From Halosimplex rubrum (lineage in GTDB: Archaea; Halobacteriota; Halobacteria; Halobacteriales; Haloarculaceae): a stretch of DNA of 64,000 bases. Both the position numbers and the translations under genes were made by a program. Each line of letters opens with the position of its first letter. Positions within the stretch are counted from its first letter, which is position 1. Below, piece after piece: positions 1 to 64,000 of this stretch. Below the pieces are notes generated by a model. It saw only the letters and a list, made by a program, of their open reading frames with translations, had not been told where the DNA came from and did not search any database. The stretch is from the NCBI RefSeq assembly GCF_013415885.1, contig NZ_CP058910.1, positions 682,001-746,000 on the forward strand, read 5' to 3'.

Positions 1-916
1 CGAGTGCATCGCCGTCGGTCGCTTCGATAGCGTCGAGAATCTGGCTGGACCGGGCGGGTTCGCGGATCTGGATGCCGTCGGCGGCGTCGTTGGTCGGCGA
101 GTCCATCGCGACCCCCTCGCCGTGTAGTTCGTCCGCGACCGGCGCGGCGCCGGTGGCCTGCACGCCGAGCAGTCGCGGCATGCCGTCGGTCCAGCCGGCG
201 TCGCGGAGCGACCGGAAGCCGCGATAGGCGCCGAGAAAGAGAGTGCCGTGGCCCAGCGGCGTGACGACGGCGTCCGGGACGTCCCAGCCCCGTTGTGCGG
301 CGAGTTCGAACGCGAACGTCGCCGTCCCGCGGAAGAAGGCGGGGTTCCAGGCGTGGCTGGCGTACCAGCCGCTCTCGCTGCTCGCTACTGCTTCGACGCA
401 GGCGTCGGTCACGTCGCCCCGGGCGCCCTCGACGCGAACCACGTCGGCGCCCGTCCGCTCGATGGCCCGGAGCTTGCCGGGGTTGGCGTCGGCGGGAACG
501 TAGATCTCGGCGTCGATACCCGCACGGGCGGCGTAGGTGGCGATCGCGAGCCCGGCGTTGCCCGATGAGTCTTCGAGGACGCGTTCGACGCCGAGTTCGA
601 CCGCTCGCGAGATCGTGAGGGCGGCGCCGCGGTCCTTGAAACTCCCCGTCGGAAAGATCGATTCGAGCTTGAACTGCGCGTCCCACTCGGGCGCGTCGAC
701 GACCGGCGTCCACCCTTCGCCCAGCGTGACCGCGCGTTCGGTATCGAGGAACGGATCGAACGCCCACAGCCCGCGGTCGCGGTCGAGGTGTGCCGGGGGG
801 TGGTCGGTGTCCGGCAGCGGGGTGTCGGCGTAGTCGAACGCGCCCCCGCAGTCGCAGCGCCACGGAGCGTCGGCGTCGTCGGGGTAGGTGCGGCCGCAGT
901 CGCCGCAGGTGAGCAT
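1..916 (-). CDS. thrC: Threonine synthase (PLP-dependent), C-terminus cut by window edge
   Basis: Catalyses O-phosphohomoserine to threonine in the cytoplasm. Read on the minus strand from ATG at 916. The N-terminus carries a small zinc-ribbon-like set of cysteines (C4, C7, C21, C23), as in archaeal threonine synthases. The PLP-binding lysine is K94 in PTGSFKDRGAA, and the cofactor-phosphate motif SSGNAG follows near residue 118. About 305 codons are inside the window; the C-terminal part lies beyond position 1. The frame stays open across the whole interval. A threonine-synthase-like PLP enzyme of other specificity cannot be excluded because the substrate-binding C-terminus is missing. Threonine deaminase (8164) and threonine aldolase (27252), which consume threonine, lie elsewhere in the window. 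Confidence 0.9.
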   Translation of the reverse strand, partial: MLTCGDCGRTYPDDADAPWRCDCGGAFDYADTPLPDTDHPPAHLDRDRGLWAFDPFLDTERAVTLGEGWTPVVDAPEWDAQFKLESIFPTGSFKDRGAALTISRAVELGVERVLEDSSGNAGLAIATYAARAGIDAEIYVPADANPGKLRAIERTGADVVRVEGARGDVTDACVEAVASSESGWYASHAWNPAFFRGTATFAFELAAQRGWDVPDAVVTPLGHGTLFLGAYRGFRSLRDAGWTDGMPRLLGVQATGAAPVADELHGEGVAMDSPTNDAADGIQIREPARSSQILDAIEATDGDAL

Positions 917-1066
917 AGCGGCCGTTCGGTCCGGCCCGACCAGTAGGTGACGGTCCCGCCCGGCGCCCTCGACCCAACGGCCGCTCGTTGGCCCCCGCGG
1001 ACGGACCGTTCACTTTCACTCCGGCCGGCGGAGGTTCATGACGGACCCGTCCGTGGGTCCGGCGAC

Positions 1067-2143
1067 ATGGACGACCGCGTCAGACGACACGCCGAGATCC
1101 TCGTCGACCACTGTACAGATGTCTCCGCCGACGACAACGTGCTCGTCCGGGCCCCGACCGCCGCGGCGGACCTCGTGGAGGCGCTGTACGAGCGCCTCGG
1201 CGAGCGCGGTGCCCGCCCGACGACCGAGTGGCGCCACCGCCGTGCCGCCCGGGCCTATCGCCGGGCGCTCGACGCCGGAGACGTACGGACCGCCGACCAC
1301 CGGCTGGCGGCGATGGCGGAGACCGACGTGGTCATCCTGATCAAGGGCGGGGAGAACGCCGCCGAGGGGAGCGACGTCGACCCCGAGAAGAGCGCCGCGG
1401 CGAGCCGCGCGAAACGGCCGATACTCGAGGAGCGCCTCGACACCCGCTGGGTGATCACCCAGCACCCGACGCCGGCCGACGCCCAGCGGGCCGAACTGTC
1501 CACGCGGGCGTGGGAGGAGTTCGTCTACGACGCCGTCGACTGCGACTGGGACGCCCAGCGGCGGTTTCAGGAGCGACTCGTCGACGTGTTGGAGCCCGCC
1601 GCGTCGGTCCGCGTCGTCTCGGGCGACGACACCGACCTCCGCCTCTCGGTCGACGGGATGGGGACGTTCAACGACGCCGGCGAGGACAACATGCCCGGCG
1701 GCGAAGTGGCGACCGTCCCGGTCGTCGACTCCGCCGACGGACGGATCGCCTTCGACCTGCCGGTCACCCGCAACGGCCGGGAGATCCGCGGCGCTCGGCT
1801 CACCTTCGAGGACGGCGAGGTCGTCGACCACGCCGCCGAGCGCAACGAGGCGGTCCTGACGGCCCTGCTGGAGACCGACGACGGCGCCCGCCGGCTCGGC
1901 GAACTCGGGATCGGGATGAACCGCGGTATCGACGAGTTCACGGACAACCTCCTGTTCGACGAGAAGATGGGCGACACCGTCCACGTCGCCCTAGGCGACG
2001 CGATGGCCGAGTGCGTCCCCGACGACCGCGAACTGAACGAGAGCGCCGTCCACGCGGACATGCTCGTCGACGTGAGCGAGCGCTCGCGGATCGAGGTGGA
2101 CGGCGAGGTCGTCCAGGAGAACGGGACGTTCGTCTTCGAGTGA
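1067..2143 (+). CDS. M29-family metallo-aminopeptidase paralogue lacking the catalytic Tyr
   Basis: Cytoplasmic aminopeptidase of the thermophilic M29 family (AmpS/PepS/AmpT). I chose ATG 1067 because MDDRVRRHAEILVDH aligns with the start of the paralogue at 22361-23455. The expected metal ligands are present: Glu in NMPGGEV, Glu in RLGELGIGMN, His in GDTVHVALG, and His and Asp in AVHADM. The family tyrosine seven residues after the first His is methionine here (HVALGDAM), whereas the paralogue keeps Tyr (HMAVGRAY). About 358 residues, slightly short of the usual 370 to 410. The overall fold seems intact, so the protein may have altered activity or specificity. It is divergent from thrC and followed by the citrate-synthase remnant. 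Confidence 0.9.
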   Translation: MDDRVRRHAEILVDHCTDVSADDNVLVRAPTAAADLVEALYERLGERGARPTTEWRHRRAARAYRRALDAGDVRTADHRLAAMAETDVVILIKGGENAAEGSDVDPEKSAAASRAKRPILEERLDTRWVITQHPTPADAQRAELSTRAWEEFVYDAVDCDWDAQRRFQERLVDVLEPAASVRVVSGDDTDLRLSVDGMGTFNDAGEDNMPGGEVATVPVVDSADGRIAFDLPVTRNGREIRGARLTFEDGEVVDHAAERNEAVLTALLETDDGARRLGELGIGMNRGIDEFTDNLLFDEKMGDTVHVALGDAMAECVPDDRELNESAVHADMLVDVSERSRIEVDGEVVQENGTFVFE

Positions 2144-2171
2144 GCGAGCGGGCGCTCGTCGACGGCGGGAG

Positions 2172-2249
2172 TTATCGCTCGTCGATCGGGGGGTACGTCA
2201 GATCCTCGGGGCCGGTGTAGCGGGCCCGCGGGCGGATGAGGCGGTCGTG
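2172..2249 (-). pseudogene. Detached copy of the citrate synthase 3' end
   Basis: These 78 bases, read on the minus strand, encode the last 25 or so residues of citrate synthase a second time (RLIRPRARYTGPEDLTYPP) and end in TAA. The intact gene encodes the same stretch with Glu for Thr and Leu for Ile, and ends in TAG. I count about 15 base differences in 78, mostly synonymous, so the copy is diverged but carries the signature of a once-coding sequence. It has no start and is not in frame with the intact gene. It abuts the palindromic element at 2253-2375. Confidence 0.85.
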
Positions 2250-2252
2250 CCA

Positions 2253-2409
2253 CCACCTTTTTCTTCGACGGGTTTCCTCGCTCACTCGGCTCACGGCTTC
2301 GCCGTTCGCATCGAGGTCTCCCTTCGGTCGACCTCGCCCCGTTCGCTGCGGGAACCCGCCTCGAAAAAAAGGGGGCGAAAAGCGGCCGCTCACTCCGTTC
2401 GCGGCCGTG
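2253..2409. repeat. Palindromic intergenic element, copy A
   Basis: Lies between the true citrate synthase stop and its detached 3' copy. The left end CCACCTTTTTCTTCGACGGG (from 2253) pairs imperfectly with AACCCGCCTCGAAAAAAAGG near 2353-2373, giving long inverted ends. Inside are shorter palindromes, for example CGAGGTC/GACCTCG at about 2310-2334 and gcgaac/tgagcg-type arms. The T-rich strand after the citrate synthase stop could also end its transcription. It shares ends and internal style with the element at 33492-33550. No open frame in it looks like a gene. Confidence 0.7.
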
Positions 2410-3546
2410 CTATCGCTCGTCCAGCGGCGGGTACTCCAGATCCTCGGGACCGGTGTACCGCGCACGGGGACGGATCAGGCGGTTGTCCTCGACGTACTCG
2501 GCGGCGTGGGCGATCCAGCCGGCCGAGCGACTCATGGCGAAGATGGGGGTGTAGATGTCGACGGGGATACCCATCTGGTAGTACGTCGACGCCGAATAGA
2601 AGTCGACGTTCGGGGCCAGCCCCTTCTCGTCGGCCATGAACTGCTCGATCTTCGTGGAGTACTCGTACCACTTGGGGGTGCCGGCGGCCTCGCCGAGCTC
2701 CTGGGAGCGCTCGCCGAGGATCTTCGCGCGGGGGTCCTTGACGTTGTAGACGCGGTGACCGAACCCGGAGACGCGGCGGCCCTCCTCCAGGGCCTTCTCC
2801 GCCCAGCCGACGGGGTCGCGGTCGCTCTCGTCGACCTCCTCGAGCATCTCCATCACGTCCTGGTTGGCGCCGCCGTGGAGCGGGCCCTTCAGCGTGCCGA
2901 TGGCCGAGGTGACGGAGCTGTGCAGGTCCGAGAGCGTCGAGGCCGTGGTGATGGCGGAGAACGTCGAGGCGTTGAACCCGTGGTCGGCGTGCAGAACGAG
3001 CGCCATGTCGAACGTCTCGGCAAGCACCTCGTCGGGCTCCTCGCCGTTGAGCATGTAGAGGAAGTTCGCGGCGTGGGAGAGGTCCTCGCGGGGTTCGACG
3101 GGGTCGTCGCCGTCGCGCATCCGCGTGAACGCCGCGAGGATCGTGGGGATCTTGGCGGTGATGCGCCGCCCCTTGCGGAGCGTCGCCTCGCGGTCGGTGG
3201 CGGGCTCGTCGGCGTCGGGGTCGTACGCCGAGAGCATCGAGACCGCCGTCCGGAGCGCGGCCATCGGGTTCTCGTCGGCGGCGGCGAGCTGGCCGACCGT
3301 TTCGAGCACGTCCTCGTCGACCGAGCGCTCGGCGACCATCGAGTCGGTGAAGGCGTCGAGGCGGTCGGCGTCGGGCAACTCGCCGTGCCAGAGCAGGTGG
3401 ATGACTTCCTCGTAGCTCGCGTGTCTGGCGAGGTCCTCGATCGCGTAGCCGCGGTAGATGAGTCGCCCCTCGTCGCCGTCGATCTTGCTGAGATCGGACT
3501 CGGCGACGAGCACGCCCTCGAGGCCCTTCCGTAGCTCGTCGGTCAT
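2410..3546 (-). CDS. gltA: Citrate synthase
   Basis: Condenses acetyl-CoA and oxaloacetate to citrate, entering the TCA cycle. At 378 residues it matches the short archaeal and Gram-positive type. The catalytic His-His-Asp set is visible: H224 in LHGGAN, H264 in GFGHRVYN and D315 in NVDFYSAS, with the conserved H189 in ADHGFNAS. The start MTDELRKGLEG is the family-typical N-terminus. An AAAAGGG stretch about 25-31 bases upstream on the coding strand side could be the TATA element of a leaderless transcript. The stop is TAG, and the 3' end is repeated beyond a palindromic element at 2172-2249. Malate dehydrogenase of the same cycle is at 45426. Confidence 0.97.
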   Translation of the reverse strand: MTDELRKGLEGVLVAESDLSKIDGDEGRLIYRGYAIEDLARHASYEEVIHLLWHGELPDADRLDAFTDSMVAERSVDEDVLETVGQLAAADENPMAALRTAVSMLSAYDPDADEPATDREATLRKGRRITAKIPTILAAFTRMRDGDDPVEPREDLSHAANFLYMLNGEEPDEVLAETFDMALVLHADHGFNASTFSAITTASTLSDLHSSVTSAIGTLKGPLHGGANQDVMEMLEEVDESDRDPVGWAEKALEEGRRVSGFGHRVYNVKDPRAKILGERSQELGEAAGTPKWYEYSTKIEQFMADEKGLAPNVDFYSASTYYQMGIPVDIYTPIFAMSRSAGWIAHAAEYVEDNRLIRPRARYTGPEDLEYPPLDER

Positions 3547-3905
3547 ACCCCATTCGTTCGCCTGGACCGGCCAAAAGGGTTACCGTTCGACGGTGGACGC
3601 GTACGGAATCACCGAACACCTTTCTGGACGAACGTCTACACACCCGACGGCGACACCTTCCCGGGATCGTCGCCCTCCGCACCGCAGCCCCCGACGTATC
3701 GGCGATCCAGTCGTCGATACACAGTTCGTCGATCGTCGTTCTCGTATCGTTCGATCCCGGCGATGTTCGATTCTCGCGAACGTCGGTGCCCCGCGCCGGA
3801 CGGGGCGTTCGGACGGGCGGCGGGAGTGATTCGAGAGGCGGTCACGTGCAGCTGTTCGGGAGATAGCGGGCACGACGGACCGTTTCGCGGGAGCGGCGAC
3901 CGCGG
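3547..3905. other. 359-base gap without a recognisable gene
   Basis: I see no convincing coding sequence here. The short open frames have the composition of shadow frames and no family resemblance. It holds the promoter region of citrate synthase at its left end. There are several GTCGAT- and CGTCG-rich stretches but no clear tRNA, terminator or repeat array. Confidence 0.5.
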
Positions 3906-4205
3906 TCACAGCCGCCGGGAGAGGCGGACGGCGCGGCCCAGCGTCAGGAGAAATGCGACGAGGCCGGCGGTCGACAGCGCGAGGACGAACCCGAGCCCGA
4001 CGTACAGCGCGGGCGAGCGCCGCGACCCCGGGAGGAGGACGAACAGGACGAACGCCGCGAGCGCGAGCGCGAGGCCGGCCGCGAGACCCCACTTGGCGTT
4101 ACGGCGGACGCGGAGCGCGGCGACGAAGGCGGCTCTGCCGCTGTCGGCGTCGGCGGCTTCGGGGACGGGGGCCGACTCGCCGCCGTCCCGTCGCTCGCTG
4201 GCCAT
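3906..4205 (-). CDS. Small conserved haloarchaeal two-TM membrane protein
   Basis: A 99-residue protein starting MASERRDGGE. The first third is acidic and cytoplasmic-looking. Residues from about 38 to 60 and 66 to 88 form two hydrophobic segments (WGLAAGLALALAAFVLFVLL and YVGLGFVLALSTAGLVAFLL), and a basic tail follows. The motif RRNAKWGLAAG before helix 1 looks family-specific. I do not know the function. It is divergent from the deacylase-like gene at 4344, and the intervening segment carries both promoters. The start is chosen because upstream extension gives low-quality sequence overlapping the neighbour's promoter. Confidence 0.75.
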   Translation of the reverse strand: MASERRDGGESAPVPEAADADSGRAAFVAALRVRRNAKWGLAAGLALALAAFVLFVLLPGSRRSPALYVGLGFVLALSTAGLVAFLLTLGRAVRLSRRL

Positions 4206-4343
4206 ATCCGTAGTTGGGCCACGACCGGCAAAGTCGCGTCGATCGACGGCCGTCGAGGCGGGGCGCGAGCGGAGGGCGCCGCCGGTCCCGACGGCCGGGA
4301 GACACCGAACCGCTAAAGAACGGGCGGTCCCGCAGTGTTGGTA

Positions 4344-5300
4344 ATGACGACGCTCGGTACGGCCCAGGCGGCCCCCGGCGAGATGGACACGGGGCGCCTG
4401 TCGGTCGGCGAGACGCGCGACGGGACCGAGGTGGGGCTCCCGGTCGCGGTCATCAACGGCGCCGACGACGGCGACACCCTCTACATGCAGGCGGCCAGCG
4501 ACGGCGACGAACTCAACGGCGTCGGCGTCCTCCAGCGGGTCGTCCCGCAGCTCGACCCCGCCGAGCTGTCGGGGACGATCCTCGTCGTCGGCATCGTCAA
4601 CTACCACGCCTTCCAGGTGGCCGAACACCGCAACCCCATCGACGACACCAAGACCAACCGCGCCTACCCCGGCGACGAGACGGGCACCTCCACCGAACGC
4701 ATCGCCGCCGCGACGTTCGGCGCCGCCCGCCGCGCCGACCTGATCCTCGACCTCCATCAGGGGTCGACCTCCCGGATGATCGACGAGTGTCGCGTCCGCT
4801 GTGGCAAACGCCACCGCCTCCACGACGCCTGCCTCGAACTCGCGAAGGTCTTCGACTGCGGCTACGTCTTAGACCAGAAGGGCCCCGACGGCCAGCTCGC
4901 CCGCGCCGCCCCCGACGAGGGCATCCCCACCATCGACCCCGAGTTAGGGGGGTGTGTCGGCTGGGACGAGCAGTCCATCCGGGCCGGCGTCGAGGGCGTG
5001 TTCAACGTCCTCTCCTATTACGGATTCGCCGACGGAACCGTCGACACGAGCCCGCAGACCCGCGCCAGCGGCTTCGAGCAGTACGGCGCCCCCGCCGGCG
5101 GCCTCGTCTCGCTGAAACCCGACCTGGGCCAGCGCGTCGCCCGGGGCGACACCCTCTTCGAGGTCACCGACCCCTTCGGCGGCGTCAAGGAGACCGTCAC
5201 CGCCGACTCCTCGGGCGTCTTCTGGCGCGCCCGCCGGCTCCCCCAGGTCGCCACCGGCGAGTACGTCTGCTCGGTCGGGACGGACGTGGATTCGTACTGA
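4344..5300 (+). CDS. AstE/AspA-type (succinylglutamate desuccinylase/aspartoacylase) hydrolase
   Basis: A zinc-dependent deacylase-like protein of the M14-related AstE/AspA group, 318 residues from ATG 4344 (a GTG two codons earlier is possible). The family layout is clear: the metal motif around residues 53-56, then KTNRAYPGD (substrate-binding Asn-Arg), then DLHQGS with H138. The first ligand motif reads SDGDE instead of the usual HGxE, so the first His is replaced by Asp. A biotinyl/lipoyl-like beta segment near the C-terminus (GGLVSLKPDLGQRVARGD) is typical of the AspA-like subgroup. The substrate is unknown. It stands alone between divergent and convergent neighbours. Confidence 0.85.
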   Translation: MTTLGTAQAAPGEMDTGRLSVGETRDGTEVGLPVAVINGADDGDTLYMQAASDGDELNGVGVLQRVVPQLDPAELSGTILVVGIVNYHAFQVAEHRNPIDDTKTNRAYPGDETGTSTERIAAATFGAARRADLILDLHQGSTSRMIDECRVRCGKRHRLHDACLELAKVFDCGYVLDQKGPDGQLARAAPDEGIPTIDPELGGCVGWDEQSIRAGVEGVFNVLSYYGFADGTVDTSPQTRASGFEQYGAPAGGLVSLKPDLGQRVARGDTLFEVTDPFGGVKETVTADSSGVFWRARRLPQVATGEYVCSVGTDVDSY

Positions 5301-5315
5301 ACGGCGGGGAGCCGA

Positions 5316-5744
5316 TCAGCTGAACGGGTCGTCCGCCGTCGTAAGTCTCGTCACGCCGTCGAACCTGTCGAAGTCGTCGTCGAAGCTGTAGATGTATTCG
5401 GTATCGGTCCGCCGCATGTGCGCCACCAGAACTGCATCAGTGATCTCCAACCCCGCCTTTCGACGAAACAGGGCGCGTCCCCGCTCGAAGTCCTCCTGTG
5501 CCACCTGCCGGATCTGGAACCCCCGGCTCTCGGTCAGAACGTCCAACGTCTCGACGGCGCGGTCGTGGCCGCCGAGCTTCGTAATCGGGTTCAGGATCTC
5601 CGGAACGGAGTAGTTCGTCACGACGCCGCGAGGAAGGTCTCCGTGGTCGATCGCTTCCACGATCGGCGTCGCTCGGTCGTGGTACTGGTCACGGCTGTTC
5701 CGATACGCCAAAATGACGTTCGAATCGACTATCGCGTCGGCCAT
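5316..5744 (-). CDS. PIN-domain nuclease, VapC-like toxin
   Basis: A 142-residue PIN domain. The acidic active-site residues are visible in order: D7 in AIVDSN, Glu in VPEIL, Asp in ITDAVLVAH, and the C-terminal SFDDDFDRF. Such proteins are RNases that usually act as toxins. The ATG overlaps the stop of the AbrB-type gene upstream by one base (TGATG), so the two are translationally coupled, which is the classic antitoxin-toxin order. The pair is slightly less GC-rich than its neighbours and lies between two unrelated housekeeping genes, so it is probably a mobile cargo pair. Confidence 0.9.
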   Translation of the reverse strand: MADAIVDSNVILAYRNSRDQYHDRATPIVEAIDHGDLPRGVVTNYSVPEILNPITKLGGHDRAVETLDVLTESRGFQIRQVAQEDFERGRALFRRKAGLEITDAVLVAHMRRTDTEYIYSFDDDFDRFDGVTRLTTADDPFS

Positions 5745-5980
5745 CAGGACCAGTCGTACCTCTCTGTCACTTCGACAGCGTCCGTCTCACCCATGTCGAC
5801 CGGCTCGACATCGTCGGTGACGCCATACCGCTCGCGAACGATCTCGGCGACCAATCGCCCCTCGTCGTCCACGTTCCACTTGAGTTGATCACCGGGCTCT
5901 AAGTCGAGGTCCTCTCGGACAGAAGCAGGGATCGTGACGGCGTAGCTTCGATTGACTGTCGTCTCGTCTTCCGCGGCCAT
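5744..5980 (-). CDS. AbrB/SpoVT-type DNA-binding antitoxin-like protein
   Basis: A 78-residue protein with the swapped-hairpin AbrB motif: NRSYAVTIPASVREDLDL, then EPGDQLKWNVDDEGRL. The acidic C-terminal tail (GVTDDVEPVDMGETDAVEV) would contact the toxin. It precedes the PIN gene with a one-base overlap. The family binds DNA as a dimer and normally represses its own operon. The start MAAEDETTVNRS is the first ATG ahead of the domain. The promoter must lie in the short gap before the dihydrofolate reductase gene. Confidence 0.88.
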   Translation of the reverse strand: MAAEDETTVNRSYAVTIPASVREDLDLEPGDQLKWNVDDEGRLVAEIVRERYGVTDDVEPVDMGETDAVEVTERYDWS

Positions 5981-6046
5981 ACCAATACGTACCGCTCCCT
6001 GCCCGAAAACAATTTCCCAGGCAATTGGAGTGTCCCGGGCGTTCAG

Positions 6047-6532
6047 CTACCGGTCGTTAGTTCCCGTTCGCTCCCACCGCTCGACGGCGAAGTTCTCGTA
6101 CTCCTCGCGCTCGACGAGTCGCCAGTCGTCCTCGCTCCACTCGGGGTAGTAACTGTCGCCCTCGTACTCGCCGGGAACCCGTGTCAGGACCATCCCGTCG
6201 AGATGGGGCTGGAAGAGCGCGTAGATGCCGGCGCCGCCGAGGACGTAGGCGCGGTCGGCGTCCAGCGACTCGGCGATTTCGGCCGCGTCGTCGACGCTCT
6301 CGGCGTGGTAAGCGTTCTCGCGGTCGTAGGCCCGTTCCGTCCGGCTGAGGACGACGTACGCCGAGCCGGGCGGGTCGTCGAACATCTCGTAGGTGCGCCG
6401 CCCGTAGACGGTGGGGTAGTCGGCGACGCGCTCGCGGTACTGCCGCTTGTCCTCCGGGAGGTGCCAGGGCACCTCGTCGTCGTCGCCGATGACGCCGTTG
6501 TCGGCGACCGCGGCGACGGAGATCAGCTGCAT
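6047..6532 (-). CDS. folA: Dihydrofolate reductase
   Basis: Reduces dihydrofolate to tetrahydrofolate with NADPH, in the cytoplasm. At 161 residues it has the normal length of haloarchaeal DHFR. Visible motifs are the N-terminal MQLISVAAVADNGVIG, the substrate loop VPWHLPEDKRQYR, VYGRRTYE (cofactor site) and LGGAGIYALF. The protein is very acidic, as expected in a high-salt cytoplasm. It lies just upstream of the MATE gene on the same strand, with 24 bases between the MATE start side and this stop side, but its own position after the MATE gene suggests possible co-transcription. No oddities are seen. Confidence 0.96.
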   Translation of the reverse strand: MQLISVAAVADNGVIGDDDEVPWHLPEDKRQYRERVADYPTVYGRRTYEMFDDPPGSAYVVLSRTERAYDRENAYHAESVDDAAEIAESLDADRAYVLGGAGIYALFQPHLDGMVLTRVPGEYEGDSYYPEWSEDDWRLVEREEYENFAVERWERTGTNDR

Positions 6533-6556
6533 ACACCCGCTTCGGACGGGAACGGC

Positions 6557-7966
6557 TTAATCGCCCGCCTCCGCGTCGCCGGCGCCGTCGCCGCTCGCGC
6601 TCCCGCGTTCGTCCATCATCGCGGCGGCTTTCTCCGCCCACCCGCCGTACGCGAACCCCCAGGCGACGACGGCGAGCGCCCAGAACTGCTGGAGCGCGAT
6701 GGCGGCGTAGATGCCGATCACGCCCCAGCCGAGGAGCACGCTCGTCAGGTAGCCGAAGCCGAGGAGGAAGCCGAACATCCCCGTCGTTCGCGCGATAAAG
6801 GGCGTACGGGTGTCGCTGCCGCCCTGAAGCGACCCCGAGATAGCGAGGTAGGCGCCGATAGCGGGGGCGGCGACGGCGTAGGCCCGACAGAAGCCGACGG
6901 CGTACTCGGCGGTGGAGGGGTCGCTCGTGAACAGCGAGACGAACCAGTCGGCGCCGAAGAAGAGCGCGACGGCGATGGCGCCCATCGTGAGGACGGCGAG
7001 GACGGTCGTCGCCCACCCCTGGAAGCGCGCGGCGGCCACGTCGCCGTCGCCCAGCGACTGCCCGACGACGACGCTGGCGGCGGTGTGGTAGGCCCGCCCC
7101 AGCGGCGAGGTGACCTGCTGGTACATCCGCCGGCCGATCTGGTAGGCGGCGTTGACGTCCGTCCCGAAGGTAAGGAGGAGGGCGTTGAACGGGAACTCCG
7201 CCAGCGTCGTCACCAGTCCCTCGCCGATCCGGGGGGCGCTGACCGTCAACAGCTGCTTGGCGATGACCAGATCCCGCGGGCGGGCGAACGACGCCTCCGT
7301 CCGGGAACTCCAGATCGCGACGGAGAGCGCGCCGGCGGTGACGGTGTTGCCGACGGCAGTCGCGATCCCGACGCCGACGATGGCGAGTCTGGGCGCGCCG
7401 AAGAGTCCGAGACCGAGCACGAGCGACCCGACGATGTTGAGCAGCGAGGAGGTCACGTCGACGTACATCGGCGTCCGGGTGTCGCCGGTGCCCTGCAGCG
7501 CCCGCGCCGCGACCAGCGCGACGTGTCTCGCGGGCGCGCTCGCGAAGACGATCGCGAGATAGGTCCCGCCCATCTCGGCCACGTCCGCCGGGGCCCCCAG
7601 CAGGGCGATGGCCGCCTCGCCGAAGAGGAACCCGAACGCGACGAAGGGGATGCCCGAAAGCAGCCCCAGCAGGACGGCCTGGGTGACCGCCTGGTCGCGG
7701 TTCTCGACGGCCGCGCTCCCGGTGTCCTGGCTGGACAGCGCGATGGCGCCGCTGCCGAGACCGAGGCCGATCCGCAGCGGGAAGCGGGCGTACAGGTCCG
7801 CGAGGCCGACCGCGGCGACCGCCGCCGGCGAAAAGAGCCCGGTGACGACCACGTCGGTCGTCCGCATGAGCGTGCGGAAGACGTGCTGGATCATCATCGG
7901 CCACGACAGCGAGAGCACTCGCCGCCAGACACCGAGTCCGCGCTCGCGCACGCTCGCCGCCGACAT
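6557..7966 (-). CDS. MATE-family multidrug/toxin efflux transporter
   Basis: A 469-residue inner-membrane protein with twelve predicted hydrophobic segments in two related halves, as in the MATE family (NorM/DinF). It exports cationic or other small molecules with Na+ or H+ antiport. Recognisable segments are VLSLSWPMMIQHVFRTLMRT at the start, QGTGDTRTPMYVDV in the first half and its counterpart QGGSDTRTPFIARTTG in the second, a repeat that marks the two-fold symmetry. The cytoplasmic tail is acidic. The start follows MSAASVRERGLG. The gene lies 24 bases upstream of DHFR. The substrate cannot be told from sequence. Confidence 0.93.
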   Translation of the reverse strand: MSAASVRERGLGVWRRVLSLSWPMMIQHVFRTLMRTTDVVVTGLFSPAAVAAVGLADLYARFPLRIGLGLGSGAIALSSQDTGSAAVENRDQAVTQAVLLGLLSGIPFVAFGFLFGEAAIALLGAPADVAEMGGTYLAIVFASAPARHVALVAARALQGTGDTRTPMYVDVTSSLLNIVGSLVLGLGLFGAPRLAIVGVGIATAVGNTVTAGALSVAIWSSRTEASFARPRDLVIAKQLLTVSAPRIGEGLVTTLAEFPFNALLLTFGTDVNAAYQIGRRMYQQVTSPLGRAYHTAASVVVGQSLGDGDVAAARFQGWATTVLAVLTMGAIAVALFFGADWFVSLFTSDPSTAEYAVGFCRAYAVAAPAIGAYLAISGSLQGGSDTRTPFIARTTGMFGFLLGFGYLTSVLLGWGVIGIYAAIALQQFWALAVVAWGFAYGGWAEKAAAMMDERGSASGDGAGDAEAGD

Positions 7967-8163
7967 TGCCCGTGCTGGGGACCCGCTCCGATTGAAGGTG
8001 TCGATGGCCGACGCGTCCCGGTCGAGACGAGAGCGGCCGTCCGCTGTCCGCCGGTTTCACGTTCACTCCGCGTGGCTCGCCGTCAAGTACACGCCCGCGG
8101 TAGTCGTCGGTGTCACACGCGTCCTCCCCTTACATCTAACTCCCGTCGAGCGGTAGCGGTGGT

Positions 8164-9375
8164 ATGATCGAACTCGCGGACGTGCTCGACGCGCGCGAAC
8201 GGGTGGCCGCGACGGCGCGGCACACGCCGCTGGACTACTCGCACACGTTCTCGTCGATGACCGGCGCCGACGTACACCTGAAACTGGAGACGTTCCAGCG
8301 GACGGGGTCGTTCAAGATCCGCGGCGCCACCAACAAGATCGCGACGCTGTCCGACGAGGAGCAGGCGTCGGGGGTCGTCACGGCCTCCGCCGGCAACCAC
8401 GCCCAGGGCGTCGCCCTCGCCGCGACGCGGATCGGCGTCGACTCGAAGATCGTCATGCCCGAGCACGCCCCGGTCTCGAAGGTCGAGGCCACCCGCAGCT
8501 ACGGCGCGGAGGTCGTCCTCCACGGCGCCGACTACGACGAGGCCGCCGAGAAGGCCCACGAGATCGAGCGCGCGGAGGACCGGGTCTACGTCCACGCCTT
8601 CGACGACCCCATGGTGATGGCCGGCCAGGGCACCATCGGCCTCGAAGTCCTCGAAGAGCTCCCGGAGGTCGAGACCCTCGTGGTCCCCATCGGCGGCGGC
8701 GGACTCATCAGCGGCATCGCGACCGCCGTGAAGGCGAAGAGTCCGGACACCCGCGTCGTCGGCGTCCAGGCGGAGGGCGCCTCCAGCGTCGCCGATTCCC
8801 TGCAGAAAGGGGAGATCGTCGAACGCGAGAGCGTCGACACCATCGCCGACGGCATCGCTACTCGCAAGGTCGGCACGGAGACCTTCGAGGTGATCCGCGA
8901 GCGCGTCGACGAGGTCGTCACCGTCACCGACGCCGAGACCGCCGTCGCGCTGACGACGCTGCTGGAGCGGGGCAAGACGCTCGTCGAGGGCGCCGGCGCG
9001 GTGCCGCTCGCGGCCCTGCTGGAGAGGAAGTTCGACTACGCCGACGACGAGGTGGTCGTCCCCTGTTGCTGCGGCGGGAACATCGACCTGAACGTCCTCA
9101 CCACCGTGATCATGCGCGGGCTGGTCGAGACGGGGCGGTACCTGCGGATCCGCACGACGCTCAAGGACCGACCCGGGGAACTGGAGCGACTGGTCGAGGT
9201 CATCAGCGACGCCCGCGCGAACATCCACGCCATCGAGCACGACCGCGCCGGCAAGGACGTGGCCATGAACGCCGCCGAGGTGGAGCTGGACCTGGAGACG
9301 AAGGGACCGGACCACGCCGAGAAACTGCTGGCGGCGCTGCGCGCGGAGGGGTACGAGGTCGACGTGCTCGTGTGA
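8164..9375 (+). CDS. ilvA: Threonine ammonia-lyase (threonine deaminase) with ACT domain
   Basis: Converts threonine to 2-oxobutanoate, the first step towards isoleucine. It has 403 residues: the PLP fold spans about 1-320 with K51 in TGSFKIRGATNK, SAGNHAQG, and the glycine loop VPIGGGGLISG. A C-terminal ACT domain (about 325-403, RIRTTLKDRPGELERLV) is the likely site of feedback regulation. This one-ACT layout is the short catabolic or archaeal form rather than the long E. coli IlvA. It is divergent from the MATE gene, and the 190 bases between them hold both promoters. Start MIELADVLDARE. Confidence 0.95.
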   Translation: MIELADVLDARERVAATARHTPLDYSHTFSSMTGADVHLKLETFQRTGSFKIRGATNKIATLSDEEQASGVVTASAGNHAQGVALAATRIGVDSKIVMPEHAPVSKVEATRSYGAEVVLHGADYDEAAEKAHEIERAEDRVYVHAFDDPMVMAGQGTIGLEVLEELPEVETLVVPIGGGGLISGIATAVKAKSPDTRVVGVQAEGASSVADSLQKGEIVERESVDTIADGIATRKVGTETFEVIRERVDEVVTVTDAETAVALTTLLERGKTLVEGAGAVPLAALLERKFDYADDEVVVPCCCGGNIDLNVLTTVIMRGLVETGRYLRIRTTLKDRPGELERLVEVISDARANIHAIEHDRAGKDVAMNAAEVELDLETKGPDHAEKLLAALRAEGYEVDVLV

Positions 9376-9589
9376 GCGGTCCGGGCCGTGGAGCGCGGGT
9401 TGGGGCGTCGGCGCCGCTACCGGGTTCGGAACCGCGGCGGCTCGGAGTCCCGTGTCGTCACAAGGGGCTCGGAGGGGTAACCATTCGTCATCGCCGCCAC
9501 GTCGAGAGAGCGAGCGCCGGCGTATGAAACTCCCGTCTCCCGAGCGGACAGTGGCAAGCGTTTTTCCGCTCGCCCGCCTCGCTCCGGAC

Positions 9590-9835
9590 ATGCAACTCGG
9601 CGACATCGAGTCTCTCATCGAGGAGTCGATCCCCGACGCGGAGGCCACCGTCACCCGCGCCCGCGGCGCCGACGACGACGACCACCTCGCCGCCACCGTC
9701 GTCTCACCGGCCTTCGCCGACGAGTCGCTCGTCGACCGCCACCAGATGGTCTACGACGCGCTGGGCGAGCGCATGACCACCGACATCCACGCCCTGGAGG
9801 TCGAGACCTACACGCCCGAGGAACGGGAGGCGTAG
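9590..9835 (+). CDS. BolA/IbaG-family protein
   Basis: An 81-residue protein starting MQLGDIESLIEE. The BolA fold pattern is clear: an N-terminal helix, a variable acidic strand pair, then SLVDRHQMVYDALGERM, which matches the BolA R/KHRxVYxxL motif, and a C-terminal THALEV-like strand (TDIHALEVETYTPEE). In other organisms BolA proteins work with monothiol glutaredoxins in iron-sulfur and iron homeostasis. An in-frame ATG at 9524 would add 22 poorly structured residues. I prefer 9590, which begins directly at the fold and is preceded by a T-rich AGCGTTTTTCC stretch about 25-30 bases upstream, a plausible leaderless promoter. Confidence 0.88.
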   Translation: MQLGDIESLIEESIPDAEATVTRARGADDDDHLAATVVSPAFADESLVDRHQMVYDALGERMTTDIHALEVETYTPEEREA

Positions 9836-9968
9836 TACCCGAACGAACTGAGAGCGGCTCTACTGCGGCGACCCGTCCGACCGCACCGCAGAACAGCGTG
9901 AAAGCCCCGATCGATCCGGGCGCGGTACCGGCGGCGACGGATTCGGCGAGAACACCGAAACGAACGGC

Positions 9969-11144
9969 TCAAACCGCTGGATATTCGCCGAGCGCGTCCT
10001 CCAGCCGTTCCTTCGCGTCGCGACACGCCGCCAGTTCGTCGGCCACGTCTCCGCTCGCCAGGCGCTCGCGCTCGTCGGAACCGAGCTGTGCGCGGGCCTG
10101 CGCGCTGTTGCGGAGGCGCTCGTAGTCGGTCTCGCGAGGCAAGTCCCGCACGTCACGCAACGCCACGAGCGCCGCCTCGCCGCCCTCGACTTCGTCGGCG
10201 AAGCGAGCGACGACGCTGGTCAGCTCGCGAGCGCGATACCGCAGGGTTTCCGCCTCGACGGGCGGCCAGTCGACGGTCAGCGGCTCGGCGTCCAGCCGCC
10301 GGAGGTACGTCCGGCGGGTCGAGACGTTTCGCTTCAGCGCGTCGGGGTCGCCGACGTAGTGGTCGAGCTTGGACTTCGAGTACTCGGCGTACTCCAGCAG
10401 TTGCCCGACCGACTCCTCGCCGGCGGCGCGGGTCTCGACGTACTCCCGGAGGTCGTCGGGGGGTGACTCGAATGGGACGAGGGGGTAGGCGTCGGTCTTC
10501 GCGACGAACGCCAGCAGGTCCCGGGCGCTGGCCGAGGTGCGAAAGGCCGCGAAGGCGTCGGCGACCCGGTCGTTGTACGCCTCGATGGGGTCGCGCAGCC
10601 GCTCGGTCGGGGCGTCGAGGTCGGCGTCGCCCAACCGCCGCAGGTCCTCCAGGTCGGCGATGCGGTCGGCGAGGTCGTCGATGCGGCGCTCGGCGGAAAA
10701 GCGGGCGTCCTCGTAGCGCTCGCGGGCCTCGTCGCGGTCGTCGAGCCGTGACACGTCGGCGCGGACGGGTTCGAGCGCCGAGCGGACCTTCCGCCAGTCC
10801 GACTCGGTGAGCCGGCGCTGCTGGAGCAGGTCGTCGACCTCCTCGAAGACCTCGCGGTGGCGCACGTCCTCGGGGAGTTCCTCGGTGATCGCGGCGATCT
10901 GGCTCTGGAACTCGATGAACGTCTTGAAGTCGCCGTCGCCGGTGACCTCCTCCTCGTAGCGGTCGAAGAGGGTGGTGAGGTCGTCGTAGGCGTCGGCGAC
11001 GGCCTGCAGTTCGGACTCGCCGACCTCGTCGACGCGGTCGCGAGCGCGGTCGAGGGCGTCGCGAGCCTCGCGCAGTTCGGCGACGAGGTCGTCGGCGACG
11101 GCGCGGGCGTCGTCGGTCGCGGGGTCGAAGGCGGCGTCGCTCAT
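9969..11144 (-). CDS. Conserved haloarchaeal coiled-coil protein (DUF7118-like)
   Basis: A 391-residue, highly acidic protein dominated by helical heptad-like sequence, for example residues 20-60 and 150-200 (RIDDLADRIADLEDLRRL). No catalytic motif, zinc site or membrane segment is seen. I think it matches a haloarchaeal family of unknown function (DUF7118), but that assignment is from memory of length and layout only. Start MSDAAFDPATDD lies 4 bases after the hisI stop, so the two are co-translated; the operon appears to be gatD, acetyltransferase, hisI, this gene. The composition suggests a structural or scaffolding role, which is inference. Confidence 0.8.
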   Translation of the reverse strand: MSDAAFDPATDDARAVADDLVAELREARDALDRARDRVDEVGESELQAVADAYDDLTTLFDRYEEEVTGDGDFKTFIEFQSQIAAITEELPEDVRHREVFEEVDDLLQQRRLTESDWRKVRSALEPVRADVSRLDDRDEARERYEDARFSAERRIDDLADRIADLEDLRRLGDADLDAPTERLRDPIEAYNDRVADAFAAFRTSASARDLLAFVAKTDAYPLVPFESPPDDLREYVETRAAGEESVGQLLEYAEYSKSKLDHYVGDPDALKRNVSTRRTYLRRLDAEPLTVDWPPVEAETLRYRARELTSVVARFADEVEGGEAALVALRDVRDLPRETDYERLRNSAQARAQLGSDERERLASGDVADELAACRDAKERLEDALGEYPAV

Positions 11145-11148
11145 CCGG

Positions 11149-11514
11149 CTACTCGTAGACCTCGTCGGGGTCGAACACCCGCTCGCCGACGGTCTCGCCG
11201 TCGAGGGTCCGGTAGAAACACGACTCGTAGCCGGTGTGACAGGCGCCGCCCTCCTGGTCGACGAGGTACAGCAGGGCGTCGCCGTCGCAGTCGACGCGGA
11301 TCTCTTCGATCGACTGGACGTGGCCGCTGGAGCCGCCCTTCTTCCAGAGCTCCTCGCGGCTGCGCGAGTAGTAGTGGGCGAAGCCGGTCTCGCGGCTGCG
11401 CTCGACGGCCTCGGGGGTGACATACGCGAGCATGAGTACCTCCCCCGAGTCGGCGTCCTGGGCGACCGCGGGGAGGCGTTCGTGCTCGTCGAACGCCAGC
11501 TCGATGTCGGTCAT
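11149..11514 (-). CDS. hisI: Phosphoribosyl-AMP cyclohydrolase
   Basis: Opens the adenine ring of PR-AMP in histidine biosynthesis. At 121 residues it is the stand-alone archaeal form without the HisE part. Metal and active-site motifs are intact: [18 protein letters not shown], the DCDGD Mg site, and [10 protein letters not shown] supplying zinc cysteines. Start [12 protein letters not shown]. It sits 69 bases after the acetyltransferase gene and 4 bases before the coiled-coil gene, all on the minus strand. No other his genes are in the window, consistent with the scattered his genes of haloarchaea. Confidence 0.96.
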
Positions 11515-11583
11515 ACCCGCAACTGGGACCGACCGCCGAATAGGTCTTTTGTCGCCGGCGACGAGGGGCGCGGAACCGCCCGC

Positions 11584-12543
11584 TCAATCCCGACCGGTCA
11601 GGTCGGCGGCCATGACGAAATCGGGGGTCTCCGAGACGGCGATACCGGCGTAGGCCGCGTCGGAGACGTGGCGCGCCGTCTCCGGGATCAGGACTCTCGT
11701 CCGGTCGGCCCCGAGATCGGCTGCGTCGCGGGCGATAGCGGCAAAGAGCGTCTGGGCGGCCGGCACGTCGTCCCAGGCACCGACGCCGTACTCGACCCAC
11801 CGCTCCGATCCGTCGTCTCCGTCCCCCTCGCCGCCGTCGCCGCCGCTCTCGCGCTCGTACTCGCGCGTCCGGACGGCGGCACCGCGGGTCCCGTCGTTCC
11901 CCCGGACCGCGAACGCCTGCCGCTCGTCGGCGGCCGTCCTGAACCGCTCGCGGGTCACCTCCGAGAGCGCCCACGACTCGTCGGGGTCGAGCGCGAGCCC
12001 GGCGAGTTCCCGGGCGGCGTCGCTGCGCTGCCAGTAGCTCCAGGCGGCGTCGGGGTCGGCGGTCGCGTCCAGCCCGCTCGCGCCGTCGGTGTCCGCGCGG
12101 GCGTCCGTGTCGGGGTCGGGGTGCGCCCAGCGGAACTCGGTGGCGGGGTCGTAGCCGACGCCGCGGGCGGCGCCGAGGCCGGGCGCGTTCCACGAAAACA
12201 CCATGTTGCGACAGACCGTCGCACCGCGGTCGCGCGCCCACTCGAAGCAGGCGTCGTTCATCGCCTCCGCGACCCCCTTCGCCCGCGCGTCGTCGGCCAC
12301 GCGCATCCCCTGGGCCCACGTCTCGTGGGCCGAGAGCGCGACGACCTGGCAGACCCCGACAGCGCGGCCGTCGTCCGCCTCGGCGACGACGGTGTGCTGG
12401 TCGGGCCCGTCGCCCTCGACCCACTCGGGGAACACCTCGGGGACGTAGTCGCCCCGGTCGAAGCGGTCGCTCCACGTGTCGCTCGCGAACGCGATAACGT
12501 CCTCGTGGTCGTCGGCGCGGGCCTGGCGGACCTCGATCGTCAT
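11584..12543 (-). CDS. GNAT-family N-acetyltransferase
   Basis: A 319-residue protein whose N-terminal part (about 1-145) has the GNAT pattern: IEVRQARADDHEDVIAFA, then VGVCQVVALS (strand 4), then MRVADDARAKGVAEAMNDACFEWARDRG, which is the acetyl-CoA-binding V/I-x-x-x-x-R/A-x-G-x-A region, and AAGVGY-like packing. The C-terminal half (150-319) is acidic, with a Gly/Asp-rich linker near 240, and may be a second degenerate GNAT lobe (AAQTLFAAIARDAADLGADR). The substrate is unknown. It lies 13 bases after the gatD stop, so it is co-transcribed with gatD. Confidence 0.85.
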   Translation of the reverse strand: MTIEVRQARADDHEDVIAFASDTWSDRFDRGDYVPEVFPEWVEGDGPDQHTVVAEADDGRAVGVCQVVALSAHETWAQGMRVADDARAKGVAEAMNDACFEWARDRGATVCRNMVFSWNAPGLGAARGVGYDPATEFRWAHPDPDTDARADTDGASGLDATADPDAAWSYWQRSDAARELAGLALDPDESWALSEVTRERFRTAADERQAFAVRGNDGTRGAAVRTREYERESGGDGGEGDGDDGSERWVEYGVGAWDDVPAAQTLFAAIARDAADLGADRTRVLIPETARHVSDAAYAGIAVSETPDFVMAADLTGRD

Positions 12544-12556
12544 CGGGTCGCCCCCG

Positions 12557-13810
12557 TCAGGTCCACGGCACCGACCGCTCGTTGATCTCGCCGACGAGCG
12601 ACGTGCCCATCGCCTCCGCGACGCTCTCGGTGTTCGCCAGCGCCCACATCAGCTTAACCTTCGCCGTGCCCGGCAGGGTGTCCTCGCCCTCGACGATGCC
12701 GGCCTCCAGCAGGTCGCGACCGGTGTCGTACACCCGGTCGCAGACCCGCCCCTCGAGACACTGGCTCGTCATCACGACCGTCGTCCCGTCGTCGACCAGC
12801 TCCTCGATACGCGGGATCCAGTCGGTGTGGACGTGACCCAGCCCCGTCCCTTCCAGCACGACCCCCGATTTGCCTTCGAGGGCATCGAGGAACGCGGGGT
12901 CGGTGCTGGGCGTGAACTTCAGCAGTTCCACGTCGGTGTCGAGGTCGGGGTCGATATCGAGGTCGACGCCGTCGCGCTCGCGGTGCTCGCGGCGGAACGA
13001 CACGTCGGTCTCGCCGTCGACGTCGTAGTCGACGACCCCGAGCGGCTTCGCGCCGACGGTCTCGAAGGCGTCCCGGCGGGAGGTGTGGTTCTTCCGCGCG
13101 CGCACCCCGCGGTGGAGCGCGCAGCGGTCGTCGGACTCGCCGGCGTGCATGCAGATCAGCACCTCGGCGCACTCTGATTTGGCCGCCTCGACCGCCGAGA
13201 CGGCGTTCATCACGTTGTCCGAGGACGGGCGGTCCGCAGAGCGCTGGCTCCCGGTGAAGACGACCGGGACGGGCGTGTCGAGCATGAAAGCCATCGCCGC
13301 GGCGGTGAACTGCATCGTGTCGGTGCCGTGCATGACGACGACGCCGTCGGCGCCGGCCTCGATCTCCTCGTGGATCGCCTCGGCCAGGTCCCCCCACACC
13401 TCGGGCGTCATGTTCTCCGAGAGGATGTTCGCGACGACGCGCCCGCGGTAGTTGGCGCGGCCGGCGAGGTCGGGGACGGCCCGGAGCACGTCCTCGGCGT
13501 CGAACTGCGCGGTGACGGCGCCGGTGCGGTAGTCGACCGTCGAGGCGATGGTCCCGCCGGTCGAGATGAGCGACACGGTGGGCAGCTCGTCGTCGAACTC
13601 GATGGTCGACCGGTCGCTCTCGGCCTGGGCCGATTCGACGTCGTACACGTCCGATTCGAGGACCTCCACGTCGGCCTCGCTCCGGTCGACGCCGACGTTG
13701 TACCCCCCGTCGAGTTTGACGACCAGGTGTTCGCCCGTCGTCGAGGGCAGGAGGACCCCTTCGTAGCTCTGGTCCGCGCGGTCGACGCGGACGCGGTCTC
13801 CGGCGTTCAT
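12557..13810 (-). CDS. gatD: Glu-tRNA(Gln) amidotransferase subunit D
   Basis: The asparaginase-like subunit of the archaeal GatDE complex, which releases ammonia used to convert Glu-tRNA(Gln) to Gln-tRNA(Gln). It has 417 residues, the normal length. The N-terminal SH3-like domain (MNAGDRVRVDRADQSYEGVL) is followed by the asparaginase core: LISTGGTIAST with the nucleophilic Thr, MHGTDTMQFTA with the Thr-Asp pair, and the conserved Lys region GSQRSADRPSSD. I chose ATG 13810, which starts the SH3-like domain; longer frames are artefacts. gatE is not in the window. It leads the minus-strand operon with the acetyltransferase, hisI and the coiled-coil gene. Confidence 0.95.
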   Translation of the reverse strand: MNAGDRVRVDRADQSYEGVLLPSTTGEHLVVKLDGGYNVGVDRSEADVEVLESDVYDVESAQAESDRSTIEFDDELPTVSLISTGGTIASTVDYRTGAVTAQFDAEDVLRAVPDLAGRANYRGRVVANILSENMTPEVWGDLAEAIHEEIEAGADGVVVMHGTDTMQFTAAAMAFMLDTPVPVVFTGSQRSADRPSSDNVMNAVSAVEAAKSECAEVLICMHAGESDDRCALHRGVRARKNHTSRRDAFETVGAKPLGVVDYDVDGETDVSFRREHRERDGVDLDIDPDLDTDVELLKFTPSTDPAFLDALEGKSGVVLEGTGLGHVHTDWIPRIEELVDDGTTVVMTSQCLEGRVCDRVYDTGRDLLEAGIVEGEDTLPGTAKVKLMWALANTESVAEAMGTSLVGEINERSVPWT

Positions 13811-13884
13811 GGGAGTCGCTTCCGCCGCGGCGGACTTGAATCCACTCGTTCGTCGGACGACCGGGCCGTCCCGCCGGTCGCCGC

Positions 13885-14301
13885 TCAGATCCCGGCCGGT
13901 CCCCCGAACCCGTCGTCGAGGGGGTGGTCGGGGACGGCTTCGTCCATCGCTTCCTCGCTGGTGGGGGTGCCGGCGGCGACCGAGAGGAGCTGCCTGGCGC
14001 GCTCGGCCTTGGCGAGGAACACCTCCCGGAGCGAAGGCGGGTTGCGGACGTTCGTCTCTTCGACGAGCGACTCGGGGATCGCGACGGTGTCGGCGGGGAC
14101 GCGCTCGTCGCCGTAGACGGTGAAGTGTGTGTTCTCCAGTTTCATGACCAGCGGGAGGTCCGTCCGGGAGACCCCCTCGCCCGCGTACAACTGCTCGTTG
14201 ACCCGCTCGTGCTGGGCGGCCGCGATGGCCGCCGCGTCGCTCTCTCTGGGTTCGACGTAGAGCCGCCCCAGGTAGTAGCCGCTGGAGAACTGTTCGAACA
14301 T
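13885..14301 (-). CDS. Conserved haloarchaeal protein (DUF5802-like)
   Basis: A 138-residue acidic soluble protein. The start MFEQFSSGYYLGRLYVEP and the middle LVMKLENTHFTVYGDERVPADTVAIPE are characteristic of a haloarchaeal family that I believe is DUF5802. No cofactor or metal motif is visible. The conserved FxVYGDExVP segment suggests a beta-rich fold. Function unknown. It ends 74 bases before the gatD start on the same strand and may be co-transcribed with it. Confidence 0.8.
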   Translation of the reverse strand: MFEQFSSGYYLGRLYVEPRESDAAAIAAAQHERVNEQLYAGEGVSRTDLPLVMKLENTHFTVYGDERVPADTVAIPESLVEETNVRNPPSLREVFLAKAERARQLLSVAAGTPTSEEAMDEAVPDHPLDDGFGGPAGI

Positions 14302-14465
14302 TGCTGTGCGAGTGGATCACAACCATGGTAACGCATAAGTCTTCCCCGGTAGCCTTATGCCGACGCGCTTTCAGACCGCACGACGCGACCGCGACGCGAC
14401 CGCACCGAGGTCGGTCAGCGAGGTGACAGGGGAGGTCCGCGGGCGTCTACGGCTCCGGTACGGCT

Positions 14466-15197
14466 ATGTGGTCGGGGGACTCGGAGTCGACCATGGACGA
14501 GTCGGTCGGCGACGAGCGGGCGGACGGGGAAGCGGCCGGCCGCCACGCCGTCGTGCCGCGGCGGTGGGCCCGGTACTACCTGGAGAACGCCCCGAGTCTC
14601 GTCTGGCTGATCTTCGCCAACGTCGCTGGCGTGTTCGTCGGCGTGTTCTTCTACCTGGAGACGCTGCCCGAGGTGGACACGCTGGCGTGGCCGGTGTACA
14701 TGGACTCGCCGGTCGCGACGCTGCTGATGGCGCTGGCGCTCGCCACGCTGCTGCCGAACCTCGGCCGCCGACTCGACGCCGCGCCCGCCAACCTCGTGCT
14801 CGCCTACCTGTACACGATATCGTTCGTCTGGCTGGTCGAGACCGGACTGTGGCTCGCGCTCGCGCTGAACCTCCACTTCGGGCTGTACTACCCCGACGTG
14901 TGGCGCTACTTCGGCGTGCTGATCACACATCTCCTCTTCATCCCCGAGGCGTACCTCCTGCCGCACTTCGGGCGGACCACTCCCGGCGCGCTCGGCCTCG
15001 CGCTGGCGCTCGCGCTGGGCAACGACCTCGTCGACTACGGCTTCGGCCTCCACCCGCCGCTGCGCTACGAGACGGGCGCGCTCTTCTCGGCGGGCGGGCT
15101 CACCGCCTCCGGAGTCGTCCTGACCGTGGGGAGCGTCGTCACCTCGGTCGTCGCCGTCGCCCTCGCCGCCCGCGCGTTCCCGCGGCTGCCGTCCTGA
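14466..15197 (+). CDS. DUF1405 multi-pass membrane protein
   Basis: A 243-residue membrane protein with about six hydrophobic helices. The signature RYYLENAPSLVWLIFANVAG leads into helix 1, and NDLVDYGFGLHPPLRY marks the loop before the last pair; both fit the DUF1405 family (Bacillus YpjA). Function unknown. An alternative ATG at 14493 (MDESVGDERAD) would remove nine residues ahead of an acidic leader, and I cannot decide between them. It is divergent from the DUF5802-like gene and is followed 81 bases later by a winged-helix regulator on the same strand. Confidence 0.85.
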   Translation: MWSGDSESTMDESVGDERADGEAAGRHAVVPRRWARYYLENAPSLVWLIFANVAGVFVGVFFYLETLPEVDTLAWPVYMDSPVATLLMALALATLLPNLGRRLDAAPANLVLAYLYTISFVWLVETGLWLALALNLHFGLYYPDVWRYFGVLITHLLFIPEAYLLPHFGRTTPGALGLALALALGNDLVDYGFGLHPPLRYETGALFSAGGLTASGVVLTVGSVVTSVVAVALAARAFPRLPS

Positions 15198-15278
15198 GAC
15201 TCGGCGTCCCACCGACCGCACGACTGCAACGGGGCGCCGGGGACACGCTTATCAGGCTCGACCGCGAACCTCAGGTGA

Positions 15279-15926
15279 ATGGACTCCGCCGAACTGCTCG
15301 ACCTGCTGGGCAACGCCAACCGTCGGCGGATCCTCCGGTTGCTCGCGCACAAGCCCTGTTACGTCACGGAGATCAGCGAGTACATCGGCGTGAGCCCGAA
15401 GGCGGTCATCGACCACCTCGAACGGCTGGACGACGCGGGCCTCGTCGAGAGCAGCGTCGACGACCAGCGCCGCAAGTACTTCCGCATCGCGCGCAACCTC
15501 CGGCTGGAAGTGACCGTCTCGCCGTACACGTTCGGCACCAAGAGCGCCTACCCCGGCAGTTCCATCGACGTGACCACCTGCCGGCACGTCTCCATCGACG
15601 CCGAGGTTCAGGAGGAGTCGGACACGGGCGAACTCGCCGCGGAACTCGACCGCCTGCAGGACTTAGACCGGGAGCTGTCGCTGGCACAGCGGTGGGTCCA
15701 CGGCCGCCTCGCGGAGGTGATGGGCGAGCTGACCGACCAGTTCGAGGGCGAGGACGCCCGGCTGCTGGGCGACGTGGTCTCGGCGCTCGCCACCCGCGCG
15801 GGCACCGTCGAGGAACTGAGTCGCCGCGTCGAGGCCCCCCCGGAGGTCGTCGAGGAGGCGCTCGAACGGCTCGCCGAGGAGGACGTGGCCGAACGCGACG
15901 GCGACGAGTGGTCGCTGCCCGACTGA
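15279..15926 (+). CDS. ArsR-type winged-helix transcriptional regulator with two wHTH units
   Basis: A 215-residue regulator. Residues 1-75 form a classical ArsR-like winged helix (LLDLLGNANRRRILRLLAHK, YIGVSPKAVIDHLERLDDAG, recognition helix plus wing EDQRRKYFRIA-like). The middle part (80-115) is a beta-rich sensor segment with SPYTFGTKSAYPG. A second helical bundle and degenerate winged helix fills about 150-215 (LATRAGTVEELSRRVEAPPEVVEEALERL). It probably binds DNA as a dimer. The target is unknown; the nearest candidates are the flanking membrane-protein genes. The start MDSAELLDLLGN is supported by the helix beginning immediately. Confidence 0.87.
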   Translation: MDSAELLDLLGNANRRRILRLLAHKPCYVTEISEYIGVSPKAVIDHLERLDDAGLVESSVDDQRRKYFRIARNLRLEVTVSPYTFGTKSAYPGSSIDVTTCRHVSIDAEVQEESDTGELAAELDRLQDLDRELSLAQRWVHGRLAEVMGELTDQFEGEDARLLGDVVSALATRAGTVEELSRRVEAPPEVVEEALERLAEEDVAERDGDEWSLPD

Positions 15927-15936
15927 CGACGGAGCC

Positions 15937-16560
15937 CTACACGTCGCGGGTGAGCCCGTCGCGCAGGTCTCGGCCGAAGTAGTGGCCGACGACGGCGACG
16001 AGGATGCCGGTAGTCGCGCCGAGCGCGGCGGTCGGGGCCAGGCCGAGGCTCTCGACGGCCGTCAGCGTGAGCACGCCCTGCATCATCGTCGCGAAGACGG
16101 CCGCGCCCGCGCCGGCGACCGCGACCGGGACGTACCGGCGGGTGCCGCTGGCCGCGCCCAGGAGGAAGGCCCCCAGGAACAGGCCGACCAGACCGGTGAC
16201 CGACCCGATAAAGGGGACGGCGCTCCCCGCGAACATCCCGCCGACCACGACGACCGCGGCGAGCAGGAACGAGCGCAGCGACGGGACGCTGATCCCGAGG
16301 CTCGGGCGACCGAGAGAGGGCGTGAGCCGCGAGCGCAGGCTCGGTCCCGAGTCGGTGCTCGATGCGGTGCTCGACGCGGCGCTCGACTCGCCCTCGGCGT
16401 CCGGGGTCGCGGTCGACCCGCCGCCGCCGTCCGGCCCGCTCGTCAGCGCGTCCACGTCGACGCCGAGTTCGTCGTCGCTGAAGCCCACGTCGCCGTCGTC
16501 GGCGTCGCCGAGGTCGCCGTCGAAGCGGTCCTCGACCCGCTCGTCCGTCCGCTCTGACAT
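15937..16560 (-). CDS. Haloarchaeal membrane protein with acidic N-terminal domain
   Basis: A 207-residue protein starting MSERTDERVEDR. Residues 1-95 are very acidic and Ser/Gly-rich, probably disordered. Residues from about 105 to 200 contain four hydrophobic segments, among them LLAAVVVVGGMFAGSAVPFIG and TGLVGLFLGAFLLGAASG, glycine-rich like DUF456-type membrane proteins. Function unknown. It is convergent with the winged-helix regulator and divergent from the alpha/beta-hydrolase gene. Confidence 0.8.
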   Translation of the reverse strand: MSERTDERVEDRFDGDLGDADDGDVGFSDDELGVDVDALTSGPDGGGGSTATPDAEGESSAASSTASSTDSGPSLRSRLTPSLGRPSLGISVPSLRSFLLAAVVVVGGMFAGSAVPFIGSVTGLVGLFLGAFLLGAASGTRRYVPVAVAGAGAAVFATMMQGVLTLTAVESLGLAPTAALGATTGILVAVVGHYFGRDLRDGLTRDV

Positions 16561-16701
16561 ACCCGACACTCCGGACCGAGGGCCCATGTGCCTTTTCCTC
16601 GCGTCGCCCGTGCGACGACAGAACGCGACGGGAGCGGTGGAGTGGCGGCGCGCGGTGCCGGTGTCCGCACGCTTTTCCGCCCGATCGACGTACGAGGGGC
16701 C

Positions 16702-17550
16702 ATGACGGTCGAAGCGCGGCCGCCCGCCGAGTGGGAACAGGCGTTCGTCGAGGTCGACGACGGGGTACGACTGCACTACGCCCGCACCGGCGGCGACGGC
16801 CCGACGGTGGTCGTCGCCCACGGCGTCTTCGACGACGGGCGCTGCCGGACGCCGCTGGCCCGCGACCTGGCGGACGACTACGACGTGGTCTGCTACGACG
16901 CCCGCGGCCACGGCCAGTCCGACGCCCCCGAATCCGGCTACGACGCCGACACGCGCGCCGCCGACCTCGTCGGGCTGCTCGACGGGCTCGACGTCGCGGA
17001 CCCGATCCTCGTCGGGCACTCCATGGGCGGCGACACGGTGCTGGCGGCCGCTGCAAACTACCCCGACCGTCCGCGGGCCGTCGTCGCGGTCGACCCGGCC
17101 TGTCTGCTGGGCCACAACGCCGAGAACCGCGGCGAGGACCGCGTGGACGACGCGGAACTCGAGGGGATCCGCCAGCGGGTCCTCTGGTGGCAGGACCACA
17201 CCAAGGCCGAGCTGCTCGACGCCGACGACGAACTCGCCGGCCACGTCGCTGCCGGCGACGAGGAACTGGCGAGCCTGCTCGCGGACGCCCGCCTGCGGGT
17301 CAGCCCCAACATCGTCGAGGTGTTCGCGAGCGGGTGGGTCGACCCCGAGGCGGCCTTCCCCGGGATCGAGACGCCGACGCTCGTCCTCCGTGCCGACGTC
17401 GACGAGACGGCCCGCGAGCGCGACCGAGCGGCCGTCGACCGGCTCCCGGACGGTCGGCTGCTGCACGTCGACGACGCAGGCCACTGCGTCTTCCGCGACC
17501 GCCGCGAGCGCGCGACCGAGGAGCTGCGGTCGTTCCTCGACGGGGTCTGA
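16702..17550 (+). CDS. Alpha/beta-hydrolase
   Basis: A 282-residue cytoplasmic hydrolase of the alpha/beta fold. The oxyanion region VVVAHGVFDD, the nucleophile elbow VGHSMGGD (Ser in GHSMGG), the acidic residue in TLVLRADVDE and the C-terminal His in DDAGHCVFRD make a complete catalytic triad. The C-terminal lid contains a long acidic helix. Start ATG 16702 in GAGGGGCCATGACG fits the fold start (HYARTGGDGPTVVVAHG soon after). The substrate is unknown; such proteins include esterases, haloperoxidases and epoxide hydrolases. Confidence 0.92.
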   Translation: MTVEARPPAEWEQAFVEVDDGVRLHYARTGGDGPTVVVAHGVFDDGRCRTPLARDLADDYDVVCYDARGHGQSDAPESGYDADTRAADLVGLLDGLDVADPILVGHSMGGDTVLAAAANYPDRPRAVVAVDPACLLGHNAENRGEDRVDDAELEGIRQRVLWWQDHTKAELLDADDELAGHVAAGDEELASLLADARLRVSPNIVEVFASGWVDPEAAFPGIETPTLVLRADVDETARERDRAAVDRLPDGRLLHVDDAGHCVFRDRRERATEELRSFLDGV

Positions 17551-17730
17551 GCGACGGCGCGCGGCGGTCGGGCGACCGAGGGCGGGAAGCGAAGCGGCAC
17601 GCTCGCGAGCGCGTCGAGACGACGAGGCGGTAGACCGCAAGACTGCGACCGGATCGGAACGGGCGTCAGACGCGCGTCGGGTGTCCGTCTGCCCCGTCTT
17701 TTTCCGCGAGCGACACCTCGGTTCGGAGGC

Positions 17731-18183
17731 ATGGCCGCGAACGCCGACCCACCAGAACAGGGGGAGCTCTACCCATGCACCGACCGCCAGTCGGCGGGCG
17801 AGTCGTGCGGCCACTCGACGAGCGACGCCGGAGCGACCGGCGGGACCGACGCCGGAGCCGCCGGCCGGACCGACCTCACGGTAGACCACACGGCCGAAAC
17901 GCTCTACCTGGCGAAGATCGCGCTGCTGGAAGCGAGAGTCGCGACGCTCGAACGACGTCTCGAATCGAGCGAGGCCGACCTCCAGCACGTCGTCGACCGC
18001 TACGAACGCGTCCTCCAGGGACGCGACGCCTGCCGCGACGAACCACTCGTGACCGACGAGTTCGACATCGAAGCCGGCCGTTCCGCGGACGCCGACCGCA
18101 CCGCCGGAGCCGACCGGACCGCCGAGCGCGACGGCGAGCGCTCGACCGGCCCGCTCGGCCGGCTCCGCGAACTGCTGGGCTAG
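17731..18183 (+). CDS. Hypothetical protein with central coiled coil
   Basis: A 150-residue, strongly acidic protein starting MAANADPPEQGELYPC. Residues 50-85 (HTAETLYLAKIALLEARVATLERRLESSEADLQHVVDRYERVL, given here only as the region) form a coiled coil with regular heptads. Both flanks are Gly/Ala/Asp-rich and likely disordered. Two cysteines occur in the first 30 residues (YPCTDR, ESCGHS). The family is not recognised. Codon use is like that of real genes, with a T-rich TCTTTTTCCGC about 30 bases before the ATG as possible promoter. It is convergent with serA. Confidence 0.65.
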   Translation: MAANADPPEQGELYPCTDRQSAGESCGHSTSDAGATGGTDAGAAGRTDLTVDHTAETLYLAKIALLEARVATLERRLESSEADLQHVVDRYERVLQGRDACRDEPLVTDEFDIEAGRSADADRTAGADRTAERDGERSTGPLGRLRELLG

Positions 18184-18259
18184 TCGCGGCCGTCGCGTGG
18201 GGAGGAACCTTCGTTTTCGAACGCGCCGAGTATCGACCGAACCGGTGCGAAAAGCGAGC

Positions 18260-19849
18260 TTACTGCCCGTTCAGGGAGATCTGCGTGATGTCGGTGACGC
18301 GCTCGTCGTCGAGCAGTCGCGCGACGGTGTCCTCGGAGACGGGGTCGTCGAGGTTGTACACCGTCAGCGCCTCGCCGCCGATGGTCTCGCGGCCGTTGAA
18401 CATGCCGGCGATGTTCACGTCGGACTCGCCGAGGACGGTGCCGATGAAGCCGATGACGCCGGGCACGTCCTCGTTGCGGGCGACGAGCATGTGGCCGTGC
18501 GGGACGGCGTCGACGCGGTAGCCGTCGATGCGGACGATGCGGGCGTCGTCGCCGGCGAACTGCGTCCCGGAGACGCTGATGGACTCCTCGCCGTCGGAGA
18601 CGGTGACGGTGATCAGGCTCTGGAAGTCCTCGGCGGAGCTGGTCTTGGACTCGGTCACGTCGATGCCGCGTTCCTCGGCGATGCGCTCGGCGTTGACCGC
18701 GTTGACCTGCGTCTCGACGACGTCCTCGAAGACGCCCTTGAGCGCGGTGGCGGTGACGATCTCGGTGTCGTGCTCGGCGATGTCGCCGGCGTAGGTGACC
18801 TCCACGTCGGAGACGCCGCCGTCGAACAGCTGGACGGCGATCGTGCCGGCGGTGTCCGCGAGTTCGAGGTACGGCTCGACGGCGGGGAACGCGCTCTCGT
18901 CCATCGACGGGGCGTTCAGCGCGTTGAGGACGGGCTCGCCGTTGAACGCGGCGACGATCTGGTCGGCGGTGGAGGTGGCGACGTGCTCCTGGGCGGCCTC
19001 CGTGGAGGCACCGAGGTGGGGTGTGACGACCACGTCGTCCACGTCGAGCAGCGGGTTGTCCGGGTCGAGCGGCTCGTCGGCGAAGACGTCGATGGCGGCG
19101 CCCTTGAGCAGGCCGTCCTCGACGGCCTCGGCGAGGGCCGGCTCGTCGATGATGCCGCCGCGGGCGCAGTTGACGACGTAGCCGCCTTCGAGCTGGGCGA
19201 GCTCCGCCTCGCCGATCATGTTCTCGGTCTCGTCGGTCAGCGGCGTGTGGATGGTGATGAAGTCGGCGCGGGCGAGACACTCGTCGAGGCTGTCGACGAG
19301 TTCGGCGCCGAAGCGCTCGGCGCGCTCCTGGCTGATGTAGGGGTCGTAGGTGACGAGATCCATGCCGAGCGCGTCGAGCCGGCGGGCGACCTCCTGGCCG
19401 ACGCGGCCGAAGCCGACCACGCCCAGCGTCTTCTCGTTGAGTTCGGTGCCGAGGAAGTCGCCCTTGGCCCACTCGCCGTCGCGCAGGCGGTTGTGGGCCT
19501 GCGGGATGGAACGGGCGGTGGCGAAGGCCATCGCGACGGAGTGTTCGGCGGCGGCACGGACGTTGCCTTGGGGCGCGTTGGCGACGATGACGCCGTGGTC
19601 GGTCGCGGCCTCGATGTCGATGTTGTCGACGCCGATGCCGGCGCGGCCGACGATCTGGAGGGTCGGCGCGGCGGCGAACACCTCGGCGGTGACCTCCGTG
19701 CCCGAGCGGACGACCATCGCGTCGGCGTCCGCGACGGCGTCCAGCAGCGCCTCACCCTCGACATCGTAGGCTGTCTCGACTTCGTGGCCCGCATCGCGCA
19801 GCCGGTCCAGACCCGCGTCCGCGATCGGGTCCGTGACGAGTACCTTCAT
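18260..19849 (-). CDS. serA: D-3-phosphoglycerate dehydrogenase
   Basis: First step of serine synthesis, oxidising 3-phosphoglycerate with NAD+. At 529 residues it is the long form: the catalytic and NAD domains span 1-310 (GVVGFGRVGQEVARR dinucleotide loop, NCARGGIIDE with the catalytic Arg, and TPHLGASTEAAQEH with the catalytic His). An intervening allosteric-substrate-binding domain is at about 320-450, and a C-terminal ACT domain (about 455-529, DVPGVIGFIGTVLGES) probably senses serine. The start MKVLVTDPIADAGLD is canonical. The matching phosphatase SerB is encoded at 34324, away from this gene. Confidence 0.96.
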   Translation of the reverse strand: MKVLVTDPIADAGLDRLRDAGHEVETAYDVEGEALLDAVADADAMVVRSGTEVTAEVFAAAPTLQIVGRAGIGVDNIDIEAATDHGVIVANAPQGNVRAAAEHSVAMAFATARSIPQAHNRLRDGEWAKGDFLGTELNEKTLGVVGFGRVGQEVARRLDALGMDLVTYDPYISQERAERFGAELVDSLDECLARADFITIHTPLTDETENMIGEAELAQLEGGYVVNCARGGIIDEPALAEAVEDGLLKGAAIDVFADEPLDPDNPLLDVDDVVVTPHLGASTEAAQEHVATSTADQIVAAFNGEPVLNALNAPSMDESAFPAVEPYLELADTAGTIAVQLFDGGVSDVEVTYAGDIAEHDTEIVTATALKGVFEDVVETQVNAVNAERIAEERGIDVTESKTSSAEDFQSLITVTVSDGEESISVSGTQFAGDDARIVRIDGYRVDAVPHGHMLVARNEDVPGVIGFIGTVLGESDVNIAGMFNGRETIGGEALTVYNLDDPVSEDTVARLLDDERVTDITQISLNGQ

Positions 19850-20094
19850 GCGGGTGGGATCCGCTCGCCGGGGTATAACGCTTGTTTTCTCCGGACGGCG
19901 CCGAGGACACCATCGACACTGTCGACACAGTCGGGACGGCCGGGACGGCCGCTTCCCGACGGTAGAACGACCGCAGTGACGGCGACGAGACGGGCGACCG
20001 CAGTCACGAACAGTGAGAATCGGGCCGATCGGCGGGCCGAGTCGTCACGGACTCGGCGACGGAAACGCCGAGGCGGAACGGAACGGGGCGGCCG

Positions 20095-20262
20095 TCACCG
20101 CCACTCCGCGAGGGTGGCGGTGTCGGCGAGCGGCGCTGTGAGATAGGCGTCGTCGCAGCTGATGTCGGCGATTACGAGCGTCTCGGTGGGGCCCTCCTCG
20201 ACGGAGGCCATGACTTCGGCGTTCGTTTCCACCTCGGCTTCAGCGACCATATCCGGCGCCAT
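20095..20262 (-). CDS. Small acidic haloarchaeal protein, 55 residues
   Basis: A short gene on the minus strand starting MAPDMVAEAEVETN and ending LADTATLAEWR before TGA. It is strongly acidic, with one Cys in ISCDDAYL. The layout (beta-like TLVIADIS, then CDDAYLTAPL) resembles small haloarchaeal proteins of unknown function; I recall such a family but cannot name it securely. A second in-frame ATG at 20250 is possible. The AT-rich ATATACCTGTCGG region upstream (about 20286-20300) is a plausible promoter. No neighbour suggests a role. Confidence 0.65.
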   Translation of the reverse strand: MAPDMVAEAEVETNAEVMASVEEGPTETLVIADISCDDAYLTAPLADTATLAEWR

Positions 20263-20470
20263 GCATGACAACATGTAGCAACCACCTATATACCTGTCGG
20301 AACGATTCTCATGGACTGAAAACCCGGTGTCAGACGGGCGTCAGACGGGCGAACGACGCGGGTCCGGCCGTCGCAAAAACTGCCGCGGTTTTTCCCGCCG
20401 TAGTGCGCGAGTGGGCCGTCCGGACCGGCGCTGGGTCGGTCGCGAGCGAGTCGAACGCTCGGTCGCGGGC

Positions 20471-21148
20471 TCAGCCCTCGATCGACCGGCCGATCGCGGC
20501 GATCCGGTCGTCGTCGGCCGCGGCGAACCCGCCGTGATAGCAGAGGACGCCGTCGACGGCCAGACTCGCGAGCCGGGCGACCGACTGGCCCGCCTCAGTC
20601 ACGTCGAGCGTGAAGTGTTCGCTGGGGCCCTGCAGTTCCCCGTCGGCGGCCGTCAGCGCGTCGGCGGCCAGCAGCAGTCGCTCCTCGGGCAGGTACAGCG
20701 AGACGTGCCCCGGCGCGTGGCCGGGCGTGTAGACCACCCGCATCGGTCCGGCGGTCGTCCGGACGGTCTCCTCGCCGACGAGTTCCACGTCGACCGGGAC
20801 CGGCGGATAGCGCTCGCCGTCGCCCTTGATCGGCTCCTCCCGGCCGTCGACGTACGGCGCGCAGGCCTCGTGAGCGAACACGACCGCGTCGGTCTCCTCG
20901 CGCACGCTCGCGAGCGCTCCCGCGTGGTCGCCGTCCTGATGTGTTATCAGCACGGCCCACACGTCCGCCCACTCGAAGCCGGCCGCTTCGATCTCCGCGC
21001 CCAGGGCCTCGGCCTGACCCCCGAGACCGGCGTCCAGCAACAGGAGCCCGCGTTCGGTCTCGACCGCCGCCGGGTGGAAGGCCCGCTCGCCGTCGTCGGT
21101 CTCGATCGTCTCGGTGAACGCGTAGACGCCCTCGGTGAGTTCCTCCAT
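20471..21148 (-). CDS. Metallo-beta-lactamase-fold hydrolase
   Basis: A 225-residue hydrolase of the MBL fold starting MEELTEGVYAFTETIE. The metal signature is THQDGDHAG (HxDxDH in place of the canonical HxHxDH), followed by TPGHAPGHVSLYL (third His), LAADALTA (bridging Asp) and CYHGG (last His). The second His of the first motif is Asp, so one metal site may be altered. Glyoxalase-II-like or lactonase-like activity is possible; the substrate cannot be told. It is divergent from the small membrane-protein gene at 21249. Confidence 0.9.
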   Translation of the reverse strand: MEELTEGVYAFTETIETDDGERAFHPAAVETERGLLLLDAGLGGQAEALGAEIEAAGFEWADVWAVLITHQDGDHAGALASVREETDAVVFAHEACAPYVDGREEPIKGDGERYPPVPVDVELVGEETVRTTAGPMRVVYTPGHAPGHVSLYLPEERLLLAADALTAADGELQGPSEHFTLDVTEAGQSVARLASLAVDGVLCYHGGFAAADDDRIAAIGRSIEG

Positions 21149-21248
21149 ACGCCGAGTTCGGGAGCGAGCCACAAAGTACGACGGGCCGCGGCGACCCCAG
21201 CTCACCGGCCGATGGAATTTTGACGGATCGATGTCGTATCGAGGCCGT

Positions 21249-21458
21249 ATGGACGACGACGCCCTCCGGGCGCGGCTCCGCGGTATCGAGCGCCGACAGT
21301 ACCTCCTGCTCGCGCTGCTGGTCCCACCGAACTACCTCGCCGCCGCCGACCTGTTCGGCTACTGGGTCGCGGGCGTGGTACTGTTCGCACTCGTGTGCCT
21401 GGGCTTCTCGTTCGTCCTCGTCAAGGGCAGACAGCGCCGCGACAGCGCGGGCGTGTGA
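21249..21458 (+). CDS. Small two-TM membrane protein
   Basis: A 69-residue protein starting MDDDALRARLRGIERRQY. An amphipathic N-terminal helix is followed by two hydrophobic segments, LLLALLVPPNYLAAADLFG and VAGVVLFALVCLGFSFVLV, and a basic tail KGRQRRD. This pattern recurs as small conserved proteins in haloarchaea. Function unknown. An ATTTTGACGG stretch about 30 bases upstream may be the promoter. It is followed by the HTH gene at 21538 on the same strand. Confidence 0.72.
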   Translation: MDDDALRARLRGIERRQYLLLALLVPPNYLAAADLFGYWVAGVVLFALVCLGFSFVLVKGRQRRDSAGV

Positions 21459-21537
21459 CACCGCCCGTCGGGCCGGAACGGGTCACCGCTGGTCCGGGAA
21501 TCGACGAACCTTTGCCGAGCGGGCCGTACGCCCGCCC

Positions 21538-22197
21538 ATGCGGTACGTCACGCTGCTGGTGAGTCCGACCGAGGGCCAGGGGTTCCACCCCGTCGGCGAG
21601 GCGATCGCTCGCGACCCCGACGTGACCGGCGAGGCGATCCACCGGATGAACGACCTGGGCGACGGGACCGTGACGCTGTTGACCGAGCTATCCGGCGACG
21701 TCGACCGCTACCGTGAGATCATGACCGACACGCCCGAGGTCCGCGAGTTCACCGTCGCCGTCGACGACGAGGGCCACGGGTGGGCGTACTCCCGCGTCGA
21801 GACGAACGATCTGGTCGAGTATATGCTCGCCCGCGGACGCGACCTCGAACTCGTTCGCGACATGCCGATCGAACTCACCGAGCGGGGCGGCCAGCGGGTG
21901 ACGCTGATCGGCACCGAGGCGGCGTTCGCCACCGCCGCCGAGTTCGACGAACCCCCGGGCTACGAGATCACGGTCGAGAAGACCGGCGAGTACCACCCCG
22001 AGGGCGGCCGCCTGCTCGACGCGCTGACGGCCCGCCAGCGCGAAGTGCTCGAAGCCGCGGTCGCCGTCGGCTACTACGAGGCTCCCCGCGAGGCGACCCA
22101 CGAGGACGTGGCCGACGCCGTCGGCTGCTCGCCCGCCACCGCCGGCGAACACCTCCAGAAGGTCGAGCGGGCCGTCTTCGGCGCGCTGGTTGGCTAA
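21538..22197 (+). CDS. Bacterio-opsin-activator-like (HTH-10) transcriptional regulator
   Basis: A 219-residue regulator. Residues 1-150 form an N-terminal sensor-like domain starting MRYVTLLVSPTEGQGFHP. The C-terminus (155-215) is the halobacterial HTH-10 domain: LTARQREVLEAAVAVGYYEAP, then EDVADAVGCSPATAGEHLQKVE. Such Bat-like proteins are the dominant regulator type of haloarchaea and bind DNA at promoters. There is no PAS or GAF domain. The target is not evident. It converges on the M29 aminopeptidase gene at 22361 with a palindromic gap between. Confidence 0.9.
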   Translation: MRYVTLLVSPTEGQGFHPVGEAIARDPDVTGEAIHRMNDLGDGTVTLLTELSGDVDRYREIMTDTPEVREFTVAVDDEGHGWAYSRVETNDLVEYMLARGRDLELVRDMPIELTERGGQRVTLIGTEAAFATAAEFDEPPGYEITVEKTGEYHPEGGRLLDALTARQREVLEAAVAVGYYEAPREATHEDVADAVGCSPATAGEHLQKVERAVFGALVG

Positions 22198-22360
22198 ATC
22201 CGTCGTTCGACGCGTCGCTTTCACTGACCCCTCGAACCCGTCCTCACGGCTCGCTCCGTTCACCGTTCGACCCTCCGAGACGCTCACTTCGCTCGCGTCT
22301 CGCTATTCCTCCGCGGCTCCCGGCGGTCGCCGCTTCGGTACGAGGCCTCGTTCCCTCCAG
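22198..22360. repeat. Convergent intergenic palindromes
   Basis: This 163-base gap between two convergent genes contains a hairpin with perfect 7-base arms GAGACGC (22277-22283) and GCGTCTC (22295-22301) around TCACTTCGCTC, plus weaker gctc/gagc-type arms nearby. The style, CGCTCACTTCGCTCGCG, matches the internal palindromes of the elements at 2253 and 33438. It may act as a bidirectional transcription end. Confidence 0.5.
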
Positions 22361-23455
22361 TCACTCGGCCTCGCTCTCCTCGAACCGGAAGGTACCGTTG
22401 CGCTGGACGACCTCGCCGTCGACCTCGATGTACGACTCGTCGCTCATGTCGACGATCATGTCGACGTGGACCGCCGAGTCGTTCTGCTCGTTGCCCTCGC
22501 CGACGGTGTCGTCGTAGGCGCGGCCGACGGCCATGTGGACCGTATCGCCCATCTTCTCGTCGAACAGCATGTTGTACGTGAACTCGTCGATGGCGCGGTT
22601 CATCCCGATGCCCAGCTCGCCGAGGCGGTTCGACCCCTCGTCGGTCTCCAGCACGTTGGTCAGCACGTCCTCGTTCTTCCCGGCGGAGTGCTCGACGACC
22701 TCGCCGTCCTCGAACTTGCAGTACACGTCGGTCACCTCGCGACCCTGGTGGTACAGCGGCTTGTCGAAGTAGACTTCGCCCTCGACGGAGTCGGGGACCG
22801 GAGCGGTAAAGACCTCGCCGCCGGGGAGGTTGCGCTCGCCGTAGTCGTTGAGCGTGGGGTTGCCCGCGACGCTCATCGTCACGTCCGTCGAGTCCCCGGA
22901 GACGATCCGCACCTCCTCGGCGTCGTCCATAATCGAGACCATCTGGGCCTGGAACTCGCGCTGTTCGTCCCAGTCGCGGAGGACGGCGTCCCAGACGAAG
23001 TTCTCGTAGCCCTCGGTGCTCTTCTGGGCGAGCTGGGCGTTGGCGGGGGCGGGGTACTGCGTGAGACACCAGCGCTTCGACAGTCGCTCGGCCAGCAACG
23101 GCTGGACCGCGGCCTCGTAGGCCGTCGACGTTTCGGGGTCCACGTCGCTGGTCTGAGTGACGTTGTCGCTGCCGCGGATCACGATGTACACGTCCATCTC
23201 CTCGTACAGCGCCATCTGGTGGTCGGGCAGCTCGAAGTCGCCGTCGTGGTTGCGGAGGAAGGCTCGCCGGAAGCGCTTGCCCATCCGGTCCTGGATCACG
23301 AGGGGGTGAGCGCCGCGGTCGGCGACGACCTCGTGCAGCGCGGCCACCAGGTCCTCGGCCTCGGGGTGGGCGTCGATGACGACCTCGTCGCCCGCCTGCA
23401 GGTCGACGGAGTGGTCACAGATGATCTCGGCGTGTTCGCGAACGCGCGCGTCCAT
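22361..23455 (-). CDS. M29-family metallo-aminopeptidase with intact active site
   Basis: A cytoplasmic aminopeptidase of 364 residues, paralogous to the gene at 1067. All M29 active-site residues are in place: Glu in NLPGGEVFT, Glu in RLGELGIGMN, His and Tyr in VHMAVGRAY (seven apart), and His and Asp in SAVHVDM. It also carries GNPTLNDYGERN ahead of the first Glu and the C-terminal EVDGEVVQRNGTF shared by both copies. I chose ATG 23455, MDARVREHAEIICDH, which aligns with the paralogue. It removes N-terminal residues from peptides with a binuclear metal site. It is divergent from the unknown gene at 23637. Confidence 0.94.
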   Translation of the reverse strand: MDARVREHAEIICDHSVDLQAGDEVVIDAHPEAEDLVAALHEVVADRGAHPLVIQDRMGKRFRRAFLRNHDGDFELPDHQMALYEEMDVYIVIRGSDNVTQTSDVDPETSTAYEAAVQPLLAERLSKRWCLTQYPAPANAQLAQKSTEGYENFVWDAVLRDWDEQREFQAQMVSIMDDAEEVRIVSGDSTDVTMSVAGNPTLNDYGERNLPGGEVFTAPVPDSVEGEVYFDKPLYHQGREVTDVYCKFEDGEVVEHSAGKNEDVLTNVLETDEGSNRLGELGIGMNRAIDEFTYNMLFDEKMGDTVHMAVGRAYDDTVGEGNEQNDSAVHVDMIVDMSDESYIEVDGEVVQRNGTFRFEESEAE

Positions 23456-23636
23456 GCCGGGGTGGTCGGGCGGCGACGTGAAACCGGTTTCGTCCCGACT
23501 TTCTGCGATCCTCGGGGCCGATCCGCGACCGCACGGACCGACGCGACGACATCGCACACGGACGACGTGGTGACATCGCCCGCCGGTCCCGTCGGGGAAA
23601 GAACTACCCCGCGGTGATACCACGTAGCGCTCACAA

Positions 23637-24503
23637 GTGACCCGGGAATTCGACGAGTTCGAGCGGATGTCGGACAGTCGCGAACGAGCGATACTCGCGT
23701 CGACGCGGGATGGCGAACGGATAGTCCGTCTCGACGGGGCGCTGGACCCGGAGACGGTCGCCCTCGGCGGCGCCTGCGGGGCCGTATTGCGGGAGGCGTT
23801 CCATCTGGTCAAGTGGGACGGCGTCGGGAACGTGGCCGACGAGACGGTCCCGCGTTCGGACCTCATCGCGGGCGTCCGCGGCGAGGCTTACGGGCCCGCC
23901 GAAGTCGACTCCGAGGCGCAGGCGACGGCGCTCGTCGATTGCTTCGTCGACGCGGGCGTCTGGACGGACGAGGGGTTCCGCGTCGGGCTCTTCGAGAGCC
24001 TGGAGCCGAGCGACGACCCTGGCGCCGACGAACTCACGAAGTGGATCGCGCTCGCCGAAGTCGCGATCGAGCGCCACGAGTCGGCGATCGCCGAACTCGA
24101 AGAGATCGAGGGGACGGTCAGAGCCGACCCGTCGAGCGAACTCGCCAGGCACGTCGACGGCGAGGCGCTCCAGCTACGGTCGGAGAACCTCGACCGGACG
24201 CGGGAGATCCTCGAGACGAAGCGGCGGCAGGCCGAACACATCTACAAGTACCGCGAGGAGACCGACGCCGAGAAGGCGACCGAGATCGCCACGGATCTGC
24301 GGACCATCGTCACGTCCGACGCGGAGACGGAGGACGACCGGACGGCCGACGATCCCGGGGAAAACGAACCGGAATCGACGATAGAAGTCGCCGAAAGAAT
24401 GCTCGACGACACAGAGGACATCGACGTGGAAGACATGTGTGCAACGTCCGATGACGACTCGACGGACGACGACGGACTGGGTGACCTCGAATACAACAAC
24501 TAG
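23637..24503 (+). CDS. Hypothetical acidic protein with coiled coil and disordered tail
   Basis: A 288-residue protein from GTG 23637; an ATG ten codons on (23667, MSDSRERAILA) is equally likely. Residues 30-120 look globular (GGACGAVLREAFHLVKWDGVG, then VDCFVDAGVWTDEGFRVGLF). Residues 130-215 are helical with heptads (AIAELEEIEG, RTREILETKRRQAEHIYKY). The C-terminal 70 residues are a run of Asp, Glu, Ser and Thr. I recognise no family, metal motif or membrane segment. The codon use is that of a real gene, although it has no obvious operon partner. It stands alone, so it may be lineage-specific. Confidence 0.72.
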   Translation: MTREFDEFERMSDSRERAILASTRDGERIVRLDGALDPETVALGGACGAVLREAFHLVKWDGVGNVADETVPRSDLIAGVRGEAYGPAEVDSEAQATALVDCFVDAGVWTDEGFRVGLFESLEPSDDPGADELTKWIALAEVAIERHESAIAELEEIEGTVRADPSSELARHVDGEALQLRSENLDRTREILETKRRQAEHIYKYREETDAEKATEIATDLRTIVTSDAETEDDRTADDPGENEPESTIEVAERMLDDTEDIDVEDMCATSDDDSTDDDGLGDLEYNN

Positions 24504-24679
24504 GTTGATCCCGGCCGAGACCGTCCGGGGGGAGCGCGGCCGGGATAGCCGCGGTACCCGCTGGCCCGTCCCGTCGGTCGGCACGGCTGTCCGAACGGCG
24601 GTCACGTTCAGACCGCGTGCGAGAGACACCGTCCGGTCGATCGCCGTCCGCGCGCTCCTCGGCGCCTGATCCGTCGGTC

Positions 24680-25768
24680 TCAGTCGCCGGTCGCCCGCCA
24701 GCGCTCGGCCAGTCCGACCACGAACTCGGCGTACGCCGCCTTCGCTCGGTCCCACTCATCGCCCCCTGCCTCACAGGCCGCCTCCAGTCGGTCCAGTCGC
24801 TCGGCGTCGTAGTGCGAGGCGAGACACATCGCCCCGAAGACCGGCGACCGGGCGGGGTCGCCACCCGAATCCCCTCCGATCCGATCGCGGATCTCGGCGG
24901 GGGCCATCGCGAGCGAGACGCCGGATCCGGGGATCGACTTCGCCATCTTCGGCGTCCCGTCGAATCCCGGGAGCATCCGAGTGTACAGTCCCGCCACGCC
25001 GCCCTCCACGGGCGCGGCGTCGCGGAACCGGCGGGTCATCCGGGTCAGATGGCGCTCGTCGACCCCGAGCTGGAGGACCAACTGCTCGTAGTCGCCGGCG
25101 TACAGCGGGTGGAGGAAGTCGGCGCCGTGCAGGACCGCGCTGTGGTAGTCGGCGGCCTCGGAGGTCGGTCCCGAACGCTCGACCGCGGCGGTCGCCGGTC
25201 CCTGCTCCCCGTCGGCCGCCTCGTAGGCCTCGCGCACGGCCCGCTCCCACTCGGTCGGCGGCGGATCGGCGTCCGCGGCGGCGTCGCCGTCGCCGGCATC
25301 CCGGCCCTCGTCCCACGCCTCGGGATCGTAGTACGGCGCCAGCAGCTGGGCGGTGTGCATCACCTCGCGGGCCTCGCTCTGGGTGCGGAGCCGGCCCCGA
25401 TCGGGGTCGAAGCCCAGGTCGAGCGCGAACGCGCGGTAGCGCTCGGCGAGCGCCCGCACGCGGTCGAGCGGTACACCGCTGTGATACGGCTCCAGGTCGG
25501 CGATCACGAACTGCACGTCCAGCCCCGCCTCCTGCAGCGCGACCGCGGTCAGGAACTGGCCGACGGTGCCGAGGTGGGGCGGACCGGTCATCCCGACCCC
25601 GGTCGCGACCAGCGTCCGGCGCTCGTCGGTTCGGGTCAGGACGCCCCCGTCGTCGACGGCGACGAACCGCCGCCGCTCGGCGGCCGGGACCGGACCGACG
25701 GCCCCCTCGACCGGTTCGTAGTCGTCGCGTTCGCGGACGGTCTCGTAGTGGTCGGGCAGCGAAGTCAC
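24680..25768 (-). CDS. Tryptophanyl-tRNA-synthetase-like class I protein
   Basis: A 362-residue protein with the class I Rossmann motifs: HLGT (65-68, the HIGH motif) in TGPPHLGTVGQFL, and KMAKS (274-278, the KMSKS motif) in TPKMAKSIPG. The TrpRS/TyrRS-type core is visible in EPYHSGVPLDRVRALAERY and LQLGVDERHLTRMTRR. An acidic insert of about 50 residues (152-200) breaks the core, and there is only a short C-terminal helical region. It may be a divergent second TrpRS, or a synthetase homologue with another role such as resistance or amino-acid ligation. Start MTSLPDHYETVRE. It stands alone between two unrelated genes. Confidence 0.85.
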   Translation of the reverse strand: MTSLPDHYETVRERDDYEPVEGAVGPVPAAERRRFVAVDDGGVLTRTDERRTLVATGVGMTGPPHLGTVGQFLTAVALQEAGLDVQFVIADLEPYHSGVPLDRVRALAERYRAFALDLGFDPDRGRLRTQSEAREVMHTAQLLAPYYDPEAWDEGRDAGDGDAAADADPPPTEWERAVREAYEAADGEQGPATAAVERSGPTSEAADYHSAVLHGADFLHPLYAGDYEQLVLQLGVDERHLTRMTRRFRDAAPVEGGVAGLYTRMLPGFDGTPKMAKSIPGSGVSLAMAPAEIRDRIGGDSGGDPARSPVFGAMCLASHYDAERLDRLEAACEAGGDEWDRAKAAYAEFVVGLAERWRATGD

Positions 25769-25954
25769 GTGCGGAACGCGTAGCCGAGGCGTAAAGTGCT
25801 AATTTGTGACGAGGTATCGAATCACATACACGCCCGACCGCACCGGCGACGGTAGCGTCGCGATCCGGTGAAAGCGCGGGGTCGATAACCCGTGCCTACC
25901 GGGAGTTGTGGGCCTATAACGAAATAGGGGGTTCCCCCTACCGGGGAGCGTGCT

Positions 25955-27202
25955 ATGACGGACCGACCACTGCGGAACACGAGACGCACCTTCCTCGCGT
26001 CGAGCGCCCTGGGGGCGCTCTCGGCGGTCGCAACCGGTGCAACGGCGGCCGCAACCGACGAAACTGTCGAGCCGACGACGACGGTCGAGTGTTCGACGGT
26101 CAGCGTCGACGACTGGGGGAGCGCCGTGAGCGCGCGGGCGGTGTTCGACGACGGGAGCGTCGTCACCGTCGGGGAGGGGAGGCCCGAGACCTTCGGGGCG
26201 CCCGGGCGCGTGATCGAATCGGTGACGTTCGCTGATCTCGACGGCAACGAGTGGACGGTGGCGAACGACGCGCCCGACTGCGACGCCGGCGGGAAGTCGG
26301 TCACGTTCACCGACTCGCGGGCGACCGTCCGGCCGGGGCAGTTCCTGGAGATGGACACCTATCCCGGGGAGCTGATCTCGCAGGTCGACCTGCACTTCGT
26401 CGACGGGACGAGCCAGGAGAAGGTCCACCTCGACGGCCCGGAGTCGCCGGACGGCATCACCGGCGTCTACCGTGGCACCGGCGAGCACGCGGGCACGGTC
26501 GTCGAGGCCATCGAGATCTTCCACGACCTCGGCTACGTGAGCCACTACGTCCGCAACCCCGCCGCCGAGCAGTACCTGCTCGGGAAGGCCACCCCCCAGG
26601 AGCGACTCGTCGAGGTGATGGGCGCGACCGAGGGCGCGGTCGACTACGAGTTCACCGTCGAGGGGGCGGTCCGCGCCGTGACGCTCTCGGACCGCCGCGG
26701 CGCCTCGCCCGGCGGCAACGACGCCATCTCGACGAGCGGCGACACGACGACCGTCACGGGAACGACCGGGAACCCGGGCTACAGCGACGTGTACGCCGTC
26801 GACGGCGCGATCACGGATTTCACCCAGACCGGCGGGGACGGCGACTACCTCCTCCGGGAGGCCGAGTGGCGCATCGTCGAGGACACCGCGCCAGCGACCG
26901 ACCTGCTCGCTGTCGTCGCGACCGAGGAGGGCGAGGTCCCCTACGAGCTCACCGTCGACGGCACCGTCCGTCCGATCGGTAACGCCGGCCCGAAGCGCTC
27001 GACCTCCGGCAACGACGAAGTGACCGACAACGGCGACGGCACCGTCACCGTCAGCGGGTTCACCGGCAACACCGGCTACGGCGACACCTACGCCGTCACC
27101 GGCGACGTGACCGACTTCACCCGCACCGGCGGGTCCGCCGCGTTCCGCATCGACTACAACGGCCGCGAGCGGACGCCCGAGGAACTGGTCGACCAGCACT
27201 GA
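25955..27202 (+). CDS. Tat-exported protein with C-terminal tandem repeats
   Basis: A 415-residue protein with a twin-arginine signal (NTRRTFLASSALGALSAV, Arg-Arg at 10-11), so it is exported folded. The mature part has a beta-rich first half (about 45-215). Two tandem repeats follow at about 225-310 and 320-405, each with the core xxxxxEGxVxYExTVxGxVR, then SGND, then VTGxTGNxGYxDxYAVxGxxTDFT. They align well, pointing to internal duplication of a surface or binding domain. The enzyme class is unknown. It is divergent from the TrpRS-like gene and just upstream of threonine aldolase. The T-rich TATAACGAAATAG stretch upstream may be the promoter. Confidence 0.85.
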   Translation: MTDRPLRNTRRTFLASSALGALSAVATGATAAATDETVEPTTTVECSTVSVDDWGSAVSARAVFDDGSVVTVGEGRPETFGAPGRVIESVTFADLDGNEWTVANDAPDCDAGGKSVTFTDSRATVRPGQFLEMDTYPGELISQVDLHFVDGTSQEKVHLDGPESPDGITGVYRGTGEHAGTVVEAIEIFHDLGYVSHYVRNPAAEQYLLGKATPQERLVEVMGATEGAVDYEFTVEGAVRAVTLSDRRGASPGGNDAISTSGDTTTVTGTTGNPGYSDVYAVDGAITDFTQTGGDGDYLLREAEWRIVEDTAPATDLLAVVATEEGEVPYELTVDGTVRPIGNAGPKRSTSGNDEVTDNGDGTVTVSGFTGNTGYGDTYAVTGDVTDFTRTGGSAAFRIDYNGRERTPEELVDQH

Positions 27203-27251
27203 CGGCGGTCGGCGAGCCACCTATTTCCCGCGCGAGCGCCAACCGGGTGCT

Positions 27252-28262
<1,011 letters not shown>

Positions 28263-28298
28263 GCGATCGGAGCCGACCGACGAGACGCGCGGACGCCG

Positions 28299-28451
28299 CT
28301 ACTGCCGGCCCCGGTCCATGCCCTCTTTGAACCCCTGGGCGGTCCGGCGGAGGAACAGGTAGACGAGGAAGACGAACCCGAGGATGATCGCGACGATGGC
28401 CACGAGAACGGGGTCCTCGAAGAACCACGAGACCAGATCACCGATCTGCAT
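28299..28451 (-). CDS. Small single-TM protein, 50 residues
   Basis: A minus-strand gene encoding MQIGDLVSWFFEDPVLV, one hydrophobic helix (LVAIVAIILGFVFLVYLFL) and the basic tail RRTAQGFKEGMDRGRQ, ending in TAG. It is too short for standard gene finding but has typical codon use and a classic single-pass pattern with a positive-inside tail. It converges on threonine aldolase. Similar 50-residue membrane peptides occur in haloarchaea. Function unknown. Confidence 0.65.
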   Translation of the reverse strand: MQIGDLVSWFFEDPVLVAIVAIILGFVFLVYLFLRRTAQGFKEGMDRGRQ

Positions 28452-28635
28452 ACGCCGGCTACCGCGCCACCGGGCAAAGAGGTTTCGGCACGGCGACAGT
28501 CCCCGGTGCGCCCGCTGGGGACAGCGCCGAACCGTCGGCGGGGTGGCGATAGCGCCGCCAACCTCGACGAACGACGCCTGGCGCGTCTGTCAGGTGGTAA
28601 GACTGATACTGCAGGGGACCAAAGCGCGACGTGAG

Positions 28636-29265
28636 ATGTCGCTGCTGCCCTCCAAACCCGACACCACCGCGGCCGAGGACGCGGAGCCGCGGGTAGTCGG
28701 CGTCGAGAGCGACGACGCCGACGACCTCCTCTCTGCCCTCTCCTCGGAGACCGCCCGTCGCCTCCTCGGCGAACTCCACGAGTCCCCCGCACCGCCGGCG
28801 GAGCTCGCCGAACGGGTCGACACCTCGTTGCAGAACGCACAGTACCATCTGGAGAACCTACAGGAGGCCGGCGCCGTCGAAGTCGTCGACACGGCTTACT
28901 CCCAGAAGGGCCGCGAGATGGACGTCTACGCCCCGGCCGACCAGCCGCTGGTCATCTTCGCCGGCGACCAGGAGAAGTCGACCAGCATCAGGACGGCCCT
29001 CTCGCGACTGCTCGGCGCCGTCGGCCTGCTCGCCGTCGTCAGCCTCGTCGTCTCGGCGCTGGCCGGCCGGGACCTCCCCTCTCTGGGCGCCGGGTCCGAC
29101 GCGGCCGGCGAGGGCGCCGCGGCCGCCGCCCATACCCCGACGCCCGCCGGCGTCCCCGCCGCCTCGACCGGCGTCGTCGAGGGACTGGGACCGGGCGCCT
29201 TTTTCTTCCTCGGCGGCGCCGCGGTGCTCGCCGGCGCCTTCGCCGTCTGGTACGTCCGGGGCTGA
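28636..29265 (+). CDS. Membrane-anchored ArsR-type HTH regulator
   Basis: A 209-residue protein. Residues 30-105 form an ArsR-like winged helix (LLSALSSETARRLLGELHES, LAERVDTSLQNAQYHLENLQEAG, then wing YSQKGREMDVY). Two hydrophobic segments follow, LLGAVGLLAVVSLVVSALAG and FFFLGGAAVLAGAFAVWYV, flanking an Ala/Thr/Pro-rich stretch that may face outside. It would be a one-component membrane-bound regulator. ATG 28636 is preceded by a TATA-like AGACTGATACT stretch. The final codons and stop lie in a perfect 26-base tandem duplication (29249-29300). Confidence 0.85.
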   Translation: MSLLPSKPDTTAAEDAEPRVVGVESDDADDLLSALSSETARRLLGELHESPAPPAELAERVDTSLQNAQYHLENLQEAGAVEVVDTAYSQKGREMDVYAPADQPLVIFAGDQEKSTSIRTALSRLLGAVGLLAVVSLVVSALAGRDLPSLGAGSDAAGEGAAAAAHTPTPAGVPAASTGVVEGLGPGAFFFLGGAAVLAGAFAVWYVRG

Positions 29266-29300
29266 GCGCCGTCCGGTACGTCCGGGGCTGAGCGCCGTCC
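29249..29300 (+). repeat. 26-bp perfect tandem duplication over a gene 3' end
   Basis: The unit GGTACGTCCGGGGCTGAGCG plus CCGTCC occurs twice in direct tandem (29249-29274 and 29275-29300). The first copy contains the last codons and the TGA of the HTH gene. The second repeats them outside the gene. No mismatches are seen. Possibly replication slippage, but it echoes the detached 3'-end copies at 2172 and 33557. Confidence 0.9.
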
Positions 29301-29444
29301 GACACGCCAGGACGCGTCCGCTCGCCGGCGGACGGTGAAACGACCGTTTGAGTTTCCGCCGGCTACTTTTCCGTCCCCGTCGAAGGGACGGATGCACGCC
29401 GCCCCGCCCTGCCCCGCTTCGACCCGCTCCGCTTCGGCCCGTCG

Positions 29445-29996
29445 TCACTCCCGCCCCGTGGCGGCGAGGTCGAACTCGTCGAAGACCTCCCCGTCGGGCG
29501 CCACCAGCCGGCCGGTCGCCCCCTCCCCGGTCGGTTCCAGTTCCGCGTGGCCCGGGCGGTACCAGCGCGGGTCGGCGTGGCTCCCGGGGTTCAGGACCGT
29601 GACCGCCCCTACCCGTCGCCGCCCTGGCTCGTGGGAGTGCCCGACCACGACGACGTCCGCTCGCTCCTGGCGCCCCAGCAGCGATAGCGACGTGTCGTCG
29701 TGTTCGTGGCCGTGAACGACGACGAACCGGACGCCGGCGTGCTCGACGGTCCGCTCCGCCGTCAGCCGCCCCCGGACCTCCGGGCCGTCGTTGTTTCCGT
29801 ACACCGCGACGAACTCCGCGCCGCCACCGTCGCCGCCGCGTTCGGTCCCGGTCTCCGCCTCGAACGCGTCGAGCACCGCCTCCGTGGTGAAGTCGCCGGC
29901 GTGGATCACCAGCTCCGCCTCGCGGACGGCTTCCAGCGTTCGCCCTTCGAGTCGGTGCCCGCCGGTACCGTGAGTGTCCGAGACGACCGCGATCAT
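29445..29996 (-). CDS. MJ0936/YfcE-type metallophosphoesterase
   Basis: A 183-residue calcineurin-like phosphoesterase. The metal-binding motifs are in order: VSDTHG (D-x-H), IHAGDFT (GD), VYGNNDG (GNxD), VVHGHEHD (GHEH) and VVGHSHEP (GHSH). This matches the YfcE/MJ0936 group of small phosphodiesterases acting on phosphodiesters or nucleotides. ATG 29996 (MIAVVSDTHGTGG) is the only start that begins the fold directly. It is divergent from the CDF transporter gene. Confidence 0.93.
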   Translation of the reverse strand: MIAVVSDTHGTGGHRLEGRTLEAVREAELVIHAGDFTTEAVLDAFEAETGTERGGDGGGAEFVAVYGNNDGPEVRGRLTAERTVEHAGVRFVVVHGHEHDDTSLSLLGRQERADVVVVGHSHEPGRRRVGAVTVLNPGSHADPRWYRPGHAELEPTGEGATGRLVAPDGEVFDEFDLAATGRE

Positions 29997-30116
29997 ACCC
30001 CGAGTTCGCGGCCCCGCCCGAAGACTCCCTCGGCTCGCGCCCTCGCCCGCGCGCTCTGGCCGGCCGTCACCCGCGAAAACCCAAGGATTTTGATTGGTCC
30101 GGGAGTGGCTCGGACA

Positions 30117-31079
30117 ATGGCAGAGAGCAAGTCGGTCGTGATGGCGGCGCTGATCGCGAACGGGGCCATCGCGATCATGAAGTTCGCCGGCTTCCTGTTG
30201 ACCGGGAGCGCCGCGATGCTCTCGGAGACGTACCACTCCATCTCCGACACCGGCAACCAGGTGTTCCTGCTGATCGGCCTCCGCTACGGCGGTCGCGAGG
30301 CCGACCGGCGCCACCCCTTCGGCTACGGCAAGGCGCAGTTCTTCTACGCCTTCCTGGTCTCGGTGTTCCTGTTCGGCATCGCCGGCTGGGAGTCGGCGAA
30401 ACACGGGTTCAACGCGCTGTTCGGGTCGGGCGGCCACGGCGGGGGCGGCGAGGCCGTCGAGTTCCTCTGGCTCTCCTTCCAGCCGCCGGGGTTCGACCCG
30501 ATCCTCGTCAACTACACGGTGCTCCTGCTGGGCATCGCCTTCGAGAGCTGGGCGTTCAGGAAGGCCTACGCGGGCATGAAGACTCAGATCGAGGAGAACG
30601 ACTGGTCGGGCTTCCGCGAGGCGTTCCGCAAGACCAGCGACGTGACCACCCTCACGGCGCTGACCGAGGACACCATCGCACTCATCGGACTCGGGCTGGC
30701 GCTCGCCGGCGTCTTCCTCGAACAGCAGACCGGCGACCCGATCTACGACGCCATCGCCGCCCTGCTCATCGGGGTCATGCTGATGGGCTTCGCCGTCGCG
30801 CTCGCCTGGGAGAACAAGCGGCTCATCCTCGGCGAGAGCCTCCCGGCCGACGAGGAGCGAAGGCTCCGAGCCATCGTCGAGGACCGCGAGGAGGTCGAGC
30901 GCATCGTCGACTTCCGCACCGTCTACTTCGGCCCCGAGCGCATCGTCGTCTCCACGGACGTGGAGTTCCATCCCGGATTGGACGGGACCGACCTCGACGC
31001 GACCATCACCGAGATCGAGGAGGCGATGAAGTCGGCCAACGCCAGCGTCCGCACCGTCTACCTCGAACCGGAGGTCTGA
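30117..31079 (+). CDS. Cation diffusion facilitator (CDF) metal transporter
   Basis: A 320-residue membrane protein of the CDF/ZnT family. Helices are visible from residue 8 (VMAALIANGAIAIMKFAGFL) through 240. The metal site of helix 2 is in SETYHSISDTGNQV (Glu/His/Asp pattern), and the second site is in LTEDTIALIGLGLALAG (Glu-Asp). It carries a Gly-His-rich loop and RYGGREADRRHPFGYGKAQF, as in the family. The C-terminal cytoplasmic domain (245-320) is the CDF ferredoxin-like fold. It exports Zn, Fe, Mn or Co against H+. Start MAESKSVVMAALIANG. Confidence 0.93.
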   Translation: MAESKSVVMAALIANGAIAIMKFAGFLLTGSAAMLSETYHSISDTGNQVFLLIGLRYGGREADRRHPFGYGKAQFFYAFLVSVFLFGIAGWESAKHGFNALFGSGGHGGGGEAVEFLWLSFQPPGFDPILVNYTVLLLGIAFESWAFRKAYAGMKTQIEENDWSGFREAFRKTSDVTTLTALTEDTIALIGLGLALAGVFLEQQTGDPIYDAIAALLIGVMLMGFAVALAWENKRLILGESLPADEERRLRAIVEDREEVERIVDFRTVYFGPERIVVSTDVEFHPGLDGTDLDATITEIEEAMKSANASVRTVYLEPEV

Positions 31080-31163
31080 GCGCTCCGGCCGATCCCATCG
31101 TGGTCGCGACCGTTCCACTTCCGCCGCGGTGGGGCCAGGGCTTTTACCCGGGCGCGCAAACAG

Positions 31164-33422
31164 ATGTCCACAGTGGCGAGTGCGTCAGACCCGGATCCGG
31201 ACTACCTGCGCTTTTTCCCCTACGACCAGCCCTACGACCACCAGACGGAGGCGATGGGGACCATCTACGACGCGCTCGACGAGCGGCGGAACGTCCTCTT
31301 CGAGGGCGCGACGGGGACGGGCAAGACCCTCTCGGCGCTGGCGCCCGCGCTGGAGTACGCCCGCGAGACGGGCAAGACGGTCGTCATCACGACCAACGTC
31401 CACCAGCAGATGCGCCAGTTCGTCCGCGAAGCGGCCGCTATCACCGACCAGGAGCCCATCCGCGCCGTCGTCTTCCAGGGGAAGGCGTCGATGTGTCACA
31501 TCGACGTGGGCTACGAGGAGTGTCAGGCGCTGCGCGATACGACCCGGGAACTCGTCGACGCCGAGGAGAACCGCGCCGAACTGGAGGACCAGCAGCGCGC
31601 GCTGCTGGAGGAGAGCCAGGACGGCAGCGCCGAGGCGGCCGACGCCCGCGGCGCGGTGATGGACGAACTCGAGTCGGTCGAGGCGGAGATCGACCAACTG
31701 CGCGAGGAACGGAACGTCTGCGACCACTACTACCGGAACCTGACCGCCGACACCGACGCCTTCTACGGGTGGCTCTACGACGACGTGCGCACGCCCGAGG
31801 ACGTGTACGGCTACGCCGAACGGGAGGGCATGTGCGGCTACGAACTCCTCAAGGAGGGCATGGAGGGGGTCGATCTCGTGGTCTGCAACTATCACCACCT
31901 GCTCGACTCGATGATCCGCGAGCAGTTCTTCCGGTGGCTGGGCCGCGACCCGGAGGACGTGATCGCCGTCTTCGACGAGGCCCACAACGTCGAGGACGCC
32001 GCCCGCGACCACGCCCGGCGCACGCTCACCGAGACGACGCTGGACCAGGCGGTCGAGGAGCTAGAGAGCGCCGAGGACCCCCGCGCCGAGGGGGCGCTGA
32101 ACGTCCTCGACACCTTCCGGCGGGCGCTGGTCGACGCCTACGACGAGGCCTTCGGCTTCGGCGAGCGCGAGGGGGTCGGCGAGGACTGGTACGACCTGTC
32201 GATCGACAACGAGGACGCCCGCGACGAGTTGACCCTCGCCTTTCTACAGAACTACTCCGGACCGGGCTTTCACGAGGAACTCGACCGGACGCTGGACCTG
32301 GCGCGGGAACTCGACCAGTCCTACGAGGAGGCCTACAAGAACGGGGAGACGACCACGCGCCAGGAGTGCCAGACGCTGCAGGCCGCCACCTTCGTCGAGG
32401 CGTGGCTCGACGAGTCGGCCGCCGAGGGGCAGTACCCGGTCGTGAGCGTCCGCCGCGCCGAGGAGGGCGGGCCGCGGGAGGCCGGCGAGATCTACGGCCG
32501 CGCGGAGCTGTACACCTGCATCCCGAGTCAGGTGACCGCCGATCTGTTCGGCGACCTGCACGCGGGCGTGCTGATGAGCGCGACGCTGCGGCCGTTCGAC
32601 GTGACCGAGGACGTGCTCGGCCTCGACGACCCGGAGACGCTGGCCTACGGCCCGCAGTTCCCCGAGGAGCGCCGGCGGACCTACGCCGTCGACGGGCCGG
32701 CCCTGTTCGCCAGCAAGCGCGACGACATGCAGGTCCAATCGACCGTCGCCGGCGCGCTGGAGGACGCCGCGCGGTTCACGCCCGGCAACACCCTGGCCTT
32801 CTTCCCGAGTTACGCCGAGGCCGAGCGCTACCACCAGCGCGTCGACACCGGCGGCGCGACCTACCTCGACCGCCCGGGCACCTCGGCCAAGGAGTTGCGC
32901 GAGCGGTTCACCGACGACGACGACGCCGTCCTGTTCACGTCGCTGTGGGGCACCCTCGCGGAAGGGGTGAGCTTCGACGGCGACGACGCCCGGACGGTCG
33001 CCGTCGTCGGCGTCCCCTACCCTCACCTCGACGACCGCATGGAGGCCGTTCAGGAGGCCTACGACGCAGAGTTCGGTGAGGACGGGGACGCGGGTCGCGG
33101 CGGCTCGGGGTCGGGCGGCGGCCGGGACGACGGCGAGGGCGCCGGCTGGCGCTACGCCGTCGAGATCCCCACCGTCAGAAAGACCCGCCAGGCGCTCGGC
33201 CGCGTCGTCCGCTCGCCCGAGGACTTCGGCGCCCGGATCCTGCTCGACCGGCGCTACACCGAGCGCTCGGAGGTCGAGATGTCCGACTACTCCGTCCGCA
33301 CCACCTTCCCGCCCGAGGAGCGCCGCGAGATGGTCGACGTCGAGCCCGGGAAGCTGAAGTTCGCGCTGCTGAACTTCTATCGGGACGTGGACGGCTACGA
33401 CGGCGAGCCGCCGCGACCGTAG
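31164..33422 (+). CDS. XPD/Rad3-like ATP-dependent DNA helicase with Fe-S cluster
   Basis: A 752-residue superfamily 2 helicase. Walker A is GATGTGKT (48-55) and the DEAH box is at 271-274 in VFDEAHNVED. The four Fe-S cysteines of XPD/FANCJ-type helicases are present: C111 (MCHID), C120 (EECQA), C186 (NVCDHY) and C224 (GMCGYE). The C-terminal RecA-like lobe holds VLMSATLRPFD, LFTSLWGTLAEGVSF and QALGRVVRSPEDFG with the motif VI arginine. It unwinds 5'-3' and probably acts in repair. The stop is TAG, and its last 13 codons reappear downstream at 33557-33598 beyond a palindromic element. Confidence 0.95.
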   Translation: MSTVASASDPDPDYLRFFPYDQPYDHQTEAMGTIYDALDERRNVLFEGATGTGKTLSALAPALEYARETGKTVVITTNVHQQMRQFVREAAAITDQEPIRAVVFQGKASMCHIDVGYEECQALRDTTRELVDAEENRAELEDQQRALLEESQDGSAEAADARGAVMDELESVEAEIDQLREERNVCDHYYRNLTADTDAFYGWLYDDVRTPEDVYGYAEREGMCGYELLKEGMEGVDLVVCNYHHLLDSMIREQFFRWLGRDPEDVIAVFDEAHNVEDAARDHARRTLTETTLDQAVEELESAEDPRAEGALNVLDTFRRALVDAYDEAFGFGEREGVGEDWYDLSIDNEDARDELTLAFLQNYSGPGFHEELDRTLDLARELDQSYEEAYKNGETTTRQECQTLQAATFVEAWLDESAAEGQYPVVSVRRAEEGGPREAGEIYGRAELYTCIPSQVTADLFGDLHAGVLMSATLRPFDVTEDVLGLDDPETLAYGPQFPEERRRTYAVDGPALFASKRDDMQVQSTVAGALEDAARFTPGNTLAFFPSYAEAERYHQRVDTGGATYLDRPGTSAKELRERFTDDDDAVLFTSLWGTLAEGVSFDGDDARTVAVVGVPYPHLDDRMEAVQEAYDAEFGEDGDAGRGGSGSGGGRDDGEGAGWRYAVEIPTVRKTRQALGRVVRSPEDFGARILLDRRYTERSEVEMSDYSVRTTFPPEERREMVDVEPGKLKFALLNFYRDVDGYDGEPPRP

Positions 33423-33437
33423 GGAGACACCTCGTCC

Positions 33438-33556
33438 GCGAACGAAGCGAGCGGTTCGCCGCGCCGAGCGGAGCGAGACGCGGCCTTTTCGCCCACGTTT
33501 TTCGCCGAGTGGTCCCGAGCGAAGCGAGCGACCCCCGGCGAAAAAGGTGGTCTCAT
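33438..33556. repeat. Palindromic intergenic element, copy B
   Basis: Between the helicase stop and its detached 3' copy. It contains a short palindrome GCGAAC (33438-33443) / GTTCGC (33454-33459). A larger hairpin follows, with CCCACGTTTTTCGCCG (from 33492) pairing with CGGCGAAAAAGGTGG (to 33550) over a loop of gagcgaagcgagcg style. The ends match the ends of copy A at 2253-2375 (CCACCTTTTTC and GAAAAAAAGGGGG). The T-rich arm could also serve as a transcription terminator of the helicase gene. Confidence 0.7.
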
Positions 33557-33598
33557 CAGGACGTGGACGGCTACGACGGCGAGCCGCCGCGGCCGTAA
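33557..33598 (+). pseudogene. Detached copy of the helicase 3' end
   Basis: 42 bases encode QDVDGYDGEPPRP and TAA, against RDVDGYDGEPPRP and TAG at the true end (33381-33422). There are only three base differences: one missense, one synonymous, and the stop exchange. There is no start and the frame is not continuous with the gene. It follows GGCGAAAAAGGTGGT directly, as the citrate synthase copy does. Confidence 0.88.
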
Positions 33599-33768
33599 GG
33601 TCGAGTTACCCGACCCGGGCGCCGACAGCGACGAGACGGCGGTCCCGTTCGGACGGCTGAACTCGCAAGCGCAGGTTGCGGGTCACCCCGGTCTGGACGC
33701 GACCTGTTCGCGGAGTGGTCCCCCGATTCCGGATACGTAAGCCGGGCCCGACCCAACGACGCCACGCT

Positions 33769-34242
33769 ATGGTACTCGACACAGAGGAGCCCGAGACGGA
33801 ACGGCACGGCAACTTCACGGTCGCCGGCGTCGCCCACCGCGGGACCGATGTCGACGAGGCCGCGCTGTGGGACTCGATCGACGACTACGCCGACGACCTC
33901 GACGACGCCGCGGTCGGCACCGACCGCTACGCCGTCATGTTCGACGTGGACGCCGACAGCGGCGAGTTCACCTACGTCGCCGGCCGCGAGGTCGCGGACA
34001 CCGACGGTCTCTCGGCGGAGCTGACGGCCGTCGAGATCCCGCAGGCGACCTACGCCGTCCTCCACCCCGAGTACGAGTCCGTCGAGGAGATGGTCGTCGA
34101 GATCCACGAGGAGGAACTCGACGGCGACCGCGACGACGACGTACCCGCGCCCGTCTTCGAGCGCTACGACTCCGGCCGCGACCCGACCGCGACCGCCGAC
34201 CGCGAGATCTACGTCCCGGTCCGCGACGACGACGAGTACTGA
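33769..34242 (+). CDS. GyrI-like/effector-binding-domain protein
   Basis: A 157-residue acidic soluble protein. The pattern ETERHGNFTVAGVAHRGTDV, then LWDSIDDYADDL, then YAVMFDVDADSGEFTYVAGREV, then IPQATYAVLHPEYES, is that of the stand-alone GyrI/AraC-type effector-binding fold (SOUL-like two-repeat module). Conserved Phe/Tyr residues line a small-molecule pocket, and the C-terminal Tyr-Val-Pro matches the family end (EIYVPV). The ligand is unknown. ATG 33769 starts the fold directly; the upstream 30 codons of the same frame lack a start-site context. It is followed 81 bases later by serB. Confidence 0.85.
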   Translation: MVLDTEEPETERHGNFTVAGVAHRGTDVDEAALWDSIDDYADDLDDAAVGTDRYAVMFDVDADSGEFTYVAGREVADTDGLSAELTAVEIPQATYAVLHPEYESVEEMVVEIHEEELDGDRDDDVPAPVFERYDSGRDPTATADREIYVPVRDDDEY

Positions 34243-34323
34243 CGCCGCCGCTCCGGCACCCGACGGGCGCTCGTCCACCCGAAATCGGGGGCTTTGAATC
34301 CCCCCGTGGCGAACCGACGAGCA

Positions 34324-35013
34324 ATGACCGTAGTCGCGTTCGACTTCGACGGCACGCTCTCGGACTCGGAGATGACCGTCCTGCTGGGCGAGCGAAACGG
34401 GACCGCCGACGACATGGCGGCGATCACCGAGCGGGCGATGAACGACGAGATCGAGTACGCCGAGAGCCTCCGCCAGCGCTGTGCGCTGCTGGAGGATCTG
34501 CCCGACGAGGAGGCACAGGCCGCCTTCGACCAGGTGGAACTGCGGCCGGGCGCCGCCGACGTGATCGCGGCGCTGCGGGAAGCCGGCGTCTACGTCGCCA
34601 TCCTCACCGGCGGGTTCGAGCGCGGGGTCGCCCGCGCACTCGAAACGGAGGGCGTCGAGGTCGATGCCATCGTCGCGAATCGGCTCCCGGTCGCCGACGG
34701 GGAGAGCGAGGCGCGAAGCGCCTCGGAAGACGCGAGCGGGCAACGCCCGCGAGCGCTGACCGGCACCGTCGAGGGGCCGCTCATCGAGGGGACCAAAGAC
34801 GACGCCCTGGAGGTGCTGACCGCGGTCGTCGGCGCCGACCGATCCGACACCGTCGCCGTCGGCGACGGCGCCAACGACCTCCCGATGTTGCAGGTCGCGG
34901 GGCTGGCCGTCGGCTTCGACCCAAAACCGGCCGTCGCGCCCGCCTGCGACACTATCGTCGAGACGATGGAAGACCTCCACGAGGTGCTGCAGGGCGAAGA
35001 CGTGCTCGACTGA
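34324..35013 (+). CDS. serB: Phosphoserine phosphatase (HAD family)
   Basis: Last step of serine synthesis. It has 229 residues: the HAD nucleophile motif is AFDFDGTLSDSE (D7 and D9), then TGGF (motif II region), the conserved Lys in EGTKDDALEVL, and GDGANDLPM (motif IV). A run of about 18 residues near 127-145 (ESEARSASEDASGQRPRAL) has no counterpart in typical SerB and corresponds to two adjacent DNA palindromes at 34707-34755. It lies in a surface loop between core strands, so the enzyme may still work. Start MTVVAFDFDGTLSD. It is convergent with the next gene, with six bases between stops. Confidence 0.92.
   Translation: MTVVAFDFDGTLSDSEMTVLLGERNGTADDMAAITERAMNDEIEYAESLRQRCALLEDLPDEEAQAAFDQVELRPGAADVIAALREAGVYVAILTGGFERGVARALETEGVEVDAIVANRLPVADGESEARSASEDASGQRPRALTGTVEGPLIEGTKDDALEVLTAVVGADRSDTVAVGDGANDLPMLQVAGLAVGFDPKPAVAPACDTIVETMEDLHEVLQGEDVLD
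34707..34755. repeat. Two palindromes inserted in frame in serB
   Basis: First palindrome: CGAGGCG (34707-34713), loop CGAAG, CGCCTCG (34719-34725). Second: GCGGGC (34736-34741), loop AAC, GCCCGC (34745-34750), with flanking cgcgagc arms extending it to 34731-34755. Together they code for the extra loop in SerB. The composition (gcgaagcgcctcg) resembles the intergenic palindromes of this window. Confidence 0.75.
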
Positions 35014-35019
35014 CCGGCC

Positions 35020-36312
35020 TCAGTTCGTCGCTTCGTCGATCGCCTGGTCGAGGTCGCCGACGATGTCGTCGACCGATTCCAGCCCGACCGAGAGGCGGAC
35101 CATGTCGTCGGTGACGCCCGCGGCGGCCTTCTCCTCGTCGCTCAGTTGCTGGTGGGTCGTCGAGGCGGGGTGGATGATCAGCGTTTTCGCGTCGCCGACG
35201 TTCGCCAGGAGGGAGGCGATCTCCGTCGATTCGACGGTGGTCCGGGCGGCGTCGTAGCCAGCCTCCAGCCCGAAGGTGATCATCCCGCCGTAGCCGCCGT
35301 CGAGGTACTCGCTCGCCTCGCCGTGGGTCTCGTGGTCGTCGAGGCCCGGGTAGGTGACCCAGGAGACCTCAGGGTGGTCGGAGAGGTGCTCGGCGACGGC
35401 CATCGCGTTCTCGCAGTGGCGGTCCATCCGCATGGGCAGCGACTCCAGACCCTGCATGGTGGTCCAGGAATCGAACGGCGACTGCTGGCAGCCCAGGTCG
35501 CGCAGGCCGCGGGCGACCGCGGCGTAGGTGAACGCGGCGTCGCCGAAGCGCTCGCGGAAGTTGACGCCGTGATACGCGGGGTTCGGCTCGGCGATCTCCG
35601 GGAAGGAGTCGGCGTGCTCGTCCCAGGGGAACGAGCCGCCGTCGACGAGGACGCCGCCGACGGTGGTGCCGTGGCCGTGGATCCACTTTGTGGTGGAGTT
35701 CCACACCAGATCCGCACCGTGGTCGAGCGGCCGGCAGAGATGCGGCGTCGCGAACGTGTTGTCGACGAACAGCGGGACGCCGTGGTCGTGGGCGATGTCG
35801 GCGATGCGTTCGATGTCGGGGGTCACCAGCGCGGGGTTGCCGATGGTCTCGAAGTGGACGTAGGCGGTGTCGTCGTCGATGGCCTCCTCGTAGGCCTCGT
35901 AGTCGAGCGTGTCGACGAACCGCGCCTCGACGCCCATCCGCGGCGCCGTGTGCGTGTAGTAGGTGTAGGTGCCGCCGTACAGCGACGACGCGGTGACGAC
36001 GTTGTCGCCCACGTCCGCGAGCATGAAGGTAGCGAGGTTCAGCGCGGCCATCCCCGAGGACGTGGCGATGGCGGCGGCGCCGTTCTCCAGGGAGGCGATG
36101 CGCTCTTCGAGCATCGCGTTCGTCGGGTTCATCAGCCGCGAGTAGATGTGACCCGGCTTCTCCAGGGCGAACTGCTCGGCGGCGTCGTCGGCGTCGTCGA
36201 AGACGTAGCTCGTGGTCTGATAGATCGGCGGCGCGCGCGCGCCGGTCGCCGCGTCGGGTTCCTCCTGGCCAACGTGCAGTGCTTTGGTCGCCGGGTCCCA
36301 GTCGTCGGACAT
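35020..36312 (-). CDS. O-acetylhomoserine (thiol)-lyase / Cys-Met metabolism PLP enzyme
   Basis: A 430-residue PLP enzyme of the Cys/Met metabolism family, probably forming homocysteine or methionine precursors from O-acetylhomoserine. Motifs: TKALHVGQEEPD at the N-terminus, YSRLMNPTNAMLEERIASLE, SSGMAALNLATFML, VDNTFATPHLCRP, and the PLP lysine in NSTTKWIHGHGTTVGG. The C-terminus carries PASTTHQQLSDEEKAAAGV, LSVGLESVDDIVGDL, typical of MetY/MetZ. Start MSDDWDPATKALHVG. It is convergent with serB. The precise substrate (sulfide donor or cystathionine) cannot be told. Confidence 0.92.
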   Translation of the reverse strand: MSDDWDPATKALHVGQEEPDAATGARAPPIYQTTSYVFDDADDAAEQFALEKPGHIYSRLMNPTNAMLEERIASLENGAAAIATSSGMAALNLATFMLADVGDNVVTASSLYGGTYTYYTHTAPRMGVEARFVDTLDYEAYEEAIDDDTAYVHFETIGNPALVTPDIERIADIAHDHGVPLFVDNTFATPHLCRPLDHGADLVWNSTTKWIHGHGTTVGGVLVDGGSFPWDEHADSFPEIAEPNPAYHGVNFRERFGDAAFTYAAVARGLRDLGCQQSPFDSWTTMQGLESLPMRMDRHCENAMAVAEHLSDHPEVSWVTYPGLDDHETHGEASEYLDGGYGGMITFGLEAGYDAARTTVESTEIASLLANVGDAKTLIIHPASTTHQQLSDEEKAAAGVTDDMVRLSVGLESVDDIVGDLDQAIDEATN

Positions 36313-36503
36313 ACCCCGAACCCACGCCCGCCGACCACATAAGTTCCCCTCAGCGCGGCGAGACCCGCGCGCTGTCAGCGATCGCGGCAGGATTTCGCGC
36401 CGACCGAACGGGTTCGCCGCCGAACTGACGGGGGCTCACCCGCGGACGCCGACCGTCCCGTGTAACGCGCAGTTAAGTCACTGGAAGCCGTTCGTATCCG
36501 GTA

Positions 36504-36800
36504 ATGAGCTCCTCCGGGATCGGATCGCGGCTGGTGACGGCCGTCAGCGCGCACGTGTTGCGGGTCGTCGGCTGCCTCATGATCGCCCTCTCGGTCGGTA
36601 TCGCCGCGGCCAGCGTCTCCACGGACTACGGGCTGGGCGGCGCCAACGCGACCGGTGTGGCCGCGGCCTACACCGCCAACGCGGGAGCGGTCGCCGGCCT
36701 CGTCGAGTTCGCCGCCGCCCATCCGGCCTACCCCGTCGCGGTGCTGGTCGGACTGGTTCTCGTCGCCGCCGGCGATGAAGCGCCGCTGATCGGGAGCTAA
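36504..36800 (+). CDS. Small membrane protein, first of a tandem paralogous pair
   Basis: A 98-residue protein starting MSSSGIGSRLVTAVSAHV. A hydrophobic segment at about 20-40 (VLRVVGCLMIALSVGIAAASV) and another at 75-95 (YPVAVLVGLVLVAAGDEA) flank a glycine/asparagine-rich centre. The motif VEFAAAHPAYPVA is shared with the next gene. Family not recognised; probably a lineage-specific or haloarchaeal membrane family. The tandem arrangement and shared order of segments show origin by duplication. Confidence 0.7.
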   Translation: MSSSGIGSRLVTAVSAHVLRVVGCLMIALSVGIAAASVSTDYGLGGANATGVAAAYTANAGAVAGLVEFAAAHPAYPVAVLVGLVLVAAGDEAPLIGS

Positions 36801-36909
36801 GCCGGTCAATCGACGGGTGTCCCCGCGGCGGTTTGGACCGGTCGATCTGCCACCGACCCGGACCGCGTCTGACGTAGATTTATGCGGTCGTGACGCCTGC
36901 ACACGCTCG

Positions 36910-37206
36910 ATGGCGAGACTCGGTGGCGAAGCCGGAACGGGAACGGTGCTCGACGGGCAGACGCTTCGGATCGCCGGGCTGGTGACGATCGTCTGTTCGG
37001 CGACCGTCACCGCCGCGAGTATCGGCACGTCCCACGGGCTCTCGATCCACAGCCAGTCGACGGCGAACACCGCGCCGGTCGTCGCCGACGTGGGCGCCGC
37101 GACGGCGCTGGTCGAGTTCGCCGCCGCACACCCCGCGTATCCGGTGGCCGCGCTGGTCGGTCTCGTCCTCGTCGTCGCCGGCGAGGAGACGCCGCTGCTC
37201 GGCTGA
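36910..37206 (+). CDS. Small membrane protein, second of the tandem pair
   Basis: A 98-residue paralogue of the gene at 36504, starting MARLGGEAGTGTVLDGQT. Both have the same length and layout: N-terminal hydrophobic segment (LRIAGLVTIVCSATVTAAS), a polar centre with two TA/NA turns, then VEFAAAHPAYPVAALVGLVLVVAGEE. ATG 36910 follows a GATTTATGCGG stretch that may be a TATA element about 30 bases upstream. I chose this start over an upstream in-frame ATG at 36817, which would add 31 residues with no counterpart in the paralogue. Confidence 0.7.
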   Translation: MARLGGEAGTGTVLDGQTLRIAGLVTIVCSATVTAASIGTSHGLSIHSQSTANTAPVVADVGAATALVEFAAAHPAYPVAALVGLVLVVAGEETPLLG

Positions 37207-37265
37207 GACCGGCTCGACCCGAAACGACGGCGTCGCACCCGTCTCACTCTCGGTACTGCGCGGCC

Positions 37266-38927
37266 CTACTCGAAGTCGTGGATGCGCAGGTCCAGCGTGT
37301 CCAGCGAGACGATGGGCGCGAAGCCCACGTCGGGGTCGATGTTGACGCTCTTCTGGAAGTCGGTCTGGGCCTGCCAGCAGCCGGAGTTGATGGCGAGGAC
37401 GTTGTGGTACTTGCCGTATCCCAGCTTGTGGACGTGGCCCGTGTGGAAGACATCGGGCACCGATTCCATGACGAGGTGGTCCTCCTCCTCGGGGGCGAGA
37501 CGGGTCTGCCCGCCGAACTGCGGGGCGACGTGGCGCTTCTTCAGCAGCTGGTACATCGGTTTGTGGGGTTCGTCGTAGCTGGCCTTCTCGTCGGGCAGTT
37601 CGGCGATCACCTCGTCGAGGCTGACGCCGTGGTACATCAGCACGTCGACGCCCTCGACGGTGACGGTGGAGGGGTTGCCCGAGATGCGGGCGTCGTGGGC
37701 GTTCATGATATCCCGGAGTTCCTCGTCGAAGGCCGGCTGGGGTTCGGCCAGGCGGACCGCGTCGTGGTTGCCCGGGATCATGACGATCTCCACGTCCCCG
37801 GGCACCTCCTTGAGGTACTCGCTGAATCGCTCGTACTGCTCGTAGATGTCGACGATGTCGAGTTCCTCGTCCTGGTTCGGGTAGACGCCGACGCCCTCGA
37901 CCATGTCGCCGGCGATGAGGAGATATTCGACCCGGTCGGCGTCGGCGGTGTGGAGCCAGTCGGTGAAGCGGTGCCAGGCGTCGGCCTCGAACTCCTGGCT
38001 GCCGACGTGGACGTCGCTGATGAGCGCCGCCTCGACCTCGCGGTCGGCGGTCGAGGGCTCGTAGGTGCGCGGGATCTCGGGGAAGTACAGCGAGTCGACG
38101 AAGAGGATGCCGCCGTCGTCGGCGAGCGTCCCGTCGACCGCGATCACCTCGTCGAGCAGGAGTTCGTTCACCAGGTCGGCGATGTCGCGGTCTTTCATCA
38201 CCAGACACGGGAACGTCCCGTTGGTGTCTTCGAGCTCGACCAGCCAGTGACCGCTGGCGGTCGAGCGGATGTCCGAGACCATCCCGACCATCGCGGCCTC
38301 GCTGTTGCCCGGCATCGACTCGATGGCGTCGGTCGGCCGGTGGTTGACCCGCCCGCGCAACTGCTTCGAGAGCTTCTCGTAGCGGTCGCGGAACACCGCG
38401 ACGAAATCGGAGTACTCGCCCGTTCCCGTGCTCTGGATGTCGCCCTCGACGGCGACCGACTGCTTCGTGGGGTCGGCCGGCGTCCGTCCGCCACCGGTCG
38501 CCCCCGCCGCGTCCGCCGAACCCGGGTCGGCCGTCGCCGCCTCGCTCTCAGCGGGCGCGACGCCGTCCCCCCTCCCTGCGGACCCCCCCGTTTCGACTGC
38601 AGCGTCCGCATCACCGTCCGACGATTTCGGGGCGCCCGTTCCAGTTGAAACAGAGGGGTCTTCCGTGGAGGGTTCCGTGGTGGTGTCCGCGGTCGGTTCC
38701 GGGTCGGCCCGAGCCGACGAACCACCGGACCGCGAACGGGTCTCGACGGCTTCCTTGACGTGGTCGGCGGTGAGCACGACGGCGTCGTCGGGGACCGTTT
38801 CGAGTGTACGGTCGAGCGCGCCGGCCGGGTCGGAGGTCGAGGCGAGAAGGGTGACCGCCTCGGGTTCGGCGTTGTAGCCCCGCCTGGCGAGTTCGTTGGC
38901 GACGTGGACCGGCGTCTCGAGCGGCAC
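37266..38927 (-). CDS. DNA polymerase D small subunit (DP1), 3'-5' exonuclease
   Basis: Proofreading subunit of archaeal PolD. It has 553 residues from GTG 38927 (VPLETPVHVANELARRG). The calcineurin-type phosphoesterase motifs are in order in the C-terminal half: ISDVHVGS, IAGDMVEG, IPGNHDAV, MYHGVS and HTGHVHKLG. An OB-fold-like part precedes them (VVSDIRSTASGHWLVELEDTNG). Residues 70-160 form a Ser/Thr/Asp/Gly-rich linker. I chose the GTG because it opens the conserved HVANELARRGYNAEPEA segment; an ATG at 39221 would read through the promoter of the neighbouring gene. An ORB-like sequence lies inside the linker part of the coding region. Confidence 0.95.
   Translation of the reverse strand: MPLETPVHVANELARRGYNAEPEAVTLLASTSDPAGALDRTLETVPDDAVVLTADHVKEAVETRSRSGGSSARADPEPTADTTTEPSTEDPSVSTGTGAPKSSDGDADAAVETGGSAGRGDGVAPAESEAATADPGSADAAGATGGGRTPADPTKQSVAVEGDIQSTGTGEYSDFVAVFRDRYEKLSKQLRGRVNHRPTDAIESMPGNSEAAMVGMVSDIRSTASGHWLVELEDTNGTFPCLVMKDRDIADLVNELLLDEVIAVDGTLADDGGILFVDSLYFPEIPRTYEPSTADREVEAALISDVHVGSQEFEADAWHRFTDWLHTADADRVEYLLIAGDMVEGVGVYPNQDEELDIVDIYEQYERFSEYLKEVPGDVEIVMIPGNHDAVRLAEPQPAFDEELRDIMNAHDARISGNPSTVTVEGVDVLMYHGVSLDEVIAELPDEKASYDEPHKPMYQLLKKRHVAPQFGGQTRLAPEEEDHLVMESVPDVFHTGHVHKLGYGKYHNVLAINSGCWQAQTDFQKSVNIDPDVGFAPIVSLDTLDLRIHDFE
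38638..38659 (+). promoter_or_regulatory. ORB-like sequence inside the DP1 gene
   Basis: GTTCCAGTTGAAACAGAGGG followed by GT is close to the origin recognition boxes at 42288 and 42597 (GTTCCAGTTGAAACGAAGGG). It lies within the low-complexity linker of the polymerase subunit gene, so coding constraint there is low. A weaker CCCCCGTTTCGACTGC at about 38585 faces it in the opposite direction. About 3.3 kb from the origin core. Confidence 0.55.
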
Positions 38928-39088
38928 AGTCGGTGATCGGCGGCGGTCCGCAAAAGCGTAGCGAACCCGTCGGCCGGCGGAGCGGGGCGCTCGCCCGAAC
39001 CGATCCCGCCGCGAACGGGAATCGACCGACGGGACCGGGCGGATGCGGGTCAGAACATTCAAACGCCCACTGACCCAACGGGCTGGCA

Positions 39089-40126
39089 ATGAGTCCGCCC
39101 CGCGACGACGAGTCGCCCTCCGAGTCCCCCGACGGACCCGTCCGCGGTAGTGGCTCCGGCGAGGCCGACGACGGTGCTCTCGACGACGGGAACACGGATC
39201 CGGAGCGACCGGGCGGCGCATCGTCCGACCGGGAAGACACCGGCGTCGACGAGGGTCGGGACGCCGAGGCCGACGGGGAGCGAGGGCCGGAGGATCGGAC
39301 CGGAGTTCCGGAGACGGGTGAGAGCGCGGCCGGCGGAACGGAGGCGGGCGTCGCCGTCAACGGCGGCGAGCCGACGGCGGACGCGCCACCGGTTCGACAC
39401 CGCGACGGCGACGAGAGTGAGACCACCGAACGCAGCGGGGTGCGGACCTTCGTGGTGGACGTGGTGTCGAGCGCGCTGGCGGTGTTGCTGGTCGGCGCGC
39501 TGCTGTTCGCGGTCAGCGGGGTGTGGCCCCCGATGGTCGCCATCGAGAGTTCGAGCATGGCGCCGCACATGCAGACCGGCGACCTGGTGTTCGTGATGGA
39601 GGAACAGCGGTTCCCCGGCGACGGCGCAGTCGCCGGCAGCGGTATCGTCACGCTGGAGTCGGGACGGGAGACCGACTACACGATGTTCCAGCGCCCGGGG
39701 GACGTGATCGTCTACAAGCCCGACGGCAACGACGGGACCACGCCGATCATCCACCGGGCGATGTTCTACGTCGAGGAGGGCGAGAACTGGTACGAGGAGG
39801 CCGATCGACAGTCGATCGGCCGTTTCAGCGAGTGCGGGGAGTCGCCGGACGAGGCGCTGCCGTACTGCCCGGCACCGCACGCCGGGTTCATCACGAAAGG
39901 CGACGCCAACGGCGGGTACGACCAGGCGCAGGCGGACCCGCTGAGCGCACCGGTCAAACCCGAGTGGGTCGTCGGCACCGCCGAGGTCCGCGTCCCGAAG
40001 CTCGGGTGTATCCGCCTGCGGAACGAGCGGTGTCTCGGCGGCAGTCGCGCGGCGACCACCGGTACGACGCTCGCGACCGGCACGGCGGATCGGAGCGCAG
40101 TGAATCGGAGCGCAGCCGCTCGGTAA
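39089..40126 (+). CDS. sec11: Archaeal signal peptidase I (Sec11 type)
   Basis: Membrane-bound protease removing signal peptides from Sec-exported proteins. It has 345 residues: an acidic, disordered N-terminus (1-117), one membrane helix (118-145, VVDVVSSALAVLLVGALLFAV), then the catalytic core: IESSSMAPHM with nucleophile S156, PIIHRAMFYV with the catalytic His, and GFITKGDANGGYDQ with the conserved Asp. The C-terminal tail is polar, ending in a GGAGCGCA-type repetitive stretch. The long acidic extension is found in one haloarchaeal Sec11 subtype. It is divergent from the DP1 gene and convergent with orc1. Confidence 0.93.
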   Translation: MSPPRDDESPSESPDGPVRGSGSGEADDGALDDGNTDPERPGGASSDREDTGVDEGRDAEADGERGPEDRTGVPETGESAAGGTEAGVAVNGGEPTADAPPVRHRDGDESETTERSGVRTFVVDVVSSALAVLLVGALLFAVSGVWPPMVAIESSSMAPHMQTGDLVFVMEEQRFPGDGAVAGSGIVTLESGRETDYTMFQRPGDVIVYKPDGNDGTTPIIHRAMFYVEEGENWYEEADRQSIGRFSECGESPDEALPYCPAPHAGFITKGDANGGYDQAQADPLSAPVKPEWVVGTAEVRVPKLGCIRLRNERCLGGSRAATTGTTLATGTADRSAVNRSAAAR

Positions 40127-40162
40127 AGGCGAGTCCTGAGTTCCGAGGGACAGTTCACCGGC

Positions 40163-41941
40163 TCAGCTCGAGTCGTTGTCGAAGCGGGTCTGGACGAACG
40201 GCTGGGTGTCCTCGATGTCGGAGAGCCGCGAGTCCGAGAGGAGCACGGCCTCGGTCTCGTCGATGGGCACCGACAGGGAGATCTCCTTGGTGCGCCCGTA
40301 CCGGCCCTTGCTGACGACGACCGCGTTGACGATCCCGAGCATGTCGAGTTCGGAGATGAGGTCGGTGACCCGCCGCTGCGTGAGGGTGTCGACGTCGATC
40401 TCCTCGCAGAGCCGTTGATAGACGTTGTACACCTCGCCGGTGTTGATGTTGTGGACGCCGTTCTTCTCGAGCATGATGATGGCGAAGAGGACCAGCTTCG
40501 ACTGGGTGGGAAGGGTACGGACGACCTCGACGACGCGGTCGAGTTCGATCTTCTCCTGGGCCTTGCGGACGTGGTCCTCGTCGACGTCGTCGGTCTGGTC
40601 GCGCTCGGCGAGTTCACCGGCGGTCCGCAGGAGGTCGAGCGCGCGGCGGGCGTCGCCGTGTTCCTGGGCGGCGAAGGCCGCACACAGGGGGATCACGTCG
40701 TCGGTCAGCGCGTCGCCCTCGAAGGCGACCTCGGCGCGGTGTTCGAGGATGTCCCGCAGCTGGTTGGCGTCGTAGGGCGGGAAGACGATCTCCTCCTCGC
40801 CGAGGCTGGACTTGACGCGGGGGTCGAGGAAGTCGGTGAACTTCAGGTCGTTCGAGATGCCCATGATCGACACGCGCGAGCGTTCCAGCTCGGAGTTCAT
40901 CCGCGAGAGGTTGTAGAGTGTGTCGTCGCCCGATTTCTCGACGAGCTTGTCGATCTCGTCGAGCATGATGACGACGACCCGCTCGTGGTAGTCGACGGCG
41001 TCGAAGAAGGTGCTGTACACCCGGTCGGTGGGCCAGCCGGTCATCGGGACCTGTTCGAACGACTCGCGGTCGTCCTCGAGTTGCTCGATGCGGTCTTCGA
41101 CGGCGGCGACCGAGTCGTACTCCGTCCCGGCCAGCACCGTCGGGTCCTCGTGTGCGCGCTCGCGCAAGTCTTCGAGGTCGTCGAGTTCCTCGTCGATGAC
41201 CGCCTCGTTCTTCTCGATGAACTTGTTTGCGAGCTGGGCGAGCACGCGGTACTGCGTGTCGGTGACCTCGCAGTTGATGTACTCCACCTCGCAGGGGACT
41301 TCGTACTTCTGGGAGGTCGATTCGAGCTCCGTGCTGACGAACTTCGCGCTGGCCGTCTTGCCGGTCCCCGTCTTCCCGTAGATGAGGATGTTCGAGGGCG
41401 AATCCCCGCGGAGGGCGGTCACGAGGATGGTCGCCATGTTGTTGATCTGCTCCTCGCGATGGGGGAGCTTGCGCGGCGTGTAGGAGGGGCGGAGGACCTC
41501 TTTGTTCTCGAAGATCGGATCGCCGGCCAGCAGGTCGTCGAACAGCCCCTGGGAGGCCTCCTCGGGGTCCTCGGACCCGACATCGTCGAGCATCACTTCG
41601 TCGAGTACCGACGAGTCGACGTCGTCGCCGCTCCCGGAGTCGACATCGACGCCCGACGAATCGACGCCGTCCCGGACGGGCGACGCCGAGTCGGTGTCGA
41701 CGGGGTCCGCTGTCTCGGGATCGAGCGGCTCGTCGTCCGTCGACTCTTCGCCTCCGGCGGTCGGCTTCTCGGTCCCGTCGGCCGACTCCTCCCGGTCCGC
41801 CGACTCCTCCTCGGCGTCGGGTTCCGGTCGCGTTCCGTCCCCACCCGCCGACGAGGGTAGCTGTTCGTCGTCTCCGTCCGCCCCATCCACGAACCGCTGT
41901 GAATCGAGCGTCGTGTCCTGGTCTGTGTCGTCCCCGTTCAT
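40163..41941 (-). CDS. orc1: Origin recognition protein Orc1/Cdc6
   Basis: Initiator that binds origin recognition boxes and loads MCM. From ATG 41941 (MNGDDTDQDT) it has 592 residues. The first 140 are Asp/Glu/Ser-rich and disordered. The AAA+ core follows: Walker A GKTGTGKT (189-196), a VVIMLDEIDKL Walker B, SNDLKFTDFLDPRVKSSL (sensor 1 and the initiator-specific motif region), and ARRALDLLRTAGELA (sensor 2). The C-terminal winged helix (about 505-592, KLVLFAIIMLEKNGVHNINTGE) contacts DNA. A GTG at 42082 would add 47 residues and overlap two ORB-like sites. The gene borders the origin. Confidence 0.96.
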   Translation of the reverse strand: MNGDDTDQDTTLDSQRFVDGADGDDEQLPSSAGGDGTRPEPDAEEESADREESADGTEKPTAGGEESTDDEPLDPETADPVDTDSASPVRDGVDSSGVDVDSGSGDDVDSSVLDEVMLDDVGSEDPEEASQGLFDDLLAGDPIFENKEVLRPSYTPRKLPHREEQINNMATILVTALRGDSPSNILIYGKTGTGKTASAKFVSTELESTSQKYEVPCEVEYINCEVTDTQYRVLAQLANKFIEKNEAVIDEELDDLEDLRERAHEDPTVLAGTEYDSVAAVEDRIEQLEDDRESFEQVPMTGWPTDRVYSTFFDAVDYHERVVVIMLDEIDKLVEKSGDDTLYNLSRMNSELERSRVSIMGISNDLKFTDFLDPRVKSSLGEEEIVFPPYDANQLRDILEHRAEVAFEGDALTDDVIPLCAAFAAQEHGDARRALDLLRTAGELAERDQTDDVDEDHVRKAQEKIELDRVVEVVRTLPTQSKLVLFAIIMLEKNGVHNINTGEVYNVYQRLCEEIDVDTLTQRRVTDLISELDMLGIVNAVVVSKGRYGRTKEISLSVPIDETEAVLLSDSRLSDIEDTQPFVQTRFDNDSS

Positions 41942-41968
41942 CGTAGTCGTTCGAGTACCGCGATACCG

Positions 41969-41991
41969 AACCCCTCTGTTTCGTCTGGAAG
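41969..41991 (-). promoter_or_regulatory. ORB near the orc1 start
   Basis: AACCCCTCTGTTTCGTCTGG AAG on the plus strand reads CTTCCAGACGAAACAGAGGG on the minus strand, matching the ORB core TTCCAnnnGAAACnnAGGGG. It lies 28 bases upstream of the orc1 ATG I prefer, so Orc1 binding there could also autoregulate its own gene. Confidence 0.7.
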
Positions 41992-42287
41992 TGCCGTCGC
42001 GCACCCGCGGAGCGCGACTCATACCGATGATATCACCGCGTTCCGTCGATTCCGACGAGAGCGGCGAGTCCAGTTGAACCACAAGAACCCGTGGTTGATA
42101 CGATATTAAATATTTCGGTGACTATCGCGGGGAGCCCCGCGGCGACGACCGAATCGCCCCGACATACCATTTCAGCCGGGATTATCGAGGGATATCACGA
42201 TGCCAGTGTCGCATCGGTCTGCGGACTCCGCCGGAGACTGCGTCGGACAGGTTCGAATATATCACTGTAGTGTCCGATTTGGCCGAC

Positions 42288-42316
42288 CCACCCCCACCCC
42301 TTCGTTTCGGGTGGAG
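42288..42316 (-). promoter_or_regulatory. ORB, left flank of the unwinding element
   Basis: On the minus strand it reads TCCACCCGAAACGAAGGGGT GGGGGTGG. It is a strong match to the haloarchaeal ORB with its trailing G-rich tail, and is in inverted orientation to the box at 42597. A G-string follows on the inner side (42327-42344). Confidence 0.85.
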
Positions 42317-42357
42317 CGACCAAAAGGAGGGGTGGGGGGGGGGTCAGCGACGAGCGT

Positions 42358-42520
42358 TCGACCCCTATAGAGAGAAAGATTTACTATCTAGACCGTAAAA
42401 CCAAATCCGCACTAGAGAGAAAACAATATTTCGTATAGTTTTGTGTCTAGTTGTAGAGCATCTACGTTCCCTAGTTATGGTGAAATCACTAGAGGTAATC
42501 CTAGACTAGGTCGAAATCAC
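42358..42520. promoter_or_regulatory. AT-rich duplex-unwinding element with CTAG cluster
   Basis: An AT-rich segment inside a very GC-rich genome, lying between the inverted ORBs. It holds seven CTAG tetranucleotides (starts at 42388, 42412, 42447, 42471, 42489, 42501, 42506), an otherwise rare word here, and several A/T runs such as AAAACAATATTTCG and AGTTTTGTGTC. Most likely the site of initial strand opening. Confidence 0.8.
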
Positions 42521-42596
42521 TGAGCCGCATCTCTTTCCGACCCCGGTCCGAGGACACATCCCGACACCGCTCGAACCGCCCCCACGGGTCTCGACC

Positions 42597-42628
42597 GTTC
42601 CAGTTGAAACGAAGGGGTGGGGGTTGGT
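42597..42628 (+). promoter_or_regulatory. ORB, right flank of the unwinding element
   Basis: GTTCCAGTTGAAACGAAGGG GTGGGGGTTGG, the most complete ORB in the window: the dyad TTCCAGTTGAAAC plus the G-rich extension. It faces the box at 42288 across the AT-rich core. Known haloarchaeal origins have the same geometry. Confidence 0.88.
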
Positions 42629-42898
42629 GAAGTTCCGTCGATAAGTCGAGTGGACATGTGACAGCCTGTCGGAGTTCGGGAGTACCGACTCGACTCACCG
42701 ACCCGTCTCCGAGCCGACGGAACCACACCGCGTTCGGCTCGCCGCACACGCTCCGTCGCGCGGGTGACATCCCGTCTCGCCCCGTCCGACATCTATCCGT
42801 CTCGCCCCGTACTATATCTTCCCTGACCGTTTTCGCGAGTGTGCTCGTAACCTGCGGTGACGGAGGCTGAACCGACCGAAATCCGGCAGTAGTATCGG

Positions 42899-42978
42899 AA
42901 TATTTATATATGTCTGACGTAGGCTTAAGTGAGTCGGAGCGGCTTATTCGCTCAGATGCGCCCTCGCGGCGCAGGAGG
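42899..42978 (+). promoter_or_regulatory. oapA promoter and Shine-Dalgarno
   Basis: AATATTTATATATG (42899-42912) is a strong TATA-like element. Transcription would start near 42937, giving a leader of about 45 bases. GGAGG at 42974-42978 sits 5 bases before ATG 42984, so this gene uses a ribosome-binding site rather than leaderless translation. Confidence 0.75.
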
Positions 42979-42983
42979 ATAGG

Positions 42984-43625
42984 ATGGGACTGTTCACAGA
43001 ACTCAAAGACAGTATTTCGCGGGCAGCATCGACGCTGTTCTCCGAGGAGGATCCGAAACGTATCGGCATCTACGGCCCGCCGAACGCGGGGAAGACGACG
43101 CTTGCCAACCGCATCGCCCGGGACTGGACCGGCGACGCGGTCGGTCCGGAGAGCCACGTTCCCCACGAGACGCGCCGGGCTCGCAGGAAGGAAGACGTCG
43201 AGATCGAGCGCGACGGCAAGACGGTCAACATCGACATCGTCGACACCCCGGGCGTGACGACGAAGGTCGACTACACGGAGTTTCTCGAACACGACATGGA
43301 GAAAGACGACGCCGTGCGTCGCTCCAGGGAGGCGACGGAGGGCGTCGCGGAGGCGATGCACTGGCTCCGCGAGGACGTCGACGGCGTGATCTACGTCCTC
43401 GACTCGACGGAGGACCCGTTCACGCAGGTCAACACGATGCTCATCGGGATCATCGAGAGCCAGGACCTGCCCGTGCTGATCCTCGCGAACAAGATCGACC
43501 TGGAGGAGTCGTCGGTCCAGCGGATCCGCAACGCCTTCCCCCAGCACGAGACGACGGAGCTGTCGGCCCTCGAAGGTGACAACATGGACGAAGTGTACGA
43601 CCAGATCGCGGAGTACTTCGGGTGA
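42984..43625 (+). CDS. oapA: Origin-associated Era-like GTP-binding protein OapA
   Basis: A 213-residue small GTPase encoded next to the origin in haloarchaea. The G motifs are clear: G1 GPPNAGKTTLANR, G3 DTPGVTTKVDYTEF, and G4 ANKID. The N-terminus MGLFTELKDSISRAASTLF is an amphipathic leader. It resembles Era/Obg-like GTPases but lacks a KH domain. It is the first gene of oapABC, with four bases between its stop and the oapB start. The family name comes from its conserved position by oriC1; the biochemical role is not established here. It has a good Shine-Dalgarno sequence. Confidence 0.93.
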   Translation: MGLFTELKDSISRAASTLFSEEDPKRIGIYGPPNAGKTTLANRIARDWTGDAVGPESHVPHETRRARRKEDVEIERDGKTVNIDIVDTPGVTTKVDYTEFLEHDMEKDDAVRRSREATEGVAEAMHWLREDVDGVIYVLDSTEDPFTQVNTMLIGIIESQDLPVLILANKIDLEESSVQRIRNAFPQHETTELSALEGDNMDEVYDQIAEYFG

Positions 43626-43629
43626 TATC

Positions 43630-44019
43630 ATGGCGGAAGCAAAACACCCCGAAGACGAAGACGGAGTGCAGATCGACCTGATCAGCGCCGAGCGGATGGA
43701 CGGCAAGACGACGATGGAGAAGATCCGGATGATCTTAGACGGCGTCCGGGACAACAACATCGTCATCCTCGAAGCCGGTCTCACGCCCGACGAGGAGTCG
43801 CGGCTCATCGAGGTCACGATGACCGAGATCAGCCCCGACGAGTTCAACGGCATCGAGATCGAGACCTACCCCAAATCGCAGGCCGACGATTCGAGCCTGC
43901 TCGGCCGGCTGATGGGTAAAGAGGAGACCAAGAAGCTGACCGTCATCGGGCCGGCCAACCAGATCGAGACGCTCCACAAGGACGAAACCCTCATCAGCGC
44001 GCTCGTCTCACGGAAATAG
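43630..44019 (+). CDS. oapB: Origin-associated protein OapB (DUF2073)
   Basis: A 129-residue acidic soluble protein starting MAEAKHPEDEDGVQIDLI. The pattern AERMDGKTTMEKIRMILDGVRDNNIVILEAGLTPDEESRLIEVTM followed by KKLTVIGPANQIETLHKDETLISAL is that of the DUF2073/OapB family next to archaeal origins (described here by region only). No catalytic motif is visible. It starts four bases after oapA and ends six bases before oapC, so the three form one operon. Confidence 0.92.
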   Translation: MAEAKHPEDEDGVQIDLISAERMDGKTTMEKIRMILDGVRDNNIVILEAGLTPDEESRLIEVTMTEISPDEFNGIEIETYPKSQADDSSLLGRLMGKEETKKLTVIGPANQIETLHKDETLISALVSRK

Positions 44020-44025
44020 CCAGGT

Positions 44026-44985
44026 ATGCCCCACCAGTGTACGAACTGCGACCGGACGTTCGCCGACGGCTCCAAGGAGATGCTGTCGGGGTGTCCGGAG
44101 TGTGGCGGCACGAAGTTCCAGTTCCGTCCGGACGGCTTCGACGGCTCCGCGGGCGGGTCCGGCCCGGCCGACAGCGGCGCCGACGATTCGGGTACCGACG
44201 ACGGCGGCGCCGTCGACGCGACGGCCGAGTCGCCGCCCGACCCGACCGACCGGTCGGGCGACTCGGTGAGCCGGACGGTCGGCAACGCCGCCGCGACGGT
44301 TCGAGACCTGGTCGGCGGCTCGGCGGGCAGCGACGCTACGGAGGCCCGCCCCCCGGCGGAGTCCGGCGGAGCGGGCCCCTCAACCGACGCCGCGAACGCC
44401 TCGGACGCCGCGACCGTCGGTGCCTCGGCGGCCACCGCCGAGGGTTCGGAATCGCCCGCCTCGACGGGTGAGTCGTTCGACGACGACATCATCGTCGCCG
44501 AGTCCGAGCCCGGTACCGAGGACACCGCCCAGGCCGACGCGCGCAGTCAGCTCGTCGACCCCGACGAGATGCCCGACTCCGGAGGGTTCGACCCGACGGA
44601 AGCCGACGACGCGGTCGAGGAGGCTGACCCGTCACCCGGCGACGCGGCGACCGACTCCGTCGAGGACGGGGTCGACGAACCCGCCGACGACGGAGCCGAA
44701 CCTGCCGATATCGACGGTTCGGCCCACGGGGTGGCCGACGGTGACTCGGCGGACGAGCGCACCGTCGCCGAGGAACCGGACGCCGAGCGGGCGGACCGAC
44801 CGGACCTGGCCGAGTTGCGCGAGGAGCTCAACGACCAGTTCGAGAGCATCCGCGTCCTCGAACCCGGCCAGTACGAACTCAACCTGATGGAGCTGTACGA
44901 CCGCGAGGAGTACATCATCGCGCTCCAGGAAGACGGTCGCTACAGCATTCAGGTACCCGAGACCTGGCGTCAGGCCGACGCCTGA
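44026..44985 (+). CDS. oapC: Origin-associated zinc-ribbon protein OapC
   Basis: A 319-residue protein. The N-terminus is a zinc ribbon with C5 and C8 (QCTNCDR) and C23 and C26 (GCPECGGTKF). The middle 220 residues are a long Asp/Glu/Ser/Gly-rich disordered stretch. The C-terminal 50 residues are conserved and globular: LREELNDQFESIRVLEPGQYELNLMELYDREEYIIALQEDGRYSIQVP, described here by region. This head-and-tail layout is typical of OapC. It may link OapA and OapB to a nucleic-acid partner, which is inference. Confidence 0.9.
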   Translation: MPHQCTNCDRTFADGSKEMLSGCPECGGTKFQFRPDGFDGSAGGSGPADSGADDSGTDDGGAVDATAESPPDPTDRSGDSVSRTVGNAAATVRDLVGGSAGSDATEARPPAESGGAGPSTDAANASDAATVGASAATAEGSESPASTGESFDDDIIVAESEPGTEDTAQADARSQLVDPDEMPDSGGFDPTEADDAVEEADPSPGDAATDSVEDGVDEPADDGAEPADIDGSAHGVADGDSADERTVAEEPDAERADRPDLAELREELNDQFESIRVLEPGQYELNLMELYDREEYIIALQEDGRYSIQVPETWRQADA

Positions 44986-45034
44986 ACGGCTCCTCCTGCG
45001 CCGCTCGACGCCCCGGTTTCGACTCGACAGCTTT

Positions 45035-45118
45035 CGTATCGACGATTCCACAGCGACGGTTCTACGCCGACGATTCCGTATCGACGATTCCGTATCGACG
45101 ATTCCATATCGACGATTC
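45035..45118. repeat. Six-unit 14-bp minisatellite
   Basis: Six consecutive 14-base units: CGTATCGACGATTC (45035, 45077, 45091), CACAGCGACGGTTC (45049), TACGCCGACGATTC (45063) and CATATCGACGATTC (45105). It lies 50 bases after the oapC stop. All units keep CGACGRTTC and vary only in the first half. No coding frame is plausible. It may be a slipped repeat or a protein-binding array beside the origin cluster. Confidence 0.9.
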
Positions 45119-45252
45119 TACAGCGTCCACTTCGAAGCGCCGCGATCTCGCGATCCACGGCCACGGCGGCGAGGATGCGCTCCGGAAGTAGCCGGTGCAG
45201 GCACAATCGTTATACTCTCGGCCGTCGATACTCGGGCCAACGGAGGATATCC

Positions 45253-45384
45253 GTGACTCACCAGCGTTCACACCTCGAGGAGTGGGCGTCACTGCTCGAC
45301 GAGCGAGTGTCCGAAGAAGCCCTCGACGAGGGTCGCCCACCGGACGGTCGCGTCGACCGGTCGGAGCCGCGCCGGGGCGGCTAA
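45253..45384 (+). CDS. Possible 43-residue protein with a Shine-Dalgarno site
   Basis: A small frame from GTG 45253 (VTHQRSHLEEWASLLDERV) to TAA at 45382-45384, ending EPRRGG. GGAGG (45242-45246) lies six bases upstream of the GTG, and a TATA-like CGTTATACTC is near 45208-45217. The helix-like centre is acidic and the tail basic. The family is not recognised, and its size leaves room for chance; the SD spacing and promoter are the main support. Confidence 0.45.
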   Translation: MTHQRSHLEEWASLLDERVSEEALDEGRPPDGRVDRSEPRRGG

Positions 45385-45425
45385 CTCGTCAGCGCCGGGT
45401 CGTCGTCACGCTCCGCTCGACGCCG

Positions 45426-46349
45426 TCACTCCTCGCTGGTCATCTGATCGTACTGGTCGGAGAGCTTCTCGGCGGCGTCGTCCATCAGTTCCCGCTCGTA
45501 CTCGGAGAGTTCCCACTCGACGACCTCCTCGACGCCGTCGGAGCCCAGCTTGACCGGGACGCCGAAGGCGGTGTCCTCGTAGCCGAACTCGCCGTCGAGG
45601 ACGAGCGAACCGGGGAGCACCTCGCCGGTGTCGCGGAGGATGGCCTCGACCATGTGGGCGACGCCCGTGGCGGGGCCCCACTCGGTGGCGCCCTTGCGCT
45701 CGATGACGTTCATGGCCGACTCCTGAAGATCCTCGAGGATGGCCTCGCGCTCGTCGGCGTCGAACTCGGGGTCGCGGCCGTCGACGCGGACCTTCGAGAA
45801 CACGGGGACCTGCGCGTCGCCGTGCTCGCCGAGGATGGTCGCCTCGACGTTGCCGACCTGCGTGTCGAAGCGCTCCGAGAGGACGTAGCGGAAGCGCGCG
45901 GAGTCGAGGCGGCCGCCGAAGCCGACTACTTTCTCGCGTGCGCGCGAGCCCGTCTCGTAGAGGTGGCGGTTGAGCAGGTCGACGGGGTTGGAGGTGGTGA
46001 CGGTCACGAAGTCGTCGTTGTGTTCGGCGAGCGAGGAGCCGATGTCGTCCATGATCGGCGCGTTGTCGCCCGCCAGATCGATCCGGGTCTGGCCGGGCTG
46101 GCGCGGGATACCGGCGGTGATGACGACCACGTCCGAGCCGGCGGTGTCCTCGTAGGTGCCCTGCCGGACGGTCGTGTTCGAGTCGTAGGCGACGCCGTGG
46201 TTGGCGTCCGCGGCCTGGCCGATCGTCACGTCCTCCTGGTCCGGGATGTCCACGAAGAGGAGGTCGTCGACGATGTCCCGAAGCGCCAGATTGTACCCCG
46301 CTGCCGCCCCGACGGTGCCCGCGGCACCGACGATGCTGACTTTCGTCAT
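45426..46349 (-). CDS. mdh: Malate dehydrogenase
   Basis: Interconverts malate and oxaloacetate with NAD+ in the TCA cycle. It has 307 residues, the length of the Haloarcula enzyme, which it resembles along its whole length. Visible motifs: [20 protein letters not shown] (dinucleotide fold), FVDIPD with the Asp favouring NAD+, [15 protein letters not shown] with the substrate arginines, and [12 protein letters not shown] with the catalytic His. It belongs to the LDH-like MDH group, a well-known salt-adapted tetramer. Start [14 protein letters not shown]. It is divergent from the p27-like gene at 46524. Confidence 0.97.
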
Positions 46350-46523
46350 ATCACGTCAAACTGTGTCACGTTCAGGGGGTAAATCTATCGAAACCCGACC
46401 GTTGGCCGCGTCGTTCGTCACTTCTCGATTCGACAGTCGTCGATCCGATCGCGGTCGGCGGGGGGCCGACGGTGGGGGAACCGTGGCGACGGTCTTTTTG
46501 GCGGTGGCCGGTATCCTACGGGT

Positions 46524-47294
46524 ATGAGCGACTTCGACAAGGAAGCCGAGCGCGAGCGGCTCCGCGAGAAGTACGAAGAGGACAAGCAAAAGCGGGAGGC
46601 CAGCGAGCGGATGAGCGACCTGCTCCTGAAGGGCGCGACGATGACCAACGCCCACTGCAACGACTGCGGCGACCCGATCTTCCGCTACGACGGCGACGAG
46701 TTCTGTCCCACCTGCCAGCGCGTGGTCACGAACGACGAGGCCGTCGAGGAAGCCGCCGAGGGCGAGGGGCAGGTCGACGAACCCGTCCAGACACCCGACG
46801 AGGGCGGGGACGCCGCTCCCGCCGAGGCGGACGGGACGACCGCCCAGCCCTCGGCGACGGAGAACGGCGATACTCCCGACCACATCGAAGTCAAACAGCC
46901 CGACGGTCCCGCCGTCCGAACCGGCGGGGACGAGACCGGTACCGAGCAGGCGACGGCCGAGGGGCCGAGCGCAGACGCCGGCCCCGCGGGTGACCAGCAG
47001 CAGCCGACCCAGTCGCAGCCGACCCAGTCGCAGCCGACCCAGTCGCAGTCGACCCAGTCACAGCCGACTCAGCAGCGGTCGACCCAACAGCCGTCGGCGT
47101 CCGGGCCGGCGGGATCCGCGGTCGCCGCCGGCGCCGGCGACGACTTCGGCGCGGCTCGCGCGTCGCTGGTGCGAACCCTCCGGAAACACGCCGAGCGCGC
47201 CGAGAACGCCGACGACCCGCGCCGCGCCCGCGACCACCTCGCGGCGGCACGCGAGGCGGCCGAGGCGCTGGGCGCGCTGTCCGGGTCGTACTGA
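46524..47294 (+). CDS. Sjogren/scleroderma autoantigen p27-like zinc-ribbon protein
   Basis: A 256-residue protein starting MSDFDKEAERERLREKYEED. The p27 domain is in the first 75 residues: a basic helix, then C45-x2-C48 (CNDCGDPIFRY) and C61-x2-C64 (CPTCQRVV) forming one zinc ribbon. Residues 80-185 are disordered, with an inner tandem repeat of QPTQS (coding repeat at 47001-47075). A C-terminal helical domain (about 200-256) carries ASLVRTLRKHAERAENADDPRRARDHLAAAREAAEAL, described by region. The archaeal function is unknown. It is divergent from mdh. Confidence 0.85.
   Translation: MSDFDKEAERERLREKYEEDKQKREASERMSDLLLKGATMTNAHCNDCGDPIFRYDGDEFCPTCQRVVTNDEAVEEAAEGEGQVDEPVQTPDEGGDAAPAEADGTTAQPSATENGDTPDHIEVKQPDGPAVRTGGDETGTEQATAEGPSADAGPAGDQQQPTQSQPTQSQPTQSQSTQSQPTQQRSTQQPSASGPAGSAVAAGAGDDFGAARASLVRTLRKHAERAENADDPRRARDHLAAAREAAEALGALSGSY
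47001..47075 (+). repeat. 15-bp coding minisatellite in the p27-like gene
   Basis: Four to five copies of CAGCCGACCCAGTCG (about 47006-47075) encode the QPTQS tract; later units drift (CAGTCGACCCAGTCA, CAGCCGACTCAGCAG). Fifteen-base units keep the reading frame, so copy number can change without breaking the protein. Confidence 0.85.
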
Positions 47295-47358
47295 ACGGAA
47301 CCGTCCCACCGCGCTTTCCCCTCCTGCGGCCGATCGTCCCGGTCGACAGCCGTCGTCC

Positions 47359-47892
47359 CTACGTTCCCAGTGCGTCCCGCCCCGCGTCGAGCGCTTCGGC
47401 CGGGCTCGGACACTCCTGGAGCGTCTCCCCGCCCTCGGTGTGGACGAGCCGCGGGAACTTCGAGCGCGTGTCGAGGACCCCGATCCCCGGCAGCGTGTCG
47501 ACGCCGACCTCGATGTCGGAGAAGGCGTCGAACCGCGGCGTCCCGTCGGTCATCGCCGTCGCGGCCCCGGCGTCGGCGTCCGCGGCCGACGGCCCCTCCG
47601 AGGAGTCGGCGAGGACGGGATAGGTCAGGTCGTACCGGCGCCGCCAGTAGCCGGCCCGCTCGGCGGTGTCCGGGAGCGCCCCGACGACGGCGATATCCTC
47701 GGCGGCGAACTCGTCGAACGCCTCGCTGTAGGCCGTGGCGCGCTCGCGTGATACCTGACAGTAGTGGTCTCGCAACAGGAGTACGACCACGGCGTCGAAC
47801 TCGCCCGCGAGATCCTCGCTCGCGACCGTGTCCGGCCCTGGCCCCCCGTTCGGCAACTCGAACCTGACGATCCATTGCATGCCGTCGCTCAT
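47359..47892 (-). CDS. Thioredoxin-fold (AhpC/TSA-like) redoxin
   Basis: A 177-residue protein. Residues 10-90 show the thioredoxin-like core: VASEDLAGEFDAVVVLLLRDHYC (one Cys, C45), then RATAYSEAFDEFAAEDIAVVGA and YDLTYPVLADSS, the classical strand-helix-strand of peroxiredoxins. There is no CxxC. A Gly/Ala insertion (about 105-125) interrupts the C-terminal strands, before VGVDTLPGIGVLDTRSKFPRLVH. It is a one-Cys peroxiredoxin-like or redoxin-fold protein; activity is uncertain. It follows an ORB-like site at 47957. Confidence 0.8.
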   Translation of the reverse strand: MSDGMQWIVRFELPNGGPGPDTVASEDLAGEFDAVVVLLLRDHYCQVSRERATAYSEAFDEFAAEDIAVVGALPDTAERAGYWRRRYDLTYPVLADSSEGPSAADADAGAATAMTDGTPRFDAFSDIEVGVDTLPGIGVLDTRSKFPRLVHTEGGETLQECPSPAEALDAGRDALGT

Positions 47893-47956
47893 CTGTGGCC
47901 CCCTGTTGGTACCGGCTTTGAACCCGGGGGTAATCGTTGTTCGGATCGTTCGGAAT

Positions 47957-47983
47957 CTCGACTCGAAACGAAGGGGTGTCGAG
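47957..47983 (+). promoter_or_regulatory. Distant ORB-like site
   Basis: TCTCGACTCGAAACGAAGGG GTGTCGA has the ORB core GACTCGAAACGAAGGGGT and lies 5.3 kb from the origin core, between the redoxin start and the Hef stop. It could titrate or position Orc1. Confidence 0.6.
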
Positions 47984-48024
47984 GCCGGGACGCCGCCGGC
48001 CGGTCCGACGGTCGGGCCCCGCAG

Positions 48025-50610
48025 TCACCCGTCGTAGTCGCTTCCCACCACTTCGCGGATCCGTTCGGCGGTCACCTCGCCGACCCCCTCCGCAGCCACG
48101 AGTTCGTCGGCGCCGGCGGTCATCACGGCCTCGACGCTGCCGAACTCGGCCAGCAGGGATTCGGCGGTTACGGGTCCGACTTCGGCGACGCTGGCCACGA
48201 CGTACTCCTGCTGTTCGGCCAGCGTCTTCGAACTCTTCTCGCCGTGGACGCTGACCGTGCGGTCCTCGTCTTCCTGCTCGCGGGTCGCGACGGCCGCCAG
48301 GAGGTCCCGGGTCTCGTCGGCGTCGGCCGTCCGGAGGACGCTCGCGCCGAAGTCCACCGCTATCGAGGCCAGCGCACCGTGGATCGCGTTGGGGTGGACG
48401 TTGCGCTCGCCGTAGAGGTCCTCGCCTTCGACGACGACCACGGGTCGGGCGTAGTAGCGGGCGGCGTCGGTGAGTTGCTCGAACAGCGAGCGCTCGTCGT
48501 CGCCGGTCAGCGTGTCGAGGAAGTCCGCGACGGTCTTGCGCTCGACGACCACCCGGTCGGAGAGCACGTAGTCGCCGACCGCCAGCGTCTCCAGGCGCGT
48601 CACGACCCCCTCCTGGCGCGAGAGGTCCTTCGCGATCGACGCGTCGAGCTCCCGCTGGTCGACGACGATCTCCACGGTCTCGCCGTCGTCCGCGCTCGCC
48701 GTCGCGATCTCGCCCTCCGGATCCTCGCGGTCTGCGGTGCCGTCGGAACCCCCCTCGCCGTCCACAGCGGTACTCCCGTCTTCACCACCCCCCGACCCGC
48801 CACCGGCGAACGCGTCCAGCCCCGCCTGGCCGTCGCCGTCACTACCGCCGCTGTCGTCGCCGTCGGACGTTTGCGAGTCGGTTGCGGACTCCCCGGTTTC
48901 GGGTGCGGCGTCGCCCGCCTCCGATGCGGTTTCCCCGTCGTCGGCTGCGGGTTCGCCCTCCGTTTCGTGTGGAGCCGAACCGTCCCCCGCTGCCCTGCCG
49001 GCACCACCGCCGGCGTCGGCGAACTCGTCCATCCCGGTCTGGGTGAGCTCGCTCTCGATCTCGCCGGCCATCGACTTCAGCGAGCGCAGTTCCTTCTCCA
49101 TGCGCTTCTGGTCGTTGCGGGCCTTCCAGAAGTAGGCCTCGTCGCGGGTGTCCTCCGCGAGCAGCACCGAGACGGCGCCCTCGGTCTGGCGGCCGGTTCG
49201 CCCCTTGCGCTGGATCGCCCTGATCGCGGTCGGGACGGGCTCGTAGAACAGCACCAGGTCGACCTCGGGCACGTCCAGGCCCTCCTCGGCGACGGAAGTC
49301 GAAACGAGCACCTCGAACTCCCCGGCGCGGAACTCGTCTAAGGTCTCCTGTTGCTCGGTCTGGGTCATCCCGTCGCTGCCCTCGGTGTCGGACTGGCCGA
49401 CGAACTTGCGGGTGGTGAAGTGCTCGCCGAGGAAGTCAGTCAGCGTCTCGGCGGTGTCCCGGGACTCGGTGAAGACGATGACGCGCTCGCCGTTCTCGAT
49501 GCCGAGCGTCTGAGCGAGGAGCATCCGTGTCCGCCTGAACTTCGGGTGCAGGTCGTCGTAGTCCTCCGCGCGCCGGATCGCCTCTCGAACCTTGGGCTCG
49601 GAGATCATCCGCTGGTCGGCCTTCGAGGCGCCCGAGGAGCGAGCGGCCTGTTTCTGGCGCTCGAAGTAGCGTCGGAGGCTCTCGACGCTCTGGGTCTCGG
49701 CGTAGGTCACCGCGGTCCGGAGCTTGCGGATCTCCGCCAGGAAGCTCATCCCCTCGTAGCCCTCCGACTGGTCGTTGTTCATCAGCTCCCGGAGCTTGCC
49801 CTGGATCGTCTGGATCTCCCGTTCGGACACGTCCGGCTTGCTGGTGTTCGTGACCCCCAGGTCCCGCAGCTTCGACAGCCGGTCGGCGATCACGTCGTTG
49901 ATCGCGTCGCGGAGCTCGACGACCGTCTCCGGCAACTCTACGCGCTCCCAGTCGACGGTGGTCTCGTGAGTGTAGGTCGACACGTCGGCGTCGTCTTCGG
50001 TCATCACCTCGACCTGGGCGAGCCCCAGGTTCCCGCAGACTTCGAGGATGGCCTCCTCGTCGTCGCCGGGGGAGGCGCTCATGCCGGTCGCCAGCGAGTC
50101 GCGGGCCTGTTCGTGGTAGCGCTCGGCGATGTAGTTGTAGGCGTAGTCGCCGGTGGCGCGGTGGCACTCGTCGAAGGTGCAGTGGACCACGTCGGTCAGG
50201 TCGACGCGGTTGCCGACGAGGTCGTTCTCGACGACTTCGGGGGTCGCGACGACGATGCGGGCCCCGTTCCACAGCTCCGCGCGGTCGTCGGGGCGGGTGT
50301 CGCCGGTGTAGACGACGATCTCGTCGTCGGGGACCTCCAGGGCCTCGCGGTAGAACTCGGCGTGCTGGGTGACCAGCGGTTTCGTCGGCGCGAGCAGCAG
50401 CGACTTGTTCACCACGTCGCCGGCCAGCCGGTCGGCGGTCACCAGCAGGCTCACCGTCGTCTTACCCAGCCCCGTGGGGAGACAGACCAGGGTGTGTGTC
50501 TCCAGCGCCGCGTCGGCCAGCTTGCGCTGGTAGGTCCGGTCTTCGAGAAAGCCGTCCGCGAGGAGCGGCCCGGAGACCCCCTCGCCGTCGCCCTCGTCGG
50601 TCGTCGCCAT
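48025..50610 (-). CDS. hef: Hef-type helicase/nuclease for stalled forks
   Basis: A fusion of an SF2 helicase and an XPF-type nuclease, 861 residues from ATG 50610 (MATTDEGDGEG). Helicase motifs: CLPTGLGKTT (Walker A), TFDECHRATGDY (DECH), SATQRKGRTGR-like motif VI. After an acidic linker (about 560-640) comes the nuclease: VDQRELDAS, YVLSDRVVVERKTVADFLD with the ERK-x3-D active site at about 688, then the C-terminal helix-hairpin-helix pair (VGPVTAESLLAEFGSVEAV, AAEGVGEVTAERI). It cuts and remodels fork and flap structures. It lies in the origin region beside the DP1 and Orc1 genes, with the polyprenol kinase-like, GlyRS and CBS genes upstream on the same strand. Confidence 0.95.
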   Translation of the reverse strand: MATTDEGDGEGVSGPLLADGFLEDRTYQRKLADAALETHTLVCLPTGLGKTTVSLLVTADRLAGDVVNKSLLLAPTKPLVTQHAEFYREALEVPDDEIVVYTGDTRPDDRAELWNGARIVVATPEVVENDLVGNRVDLTDVVHCTFDECHRATGDYAYNYIAERYHEQARDSLATGMSASPGDDEEAILEVCGNLGLAQVEVMTEDDADVSTYTHETTVDWERVELPETVVELRDAINDVIADRLSKLRDLGVTNTSKPDVSEREIQTIQGKLRELMNNDQSEGYEGMSFLAEIRKLRTAVTYAETQSVESLRRYFERQKQAARSSGASKADQRMISEPKVREAIRRAEDYDDLHPKFRRTRMLLAQTLGIENGERVIVFTESRDTAETLTDFLGEHFTTRKFVGQSDTEGSDGMTQTEQQETLDEFRAGEFEVLVSTSVAEEGLDVPEVDLVLFYEPVPTAIRAIQRKGRTGRQTEGAVSVLLAEDTRDEAYFWKARNDQKRMEKELRSLKSMAGEIESELTQTGMDEFADAGGGAGRAAGDGSAPHETEGEPAADDGETASEAGDAAPETGESATDSQTSDGDDSGGSDGDGQAGLDAFAGGGSGGGEDGSTAVDGEGGSDGTADREDPEGEIATASADDGETVEIVVDQRELDASIAKDLSRQEGVVTRLETLAVGDYVLSDRVVVERKTVADFLDTLTGDDERSLFEQLTDAARYYARPVVVVEGEDLYGERNVHPNAIHGALASIAVDFGASVLRTADADETRDLLAAVATREQEDEDRTVSVHGEKSSKTLAEQQEYVVASVAEVGPVTAESLLAEFGSVEAVMTAGADELVAAEGVGEVTAERIREVVGSDYDG

Positions 50611-50688
50611 TTCGTGTGGCTTGGCCCCGCCACCCGATAAGGGTTCAGATACCACGGCGGAAGTGGAACGGCGGCACTCCCCGACGCT

Positions 50689-51018
50689 TCAGGTCGCGTT
50701 CACCAGTCGCAGTTCTCCGCCGTCCCCGCTCTCTTCGAGGCGAGCATTGGGGAGCCGGCAGGGCCACTCGTCGAAGTCGACGGGGAGGTCGCTCTCGCCG
50801 TCGCGCCAGCGGTCGTAGTCCACGTCTTCCCAGTTGCGGTCGTAGTCGGCGCGGTCGCCCCACCCCAGCCCGTTCCAGGTGTTCTCGTCGAGCTCCGGCG
50901 AGGGTTCGAGGTAGAACGCCGCGCGGTCGGCGTCGAAGTCCACGACCGTCCCGACGGGTTTGCCGCGGTCGCGAACCTGAACGCCGAGGTACGACTGCCA
51001 GTTCGGGTCGTCGAGCAT
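50689..51018 (-). CDS. Conserved small acidic haloarchaeal protein
   Basis: A 109-residue protein starting MLDDPNWQSYLGVQVRDR. Middle: GTVVDFDADRAAFYLEPSPELDENTWNGLGWGDRADYDRNWEDVDYDRW, which I give only as a region. It is rich in aromatic residues and Asp; it ends with ARLEESGDGGELRLV. No motif suggests an enzyme. Such proteins are common as haloarchaeal families of unknown function. It lies 92 bases after the DolK-like gene and 78 bases before hef. Confidence 0.72.
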   Translation of the reverse strand: MLDDPNWQSYLGVQVRDRGKPVGTVVDFDADRAAFYLEPSPELDENTWNGLGWGDRADYDRNWEDVDYDRWRDGESDLPVDFDEWPCRLPNARLEESGDGGELRLVNAT

Positions 51019-51110
51019 ACCCGCATTTGCCCCGAGGCCCGGATGAACGCCGGGCCTGCCGTGGCAAGCCCCGAGACGCGGCGTCGGGGCCGCGAGCGGT
51101 CGGCAGTCGC

Positions 51111-51692
51111 TCAGAGCGCGCTCGCGGGCAGGAACTGTATCGCGAGGGACATCGCGGCGGCACTGGCGAGTGGGATCGAGAGGTTGTCGTCGATCACGTA
51201 CCCGCGGATCACGGGCTTGATGCCGTCGGCGACGGTCGCGGCGGCGCCGCCGAGGACCGCCGCGATGGGGGTGACGAACGGGACCGCCAGTAGCGTCGCG
51301 ACGGCGAAGGTCACGAGAAGCACCGTCACGTCCTTCGCGGTCCGCAACTCGCCCGATCCGAGCAGTCCCGAGACGGGGTCGGCGATCGTCAGCATCAGGA
51401 TAGCGGGGACGGCGACCCTCGGGTCGAAGGCGAGCGCGACGACGGCCATGCCGAAGACGGCGAGGAAGTAGCCCGCGAGGTTGTCCTGTTCGTACTCGCG
51501 GGTGAGTTTCTCGTAGACCCACCAGTCCAGTCCGACGACCAGCCGAACGACTTCCAGCACCAGCGCGACGGCGAGTCCGCCCACGAGGAGCGCCTGGACG
51601 TGGACCCACTCCACTGCCGGCACGAGCACGTAGGCCAGCGGCACGGCTGTCCCGCTCGCGTGGACCAGCCGCCGGAGTATCTCGTCGCGCAT
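51111..51692 (-). CDS. Dolichol kinase / CTP:polyprenol phosphotransferase-like membrane protein
   Basis: A 193-residue membrane protein with about six helices. The pattern resembles the CDP-diglyceride synthetase/dolichol-kinase superfamily: RLVHASGTAVPLAY, VLEVVRL, then AILMLTIADPVSGLLGSG (Asp-rich catalytic region ADPVSG), GAAATVADGIKPV (ADG-type second site) and IDDNLSIPLASAAAM. These families transfer a phosphate or cytidylyl group onto polyprenols or lipids. It lies 34 bases after GlyRS on the same strand. The exact substrate is unknown. Start MRDEILRRLVHASG. Confidence 0.85.
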   Translation of the reverse strand: MRDEILRRLVHASGTAVPLAYVLVPAVEWVHVQALLVGGLAVALVLEVVRLVVGLDWWVYEKLTREYEQDNLAGYFLAVFGMAVVALAFDPRVAVPAILMLTIADPVSGLLGSGELRTAKDVTVLLVTFAVATLLAVPFVTPIAAVLGGAAATVADGIKPVIRGYVIDDNLSIPLASAAAMSLAIQFLPASAL

Positions 51693-51726
51693 TGGTGAGA
51701 GCGGGTCGCCCGGTCCCGGGCGAGGG

Positions 51727-53526
51727 TTACAGCTCCGCGAACGCCAGGTCGCCCTCACGGAGCGCGTCGAGCGTCTCCGGGAGGGCCTCGACGTCGACGC
51801 GCTTCTGGGCTGTCGTGTCCCGTTCGCGGACCGTCACGGTGCCGGGTTCGCCCTCGTCGTCGTCGCGGGCCTCGCCGATGGTCGCGTAGTCGACGGTGAC
51901 GCAGAACGGTGTGCCGACCTCGTCCTGGCGGCGGTAGCGCCGGCCGATGGCGCCCGAGTCGTCGTAGGCGACCGAGAGGCCGCGCTCGCGGAGTTCGGCG
52001 GCGACCTCGCGGGCCTCCTCGCCGAGGCCGTCGCGGTCCATCAGCGGGAAGACGCCGACGGTCGTCGGCGCCACTTCCGCGGGGAGTTCGAGGAAGGTTC
52101 GTTCCTCCCCGTCGATCTCGTCCTCGCGGTAGCAGTGGTCGAGGACGGTGTACAGCGCGCGGTCGATACCGAGCGACGGCTCGACGACGTGGGGCGTGAT
52201 GTGCTCGCCGGACTCGGTGACTTCCTCGACGGCGAAGCCGGTCTGCCCGACGGGCACCTCGTGGGAGTCGCCGTCGACCTCGACGGTGACCGTCCCCTCG
52301 CCGTCGGCGTCGGTCTCGGCTTCCCGGAACGCGTCCGGATCTTCCTCGGCCAGCGCTTCGAGCGCGTCGGCCACGTCGCCGGCGGCGCCGCCGAACTCGG
52401 GCCCGAGGTAGCTCATGTCGGGGTCGACCGTGGGGCGTTCGACGGTGATCGGTTCGTCGTACTGTTTGAACACCGTGTAGTCCTCGTCGGAGTACTCGTC
52501 GTGTTTCGAGAGGTCGTAGTCCCCGCGGTAGGCGAAGCCGGCGATCTCCACCCAGTCACCCGTGACGTAGCTCTCGGCGTCCCAGCAGTCGGCAGCGTAG
52601 TGGGCGAGTTCGCCGGACAGGTGCTGGCGGAACCGGAAGCGGTCCATGTCGACGCCGATGCGCTCGTACCACTCCGTCGCGACGCCGAGGTAGTAGGCGA
52701 TCCACGGGTCGGTGACGACGCCCTCCTCGACCGCCTCCCCGATCGTCAGCTCTCGCGGCTCGCCCCCGTCGGCCTCCTGAGCCTCGGCGCTGTAGAAGGG
52801 CGCGACGACGTCCTCGACCGTCGAGAGGTCCGGTTCGTCTTCCTCGGGGTCGATGAACAGTTCGAGTTCGGCCTGCGTGAACTCCCGGACGCGCACCAGC
52901 GACTTCCGGGGGCTGATCTCGTTGCGGTAGGCCCGGCCGATCTGCGTGACGCCGAACGGAAGCTGGTTGCGGGCGTACTCGGCTAGCTGGGGGAACTCGA
53001 CGAAGATTCCCTGTGCGGTCTCGGGGCGCAGATAGCCCGGCGAGGACGAGCCGGGACCGATGTTCGTCTCGAACATGAGGTTGAAGTCCTCGACGGCCTC
53101 GCCGGCGAGGCCGGTGCCGCAGTCGGGACAGACGAGTTCGTACTCGGCGATGATCTCGCCGACGCGTTCCGGACCGAGCGCCTCGGCCTCCTCGTAGTCG
53201 GTCTCGTCCTCGACGACGTGGTCGGCGCGGTGGGACGCCCCACACTGGGGACACTCGACTATCATGTCGTCGAAGCCGTCGAGGTGGCCCGACGCCTCGA
53301 AGACTGGTTCGGGCATCACGGTGGGCGCGTCGATCTCCATGTTACCCTCGCGGACGGTGAAGCGGTCGCGCCAGGTGTCCTCGACGTTGTCTTTGAGACT
53401 GGCGCCGTTGGGGCCGAAGGTGTAGAAGCCGGAGACGCCGCCGTAGGCGCCGGCGCTCTGGAGGAAGAAACCCCTGCGCTTGGCGAGTTCGGTGAGGTCG
53501 CCGCTCCGGTCCTCGCCCTCGCTCAT
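51727..53526 (-). CDS. glyS: Glycyl-tRNA synthetase (class II, alpha2 type)
   Basis: Charges tRNA(Gly). It has 599 residues, the archaeal and eukaryotic alpha2 form. The N-terminal segment MSEGEDRSGDLTELAKRRGFFLQ starts the core; class II motifs are visible: GPNGASLKDNVEDTWRDRF, MFETNIGPGSSSPGYLRPETAQGIFVEF (motif 2 region), and GVDMDRFRFRQHLS. A zinc-binding-like cysteine pair is in CPQCGASHRAD and CPDCGTG. The anticodon domain ends the protein (TVGVFPLMDRDGLGEE). The ATG overlaps the CBS-gene stop by 4 bases (ATGA), so it is co-translated with it. Confidence 0.96.
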   Translation of the reverse strand: MSEGEDRSGDLTELAKRRGFFLQSAGAYGGVSGFYTFGPNGASLKDNVEDTWRDRFTVREGNMEIDAPTVMPEPVFEASGHLDGFDDMIVECPQCGASHRADHVVEDETDYEEAEALGPERVGEIIAEYELVCPDCGTGLAGEAVEDFNLMFETNIGPGSSSPGYLRPETAQGIFVEFPQLAEYARNQLPFGVTQIGRAYRNEISPRKSLVRVREFTQAELELFIDPEEDEPDLSTVEDVVAPFYSAEAQEADGGEPRELTIGEAVEEGVVTDPWIAYYLGVATEWYERIGVDMDRFRFRQHLSGELAHYAADCWDAESYVTGDWVEIAGFAYRGDYDLSKHDEYSDEDYTVFKQYDEPITVERPTVDPDMSYLGPEFGGAAGDVADALEALAEEDPDAFREAETDADGEGTVTVEVDGDSHEVPVGQTGFAVEEVTESGEHITPHVVEPSLGIDRALYTVLDHCYREDEIDGEERTFLELPAEVAPTTVGVFPLMDRDGLGEEAREVAAELRERGLSVAYDDSGAIGRRYRRQDEVGTPFCVTVDYATIGEARDDDEGEPGTVTVRERDTTAQKRVDVEALPETLDALREGDLAFAEL

Positions 53527-54371
53527 CGAAGCGCCTCCAGCAGGTCCATGTCCCGGACGACGCCGGTCAGGTCGTCGCCGGAGACCAGGGGGATCTGCTC
53601 GATGTCGTGTTCGATCATCAGCTGGGCGGCCTCGGTGGCGGTGCGGCGGCCGCTGATGGTGACCAGATCCGTGGTCATGAACTCCGAGACGGAGCCGGCG
53701 GGGATCTCGACGTTGCGGGTGGGCATGTACCGGGAGCCGACGGCCTTGACGCTCTCCCACTTCCAGTCGTCGTCGTCGGCGGCGAGGCTGTCGCCGGTCT
53801 CCTCCTCGCCCTCGACGACACGGGCCACGTCGATGATGTCGACCTCGGTGATCATCCCGCTGGTCTCGCCGGCGTCGTCCAGCGCGACGCCGTAGGGGGC
53901 GTCGGCGTGGGAGAGCTCCCGCTCGGCGACGGGCAGCGGCGCGCCCTCGTAGACGCAGTTGATCTCGCGCTGGGCGAGTTCGTCGACGGTCACGTCGCCG
54001 TCCACGTCACCGGTGGCGATGGCTCGGACCACGTCGGTGATGGTGACGATCCCTTCGAGTCGGCCGTCGACGACGGGGACGCGGCGGGCGCCCTCGGCGA
54101 GCATGAGCTCGGCCAGTTCCGTGAGGGTGGCGTCGGCGGCGGTGGTGGGGACCGCCTCGACGAGCATGGCGAGCTGGTCCTCGTCGGGCTGGTCGATCAG
54201 CGCGTCACGGGAGACGAGGCCGCGGAACTCCTCGCCGTCGTCGCTCTCCTTGATCACGGGGACCGACGAGAACGCCCGCTCTTGGAGATACTCGAGGACG
54301 TCGTCGCGGGTACCGGGTAACTCGACCGTGACGAGGTCCTCGCGGGGCGTCATTACGTCTGCGACGTTCAT
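53523..54371 (-). CDS. Four-CBS-domain protein
   Basis: A 282-residue soluble protein made of two CBS pairs, starting MNVADVMTPREDLVTVELPG. CBS motifs recur as VMTPRxxxVTV, GLVSRDALI, RVPVVDGRLEGIVTITDVVRAIATG, and SEFMTTDLVTISGRRTATEAAQLMIEHDIEQIPLVSGDDLTGVV. CBS pairs bind adenosine nucleotides or S-adenosylmethionine as energy sensors. The stop overlaps the glyS start (ATGA), and regulation of GlyRS or a partner is possible but not shown. The TATA-like TAAGACCTTA lies upstream of the ATG. Confidence 0.92.
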   Translation of the reverse strand: MNVADVMTPREDLVTVELPGTRDDVLEYLQERAFSSVPVIKESDDGEEFRGLVSRDALIDQPDEDQLAMLVEAVPTTAADATLTELAELMLAEGARRVPVVDGRLEGIVTITDVVRAIATGDVDGDVTVDELAQREINCVYEGAPLPVAERELSHADAPYGVALDDAGETSGMITEVDIIDVARVVEGEEETGDSLAADDDDWKWESVKAVGSRYMPTRNVEIPAGSVSEFMTTDLVTISGRRTATEAAQLMIEHDIEQIPLVSGDDLTGVVRDMDLLEALR

Positions 54372-54456
54372 AGTACAGCGTACTCCCAGCCCCAAATACT
54401 AAGACCTTACACTTCACCGCTCGCACGAGCGTCGGCGCGAAAATACCGGGTGTCGC

Positions 54457-54915
54457 TCAGTCCTCGGCGAGCGGGAGCGGCTCGTTCTCGGCGACGACCT
54501 CCAGCGCGATGTTCGTCGCGATCGACTCGATGTCGTCGTCGACGAGCAGCTCCTTGATCCGGGCGTTCAGCGACGCCGTGTCGGTGAACTTCCCGATCGC
54601 GATCACGTCCTGCGAGCCGGTGACCTCGTAGACGCCGACCATGTTGCCGGCGTCGGCCAACTCCGCGACGACCGCCTCGATCCCGCTGCCGGCCACGTCG
54701 AGGTTGAACACCGCGGTCACCGCGAACCCGAGCGCGCCGTAGTCGATGTCGGGCCGGTAGCCGTCGATGACGCCCTCGTCTTCGAGGGTCTGTACGCGCT
54801 TGGTCGCGGTCGCGGTCGCGATTCCGACCTCCGCGGCGAGTTCGTTCGCGCTCGCCCGACCGTCGGCCAGCAGCGCGTCGACCAGCCGCCTGTCCGTCTC
54901 GTCGATGTCGACCAT
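54457..54915 (-). CDS. Lrp/AsnC-family regulator of the first amt module
   Basis: A 152-residue regulator. N-terminal HTH: ETDRRLVDALLADGRASANELAAEVGIATATATKRVQTLEDEGVIDGY, described by region. The C-terminal RAM domain binds amino acids or 2-oxoglutarate: GALGFAVTAVFNLDVAGSGIE, MVGVYEVTGSQDVIAIGKF, LNARIKELL. It lies 24 bases after glnK and follows the amtB-glnK pair, so it is co-transcribed with them. A paralogue of the same type sits in the same place in the second module. It probably regulates ammonium or amino-acid genes. Confidence 0.92.
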   Translation of the reverse strand: MVDIDETDRRLVDALLADGRASANELAAEVGIATATATKRVQTLEDEGVIDGYRPDIDYGALGFAVTAVFNLDVAGSGIEAVVAELADAGNMVGVYEVTGSQDVIAIGKFTDTASLNARIKELLVDDDIESIATNIALEVVAENEPLPLAED

Positions 54916-54939
54916 TGCGCTCTCCGCCCTCCGGGTCCG

Positions 54940-55440
54940 TTAGACTGCGTCCCGGCCGGTCTTGCCCGTGCGGATCTGCGTGGCGCCCTCGACGGGCAGG
55001 ACGAACACTTTCCCGTCGCCCTTCTCGCCGGTGTTGGCGCCCTCGACGATGGCGTCGACCACGTCCTGAGCCGGGATGTCCGCGACGACGCACTCGATTT
55101 TGACCTTCTGGTGGAGGTCGACGACGTACTCCTCGCCGCGCCACTGCCCCTTTTTCGCCGGCTGGGAGCCCCGTCCCGAGACGTTCGTCACCGTCAGCGA
55201 CGGGGCGCCGATCTCCGCCAGCGCCTGCTTCACGTCGCCGAGCTTGTCGGGGCGGACGACCGCGACGACCATCTTGATCTCGCCGTCGTTGGGTTCGTCC
55301 TCGCCGCCGTCCGTGCGAATGTCGTGTTCGTTCGTGTCGATGCCGCCGTCCGTGCGAATGTCGTTGTCGGTCATGGTCGTGGTCTCCGTGTTCGCGTGGT
55401 CGTCCGTCTCGATGTCGTCGGTCCCCGTGTCGTCGTTCAT
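54940..55440 (-). CDS. glnK: PII nitrogen-signalling protein GlnK with N-terminal extension
   Basis: PII trimer that binds ATP, ADP and 2-oxoglutarate and blocks AmtB. The PII core starts near residue 56 ([25 protein letters not shown]). Visible motifs: [28 protein letters not shown] (T-loop), [19 protein letters not shown] (B-loop) and the C-terminal Arg pair. The T-loop Tyr/Gly of uridylylated enterobacterial PII is not conserved as such. About 55 extra residues precede the core, containing a repeated IRTDGG from a 22-bp DNA repeat. Start ATG 55440 lies three bases after the amtB stop; a shorter start at 55374 is possible. Confidence 0.9.
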
Positions 55441-55443
55441 CGG

Positions 55444-56799
55444 TCAGTCACTCCGTTCGTCCGTCGTGCGTTCGGCGGGGACGGGGGTCTCGCCGCTCAC
55501 GAACCCACCGTCGGCGACCGCGGCGCCCTCGTCGCCGAACTCGGGGTAGGTCTCGACGCCGTGTTCGCTCACGTCGAGGCCCTCCTGCTCGTGTTCGCGG
55601 CTGACGCGGGCCTGACCGAGCGCCTTGAGGACGCCCCAGACGAGGCCGGTCATCACGACCGTCCAGGCGACGATGACGACGACGCCGGTCAGCTGGGCGA
55701 GGAACATGTTGACGCGGCTGGTGCCGCCGAGGTAGCTCGGCGCGACGACGAGCGGCAGCATGAGCGTCCCGATGACCCCCGCGCTCCCGTGGACGGGGAA
55801 CACCGCACACACGTCGTCGATGTTCAAGCGCTTCTCGACGAAGCTGAAGACGACGGGCAGCTGCGCGCCGCAGACGCCGCCGACGAGGAACGCGCCCCAC
55901 CACGAGGAGGCGTGGGGGATGGCGGTGATGCCGACGAGGCCCGCGAGCAGGCCGTTGGCGACGTAGAGGGTGTCGACCTTGCCGGTCTTGGCCCACGCGA
56001 CGCCGCCGGCGGCCATCGCGCCCGCGGCCATCGCGAGCGTGGTCGTCATCGCGACGCGGCCGAGCTGCTCGCCGAGGAAGGCGCCCTCACCGTTGAAGAT
56101 CGCCGAGGTGCCGACGTTGAAGCCGTACCAGCCGAAGGCGAGCATCAGCGTGCCGAGCACGGCGAAGGTCATCGAGTGGCCGGGGATGACGTTCGCGGAG
56201 CCGTCGTCGTTGAACCGACCGATGCGGGGGCCGAGCACCCACGCGGCGGTGAGGCCGGCGATGCCGCCCATCGCGTGGACGACCGTCCCGCCGGCGAAGT
56301 CGTCGAAGGCGACGCCGAACGTCGAGCCGACGAACCCGTCGATGCCGAGCAGGCCGGCGTCGTACCAGGCCATCCCGGAGACGACCGGGTAGATGACCGC
56401 GGCCAGCAGGAACGTGTACGTCACGTAGGCGCGCAGCTTCGCGCGGCCCGCGACGGCACCCGAGACGATGGTCGCGGCGGTCATCGCGAAGACGGCGCCG
56501 TAGAGCCAGTCGATCCAGCCCGTGCCGCTGGAGCCGAACGCCGGCGCGAAGCCGCCGCCACCGACGGCGCTGTCGACCCCGGCACCTATCAGGAAGAACA
56601 CCGAAACCCCGACCGACCAGGTCAGCAGGTTCTTGGTCAGCTGGTTCGAGACGTTCTTCGAGCGCACCTGGCCCGCCTCCAGCATGGCGAAGCCGGCGTG
56701 CATGAAGAAGATGAGGAACGTCACGACCAGTACCCACGTGTAGTTGATCGCGTCTATCAGCGTCTGGGTCTCCGTCTGCAAGGCGGTGAGTTCGAGCAT
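55444..56799 (-). CDS. amtB: Ammonium transporter AmtB, module 1
   Basis: Ammonium channel of the plasma membrane, 451 residues from ATG 56799 (MLELTALQTETQTLIDAINY). About eleven hydrophobic helices; the first contains WVLVVTFLIFFMHAGFAMLEAGQVRSKN, with the F/M-A-G-F-A-M signature. The twin-His region and conserved Asp follow in the pattern DFAGGTVVHAMGGIAGL and AIPHASSWWG. The C-terminal tail (REHEQEGLDVSEHGVE) contacts GlnK. GlnK follows with 3 bases between. The promoter has a TATA-like CCCTTATACG at about 56905-56912 and a TCCGAA-CGT-TTCGGA palindrome at 56860-56874. Confidence 0.95.
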   Translation of the reverse strand: MLELTALQTETQTLIDAINYTWVLVVTFLIFFMHAGFAMLEAGQVRSKNVSNQLTKNLLTWSVGVSVFFLIGAGVDSAVGGGGFAPAFGSSGTGWIDWLYGAVFAMTAATIVSGAVAGRAKLRAYVTYTFLLAAVIYPVVSGMAWYDAGLLGIDGFVGSTFGVAFDDFAGGTVVHAMGGIAGLTAAWVLGPRIGRFNDDGSANVIPGHSMTFAVLGTLMLAFGWYGFNVGTSAIFNGEGAFLGEQLGRVAMTTTLAMAAGAMAAGGVAWAKTGKVDTLYVANGLLAGLVGITAIPHASSWWGAFLVGGVCGAQLPVVFSFVEKRLNIDDVCAVFPVHGSAGVIGTLMLPLVVAPSYLGGTSRVNMFLAQLTGVVVIVAWTVVMTGLVWGVLKALGQARVSREHEQEGLDVSEHGVETYPEFGDEGAAVADGGFVSGETPVPAERTTDERSD

Positions 56800-57167
56800 G
56801 TGTTGTGTGATTGTGGCGCCGACCGGTTTCGGATCGTTCAGTCGAACGCTGTTTTGCCCTCCGAACGTTTCGGAGAGTACGGGAGAACTGTGCGGAATCA
56901 CATCGTATAAGGGTTGGCTTTAAAATAGGGCAGATTTCAGGGATTCCGTAGACACTCGTCAAAATTATGGTAGAGTATTATCCATTTAAGGTTGTATTCC
57001 GTCCAGAAACGGTGGGTTGACACGCGTCTAATTTGGACGCTCGTAAACCGGGAAAGGCGGCAAAATCGGCCTATCAGGGGGGTAGACGCTCTCGCGCGTT
57101 CGACGTGACGATCGGACGCGAGTGGAGCGGAAAGTGATCGGCTGTGCTCAGGCCGCGGGGACGACCG
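56800..57167. promoter_or_regulatory. Gap with the amtB1 promoter
   Basis: 368 bases, more AT-rich than the surroundings. Coding-strand features: CCCTTATACG (about 56905-56912) as TATA, palindrome TCCGAA/TTCGGA around CGT at 56860-56874, and AT-rich stretches such as AATTATGG and TTATCCATTTAAGG near 56960-56990. No gene is seen. The right end is the downstream flank of the second lrp gene. Confidence 0.6.
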
Positions 57168-57632
57168 TTACTCGTCGGCGTCGACCGGGAGGCGGTCGTA
57201 CTCGCAGACGGTGTCGAGGACGATGCTCGTCCGGGCCGAGCGCACTTCGGGGTGGGTGAGCACCGACTTGATCTGGGCGTTCAGGGCTTGTGTGTTCTCG
57301 AACTTCCCGACGGCGACCACGTCGTCGCTCCCGGTGACCTCGTAGACGCCGACCATGTTGCCGGTGTCGCGCAGGTCGTCGACGACCGTCTCGAGGCCGG
57401 CGCCGTCGATGTCGAGCCGGAAGACAGCCGTGACCTCGTAGCCGAAGGCGCCGTAGTCGACCTCCGGCTGGTAGCCGTCGATGACGCCGTCCTCTTCGAG
57501 GCGCTGGAGCCGCTTGGTCGCGGTCGCGGTGGCGACCTCGGCCTGCTCGGCGAGTTCGCTCGCGCTGGCGCGCCCGTTGTCGAGCAGGGCGTCGATGATC
57601 CGCCGGTCGGTGTCGTCCAGATCAGCCGACAT
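57168..57632 (-). CDS. Lrp/AsnC-family regulator of the second amt module
   Basis: A 154-residue paralogue of the gene at 54457. HTH: DTDRRIIDALLDNGRASASELAEQAEVATATATKRLQRLEEDG; RAM domain: GYEVTAVFRLDIDGAGLET, MVGVYEVTGSDDVVAVGKF, LNAQIKSVL (given as short segments of the region). The two proteins align end to end. It lies 6 bases from glnK2. The stop ends at the promoter gap of amtB1. Its RAM residues resemble those of the first copy, so they may respond to the same ligand. Confidence 0.92.
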   Translation of the reverse strand: MSADLDDTDRRIIDALLDNGRASASELAEQAEVATATATKRLQRLEEDGVIDGYQPEVDYGAFGYEVTAVFRLDIDGAGLETVVDDLRDTGNMVGVYEVTGSDDVVAVGKFENTQALNAQIKSVLTHPEVRSARTSIVLDTVCEYDRLPVDADE

Positions 57633-57638
57633 CGAATT

Positions 57639-57992
57639 TCAGACGGCCTCTGGCCCCGACTCGCCGGTCCGGACCTGAACGGCGTCCTCGACGGGCAGGA
57701 CGAAGATCTTGCCGTCGCCGGGCTCGCCCGTCTGGGCGGCGTCGGCGATGGCGTCGACCACGTCCTGTGCGGGGATCTCGGAGACGACGCACTCGATTTT
57801 CACTTTCTGGTGGAGGTCGACGACGTACTCCTCGCCGCGCCACTGGCCCGTCTTGGCGGGCTGGGAACCACGACCGGAGACGTTCGTCACCGTCAGCGAC
57901 GGGGCGCCCGCCTCCGCGAGCGCCTGTTTCACGTCGCCGAGCTTGTCGGGGCGGACGACCGCGACGACCATCTTGATCTCGTCGTCACTCAT
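57639..57992 (-). CDS. glnK: PII protein GlnK, module 2
   Basis: A 117-residue PII protein starting [19 protein letters not shown]-loop, B-loop and C-terminus match the first copy: [24 protein letters not shown] and [19 protein letters not shown]. It lacks the N-terminal extension of glnK1. The ATG lies inside the last codons of amtB2 (8-base overlap), so translation is coupled. It should form a trimer sensing ATP, ADP and 2-oxoglutarate. Confidence 0.93.
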
Positions 57993-59439
57993 CGGTCTCA
58001 CCCCCGTCGACCGCGGTGGACGCGTCGACTGCGGTGTCGTCCGTGACGCCGCCGTCGGTCCGAACTTCGCCGCCGTCCGCGCTCACGGCCGGGCTGTCGC
58101 GGCTGCCGCCGGCGGTGAACTCGGGGTAGACCGAGACGCCGTGTTCGCTCTCGTCGAGGCCGGCCTCCTCTTCCGCCTCGGAGACGCGCAGTCCGAAGAG
58201 GGCACCGGCGACCTTGAACGCGACGGCGGTGGCGAGGATGGTCCAGACCGCGATGACGAGACAGCCGGCGACCTGCATGATCAGCTGGTCGACGCCGAGG
58301 AACGTGTAGCCGCCCGTGCTCGTCACGCCGAAGACCGGGATGAGGATGGTCCCGATGGCGCCGGCGCTGCCGTGGACCGCGAAGACGCCGCAGACGTCGT
58401 CGATCTTCAGCGAGTCGACGACCCAGCGGTAGGTCGGCAGGACCAGCGCGCCCGCGAGGCCGCCGAGGATGACGCCGCCCCACCAGGTGACGTGGGGAAC
58501 CGCGCCCGTGACGGCGACCAGGCCGGCGAGCAGACCGTTGGCCGCCCACAGCGGGTCGGGCTTGCCCTGCCACGCGTTCGAGACGACCATGGCGGCGACG
58601 CCGCCGGCGCCCATGCCGAGGGTCGTGTTCAGGACGACCTGGCCCAGCGCGCCGCCCATGAAGGTGACGCCGGAGTCGCCCGCCGAGAGGACGGTCGCCT
58701 GCGTGCCGACGTTGAAACCGTACCAGCCGAAGGCGAGGAACATCGTGCCCAGCACCGCGAGCAGCATCGAGTGCCCGGGGATGGGCTGGCTGTTCCCGCT
58801 GGAGTCGTAGCGGCCGGCCCGCGCGCCGACCATCTTCGCGCCCACGAGACCGGCGAGGCCACCGACCATGTGGACGACCGTCGCGCCGGCGAAGTCGAGG
58901 TAGCCGACGCCGATGGCCTGCCCGAGGAACCCGTCGGCGGAGAGCAGACCGCCGGCCCACGTCATCCCCGTCACGACCGGGTAGATGACCGCCGTCATCG
59001 CCGCGGCGATGAAGACGTACGCCGAGAAGTTCATGCGCTCGGCGACCGCGCCGGAGACGATGGTCGCGGCGGTCATCGCGAAGACCGCGCCGAAGAACCA
59101 CCCGATGTACGCGCTCGGGTCGTTGACGTGGCCCCACGCACTCGCGAGGTCGAACGCCGTCCCGGGGGCGGTCAACTGCCCGACGAGGGTGCTGACCGCT
59201 GCACCGAGAGCGAAGAAGACCAGCACACCGAGCATCCAGTCGGTCATGTTCTTCATCAGGACGTTGCCGACGTTCTTCGCGCGGACCTGCCCGCTCTCCA
59301 GCAGCGCGAAGCCGGGCTGCATGAAGAAGATCAGGAAACAGACCACGAGGATCCAGACGTTGTTCACCCCGTCGGCGACCGCGCCCGGGTCCAGCTGGAG
59401 CACCGCGTCGGCCGCCGGCGCCAGCAGCGCCGCCGTCAT
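57985..59439 (-). CDS. amtB: Ammonium transporter AmtB, module 2
   Basis: A 484-residue paralogue of amtB1 with the same eleven-helix layout, starting [25 protein letters not shown]. Signature [22 protein letters not shown] in helix 1, then [17 protein letters not shown] and AVPHVTWWG with the channel histidines. The C-terminal tail is long and contains VRTDGGV. It overlaps glnK2 by 8 bases. The promoter has a TATA-like CCCTTATG at about 59557-59567 and two palindromes with TT between the arms. Confidence 0.95.
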
Positions 59440-59474
59440 GAGGCCGTCACCTCCGCCCCGTCGGAACGCCCCGA

Positions 59475-59567
59475 ATCATCTTGATGATCGCATACCTTTC
59501 CACCCGTTCTCACTACGTTCGTAGTGTACATCTCGATTGAGGGTCATGGAATGCTACTACATAAGGG
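59475..59567 (-). promoter_or_regulatory. amtB2 promoter with two palindromes
   Basis: CACTACG (59511-59517) TT CGTAGTG (59520-59526), and ATCATC (59475-59480) TT GATGAT (59483-59488). The TATA-like element is CCCTTATGTAG at about 59557-59567 on the coding strand. A similar palindrome lies at the same distance from the amtB1 TATA. These are candidate operators or leader hairpins. Confidence 0.55.
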
Positions 59568-59828
59568 TGTGCTTGAAAAATACGTAATTCTGAACGCATA
59601 ATGAGACGGGTGTCAGAAGTATCCCATGATATTATGGATATAAGGCCATTGTTCGTCCAGATATCTGGCCGTTCGTCCGGTCGAATCGAACGTTCGTCGA
59701 CCGGTTCGCGGGGGAACGCGGGTCGATCCGCGACGTTCGGCTCGCGCGCGGCGGTCCCAGCGGGTCGCGCGAATTGTGCCAATCCGTGGTCTTATTTACG
59801 TTGCGGAATGTCGTAAATCCGATTACGA
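59568..59828. other. AT-rich gap ahead of the transducer operon
   Basis: No gene is seen. It contains CCAGATATCTGG (palindrome near 59658), CGAACGTTCG-type arms near 59690, and the TATA element CTTATTTACG (59791-59800) of the leader peptide and transducer. Inverted 7-base arms ATTTACG (59794-59800) and CGTAAAT (59812-59818) surround 11 bases just after the TATA box. Confidence 0.6.
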
Positions 59829-59918
59829 ATGTCTGGTTATACTCCGAAGAACATACTTGCCTATGGTGGTATCGGCGCTATCGCTGTCGCTTCTGGCTCC
59901 TCGGGATCGGTACGATGA
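59829..59918 (+). CDS. Short membrane-anchor reading frame overlapping the transducer start
   Basis: ATG 59829 opens a 29-residue frame, [23 protein letters not shown] and GSVR, ending in TGA at 59916-59918. It overlaps the transducer ATG (59915) as ATGA. TATA CTTATTTACG lies about 30 bases upstream, so the frame would be leaderless. The sequence is hydrophobic. One base further on, the transducer frame continues with [14 protein letters not shown]. Together they would form one membrane helix ahead of the transducer, so this looks like the detached N-terminus of a membrane-bound transducer, or a leader peptide. Confidence 0.55.
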
Positions 59919-61522
59919 CGGTCGGGGAGCAGCGGGTCCGGTCGGAGGCGGAGCGAACCGACCGCGACGAGCAGATGATCGCGAACGCGGCCGGCGCGCT
60001 GGACGTCGTCAGGACGGCGTCGGCGACGGTCGACACGGAACTCGACGCGATCGCCGAGGCGGCGAGCCGCCAGGTCGGGGAGGTCGATTCGGCGGTCGAC
60101 GACGTTTCGTCGCTATCGGCGACGATCGAGGAGGTCGCCGCGACGGCGACGTCGGTCAGCGAGCAGTCCGAGCGCGCGGCCGCTGAGGCCGCCGACGGGC
60201 GGGGGTCGGCCGCCGAGGCCACCGAGACGCTGCGGGAGGCCCGCGAAGCAGGGCAGGCGGCGCTCGAACGGATCGACGCGCTCACGACCCAGATCGACCG
60301 GATCGCGGAGGCGCTCGCGGGGATCGAGGACATCGCCGACCAGACGAACATGCTCGCGCTGAACGCGAGTATCGAGGCGGCCCGCGCCGGGGACGGCAGC
60401 GACGGGTTCGCGGTCGTCGCCGAGGAGATCAAGTCCCTGGCCGGGGACTCCCAGTCCCAGGCCGACGACATCGATTCGCTGCTGTCGGACGTGCGGGTCG
60501 CCACCGACGAGACGGTCGCCCAACTCGAACGGGCGGTCGAGCGGATAGACCGGGCGAGCGCCCGCGCCGAGGAGACGAAGGCGGCGTTCGACGACGTGAC
60601 CGACGCCGTCGAGGAGACCGCCGCGGACATCGGGTCGGTCTCGGCGGCGGCCGACGAGCAGGCCGAGACGAGCGAGCGGGTCGCCGCGACGGTCGAGACC
60701 GTCGCCGAGAGCGCCCGGAGCGTCGAGCGCGACATCGAGACGATCCGCGATGCCCGGAGCGAGCAGACGGAGATGCTGGCCGAGATCGAGGAGGCCCTGG
60801 AGGGCGCGGGCGGGTCCCGCGACGGCGAACTCGCCGATGCGGCCCGGATCCCGACGGGAGTCGACGCCGTCGACGCGCTCTGTGACGGCGGGATCGCTCA
60901 GGGCGCCCGCGCGGTCGTCCGTCACGACGGGTCGCCGGCGGTCGACCGACTGCTCGCCCAAGCGTGTGCGGCCGCGATCGCCGACGAGCGGGCGGTGTCG
61001 CTGTCGCCGCCGCCCGGCTTCGAGCGAGGGACGCTCGACGCCGCGCTGGACGCGGTCGGGACCGGCGTCGGCGAGGCGCTCGCGGCCGACCGGCTGTTCG
61101 TCCTCGACATGTTCGACGAGTGGAGGGGCGGCCGCAACGTGTTCGACCTCGACCGCCGGTCGCTGGGCGAGGTGAACGAACGCACCGCCGAGCGGCGCGA
61201 CCGCCCGCTCTTGGTGGTCGGGAACGTCGCCGGCGAGATCGAGGTCCTGGGCGAGCGGACCGCCCGGGCGGCCCGCTACGACAACGACGACGGGGTCTTC
61301 GAACCGACCGACACCGTGGTCAACGTCGTCGACGACAGCGCCGTCAGCGAGTCCTTCGCGGCGTTCTACGACGGGGCGGCCGACCAGGTCCTGTCGGTGA
61401 GCGGCGAGGACCGCCCGACCGTCGAACTGGCGACCGCCGTCGGCCGGGGCGGCGGGGGGAGCCGTCGGCTGACGGTGTCGTCGGAGCCGCCGTTCTTCGC
61501 CGTCGCCGACGGTGGACCGTGA
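59915..61522 (+). CDS. Methyl-accepting chemotaxis-type transducer with C-terminal RecA-like domain
   Basis: A 535-residue signalling protein starting [17 protein letters not shown]. Residues 30-290 are the helical MCP signalling region; the hairpin tip at about 139-176 carries [18 protein letters not shown] and [17 protein letters not shown]. No HAMP or membrane helix follows the preferred start. Residues 311-535 ([25 protein letters not shown]) resemble a RecA/KaiC-like fold with a degenerate Walker A (RHDGSPAV in place of GxxGxGK). The last part is [17 protein letters not shown]. It is a haloarchaeal transducer-like protein with an unusual C-terminal domain. The stop overlaps the kinase start. 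Confidence 0.85.
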
Positions 61523-62547
61523 CCGGCACTGACCACCCCGCCGAGCGGTTCGAGGCGCTGTTCGGGCTCATCGACGACGCCGTCGTCGAGGTGGAGGTCG
61601 CGGACATGCGCCCGGTCGTCCGCGCGGTCAACCCCGGGTTCGAGTCGGTGTTCGGCTGGTCGGCCGAGACCGTCGTCGGCGAGTCGCTCAACGACTTCAT
61701 CGTCCCGGACGGCCGGGTCGAGGAGGCGGTCGACCTCGACCGGCGCACCGCCGACGGGAAAGTCAACAGCGAGACGGTGACCCGGCGGACGGCGGACGGA
61801 CTCCGCCAGTTCATCTACCGCGGGATCCCCTACGAGCGCGACGACGGCGGCCGGGGCGGACTGGCGATCTACACCGACATCACCGAGCGGAACCGCCGCA
61901 AGCGCCACCACGCGGTGCTCCACCGCGTCCTCCGGCACAACCTCCGCAACGCCCTGACCGTGATCCTCGGGAGTGCCTCGGAGATCGAGCGCCGAGCCGA
62001 CGACCCGCTCGTCGAGCAGGCGCGGCTCACCCTCTCGGCGGCCGAAGATCTGGAGCGGCTCAGCGACCGCGCTCGCCTCGTCGAACGCGCCTTCGATGAC
62101 GAGGTCGACCGTCAGGTGGTCGACGTCGCGGCCCTCTCGCGCTCGGTCGCGACCGCGGCCCGGGAGGCGGCGGACTCGGCGACGATCACCACGGAGCTGC
62201 CCGACCGACTGCCCGCCCTGGCCGGCGGCCCGATCGAGGCCGCGCTGGAGAATCTCCTGTCGAACGCCGTGATCCACGGCGGTGAGTCGCCGGCCGTTCG
62301 GATCGTCGGCCGGCGAGCGGGCGACGCGGTCGAGGTCGAAGTCGTCGACGACGGACCGGGGATCCCCGACGGCGAGCGGGCGGTCGTCTTCGAGGACCGA
62401 CCGCTCACCCAGCTCTCCCACGGGACCGGACTCGGTCTCTGGCTGGCCAAGTGGGCCGTCGAGTCGTGTCACGGCCGCATCGACCACGAACGGACCGACG
62501 GCGAGACCGTCGTCCGCGTGACGCTTCCCGCGGCCGACGCGAAGTGA
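61519..62547 (+). CDS. PAS-domain sensor histidine kinase
   Basis: A 342-residue kinase from GTG 61519 ([15 protein letters not shown]), overlapping the transducer stop by 4 bases (GTGA). PAS domain: 15-124 ([29 protein letters not shown]). H box: [15 protein letters not shown] with phospho-acceptor H140. The ATPase region follows: [12 protein letters not shown] (N box), DDGPGIPD (G1), [11 protein letters not shown] (G2). This is the HisKA/HATPase type frequent in haloarchaea, often without a linked response regulator. It is translationally coupled to the transducer, suggesting one signalling complex. Confidence 0.93.
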
Positions 62548-62589
62548 CCCCGGACGTCGACGCGGCCACCTTCGCTCGCGCGCGGCCCG

Positions 62590-63570
62590 CTACAGCCGCC
62601 GGGCCACGTCCTCGGCGAAGTAGGTGAGGATCAGGTCCGCGCCCGCCCGTTTGATCGACAGCAGCGACTCGCGGGCGACCCCTTCGAGGTCCAGCCACCC
62701 CTTCTCGGCGGCCGCGTGGAGCATCGCGTACTCGCCGGAGACGTTGTAGGCGGCGACCGGATGGTCGAAGTGCTCGCGCACGTCCGCGACCACGTCCAGA
62801 TAGGGGAGCGCCGGCTTGACCATCAGCACGTCGGCGCCCTCCTCGACGTCCAGGGCGACCTCGCGCATCGCCTCGCGACCGTTGGCGGGGTCCATCTGGT
62901 AGTGGCGGCGGTCGCCGAAGGCGGGCGCGCCGTCGGCGGCGTCGCGGAACGGCCCGTAGAACGCCGACTCGTACTTCGCCGCGTAGCTCATGACCGGCAG
63001 CGACTCGAACCCGCGCTCGTCGAGTTCGGCGCGGATCGCCCCGACCATCCCGTCGGTCATGCTGGAGGGCGCGACCATGTCCGCGCCCGCCTCGGCGTGG
63101 GAGGCGGCGGTCTTCGCCAGCAGGTCGAGGGTCCGGTCGTTGTCGACGGTCATGTGCGGGTCCGCGCGGGCGTCGTCCTCAACCACGCCGCAGTGGCCGT
63201 GGTCGGTGTACTCGCAGAGACACACGTCGGTGATCACGTAGGCGTCGGTCTCGTCGGTGATCGCCCGGACGGCGCGCTGGACGACGCCGTCGTCCGCCCA
63301 CGCACGCGAGCCCTCGGCGTCTTTCGACTCGGGGATCCCGAAGATCATGACCGCCTCGACGCCGGTCTCGCGGACTTCGCGGACGCGCTCGACCGCCTGG
63401 TCGACGGGCACGCGCTCGTGGCCCGGCATCGACTCGATCGGGACTCGTTCGTCGGTCGTCGCGTCGACGAACACGGGGGCGATCAGGTCCGACGCCGAGA
63501 GCTCGGTCTCTCGCACGAGCGGGCGGACGCCGTCGCTCCGGAGTCGCCGGGGTCGGCGTGACATGTCCAT
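62590..63570 (-). CDS. hemB: Delta-aminolevulinic acid dehydratase (porphobilinogen synthase)
   Basis: Joins two 5-aminolevulinate molecules to porphobilinogen in haem and cobalamin synthesis. It has 326 residues. Start MDMSRRPRRLRSDGVRPLV. The cysteine-rich zinc site VCLCEYTDHGHCG and the two Schiff-base lysines (K in MSYAAKYESAFYGPF and in LMVKPALPYLD) are intact. The Asp/Ser metal residues are in GADMVAPSSMTDGMVGAI. It is convergent with the histidine kinase gene and divergent from the DedA gene. Another tetrapyrrole gene is not in the window. Confidence 0.97.
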   Translation of the reverse strand: MDMSRRPRRLRSDGVRPLVRETELSASDLIAPVFVDATTDERVPIESMPGHERVPVDQAVERVREVRETGVEAVMIFGIPESKDAEGSRAWADDGVVQRAVRAITDETDAYVITDVCLCEYTDHGHCGVVEDDARADPHMTVDNDRTLDLLAKTAASHAEAGADMVAPSSMTDGMVGAIRAELDERGFESLPVMSYAAKYESAFYGPFRDAADGAPAFGDRRHYQMDPANGREAMREVALDVEEGADVLMVKPALPYLDVVADVREHFDHPVAAYNVSGEYAMLHAAAEKGWLDLEGVARESLLSIKRAGADLILTYFAEDVARRL

Positions 63571-63694
63571 ACCCGCATTCGTCGTCTCGGGGTAATCAGG
63601 GTAGCGACCCGGCGGCGCCGGGCCCGGTCGAGCGGCGGTCGCGTCGCCCCCGAGCGGAAGACATTTGACCGATACGCCCGGACCGTTCGGGTGA

Positions 63695-64000
63695 ATGGCA
63701 TCACTGGACTCGACCCGTCGGTCCCGGCTGCGCGGGTTCGCCGAGGACTACGGGTTGATCGTCGTCGCCGGCTTCTTCTTTCTGCTGGCGGTCGCGGGCG
63801 CCGTCCTGTTCGTCTTCGGCGACGAGCAGTTCGCCCAGCGGATCATCGACACCTACGGCCTGCCCGCCCTGCTCCCCATCTTCGTCCTCGAAGGCGCGAT
63901 GCTGCTGTACTTCGCTCCCAGCGAGGCGCTCGTGCCGGGCGCCATCGAGTTCCTCGCGACCGAGTCGGCCGGCTACGAGTGGGCGACGATCGCGCTCATC
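63695..64000 (+). CDS. DedA/SNARE-associated (VTT-domain) membrane protein, cut at window end
   Basis: Starts MASLDSTRRSRLRGFAEDYG. The first hydrophobic helix is LIVVAGFFFLLAVAGAVLFVF, followed by GDEQFAQRIIDTYGLPALLPIFVLEGAMLLYFAPSEALVPGAIEFLA, which is the start of the VTT/DedA fold with its reentrant loop and amphipathic helix (given as region). It lacks its C-terminus because the window ends. DedA proteins are membrane proteins linked to lipid scrambling and homeostasis. It is divergent from hemB. Confidence 0.85.
   Translation, partial: MASLDSTRRSRLRGFAEDYGLIVVAGFFFLLAVAGAVLFVFGDEQFAQRIIDTYGLPALLPIFVLEGAMLLYFAPSEALVPGAIEFLATESAGYEWATIALI

Follow-up and report, generated by a model that had tools for sequence, protein, structure and literature searches.

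The citrate synthase gene (gltA) in the window, by which we mean the whole 64 kb stretch of Halosimplex rubrum DNA analysed here, raises the question of how a housekeeping gene comes to have its own 3' end a second time, behind inserted palindromic DNA, as a preliminary description of the sequence had proposed. The locus comprises the following features.

2410 to 3546, minus strand: citrate synthase gene (ORF of 378 aa; Pfam PF00285, Citrate_synt, E 7.6e-134)
2411 to 2486, minus strand: in-use copy of the gene 3' end, with TAG at 2412-2410 (direct repeat, 83%)
2383 to 2409, minus strand: gene-proximal terminator-like hairpin, followed by CTTTTCG (sequence and fold)
2253 to 2375, minus strand: E, a hairpin element running from CCCCCTTTTTTTC to GAAAAAGGTGG, with its right tip at 2263-2253 (fold, motif and family anatomy)
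2249 to 2252, minus strand: junction signature, TGG (AGG in the gene) plus an inserted C (sequence)
2172 to 2252, minus strand: displaced copy of the citrate synthase 3' end, with TAA at 2174-2172 (repeat and sequence)

The second copy of the last ~25 codons is indeed present: a repeat search aligned 2173-2248 with 2411-2486 at 83% identity over 76 nt, the in-use tail being the last 25 codons of the gene, and the intact end reads TAG and the detached end TAA, as described. The 162 bp between the two copies fold into hairpin structure (DNA MFE -44.7, z -3.3), so that palindromy holds, not in the form of a single palindrome but of two hairpins (2409-2383 and 2375-2253). The copy is not a chance similarity: only three ungapped direct repeats 60-600 nt apart reach a score of at least 24 in the whole window, and two of these are tail-E-tail cases, one at gltA and one at the helicase gene described below. 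The third (36702-36793 and 37111-37202, 409 nt apart) is unlinked to E and probably lies inside coding sequence. Over the last 24 codons, stop included, 13 of the 72 bases are not shared by the two tails; they fall into 11 codons, of which 8 are synonymous, 2 change an amino acid (E/T and L/I) and one is the TAG/TAA pair. Under random substitution so few replacements are expected with P about 1e-4, in keeping with the claim that the divergence is nearly all synonymous and of the kind seen between coding alleles.

The gltA case is one of a dispersed family of gene-end duplications. BLAST of the 161-bp segment against its own genome gave 38 matches, and among 30 fetched loci every one that contains GAAAAAGGTGG has a flanking direct repeat. 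Searches for this motif returned 14 occurrences in the own genome (reversed control: 3) and 97 in eight genomes of the genus (control: 14), where all 96 distinct sites were read. We scored as a tail copy any copy of upstream sequence that starts no more than 13 nt from the motif with a score of at least 21; the 95th percentile of 480 random anchor points was 13, some anchors, presumed to lie in arrays or in the copies themselves, scoring up to 252. By this measure a copy of the tail of the upstream gene follows GAAAAAGGTGG at 53 of the 96 sites in the eight genomes, at 10 of 14 in the own genome alone, at 24 of 67 more sites, taken from another seven genomes and from three loci, and at 77 of 163 sites overall. 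At least 28 different, unrelated genes are hit, the targets in the own genome being, besides citrate synthase and as we take them, those for diphthine ligase, a methyltransferase, EtfA, PheT, NuoI, a VOC protein, thiolase, ArgF and a DinG-like helicase. Presence across congeners is patchy ("absent" in these comparisons meaning absence of the exact motif family only), and the junction is mostly the same for a given gene. A survey of 116 genomes from the order showed the motif to be frequent in several Haloarculaceae genera, some having 11-25 copies, to be rare or missing in genera g4 and g8, and to be scattered elsewhere.

The breadth of targets bears directly on one explanation, that the locus is the remnant of a tyrosine-integrase element that entered the 3' end of citrate synthase and brought a replacement for it. 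The model for this is e14/icd, an integrative element restoring the 3' end of a protein gene; there, as here, the in-use end comes from the insert and the old end is displaced, and the arrangement recurs at gltA in Haloarcula, Halomicroarcula and Halosimplex. Those recurrent gltA tails had suggested an integrase island in citrate synthase, which was dropped as a candidate when the same hairpin was found with the tails of other genes. E differs from insertions of the e14/icd type in having no integrase, no common core and many targets: the same E beside at least 28 unrelated genes implies that the sites share no att core, the 162 bp that separate the copies could not accommodate an integrase gene, no transposase or integrase was found accompanying E, and the gltA tail pattern occurred in 0 viral contigs and found no match among plasmids and phages. 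The breadth of targets contradicts the integrase reading, to which we attach hardly any credence. The term "citrate synthase" occurs 0 times in the searchable part of an archaeal integrase review (PMC8371274).

A second member of the family lies in the same window, at 33376-33598, behind an ORF that we take to encode a DinG/XPD-like helicase.

31164 to 33422, plus strand: presumed DinG/XPD-like helicase gene (ORF of 752 aa; orthologs in the genus)
33493 to 33550, plus strand: E of the helicase case, from CCACGTTTTTC to GAAAAAGGTGG (motif and repeat search)
33551 to 33598, plus strand: displaced copy of the helicase 3' end, comprising TCT+C, the tail and TAA (41 of 43 nt identical)

Here, and in congener G005, the sequence past the displaced stop codon continues like that of the element-free congener G003. 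At the helicase loci of G004 and G007 (L256 and L260) the downstream gene order is unlike that of other congeners, a presumably phosphatase-like ORF next to the helicase replacing the ORF that follows it in the window.

Across sites E is 50-133 nt long (median 69) and begins with CCAC or CCAT and a T-run and ends with an A-run and GGTGG; a further T-run stands just 5' of it at 112 sites. Some of the left hairpins start with CGTCC directly after the stop codon; REP/RAYT repeats are characterised by a GTAG or CGTC tag and a RAYT transposase. The junction on the right is built in a constant way: GGTGG is followed by three bases that repeat those preceding that point in the intact gene, then by one or two extra bases, then by the tail. 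At 67 testable sites (10 of 77 rows, with offsets outside 3-13, were omitted) a perfect match of the three bases was found at a shift of +1 in 31 and of +2 in 11, and at six other shifts in 0-4. The extra bases in 28 genes were C (15), T (4), CC (3), CT (3), CA (1), A (1) and G (1). The consensus of the target site is weak, consisting of a purine after the three bases (27 of 28). In the ten genes under comparison some 9-40 codons separate the junction point from the stop. In two instances a single gene has two alternative points of attachment for this E tip (L245, which is pheT of G006, versus L169 and L222; L242 versus L189 and L209), each alternative joint lying within a short internal repeat, as if moved by homology. 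At L180 (G005) two E-like hairpins stand in direct tandem, 56 nt apart, with no gene tail between them.

Short, non-coding and with inverted terminal ends, E resembles a miniature transposable element (MITE), and a serious rival explanation, if a rather improbable one, is that it is such an element, mobilised by a transposase whose target duplications are very long and variable, the tail being one of them. The complementary ends, CCAC..TTTTT and AAAAAGGTGG, were both found at 122 of the 163 sites and paired in 122 of these 122, pairing being partly built into the search. Often the displaced copy goes no further than the stop codon; the copies that adjoin E on both sides in L054 and L318 include the terminator, as a target duplication would. 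The direct repeats, 23 to 227 nt long, do not have the short fixed length of MITE target duplications and are instead long and variable, as with IS1634-type elements. The portion of the review on IS1549/IS1634 available to us gives direct repeats of 8-514 bp, proposes no mechanistic model, and describes the family as frequent in Euryarchaeota (PMC2266710). Variable, long duplications beside an element with inverted ends are thus common to both systems; unlike IS1549/IS1634 (PMC2266710, same portion), E is non-coding, and the tail copies come from the upstream gene and keep its orientation. In the own genome no inverted CCACSTTTTTC pair 1-2.5 kb apart, as expected of an autonomous partner, was seen. 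A search of the eight genomes of the genus for the IS1634 family, the one transposase family covered, yielded a transposase above the NF033559 cut-off in 0 of 8, and none of 11 weaker hits had exact E-like ends. Against transposition, moreover, most loci have a right copy that ends close to the stop codon and a left one that continues into the hairpins, the 1-2 extra bases go unexplained, and the tails differ as coding sequences do.

Next, we asked which of the two ends is native, comparing carriers with element-free congeners for ten identified genes, automatic frame choice being unreliable for some rows of the wider set (thiolase, with no element-free congener, gave no pair). Sequence downstream of the displaced copy matched that of the empty site above the 99% null in 26 of 91 comparisons, and sequence downstream of the in-use copy did so in 6 of 91; of these six, two involve G002, which keeps a degenerate E, and two pairs are significant on both sides. 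The displaced end thus appears to occupy the ancestral position, a placement that fits insertion of a tail with E before the native tail and insertion of E with a tail copy after the native stop alike. For citrate synthase itself, the downstream sequence of the window locus alone was significant against 0 of 5 empty sites, the best score of 34 equalling the 99% value of the null. Congener G001 has the same gltA arrangement with the same junction as the window, and its displaced-end downstream is significant against the element-free G003 and G006; congener G005 has a decayed gltA tail remnant without E, with which the displaced end and downstream sequence of the window could be aligned by eye. 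Taking the displaced gltA end as native therefore rests on G001 and on the G005 remnant, and not on the window locus itself.

Outside the genus, tail-E-tail at gltA was found in Haloarcula salina (L054), Har. vallismortis (L056) and Halomicroarcula SYNS111 (L096), the last with a tandem of three tails and two E. Among 80 loci kept from the contig search, a second tail behind gltA was present in L050, L054, L056, L096 and L101. In L101, from Halorhabdus salina, the citrate synthase end is duplicated (4030-4943) around about 700 bp without E; the insert contains a partner ORF and a small ORF with HIFEDGNKR, presumably a Doc/Fic-like motif, and is an independent gene-end-restoring insertion at citrate synthase.

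The differences between tails are of the coding type over the ten genes taken together, 38 pairs showing 67 synonymous and 29 replacement codons where 74 replacements are expected at random. Identity between tails is 0.951 (n=40) inside one genome and 0.89 (68 pairs) from one genome to another, and most pairs are 95-100% identical, which makes it unnecessary to invoke a foreign donor for these. Either the in-use ends were imported as alleles or conversion keeps the pairs alike, and recombination is required in both cases. Few pairs are as little homogenised as that of gltA in the window, whose in-use end comes nearest to congener G005 (89%) and whose displaced end has no match above 82%, no donor species for the latter having been found among the seven congeners. 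Of the proposal that recombination introduced a foreign gene end along with its element, leaving the old one behind, the displaced native end, the element-borne end and the allele-like divergence are upheld, and the singular event and the specific foreign donor are not, gltA being one case of many and no such donor having been found.

A function of the displaced tail itself, for example as a regulatory RNA in the 3'UTR or as a decoy kept by selection, would be compatible with the recurrence of the same genes and junctions across congeners and with the likeness of tails within genomes. We nevertheless consider it very improbable: presence is patchy, the G005 remnant differs from the tail by 6 replacements and 1 synonymous change, as expected of decaying sequence, and no Rfam family was found in the region (an Rfam scan of the stretch gave one sub-threshold match, elsewhere).

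The account that we tentatively favour, at something short of an even chance, is that an E-bearing gene end recombined into an E-free allele and left the old end behind E. Homology is evident on one side, where the left tail is continuous with the gene, and the right junction (GGTGG plus 3+1 nt) has no long homology. An allele of the gene end with its terminator and E would enter a chromosome without E; the left crossover would occur by homology inside the gene, and on the right the E tip, GAAAAAGGTGG, would be joined without long homology to the resident gene before its stop. The gene would thereby keep an intact frame with a new end, the old end staying behind E, and later recombination between the tails could homogenise them, build tandem arrays or remove E scarlessly. 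We infer from the sequences this combination of homology and tip-joining, with E as an active partner, perhaps because the base of its hairpin breaks, and with later homogenisation.

Several observations fit recombination of an E-bearing end poorly. Simple illegitimate joining does not predict the three-base repeat and the extra C, and the constant 3+1 nt joint suggests an enzyme; the tails that are 95-100% identical need no foreign donor. In addition, argF has a tail-E against a convergent stop in G005 and tail-E-tail-E in G000 and G003, which looks like a local tandem duplication of tail and E. Such a duplication could be a general explanation, replication slipping from the E tip to the tail and duplicating tail, terminator and E, with the second E lost later; it would account for a junction that lies always exactly at the hairpin end and for arrays such as those at L221, L208, L203, L228 and L174 (arrays with three tails and two E exist). 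The last tail is usually without E, however, and yet joins native downstream sequence as in element-free relatives, so that an exact secondary deletion would be needed, and the synonymous excess between tails also speaks against it. We judge tandem duplication unlikely as the origin of the pattern.

A further difficulty for recombination of E-bearing ends comes from the 86 sites without a tail copy. At 31 of these the stop codon of a convergent ORF lies 0-5 nt from the E tip (3 of 86 for a control anchor), which is too precise for random joining, and at 10 of 86 ARAGORN detected a tRNA on the opposite strand with its 3' end toward E. A gap of 1-2 nt separates the E tip from the 3' end of a convergent tRNA in L177, L207, L231, L244, L268 and L279 (ARAGORN), and likewise in L165, L216 and L224, where the tRNA was read by eye. 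At such sites E also forms a terminator-like, bidirectional spacer that separates two gene ends. A bolder reading, possible in our view though on the doubtful side, is that E is a gene-free mobile hairpin that travels within gene endings, using the host tail as a homology arm and a dedicated reaction at its tip (the source of the three repeated bases and the one or two extra ones, mostly C), and leaving essential genes unbroken.

In the open-licence PMC literature we found no description of gene-end duplications of this kind. The nearest parallel is with the orphan 3' ends of Rhs/CDI and T6SS effector loci (Vibrio), for which the part of the source available to us proposes homology-facilitated illegitimate recombination (PMC5361080). 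There too a new 3' end is acquired through one-sided homology, the old module is left downstream and arrays arise; as far as that part goes, those ends encode different toxins or immunity genes (PMC5361080), whereas the ends found with E are alleles belonging to housekeeping genes, joined on the non-homologous side invariably at one hairpin tip that has the 3+1 nt signature. Transposase-free repeats of Haloquadratum, namely MITEs, PATEs and SMRs, are also comparable; in the accessible portion of PMC3119063, SMRs are, like E, short (about 110 bp), with inverted ends and no transposase, and their mobilisation is called enigmatic. Unlike E, which is accompanied by duplicated gene tails at 77 of 163 sites, SMRs make no target duplications and target other mobile elements (PMC3119063, same portion). 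Tagged REPs are treated in PMC3733652, and the portions of this paper and of PMC3119063 at hand make no mention of duplicated gene ends.

The recurrence behind dozens of unrelated housekeeping genes points to an unrecognised form of gene-end swapping in which the old end is left in place. If this is borne out, numerous housekeeping genes of haloarchaea have exchanged their 3' ends for new ones that arrived with a hairpin, and in the displaced ends one can read a record of recombination between alleles, one that marks the sites where a C-terminus and terminator were exchanged and that would explain puzzling partial copies of genes in the genomes concerned. The 3+1 nt junction, being constant, offers a direct handle on the putative activity, and the family as a whole provides a testable system for palindromes that provoke one-sided recombination in polyploid archaea.

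Follow-up and report, generated by a model that had tools for sequence, protein, structure and literature searches.

A haloarchaeal terminator-like repeat family and the gene-end duplications beside its same-sense copies

Behind an XPD/DinG-like helicase gene of Halosimplex rubrum, the end of the gene is met a second time on the far side of a palindromic element. How did a gene end come to be repeated there, and is the arrangement particular to this gene? The coordinates below refer to the window, i.e., the whole stretch of 64,000 nt that was analysed. The helicase locus has the following features (basis of each assignment in parentheses):

31164–33422, + strand: XPD/DinG-like helicase gene, Helicase_C_2 and DEAD_2 (Pfam, ORF)
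33379–33424, + strand: repeat copy 1, the functional gene end, stop TAG (direct-repeat comparison)
33425–33491, + strand: hairpin-forming stretch and first T-tract, between the helicase stop and the core (sequence, fold, comparison of relatives)
33492–33550, + strand: element core CCCACGTTTTT...GAAAAAGGTGG, a short degenerate family member (pattern matches, family model)
33551–33554, + strand: junction TCTC, three gene-matching bases and one extra base (junction comparison)
33555–33600, + strand: repeat copy 2, stop TAA, running into the original flank (empty allele of G003 aligned through copy 2 into the flank)

The helicase and citrate synthase loci

The initial annotation had described the helicase 3' end as repeated past a palindrome, and the comparison of the copies confirmed this. 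The two gene ends, separated by a palindromic element ending in GAAAAAGGTGG, are 93% identical with three mismatches in about 43–46 bases, one of which changes the stop codon from TAG to TAA in copy 2. They are spaced by about 133 bp (176 bp from start to start). The segment between them had been given as 134 bp of palindrome. Its sequence is indeed palindromic, and it folds unremarkably as DNA (z −1.2) because the core of the helicase copy is degenerate. The full 134 bp cannot be taken as the mobile unit, however: the hairpin region before the core is often native 3'UTR and was duplicated together with the gene end, which at some loci leaves a mobile part of less than 134 bp.

The same layout had been claimed for an unrelated gene 31 kb away, citrate synthase, where the features are as follows:

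2410–3546, − strand: citrate synthase gene, stop TAG (Pfam)
2411–2486, − strand: repeat copy 1 (repeat alignment)
2253–2409, − strand: element behind the gene (fold, pattern matches)
2249–2252, − strand: TGGC spacer, the right junction of the element (junction comparison)
2172–2248, − strand: repeat copy 2, stop TAA (repeat scan and alignment)

This claim was borne out. The copies are 83% identical over 76 bp, and the element folds more strongly than that of the helicase (z −3.2 vs −1.2). When the 64-kb window was scanned for all spaced direct repeats 40–700 bp apart, the helicase pair and the citrate synthase pair (2173–2245 and 2411–2483) were within the top three scores. The background repeat score, taken from 485 random positions, had a 95th percentile of 13, and real copies scored 18–144; the background maximum of 200 looks like an edge artefact or a local repeat. 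Beyond the window, the search of other haloarchaeal genomes that the initial annotation had proposed found the layout at over 20 unrelated genes, spread over several genera and families. An assembly artefact was rejected, as the layout recurs across several complete chromosomes.

The element family and its orientation relative to genes

The element core follows the consensus CCCAYG-T5-stem-GGTNCCCGCAG-hairpin-CGAGGAN'ACC-stem-A5-GRTGG, with T-tracts on both strands. It measures 55–80 bp and is longer where extra hairpins are present; L058, L094, and L009 have long cores of 134–195 bp with extra hairpin modules inserted inside the element. Across the 18 predicted pairs of the core, 96.7% of the cells are paired. 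Double changes in paired cells number 93, compared with 30.5 in shuffles and 6–27 when the partner was slid, and this strong, RNA-like covariation includes G-U pairs. In the 4.48-Mb genome, there are 14 occurrences of the motif GAAAAAGGTGG and 3 of a control pattern. One occurrence, L019, is a probable chance match; at most of the others, the upstream gene end is repeated (41–141 bp), and the repeat begins ~4 nt past GGTGG at most sites.

A collection scan returned about 100 loci, nearly all haloarchaeal and about 30 with gene-end duplication, from the genera Halosimplex, Haloarcula, Halorientalis, Halorhabdus, Halorussus, Halogeometricum, Salinibaculum, and Halapricum. With a covariance model of the core, matches were obtained in at least 99 of 116 haloarchaeal genomes, across the class, and at least 39 matches in the Halosimplex rubrum genome, with no more than 42 candidates scored in each genome. 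Three near-identical 143-bp copies stand at unrelated sites of G000 (C1:4201994, 1091895, and 654892); their likeness suggests recent dispersal within this genome.

No match to a described element emerged from the sources searched: the curated structured RNA families of Rfam and the viral contigs of IMG/VR gave none, and the open-licence literature holds no description of such an element family with gene-end duplication. A named structured RNA and carriage by phage were rejected on the Rfam and IMG/VR results, respectively. The integron attC cores RYYYAAC/GTTRRRY are absent, the element ending in CCCAYG and GRTGG, and the element is too short for a transposase gene.

Whether a copy is accompanied by a duplicate follows its orientation. 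In a first set of 101 distinct copies, 40 have a gene-end duplication; the left-hand gene reads into the element in 39 of these, and the GGTGG type accounts for 39 of the 40. Most same-sense GGTGG copies have a duplicate, compared with 1 of 43 GATGG copies and 0 of 29 copies that end, on the right, no more than 12 nt from a convergent stop codon. Some loci of this set are orthologous, and the right-end pattern served to find part of it. A second set, from many genera, was sampled according to model score; the pattern filter recovered 56 copies from 80 regions, and copies with unusual ends are under-counted. Ten of the 56 are duplicated, all with the left-hand gene reading in, and duplication is absent from all 21 that adjoin a convergent stop. 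The duplication varies in length from about 30 to 141 bp and occurs in one orientation only.

The element often has its right end 0–5 nt past a stop codon or close behind a tRNA, an arrangement that suits a terminator for both strands. In Haloferax volcanii, T-stretches are confirmed terminators (PMC7237163). The element is probably a transcription terminator acting in both directions, a function that is inferred. Archaeal T-tract terminators (PMC7237163) likewise have T stretches behind the gene and on both strands; the element differs from them as a covarying family with long direct repeats. Among individual loci, an antisense element stands directly behind the thermosome stop in several Halosimplex genomes (L066, L102, and L005, the latter at G000 C1:3281209), and the right end lies a few nt past a tRNA 3' end at L073, L090, L091, and L096, the tRNAs being recognised by eye from their T-arm sequence.

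Empty alleles, junctions, and divergence of the copies

The initial annotation had also proposed to look for empty alleles. Alleles with a single gene end were found in Halosimplex relatives at the helicase, citrate synthase, and several other loci. At the helicase, the element is missing and the gene end is single in G001, G003, G005, and G006; element and second copy are both present in G000, G002, and G004. The single gene end of G003 aligns on into the flank behind copy 2. The citrate synthase site is occupied in G000 and G006; in G004, the element is missing and part of a second copy is present. At L009, some species have the element without a duplicate; hence, element and duplicate are separable.

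The clearest case, L247 of the Halosimplex rubrum genome, looks young, its copies being identical over 85 of 85 bp. About 27 bp of 3'UTR belong to the repeat and contain a hairpin, which can also be made out in the empty allele of G002; the element begins directly after this hairpin. The site has one copy in G002, G004, and G007, collinear with copy 2 and its flank. This collinearity shows that copy 2 occupies the original position, whether the insertion is old or new. As G005 and G006 have a related element at this site with a slightly different junction, the L247 allele may be an old insertion with recently homogenised copies and not a new insertion. Different species have orthologous copies of the element at several loci, so that many cases are not independent events; fresh events are few.

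The right junction is precise and usually reads GGTGG, three bases identical to those in front of copy 1, a single extra base, and the repeat. Examples, L247 included, are TTC-T, TAC-T, TCT-C, TCG-C, CAG-C, ATG-C, GTC-T, and ACT-C. By hand count, all three bases match the gene in 11 of 14 distinct 4-nt junctions (chance 1/64 each). The extra-base rule fails at L089, L120, and L263, where the spacer is missing. The extra base offers the best lead on the enzymology. The three-base match may be partly maintained and not original, because gene conversion can reach the junction bases.

For three genes, the mean identity of the copies within a species is 0.94, 0.95, and 0.86, compared with 0.72–0.89 between species, and the junctions are the same between species despite this likeness. 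Coding differences between copies, pooled over 42 loci that are not all independent, number 145, with 27, 20, and 98 at codon positions 1, 2, and 3, respectively; 97 are synonymous. A fragment drifting beside a constrained gene is expected to show fewer synonymous differences (under half by our estimate). From the within-species likeness and the mostly synonymous differences, we conclude, on sequence evidence alone, that the copy pairs are homogenised or imported by recombination. Efficient gene conversion is described for polyploid haloarchaea (PMC11276520). The start of citrate synthase copy 2 resembles G006 and that of copy 1 resembles G004 and G007. This pattern suggests import of copies from other species, a transfer that is inferred. 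DGR-like templating was rejected, as the differences lie mostly at third codon positions and the RVT_1 search of 24 relatives found no reverse transcriptase.

Tandem units of gene end and element are found at L021, L085, and L249 (G010, three units), as expected from unequal exchange. At L249 (G010 C1:700500–704500, 1050–1540), the three units have alternating hairpin types, and two more copies lie nearby.

Possible routes to the duplication

Several known systems are similar in part. REP palindromic repeats, which are RAYT-associated, are likewise short, hairpin-forming, intergenic, and near gene 3' ends, with a possible terminator role. The element differs from them by its gene-end duplication; no GTAG tag was seen, and the Y1 transposase was undetected in two carriers. 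The MITEs, PATEs, and SMRs of Haloquadratum are also short, transposase-free mobile repeats of haloarchaea (PMC3119063). Unlike the present family with its gene-end duplication, PATEs and SMRs are described as giving no target duplication, and the MITEs are tied to known transposons (PMC3119063). Integrative elements at gene or tRNA 3' ends resemble the element in that a copy of the gene 3' end lies on the far side of the insert. Here, in contrast, many unrelated genes are targeted, and the inserts, mostly <250 bp, are too short to contain an integrase gene, which rules out a gene inside the element and not one acting in trans.

An ordinary non-autonomous DNA transposon (MITE) or a repeat mobilised by RAYT/Y1 would agree with a short, palindromic, dispersed element with the inverted ends CCCAC/GTGG. 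We regard such an origin as very improbable: the duplications of 41–141 bp vary in length and have a single orientation, and the short fixed-length target-site duplication of a DDE-transposon MITE is not met (about 30–141 bp, variable). In addition, PF01797 (Y1_Tnp) was undetected in the carriers G006 and G012 and present in most others, a result that depends on search sensitivity and assembly completeness. The variable duplication length and the added junction base had prompted us to consider reverse transcription, in which element RNA would be reverse transcribed at a nicked target with variable, LINE-like target-site duplications; the precise right end and the RNA-like covariation with G-U pairs would suit it as well. 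This route was strongly weakened and then dropped, as RVT_1 (PF00078) was found in none of 24 relatives, among them every one of the eight genomes of the genus, in a search that detected its positive controls and remains sensitivity-dependent. The duplication was therefore probably not made by an RVT_1-family reverse transcriptase, and we give retrotransposition hardly any credence.

The main alternative is a tandem duplication of gene end and element, with the element already behind the gene and the second element later lost or truncated. It may apply at some loci: true arrays exist (L249 in G010 with its three units, L021, and L085), and the second copies in L271, L227, and L006 include part of the element region before the break. 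Overall, we consider it unlikely, since at the helicase and L247 copy 2 runs straight into a flank that is collinear with element-free alleles, so that this route would need the exact loss of the second element, and since most same-sense GGTGG copies of the first set are duplicated. A gene-specific integrative unit, i.e., a circle or fragment with gene end and element that enters the corresponding gene of another strain through homologous recombination, would use the copies as homology arms. Identical junctions recur across species and in one other genus (helicase in G020), and the starts of copy 2 are common to species, with the rest host-like (citrate synthase in G000/G006, a methyltransferase-like locus in G002). 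Common ancestry with gene conversion also explains shared junctions, however, and spread at one gene does not account for the same element at unrelated genes; we judge this reading distinctly unlikely.

On balance, we lean towards an undescribed, class-wide family of haloarchaeal terminator-like repeats, in which an insertion in the same sense gives rise to a second gene end through synthesis or repair at the DNA level and the repeats then act as homology arms. Placing the element in the same sense as the preceding gene would duplicate the stretch from 40–140 bp upstream to the element start; as single-copy empty alleles reveal, this stretch often ends right after the native 3'UTR hairpin. We infer a pair of offset breaks, the first close to the transcription end and the second 40–140 bp upstream within the gene, which would be bridged by the copied element; a microhomology template switch from the element right end back into the gene could be inferred instead. 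At the right end, the join would be exact and would include three bases of the gene plus an added one. Through the repeats, recombination could later remove the element, build tandem arrays, and homogenise the copies, and by inference probably takes the element into the corresponding gene of related species. The duplicating enzyme has not been identified, which counts against this favoured reading, as do the orthology of many cases, the element without a duplicate at L009, and the junctions that lack a spacer. A more novel version is possible and put forward only tentatively: an insertion process linked to transcription ends would, without reverse transcriptase, copy the terminator-like element behind a gene and re-synthesise the last 40–140 bp. 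If true, same-sense insertion leaves the gene intact and brings its own homology arms for spread to the same gene elsewhere, between species.

Short palindromic repeats are a known kind of element. Same-sense copies with long, variable gene-end duplications are undescribed in the open-licence literature, and a prior description is not excluded. We know of no DNA-mobility mechanism that would be expected to make such a strand-specific, same-sense duplication, and it is not expected from any of the mechanisms tested either. The family is very widespread, apparently undescribed, and spans a whole archaeal class; its copy pairs are natural recombination substrates for gene-conversion studies in polyploid archaea. 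For annotation, partial gene copies behind genes are not necessarily remnants of lost paralogues. As a minor observation, a 26-bp tandem repeat array lies directly upstream of one element copy (L012, 1206–1349).
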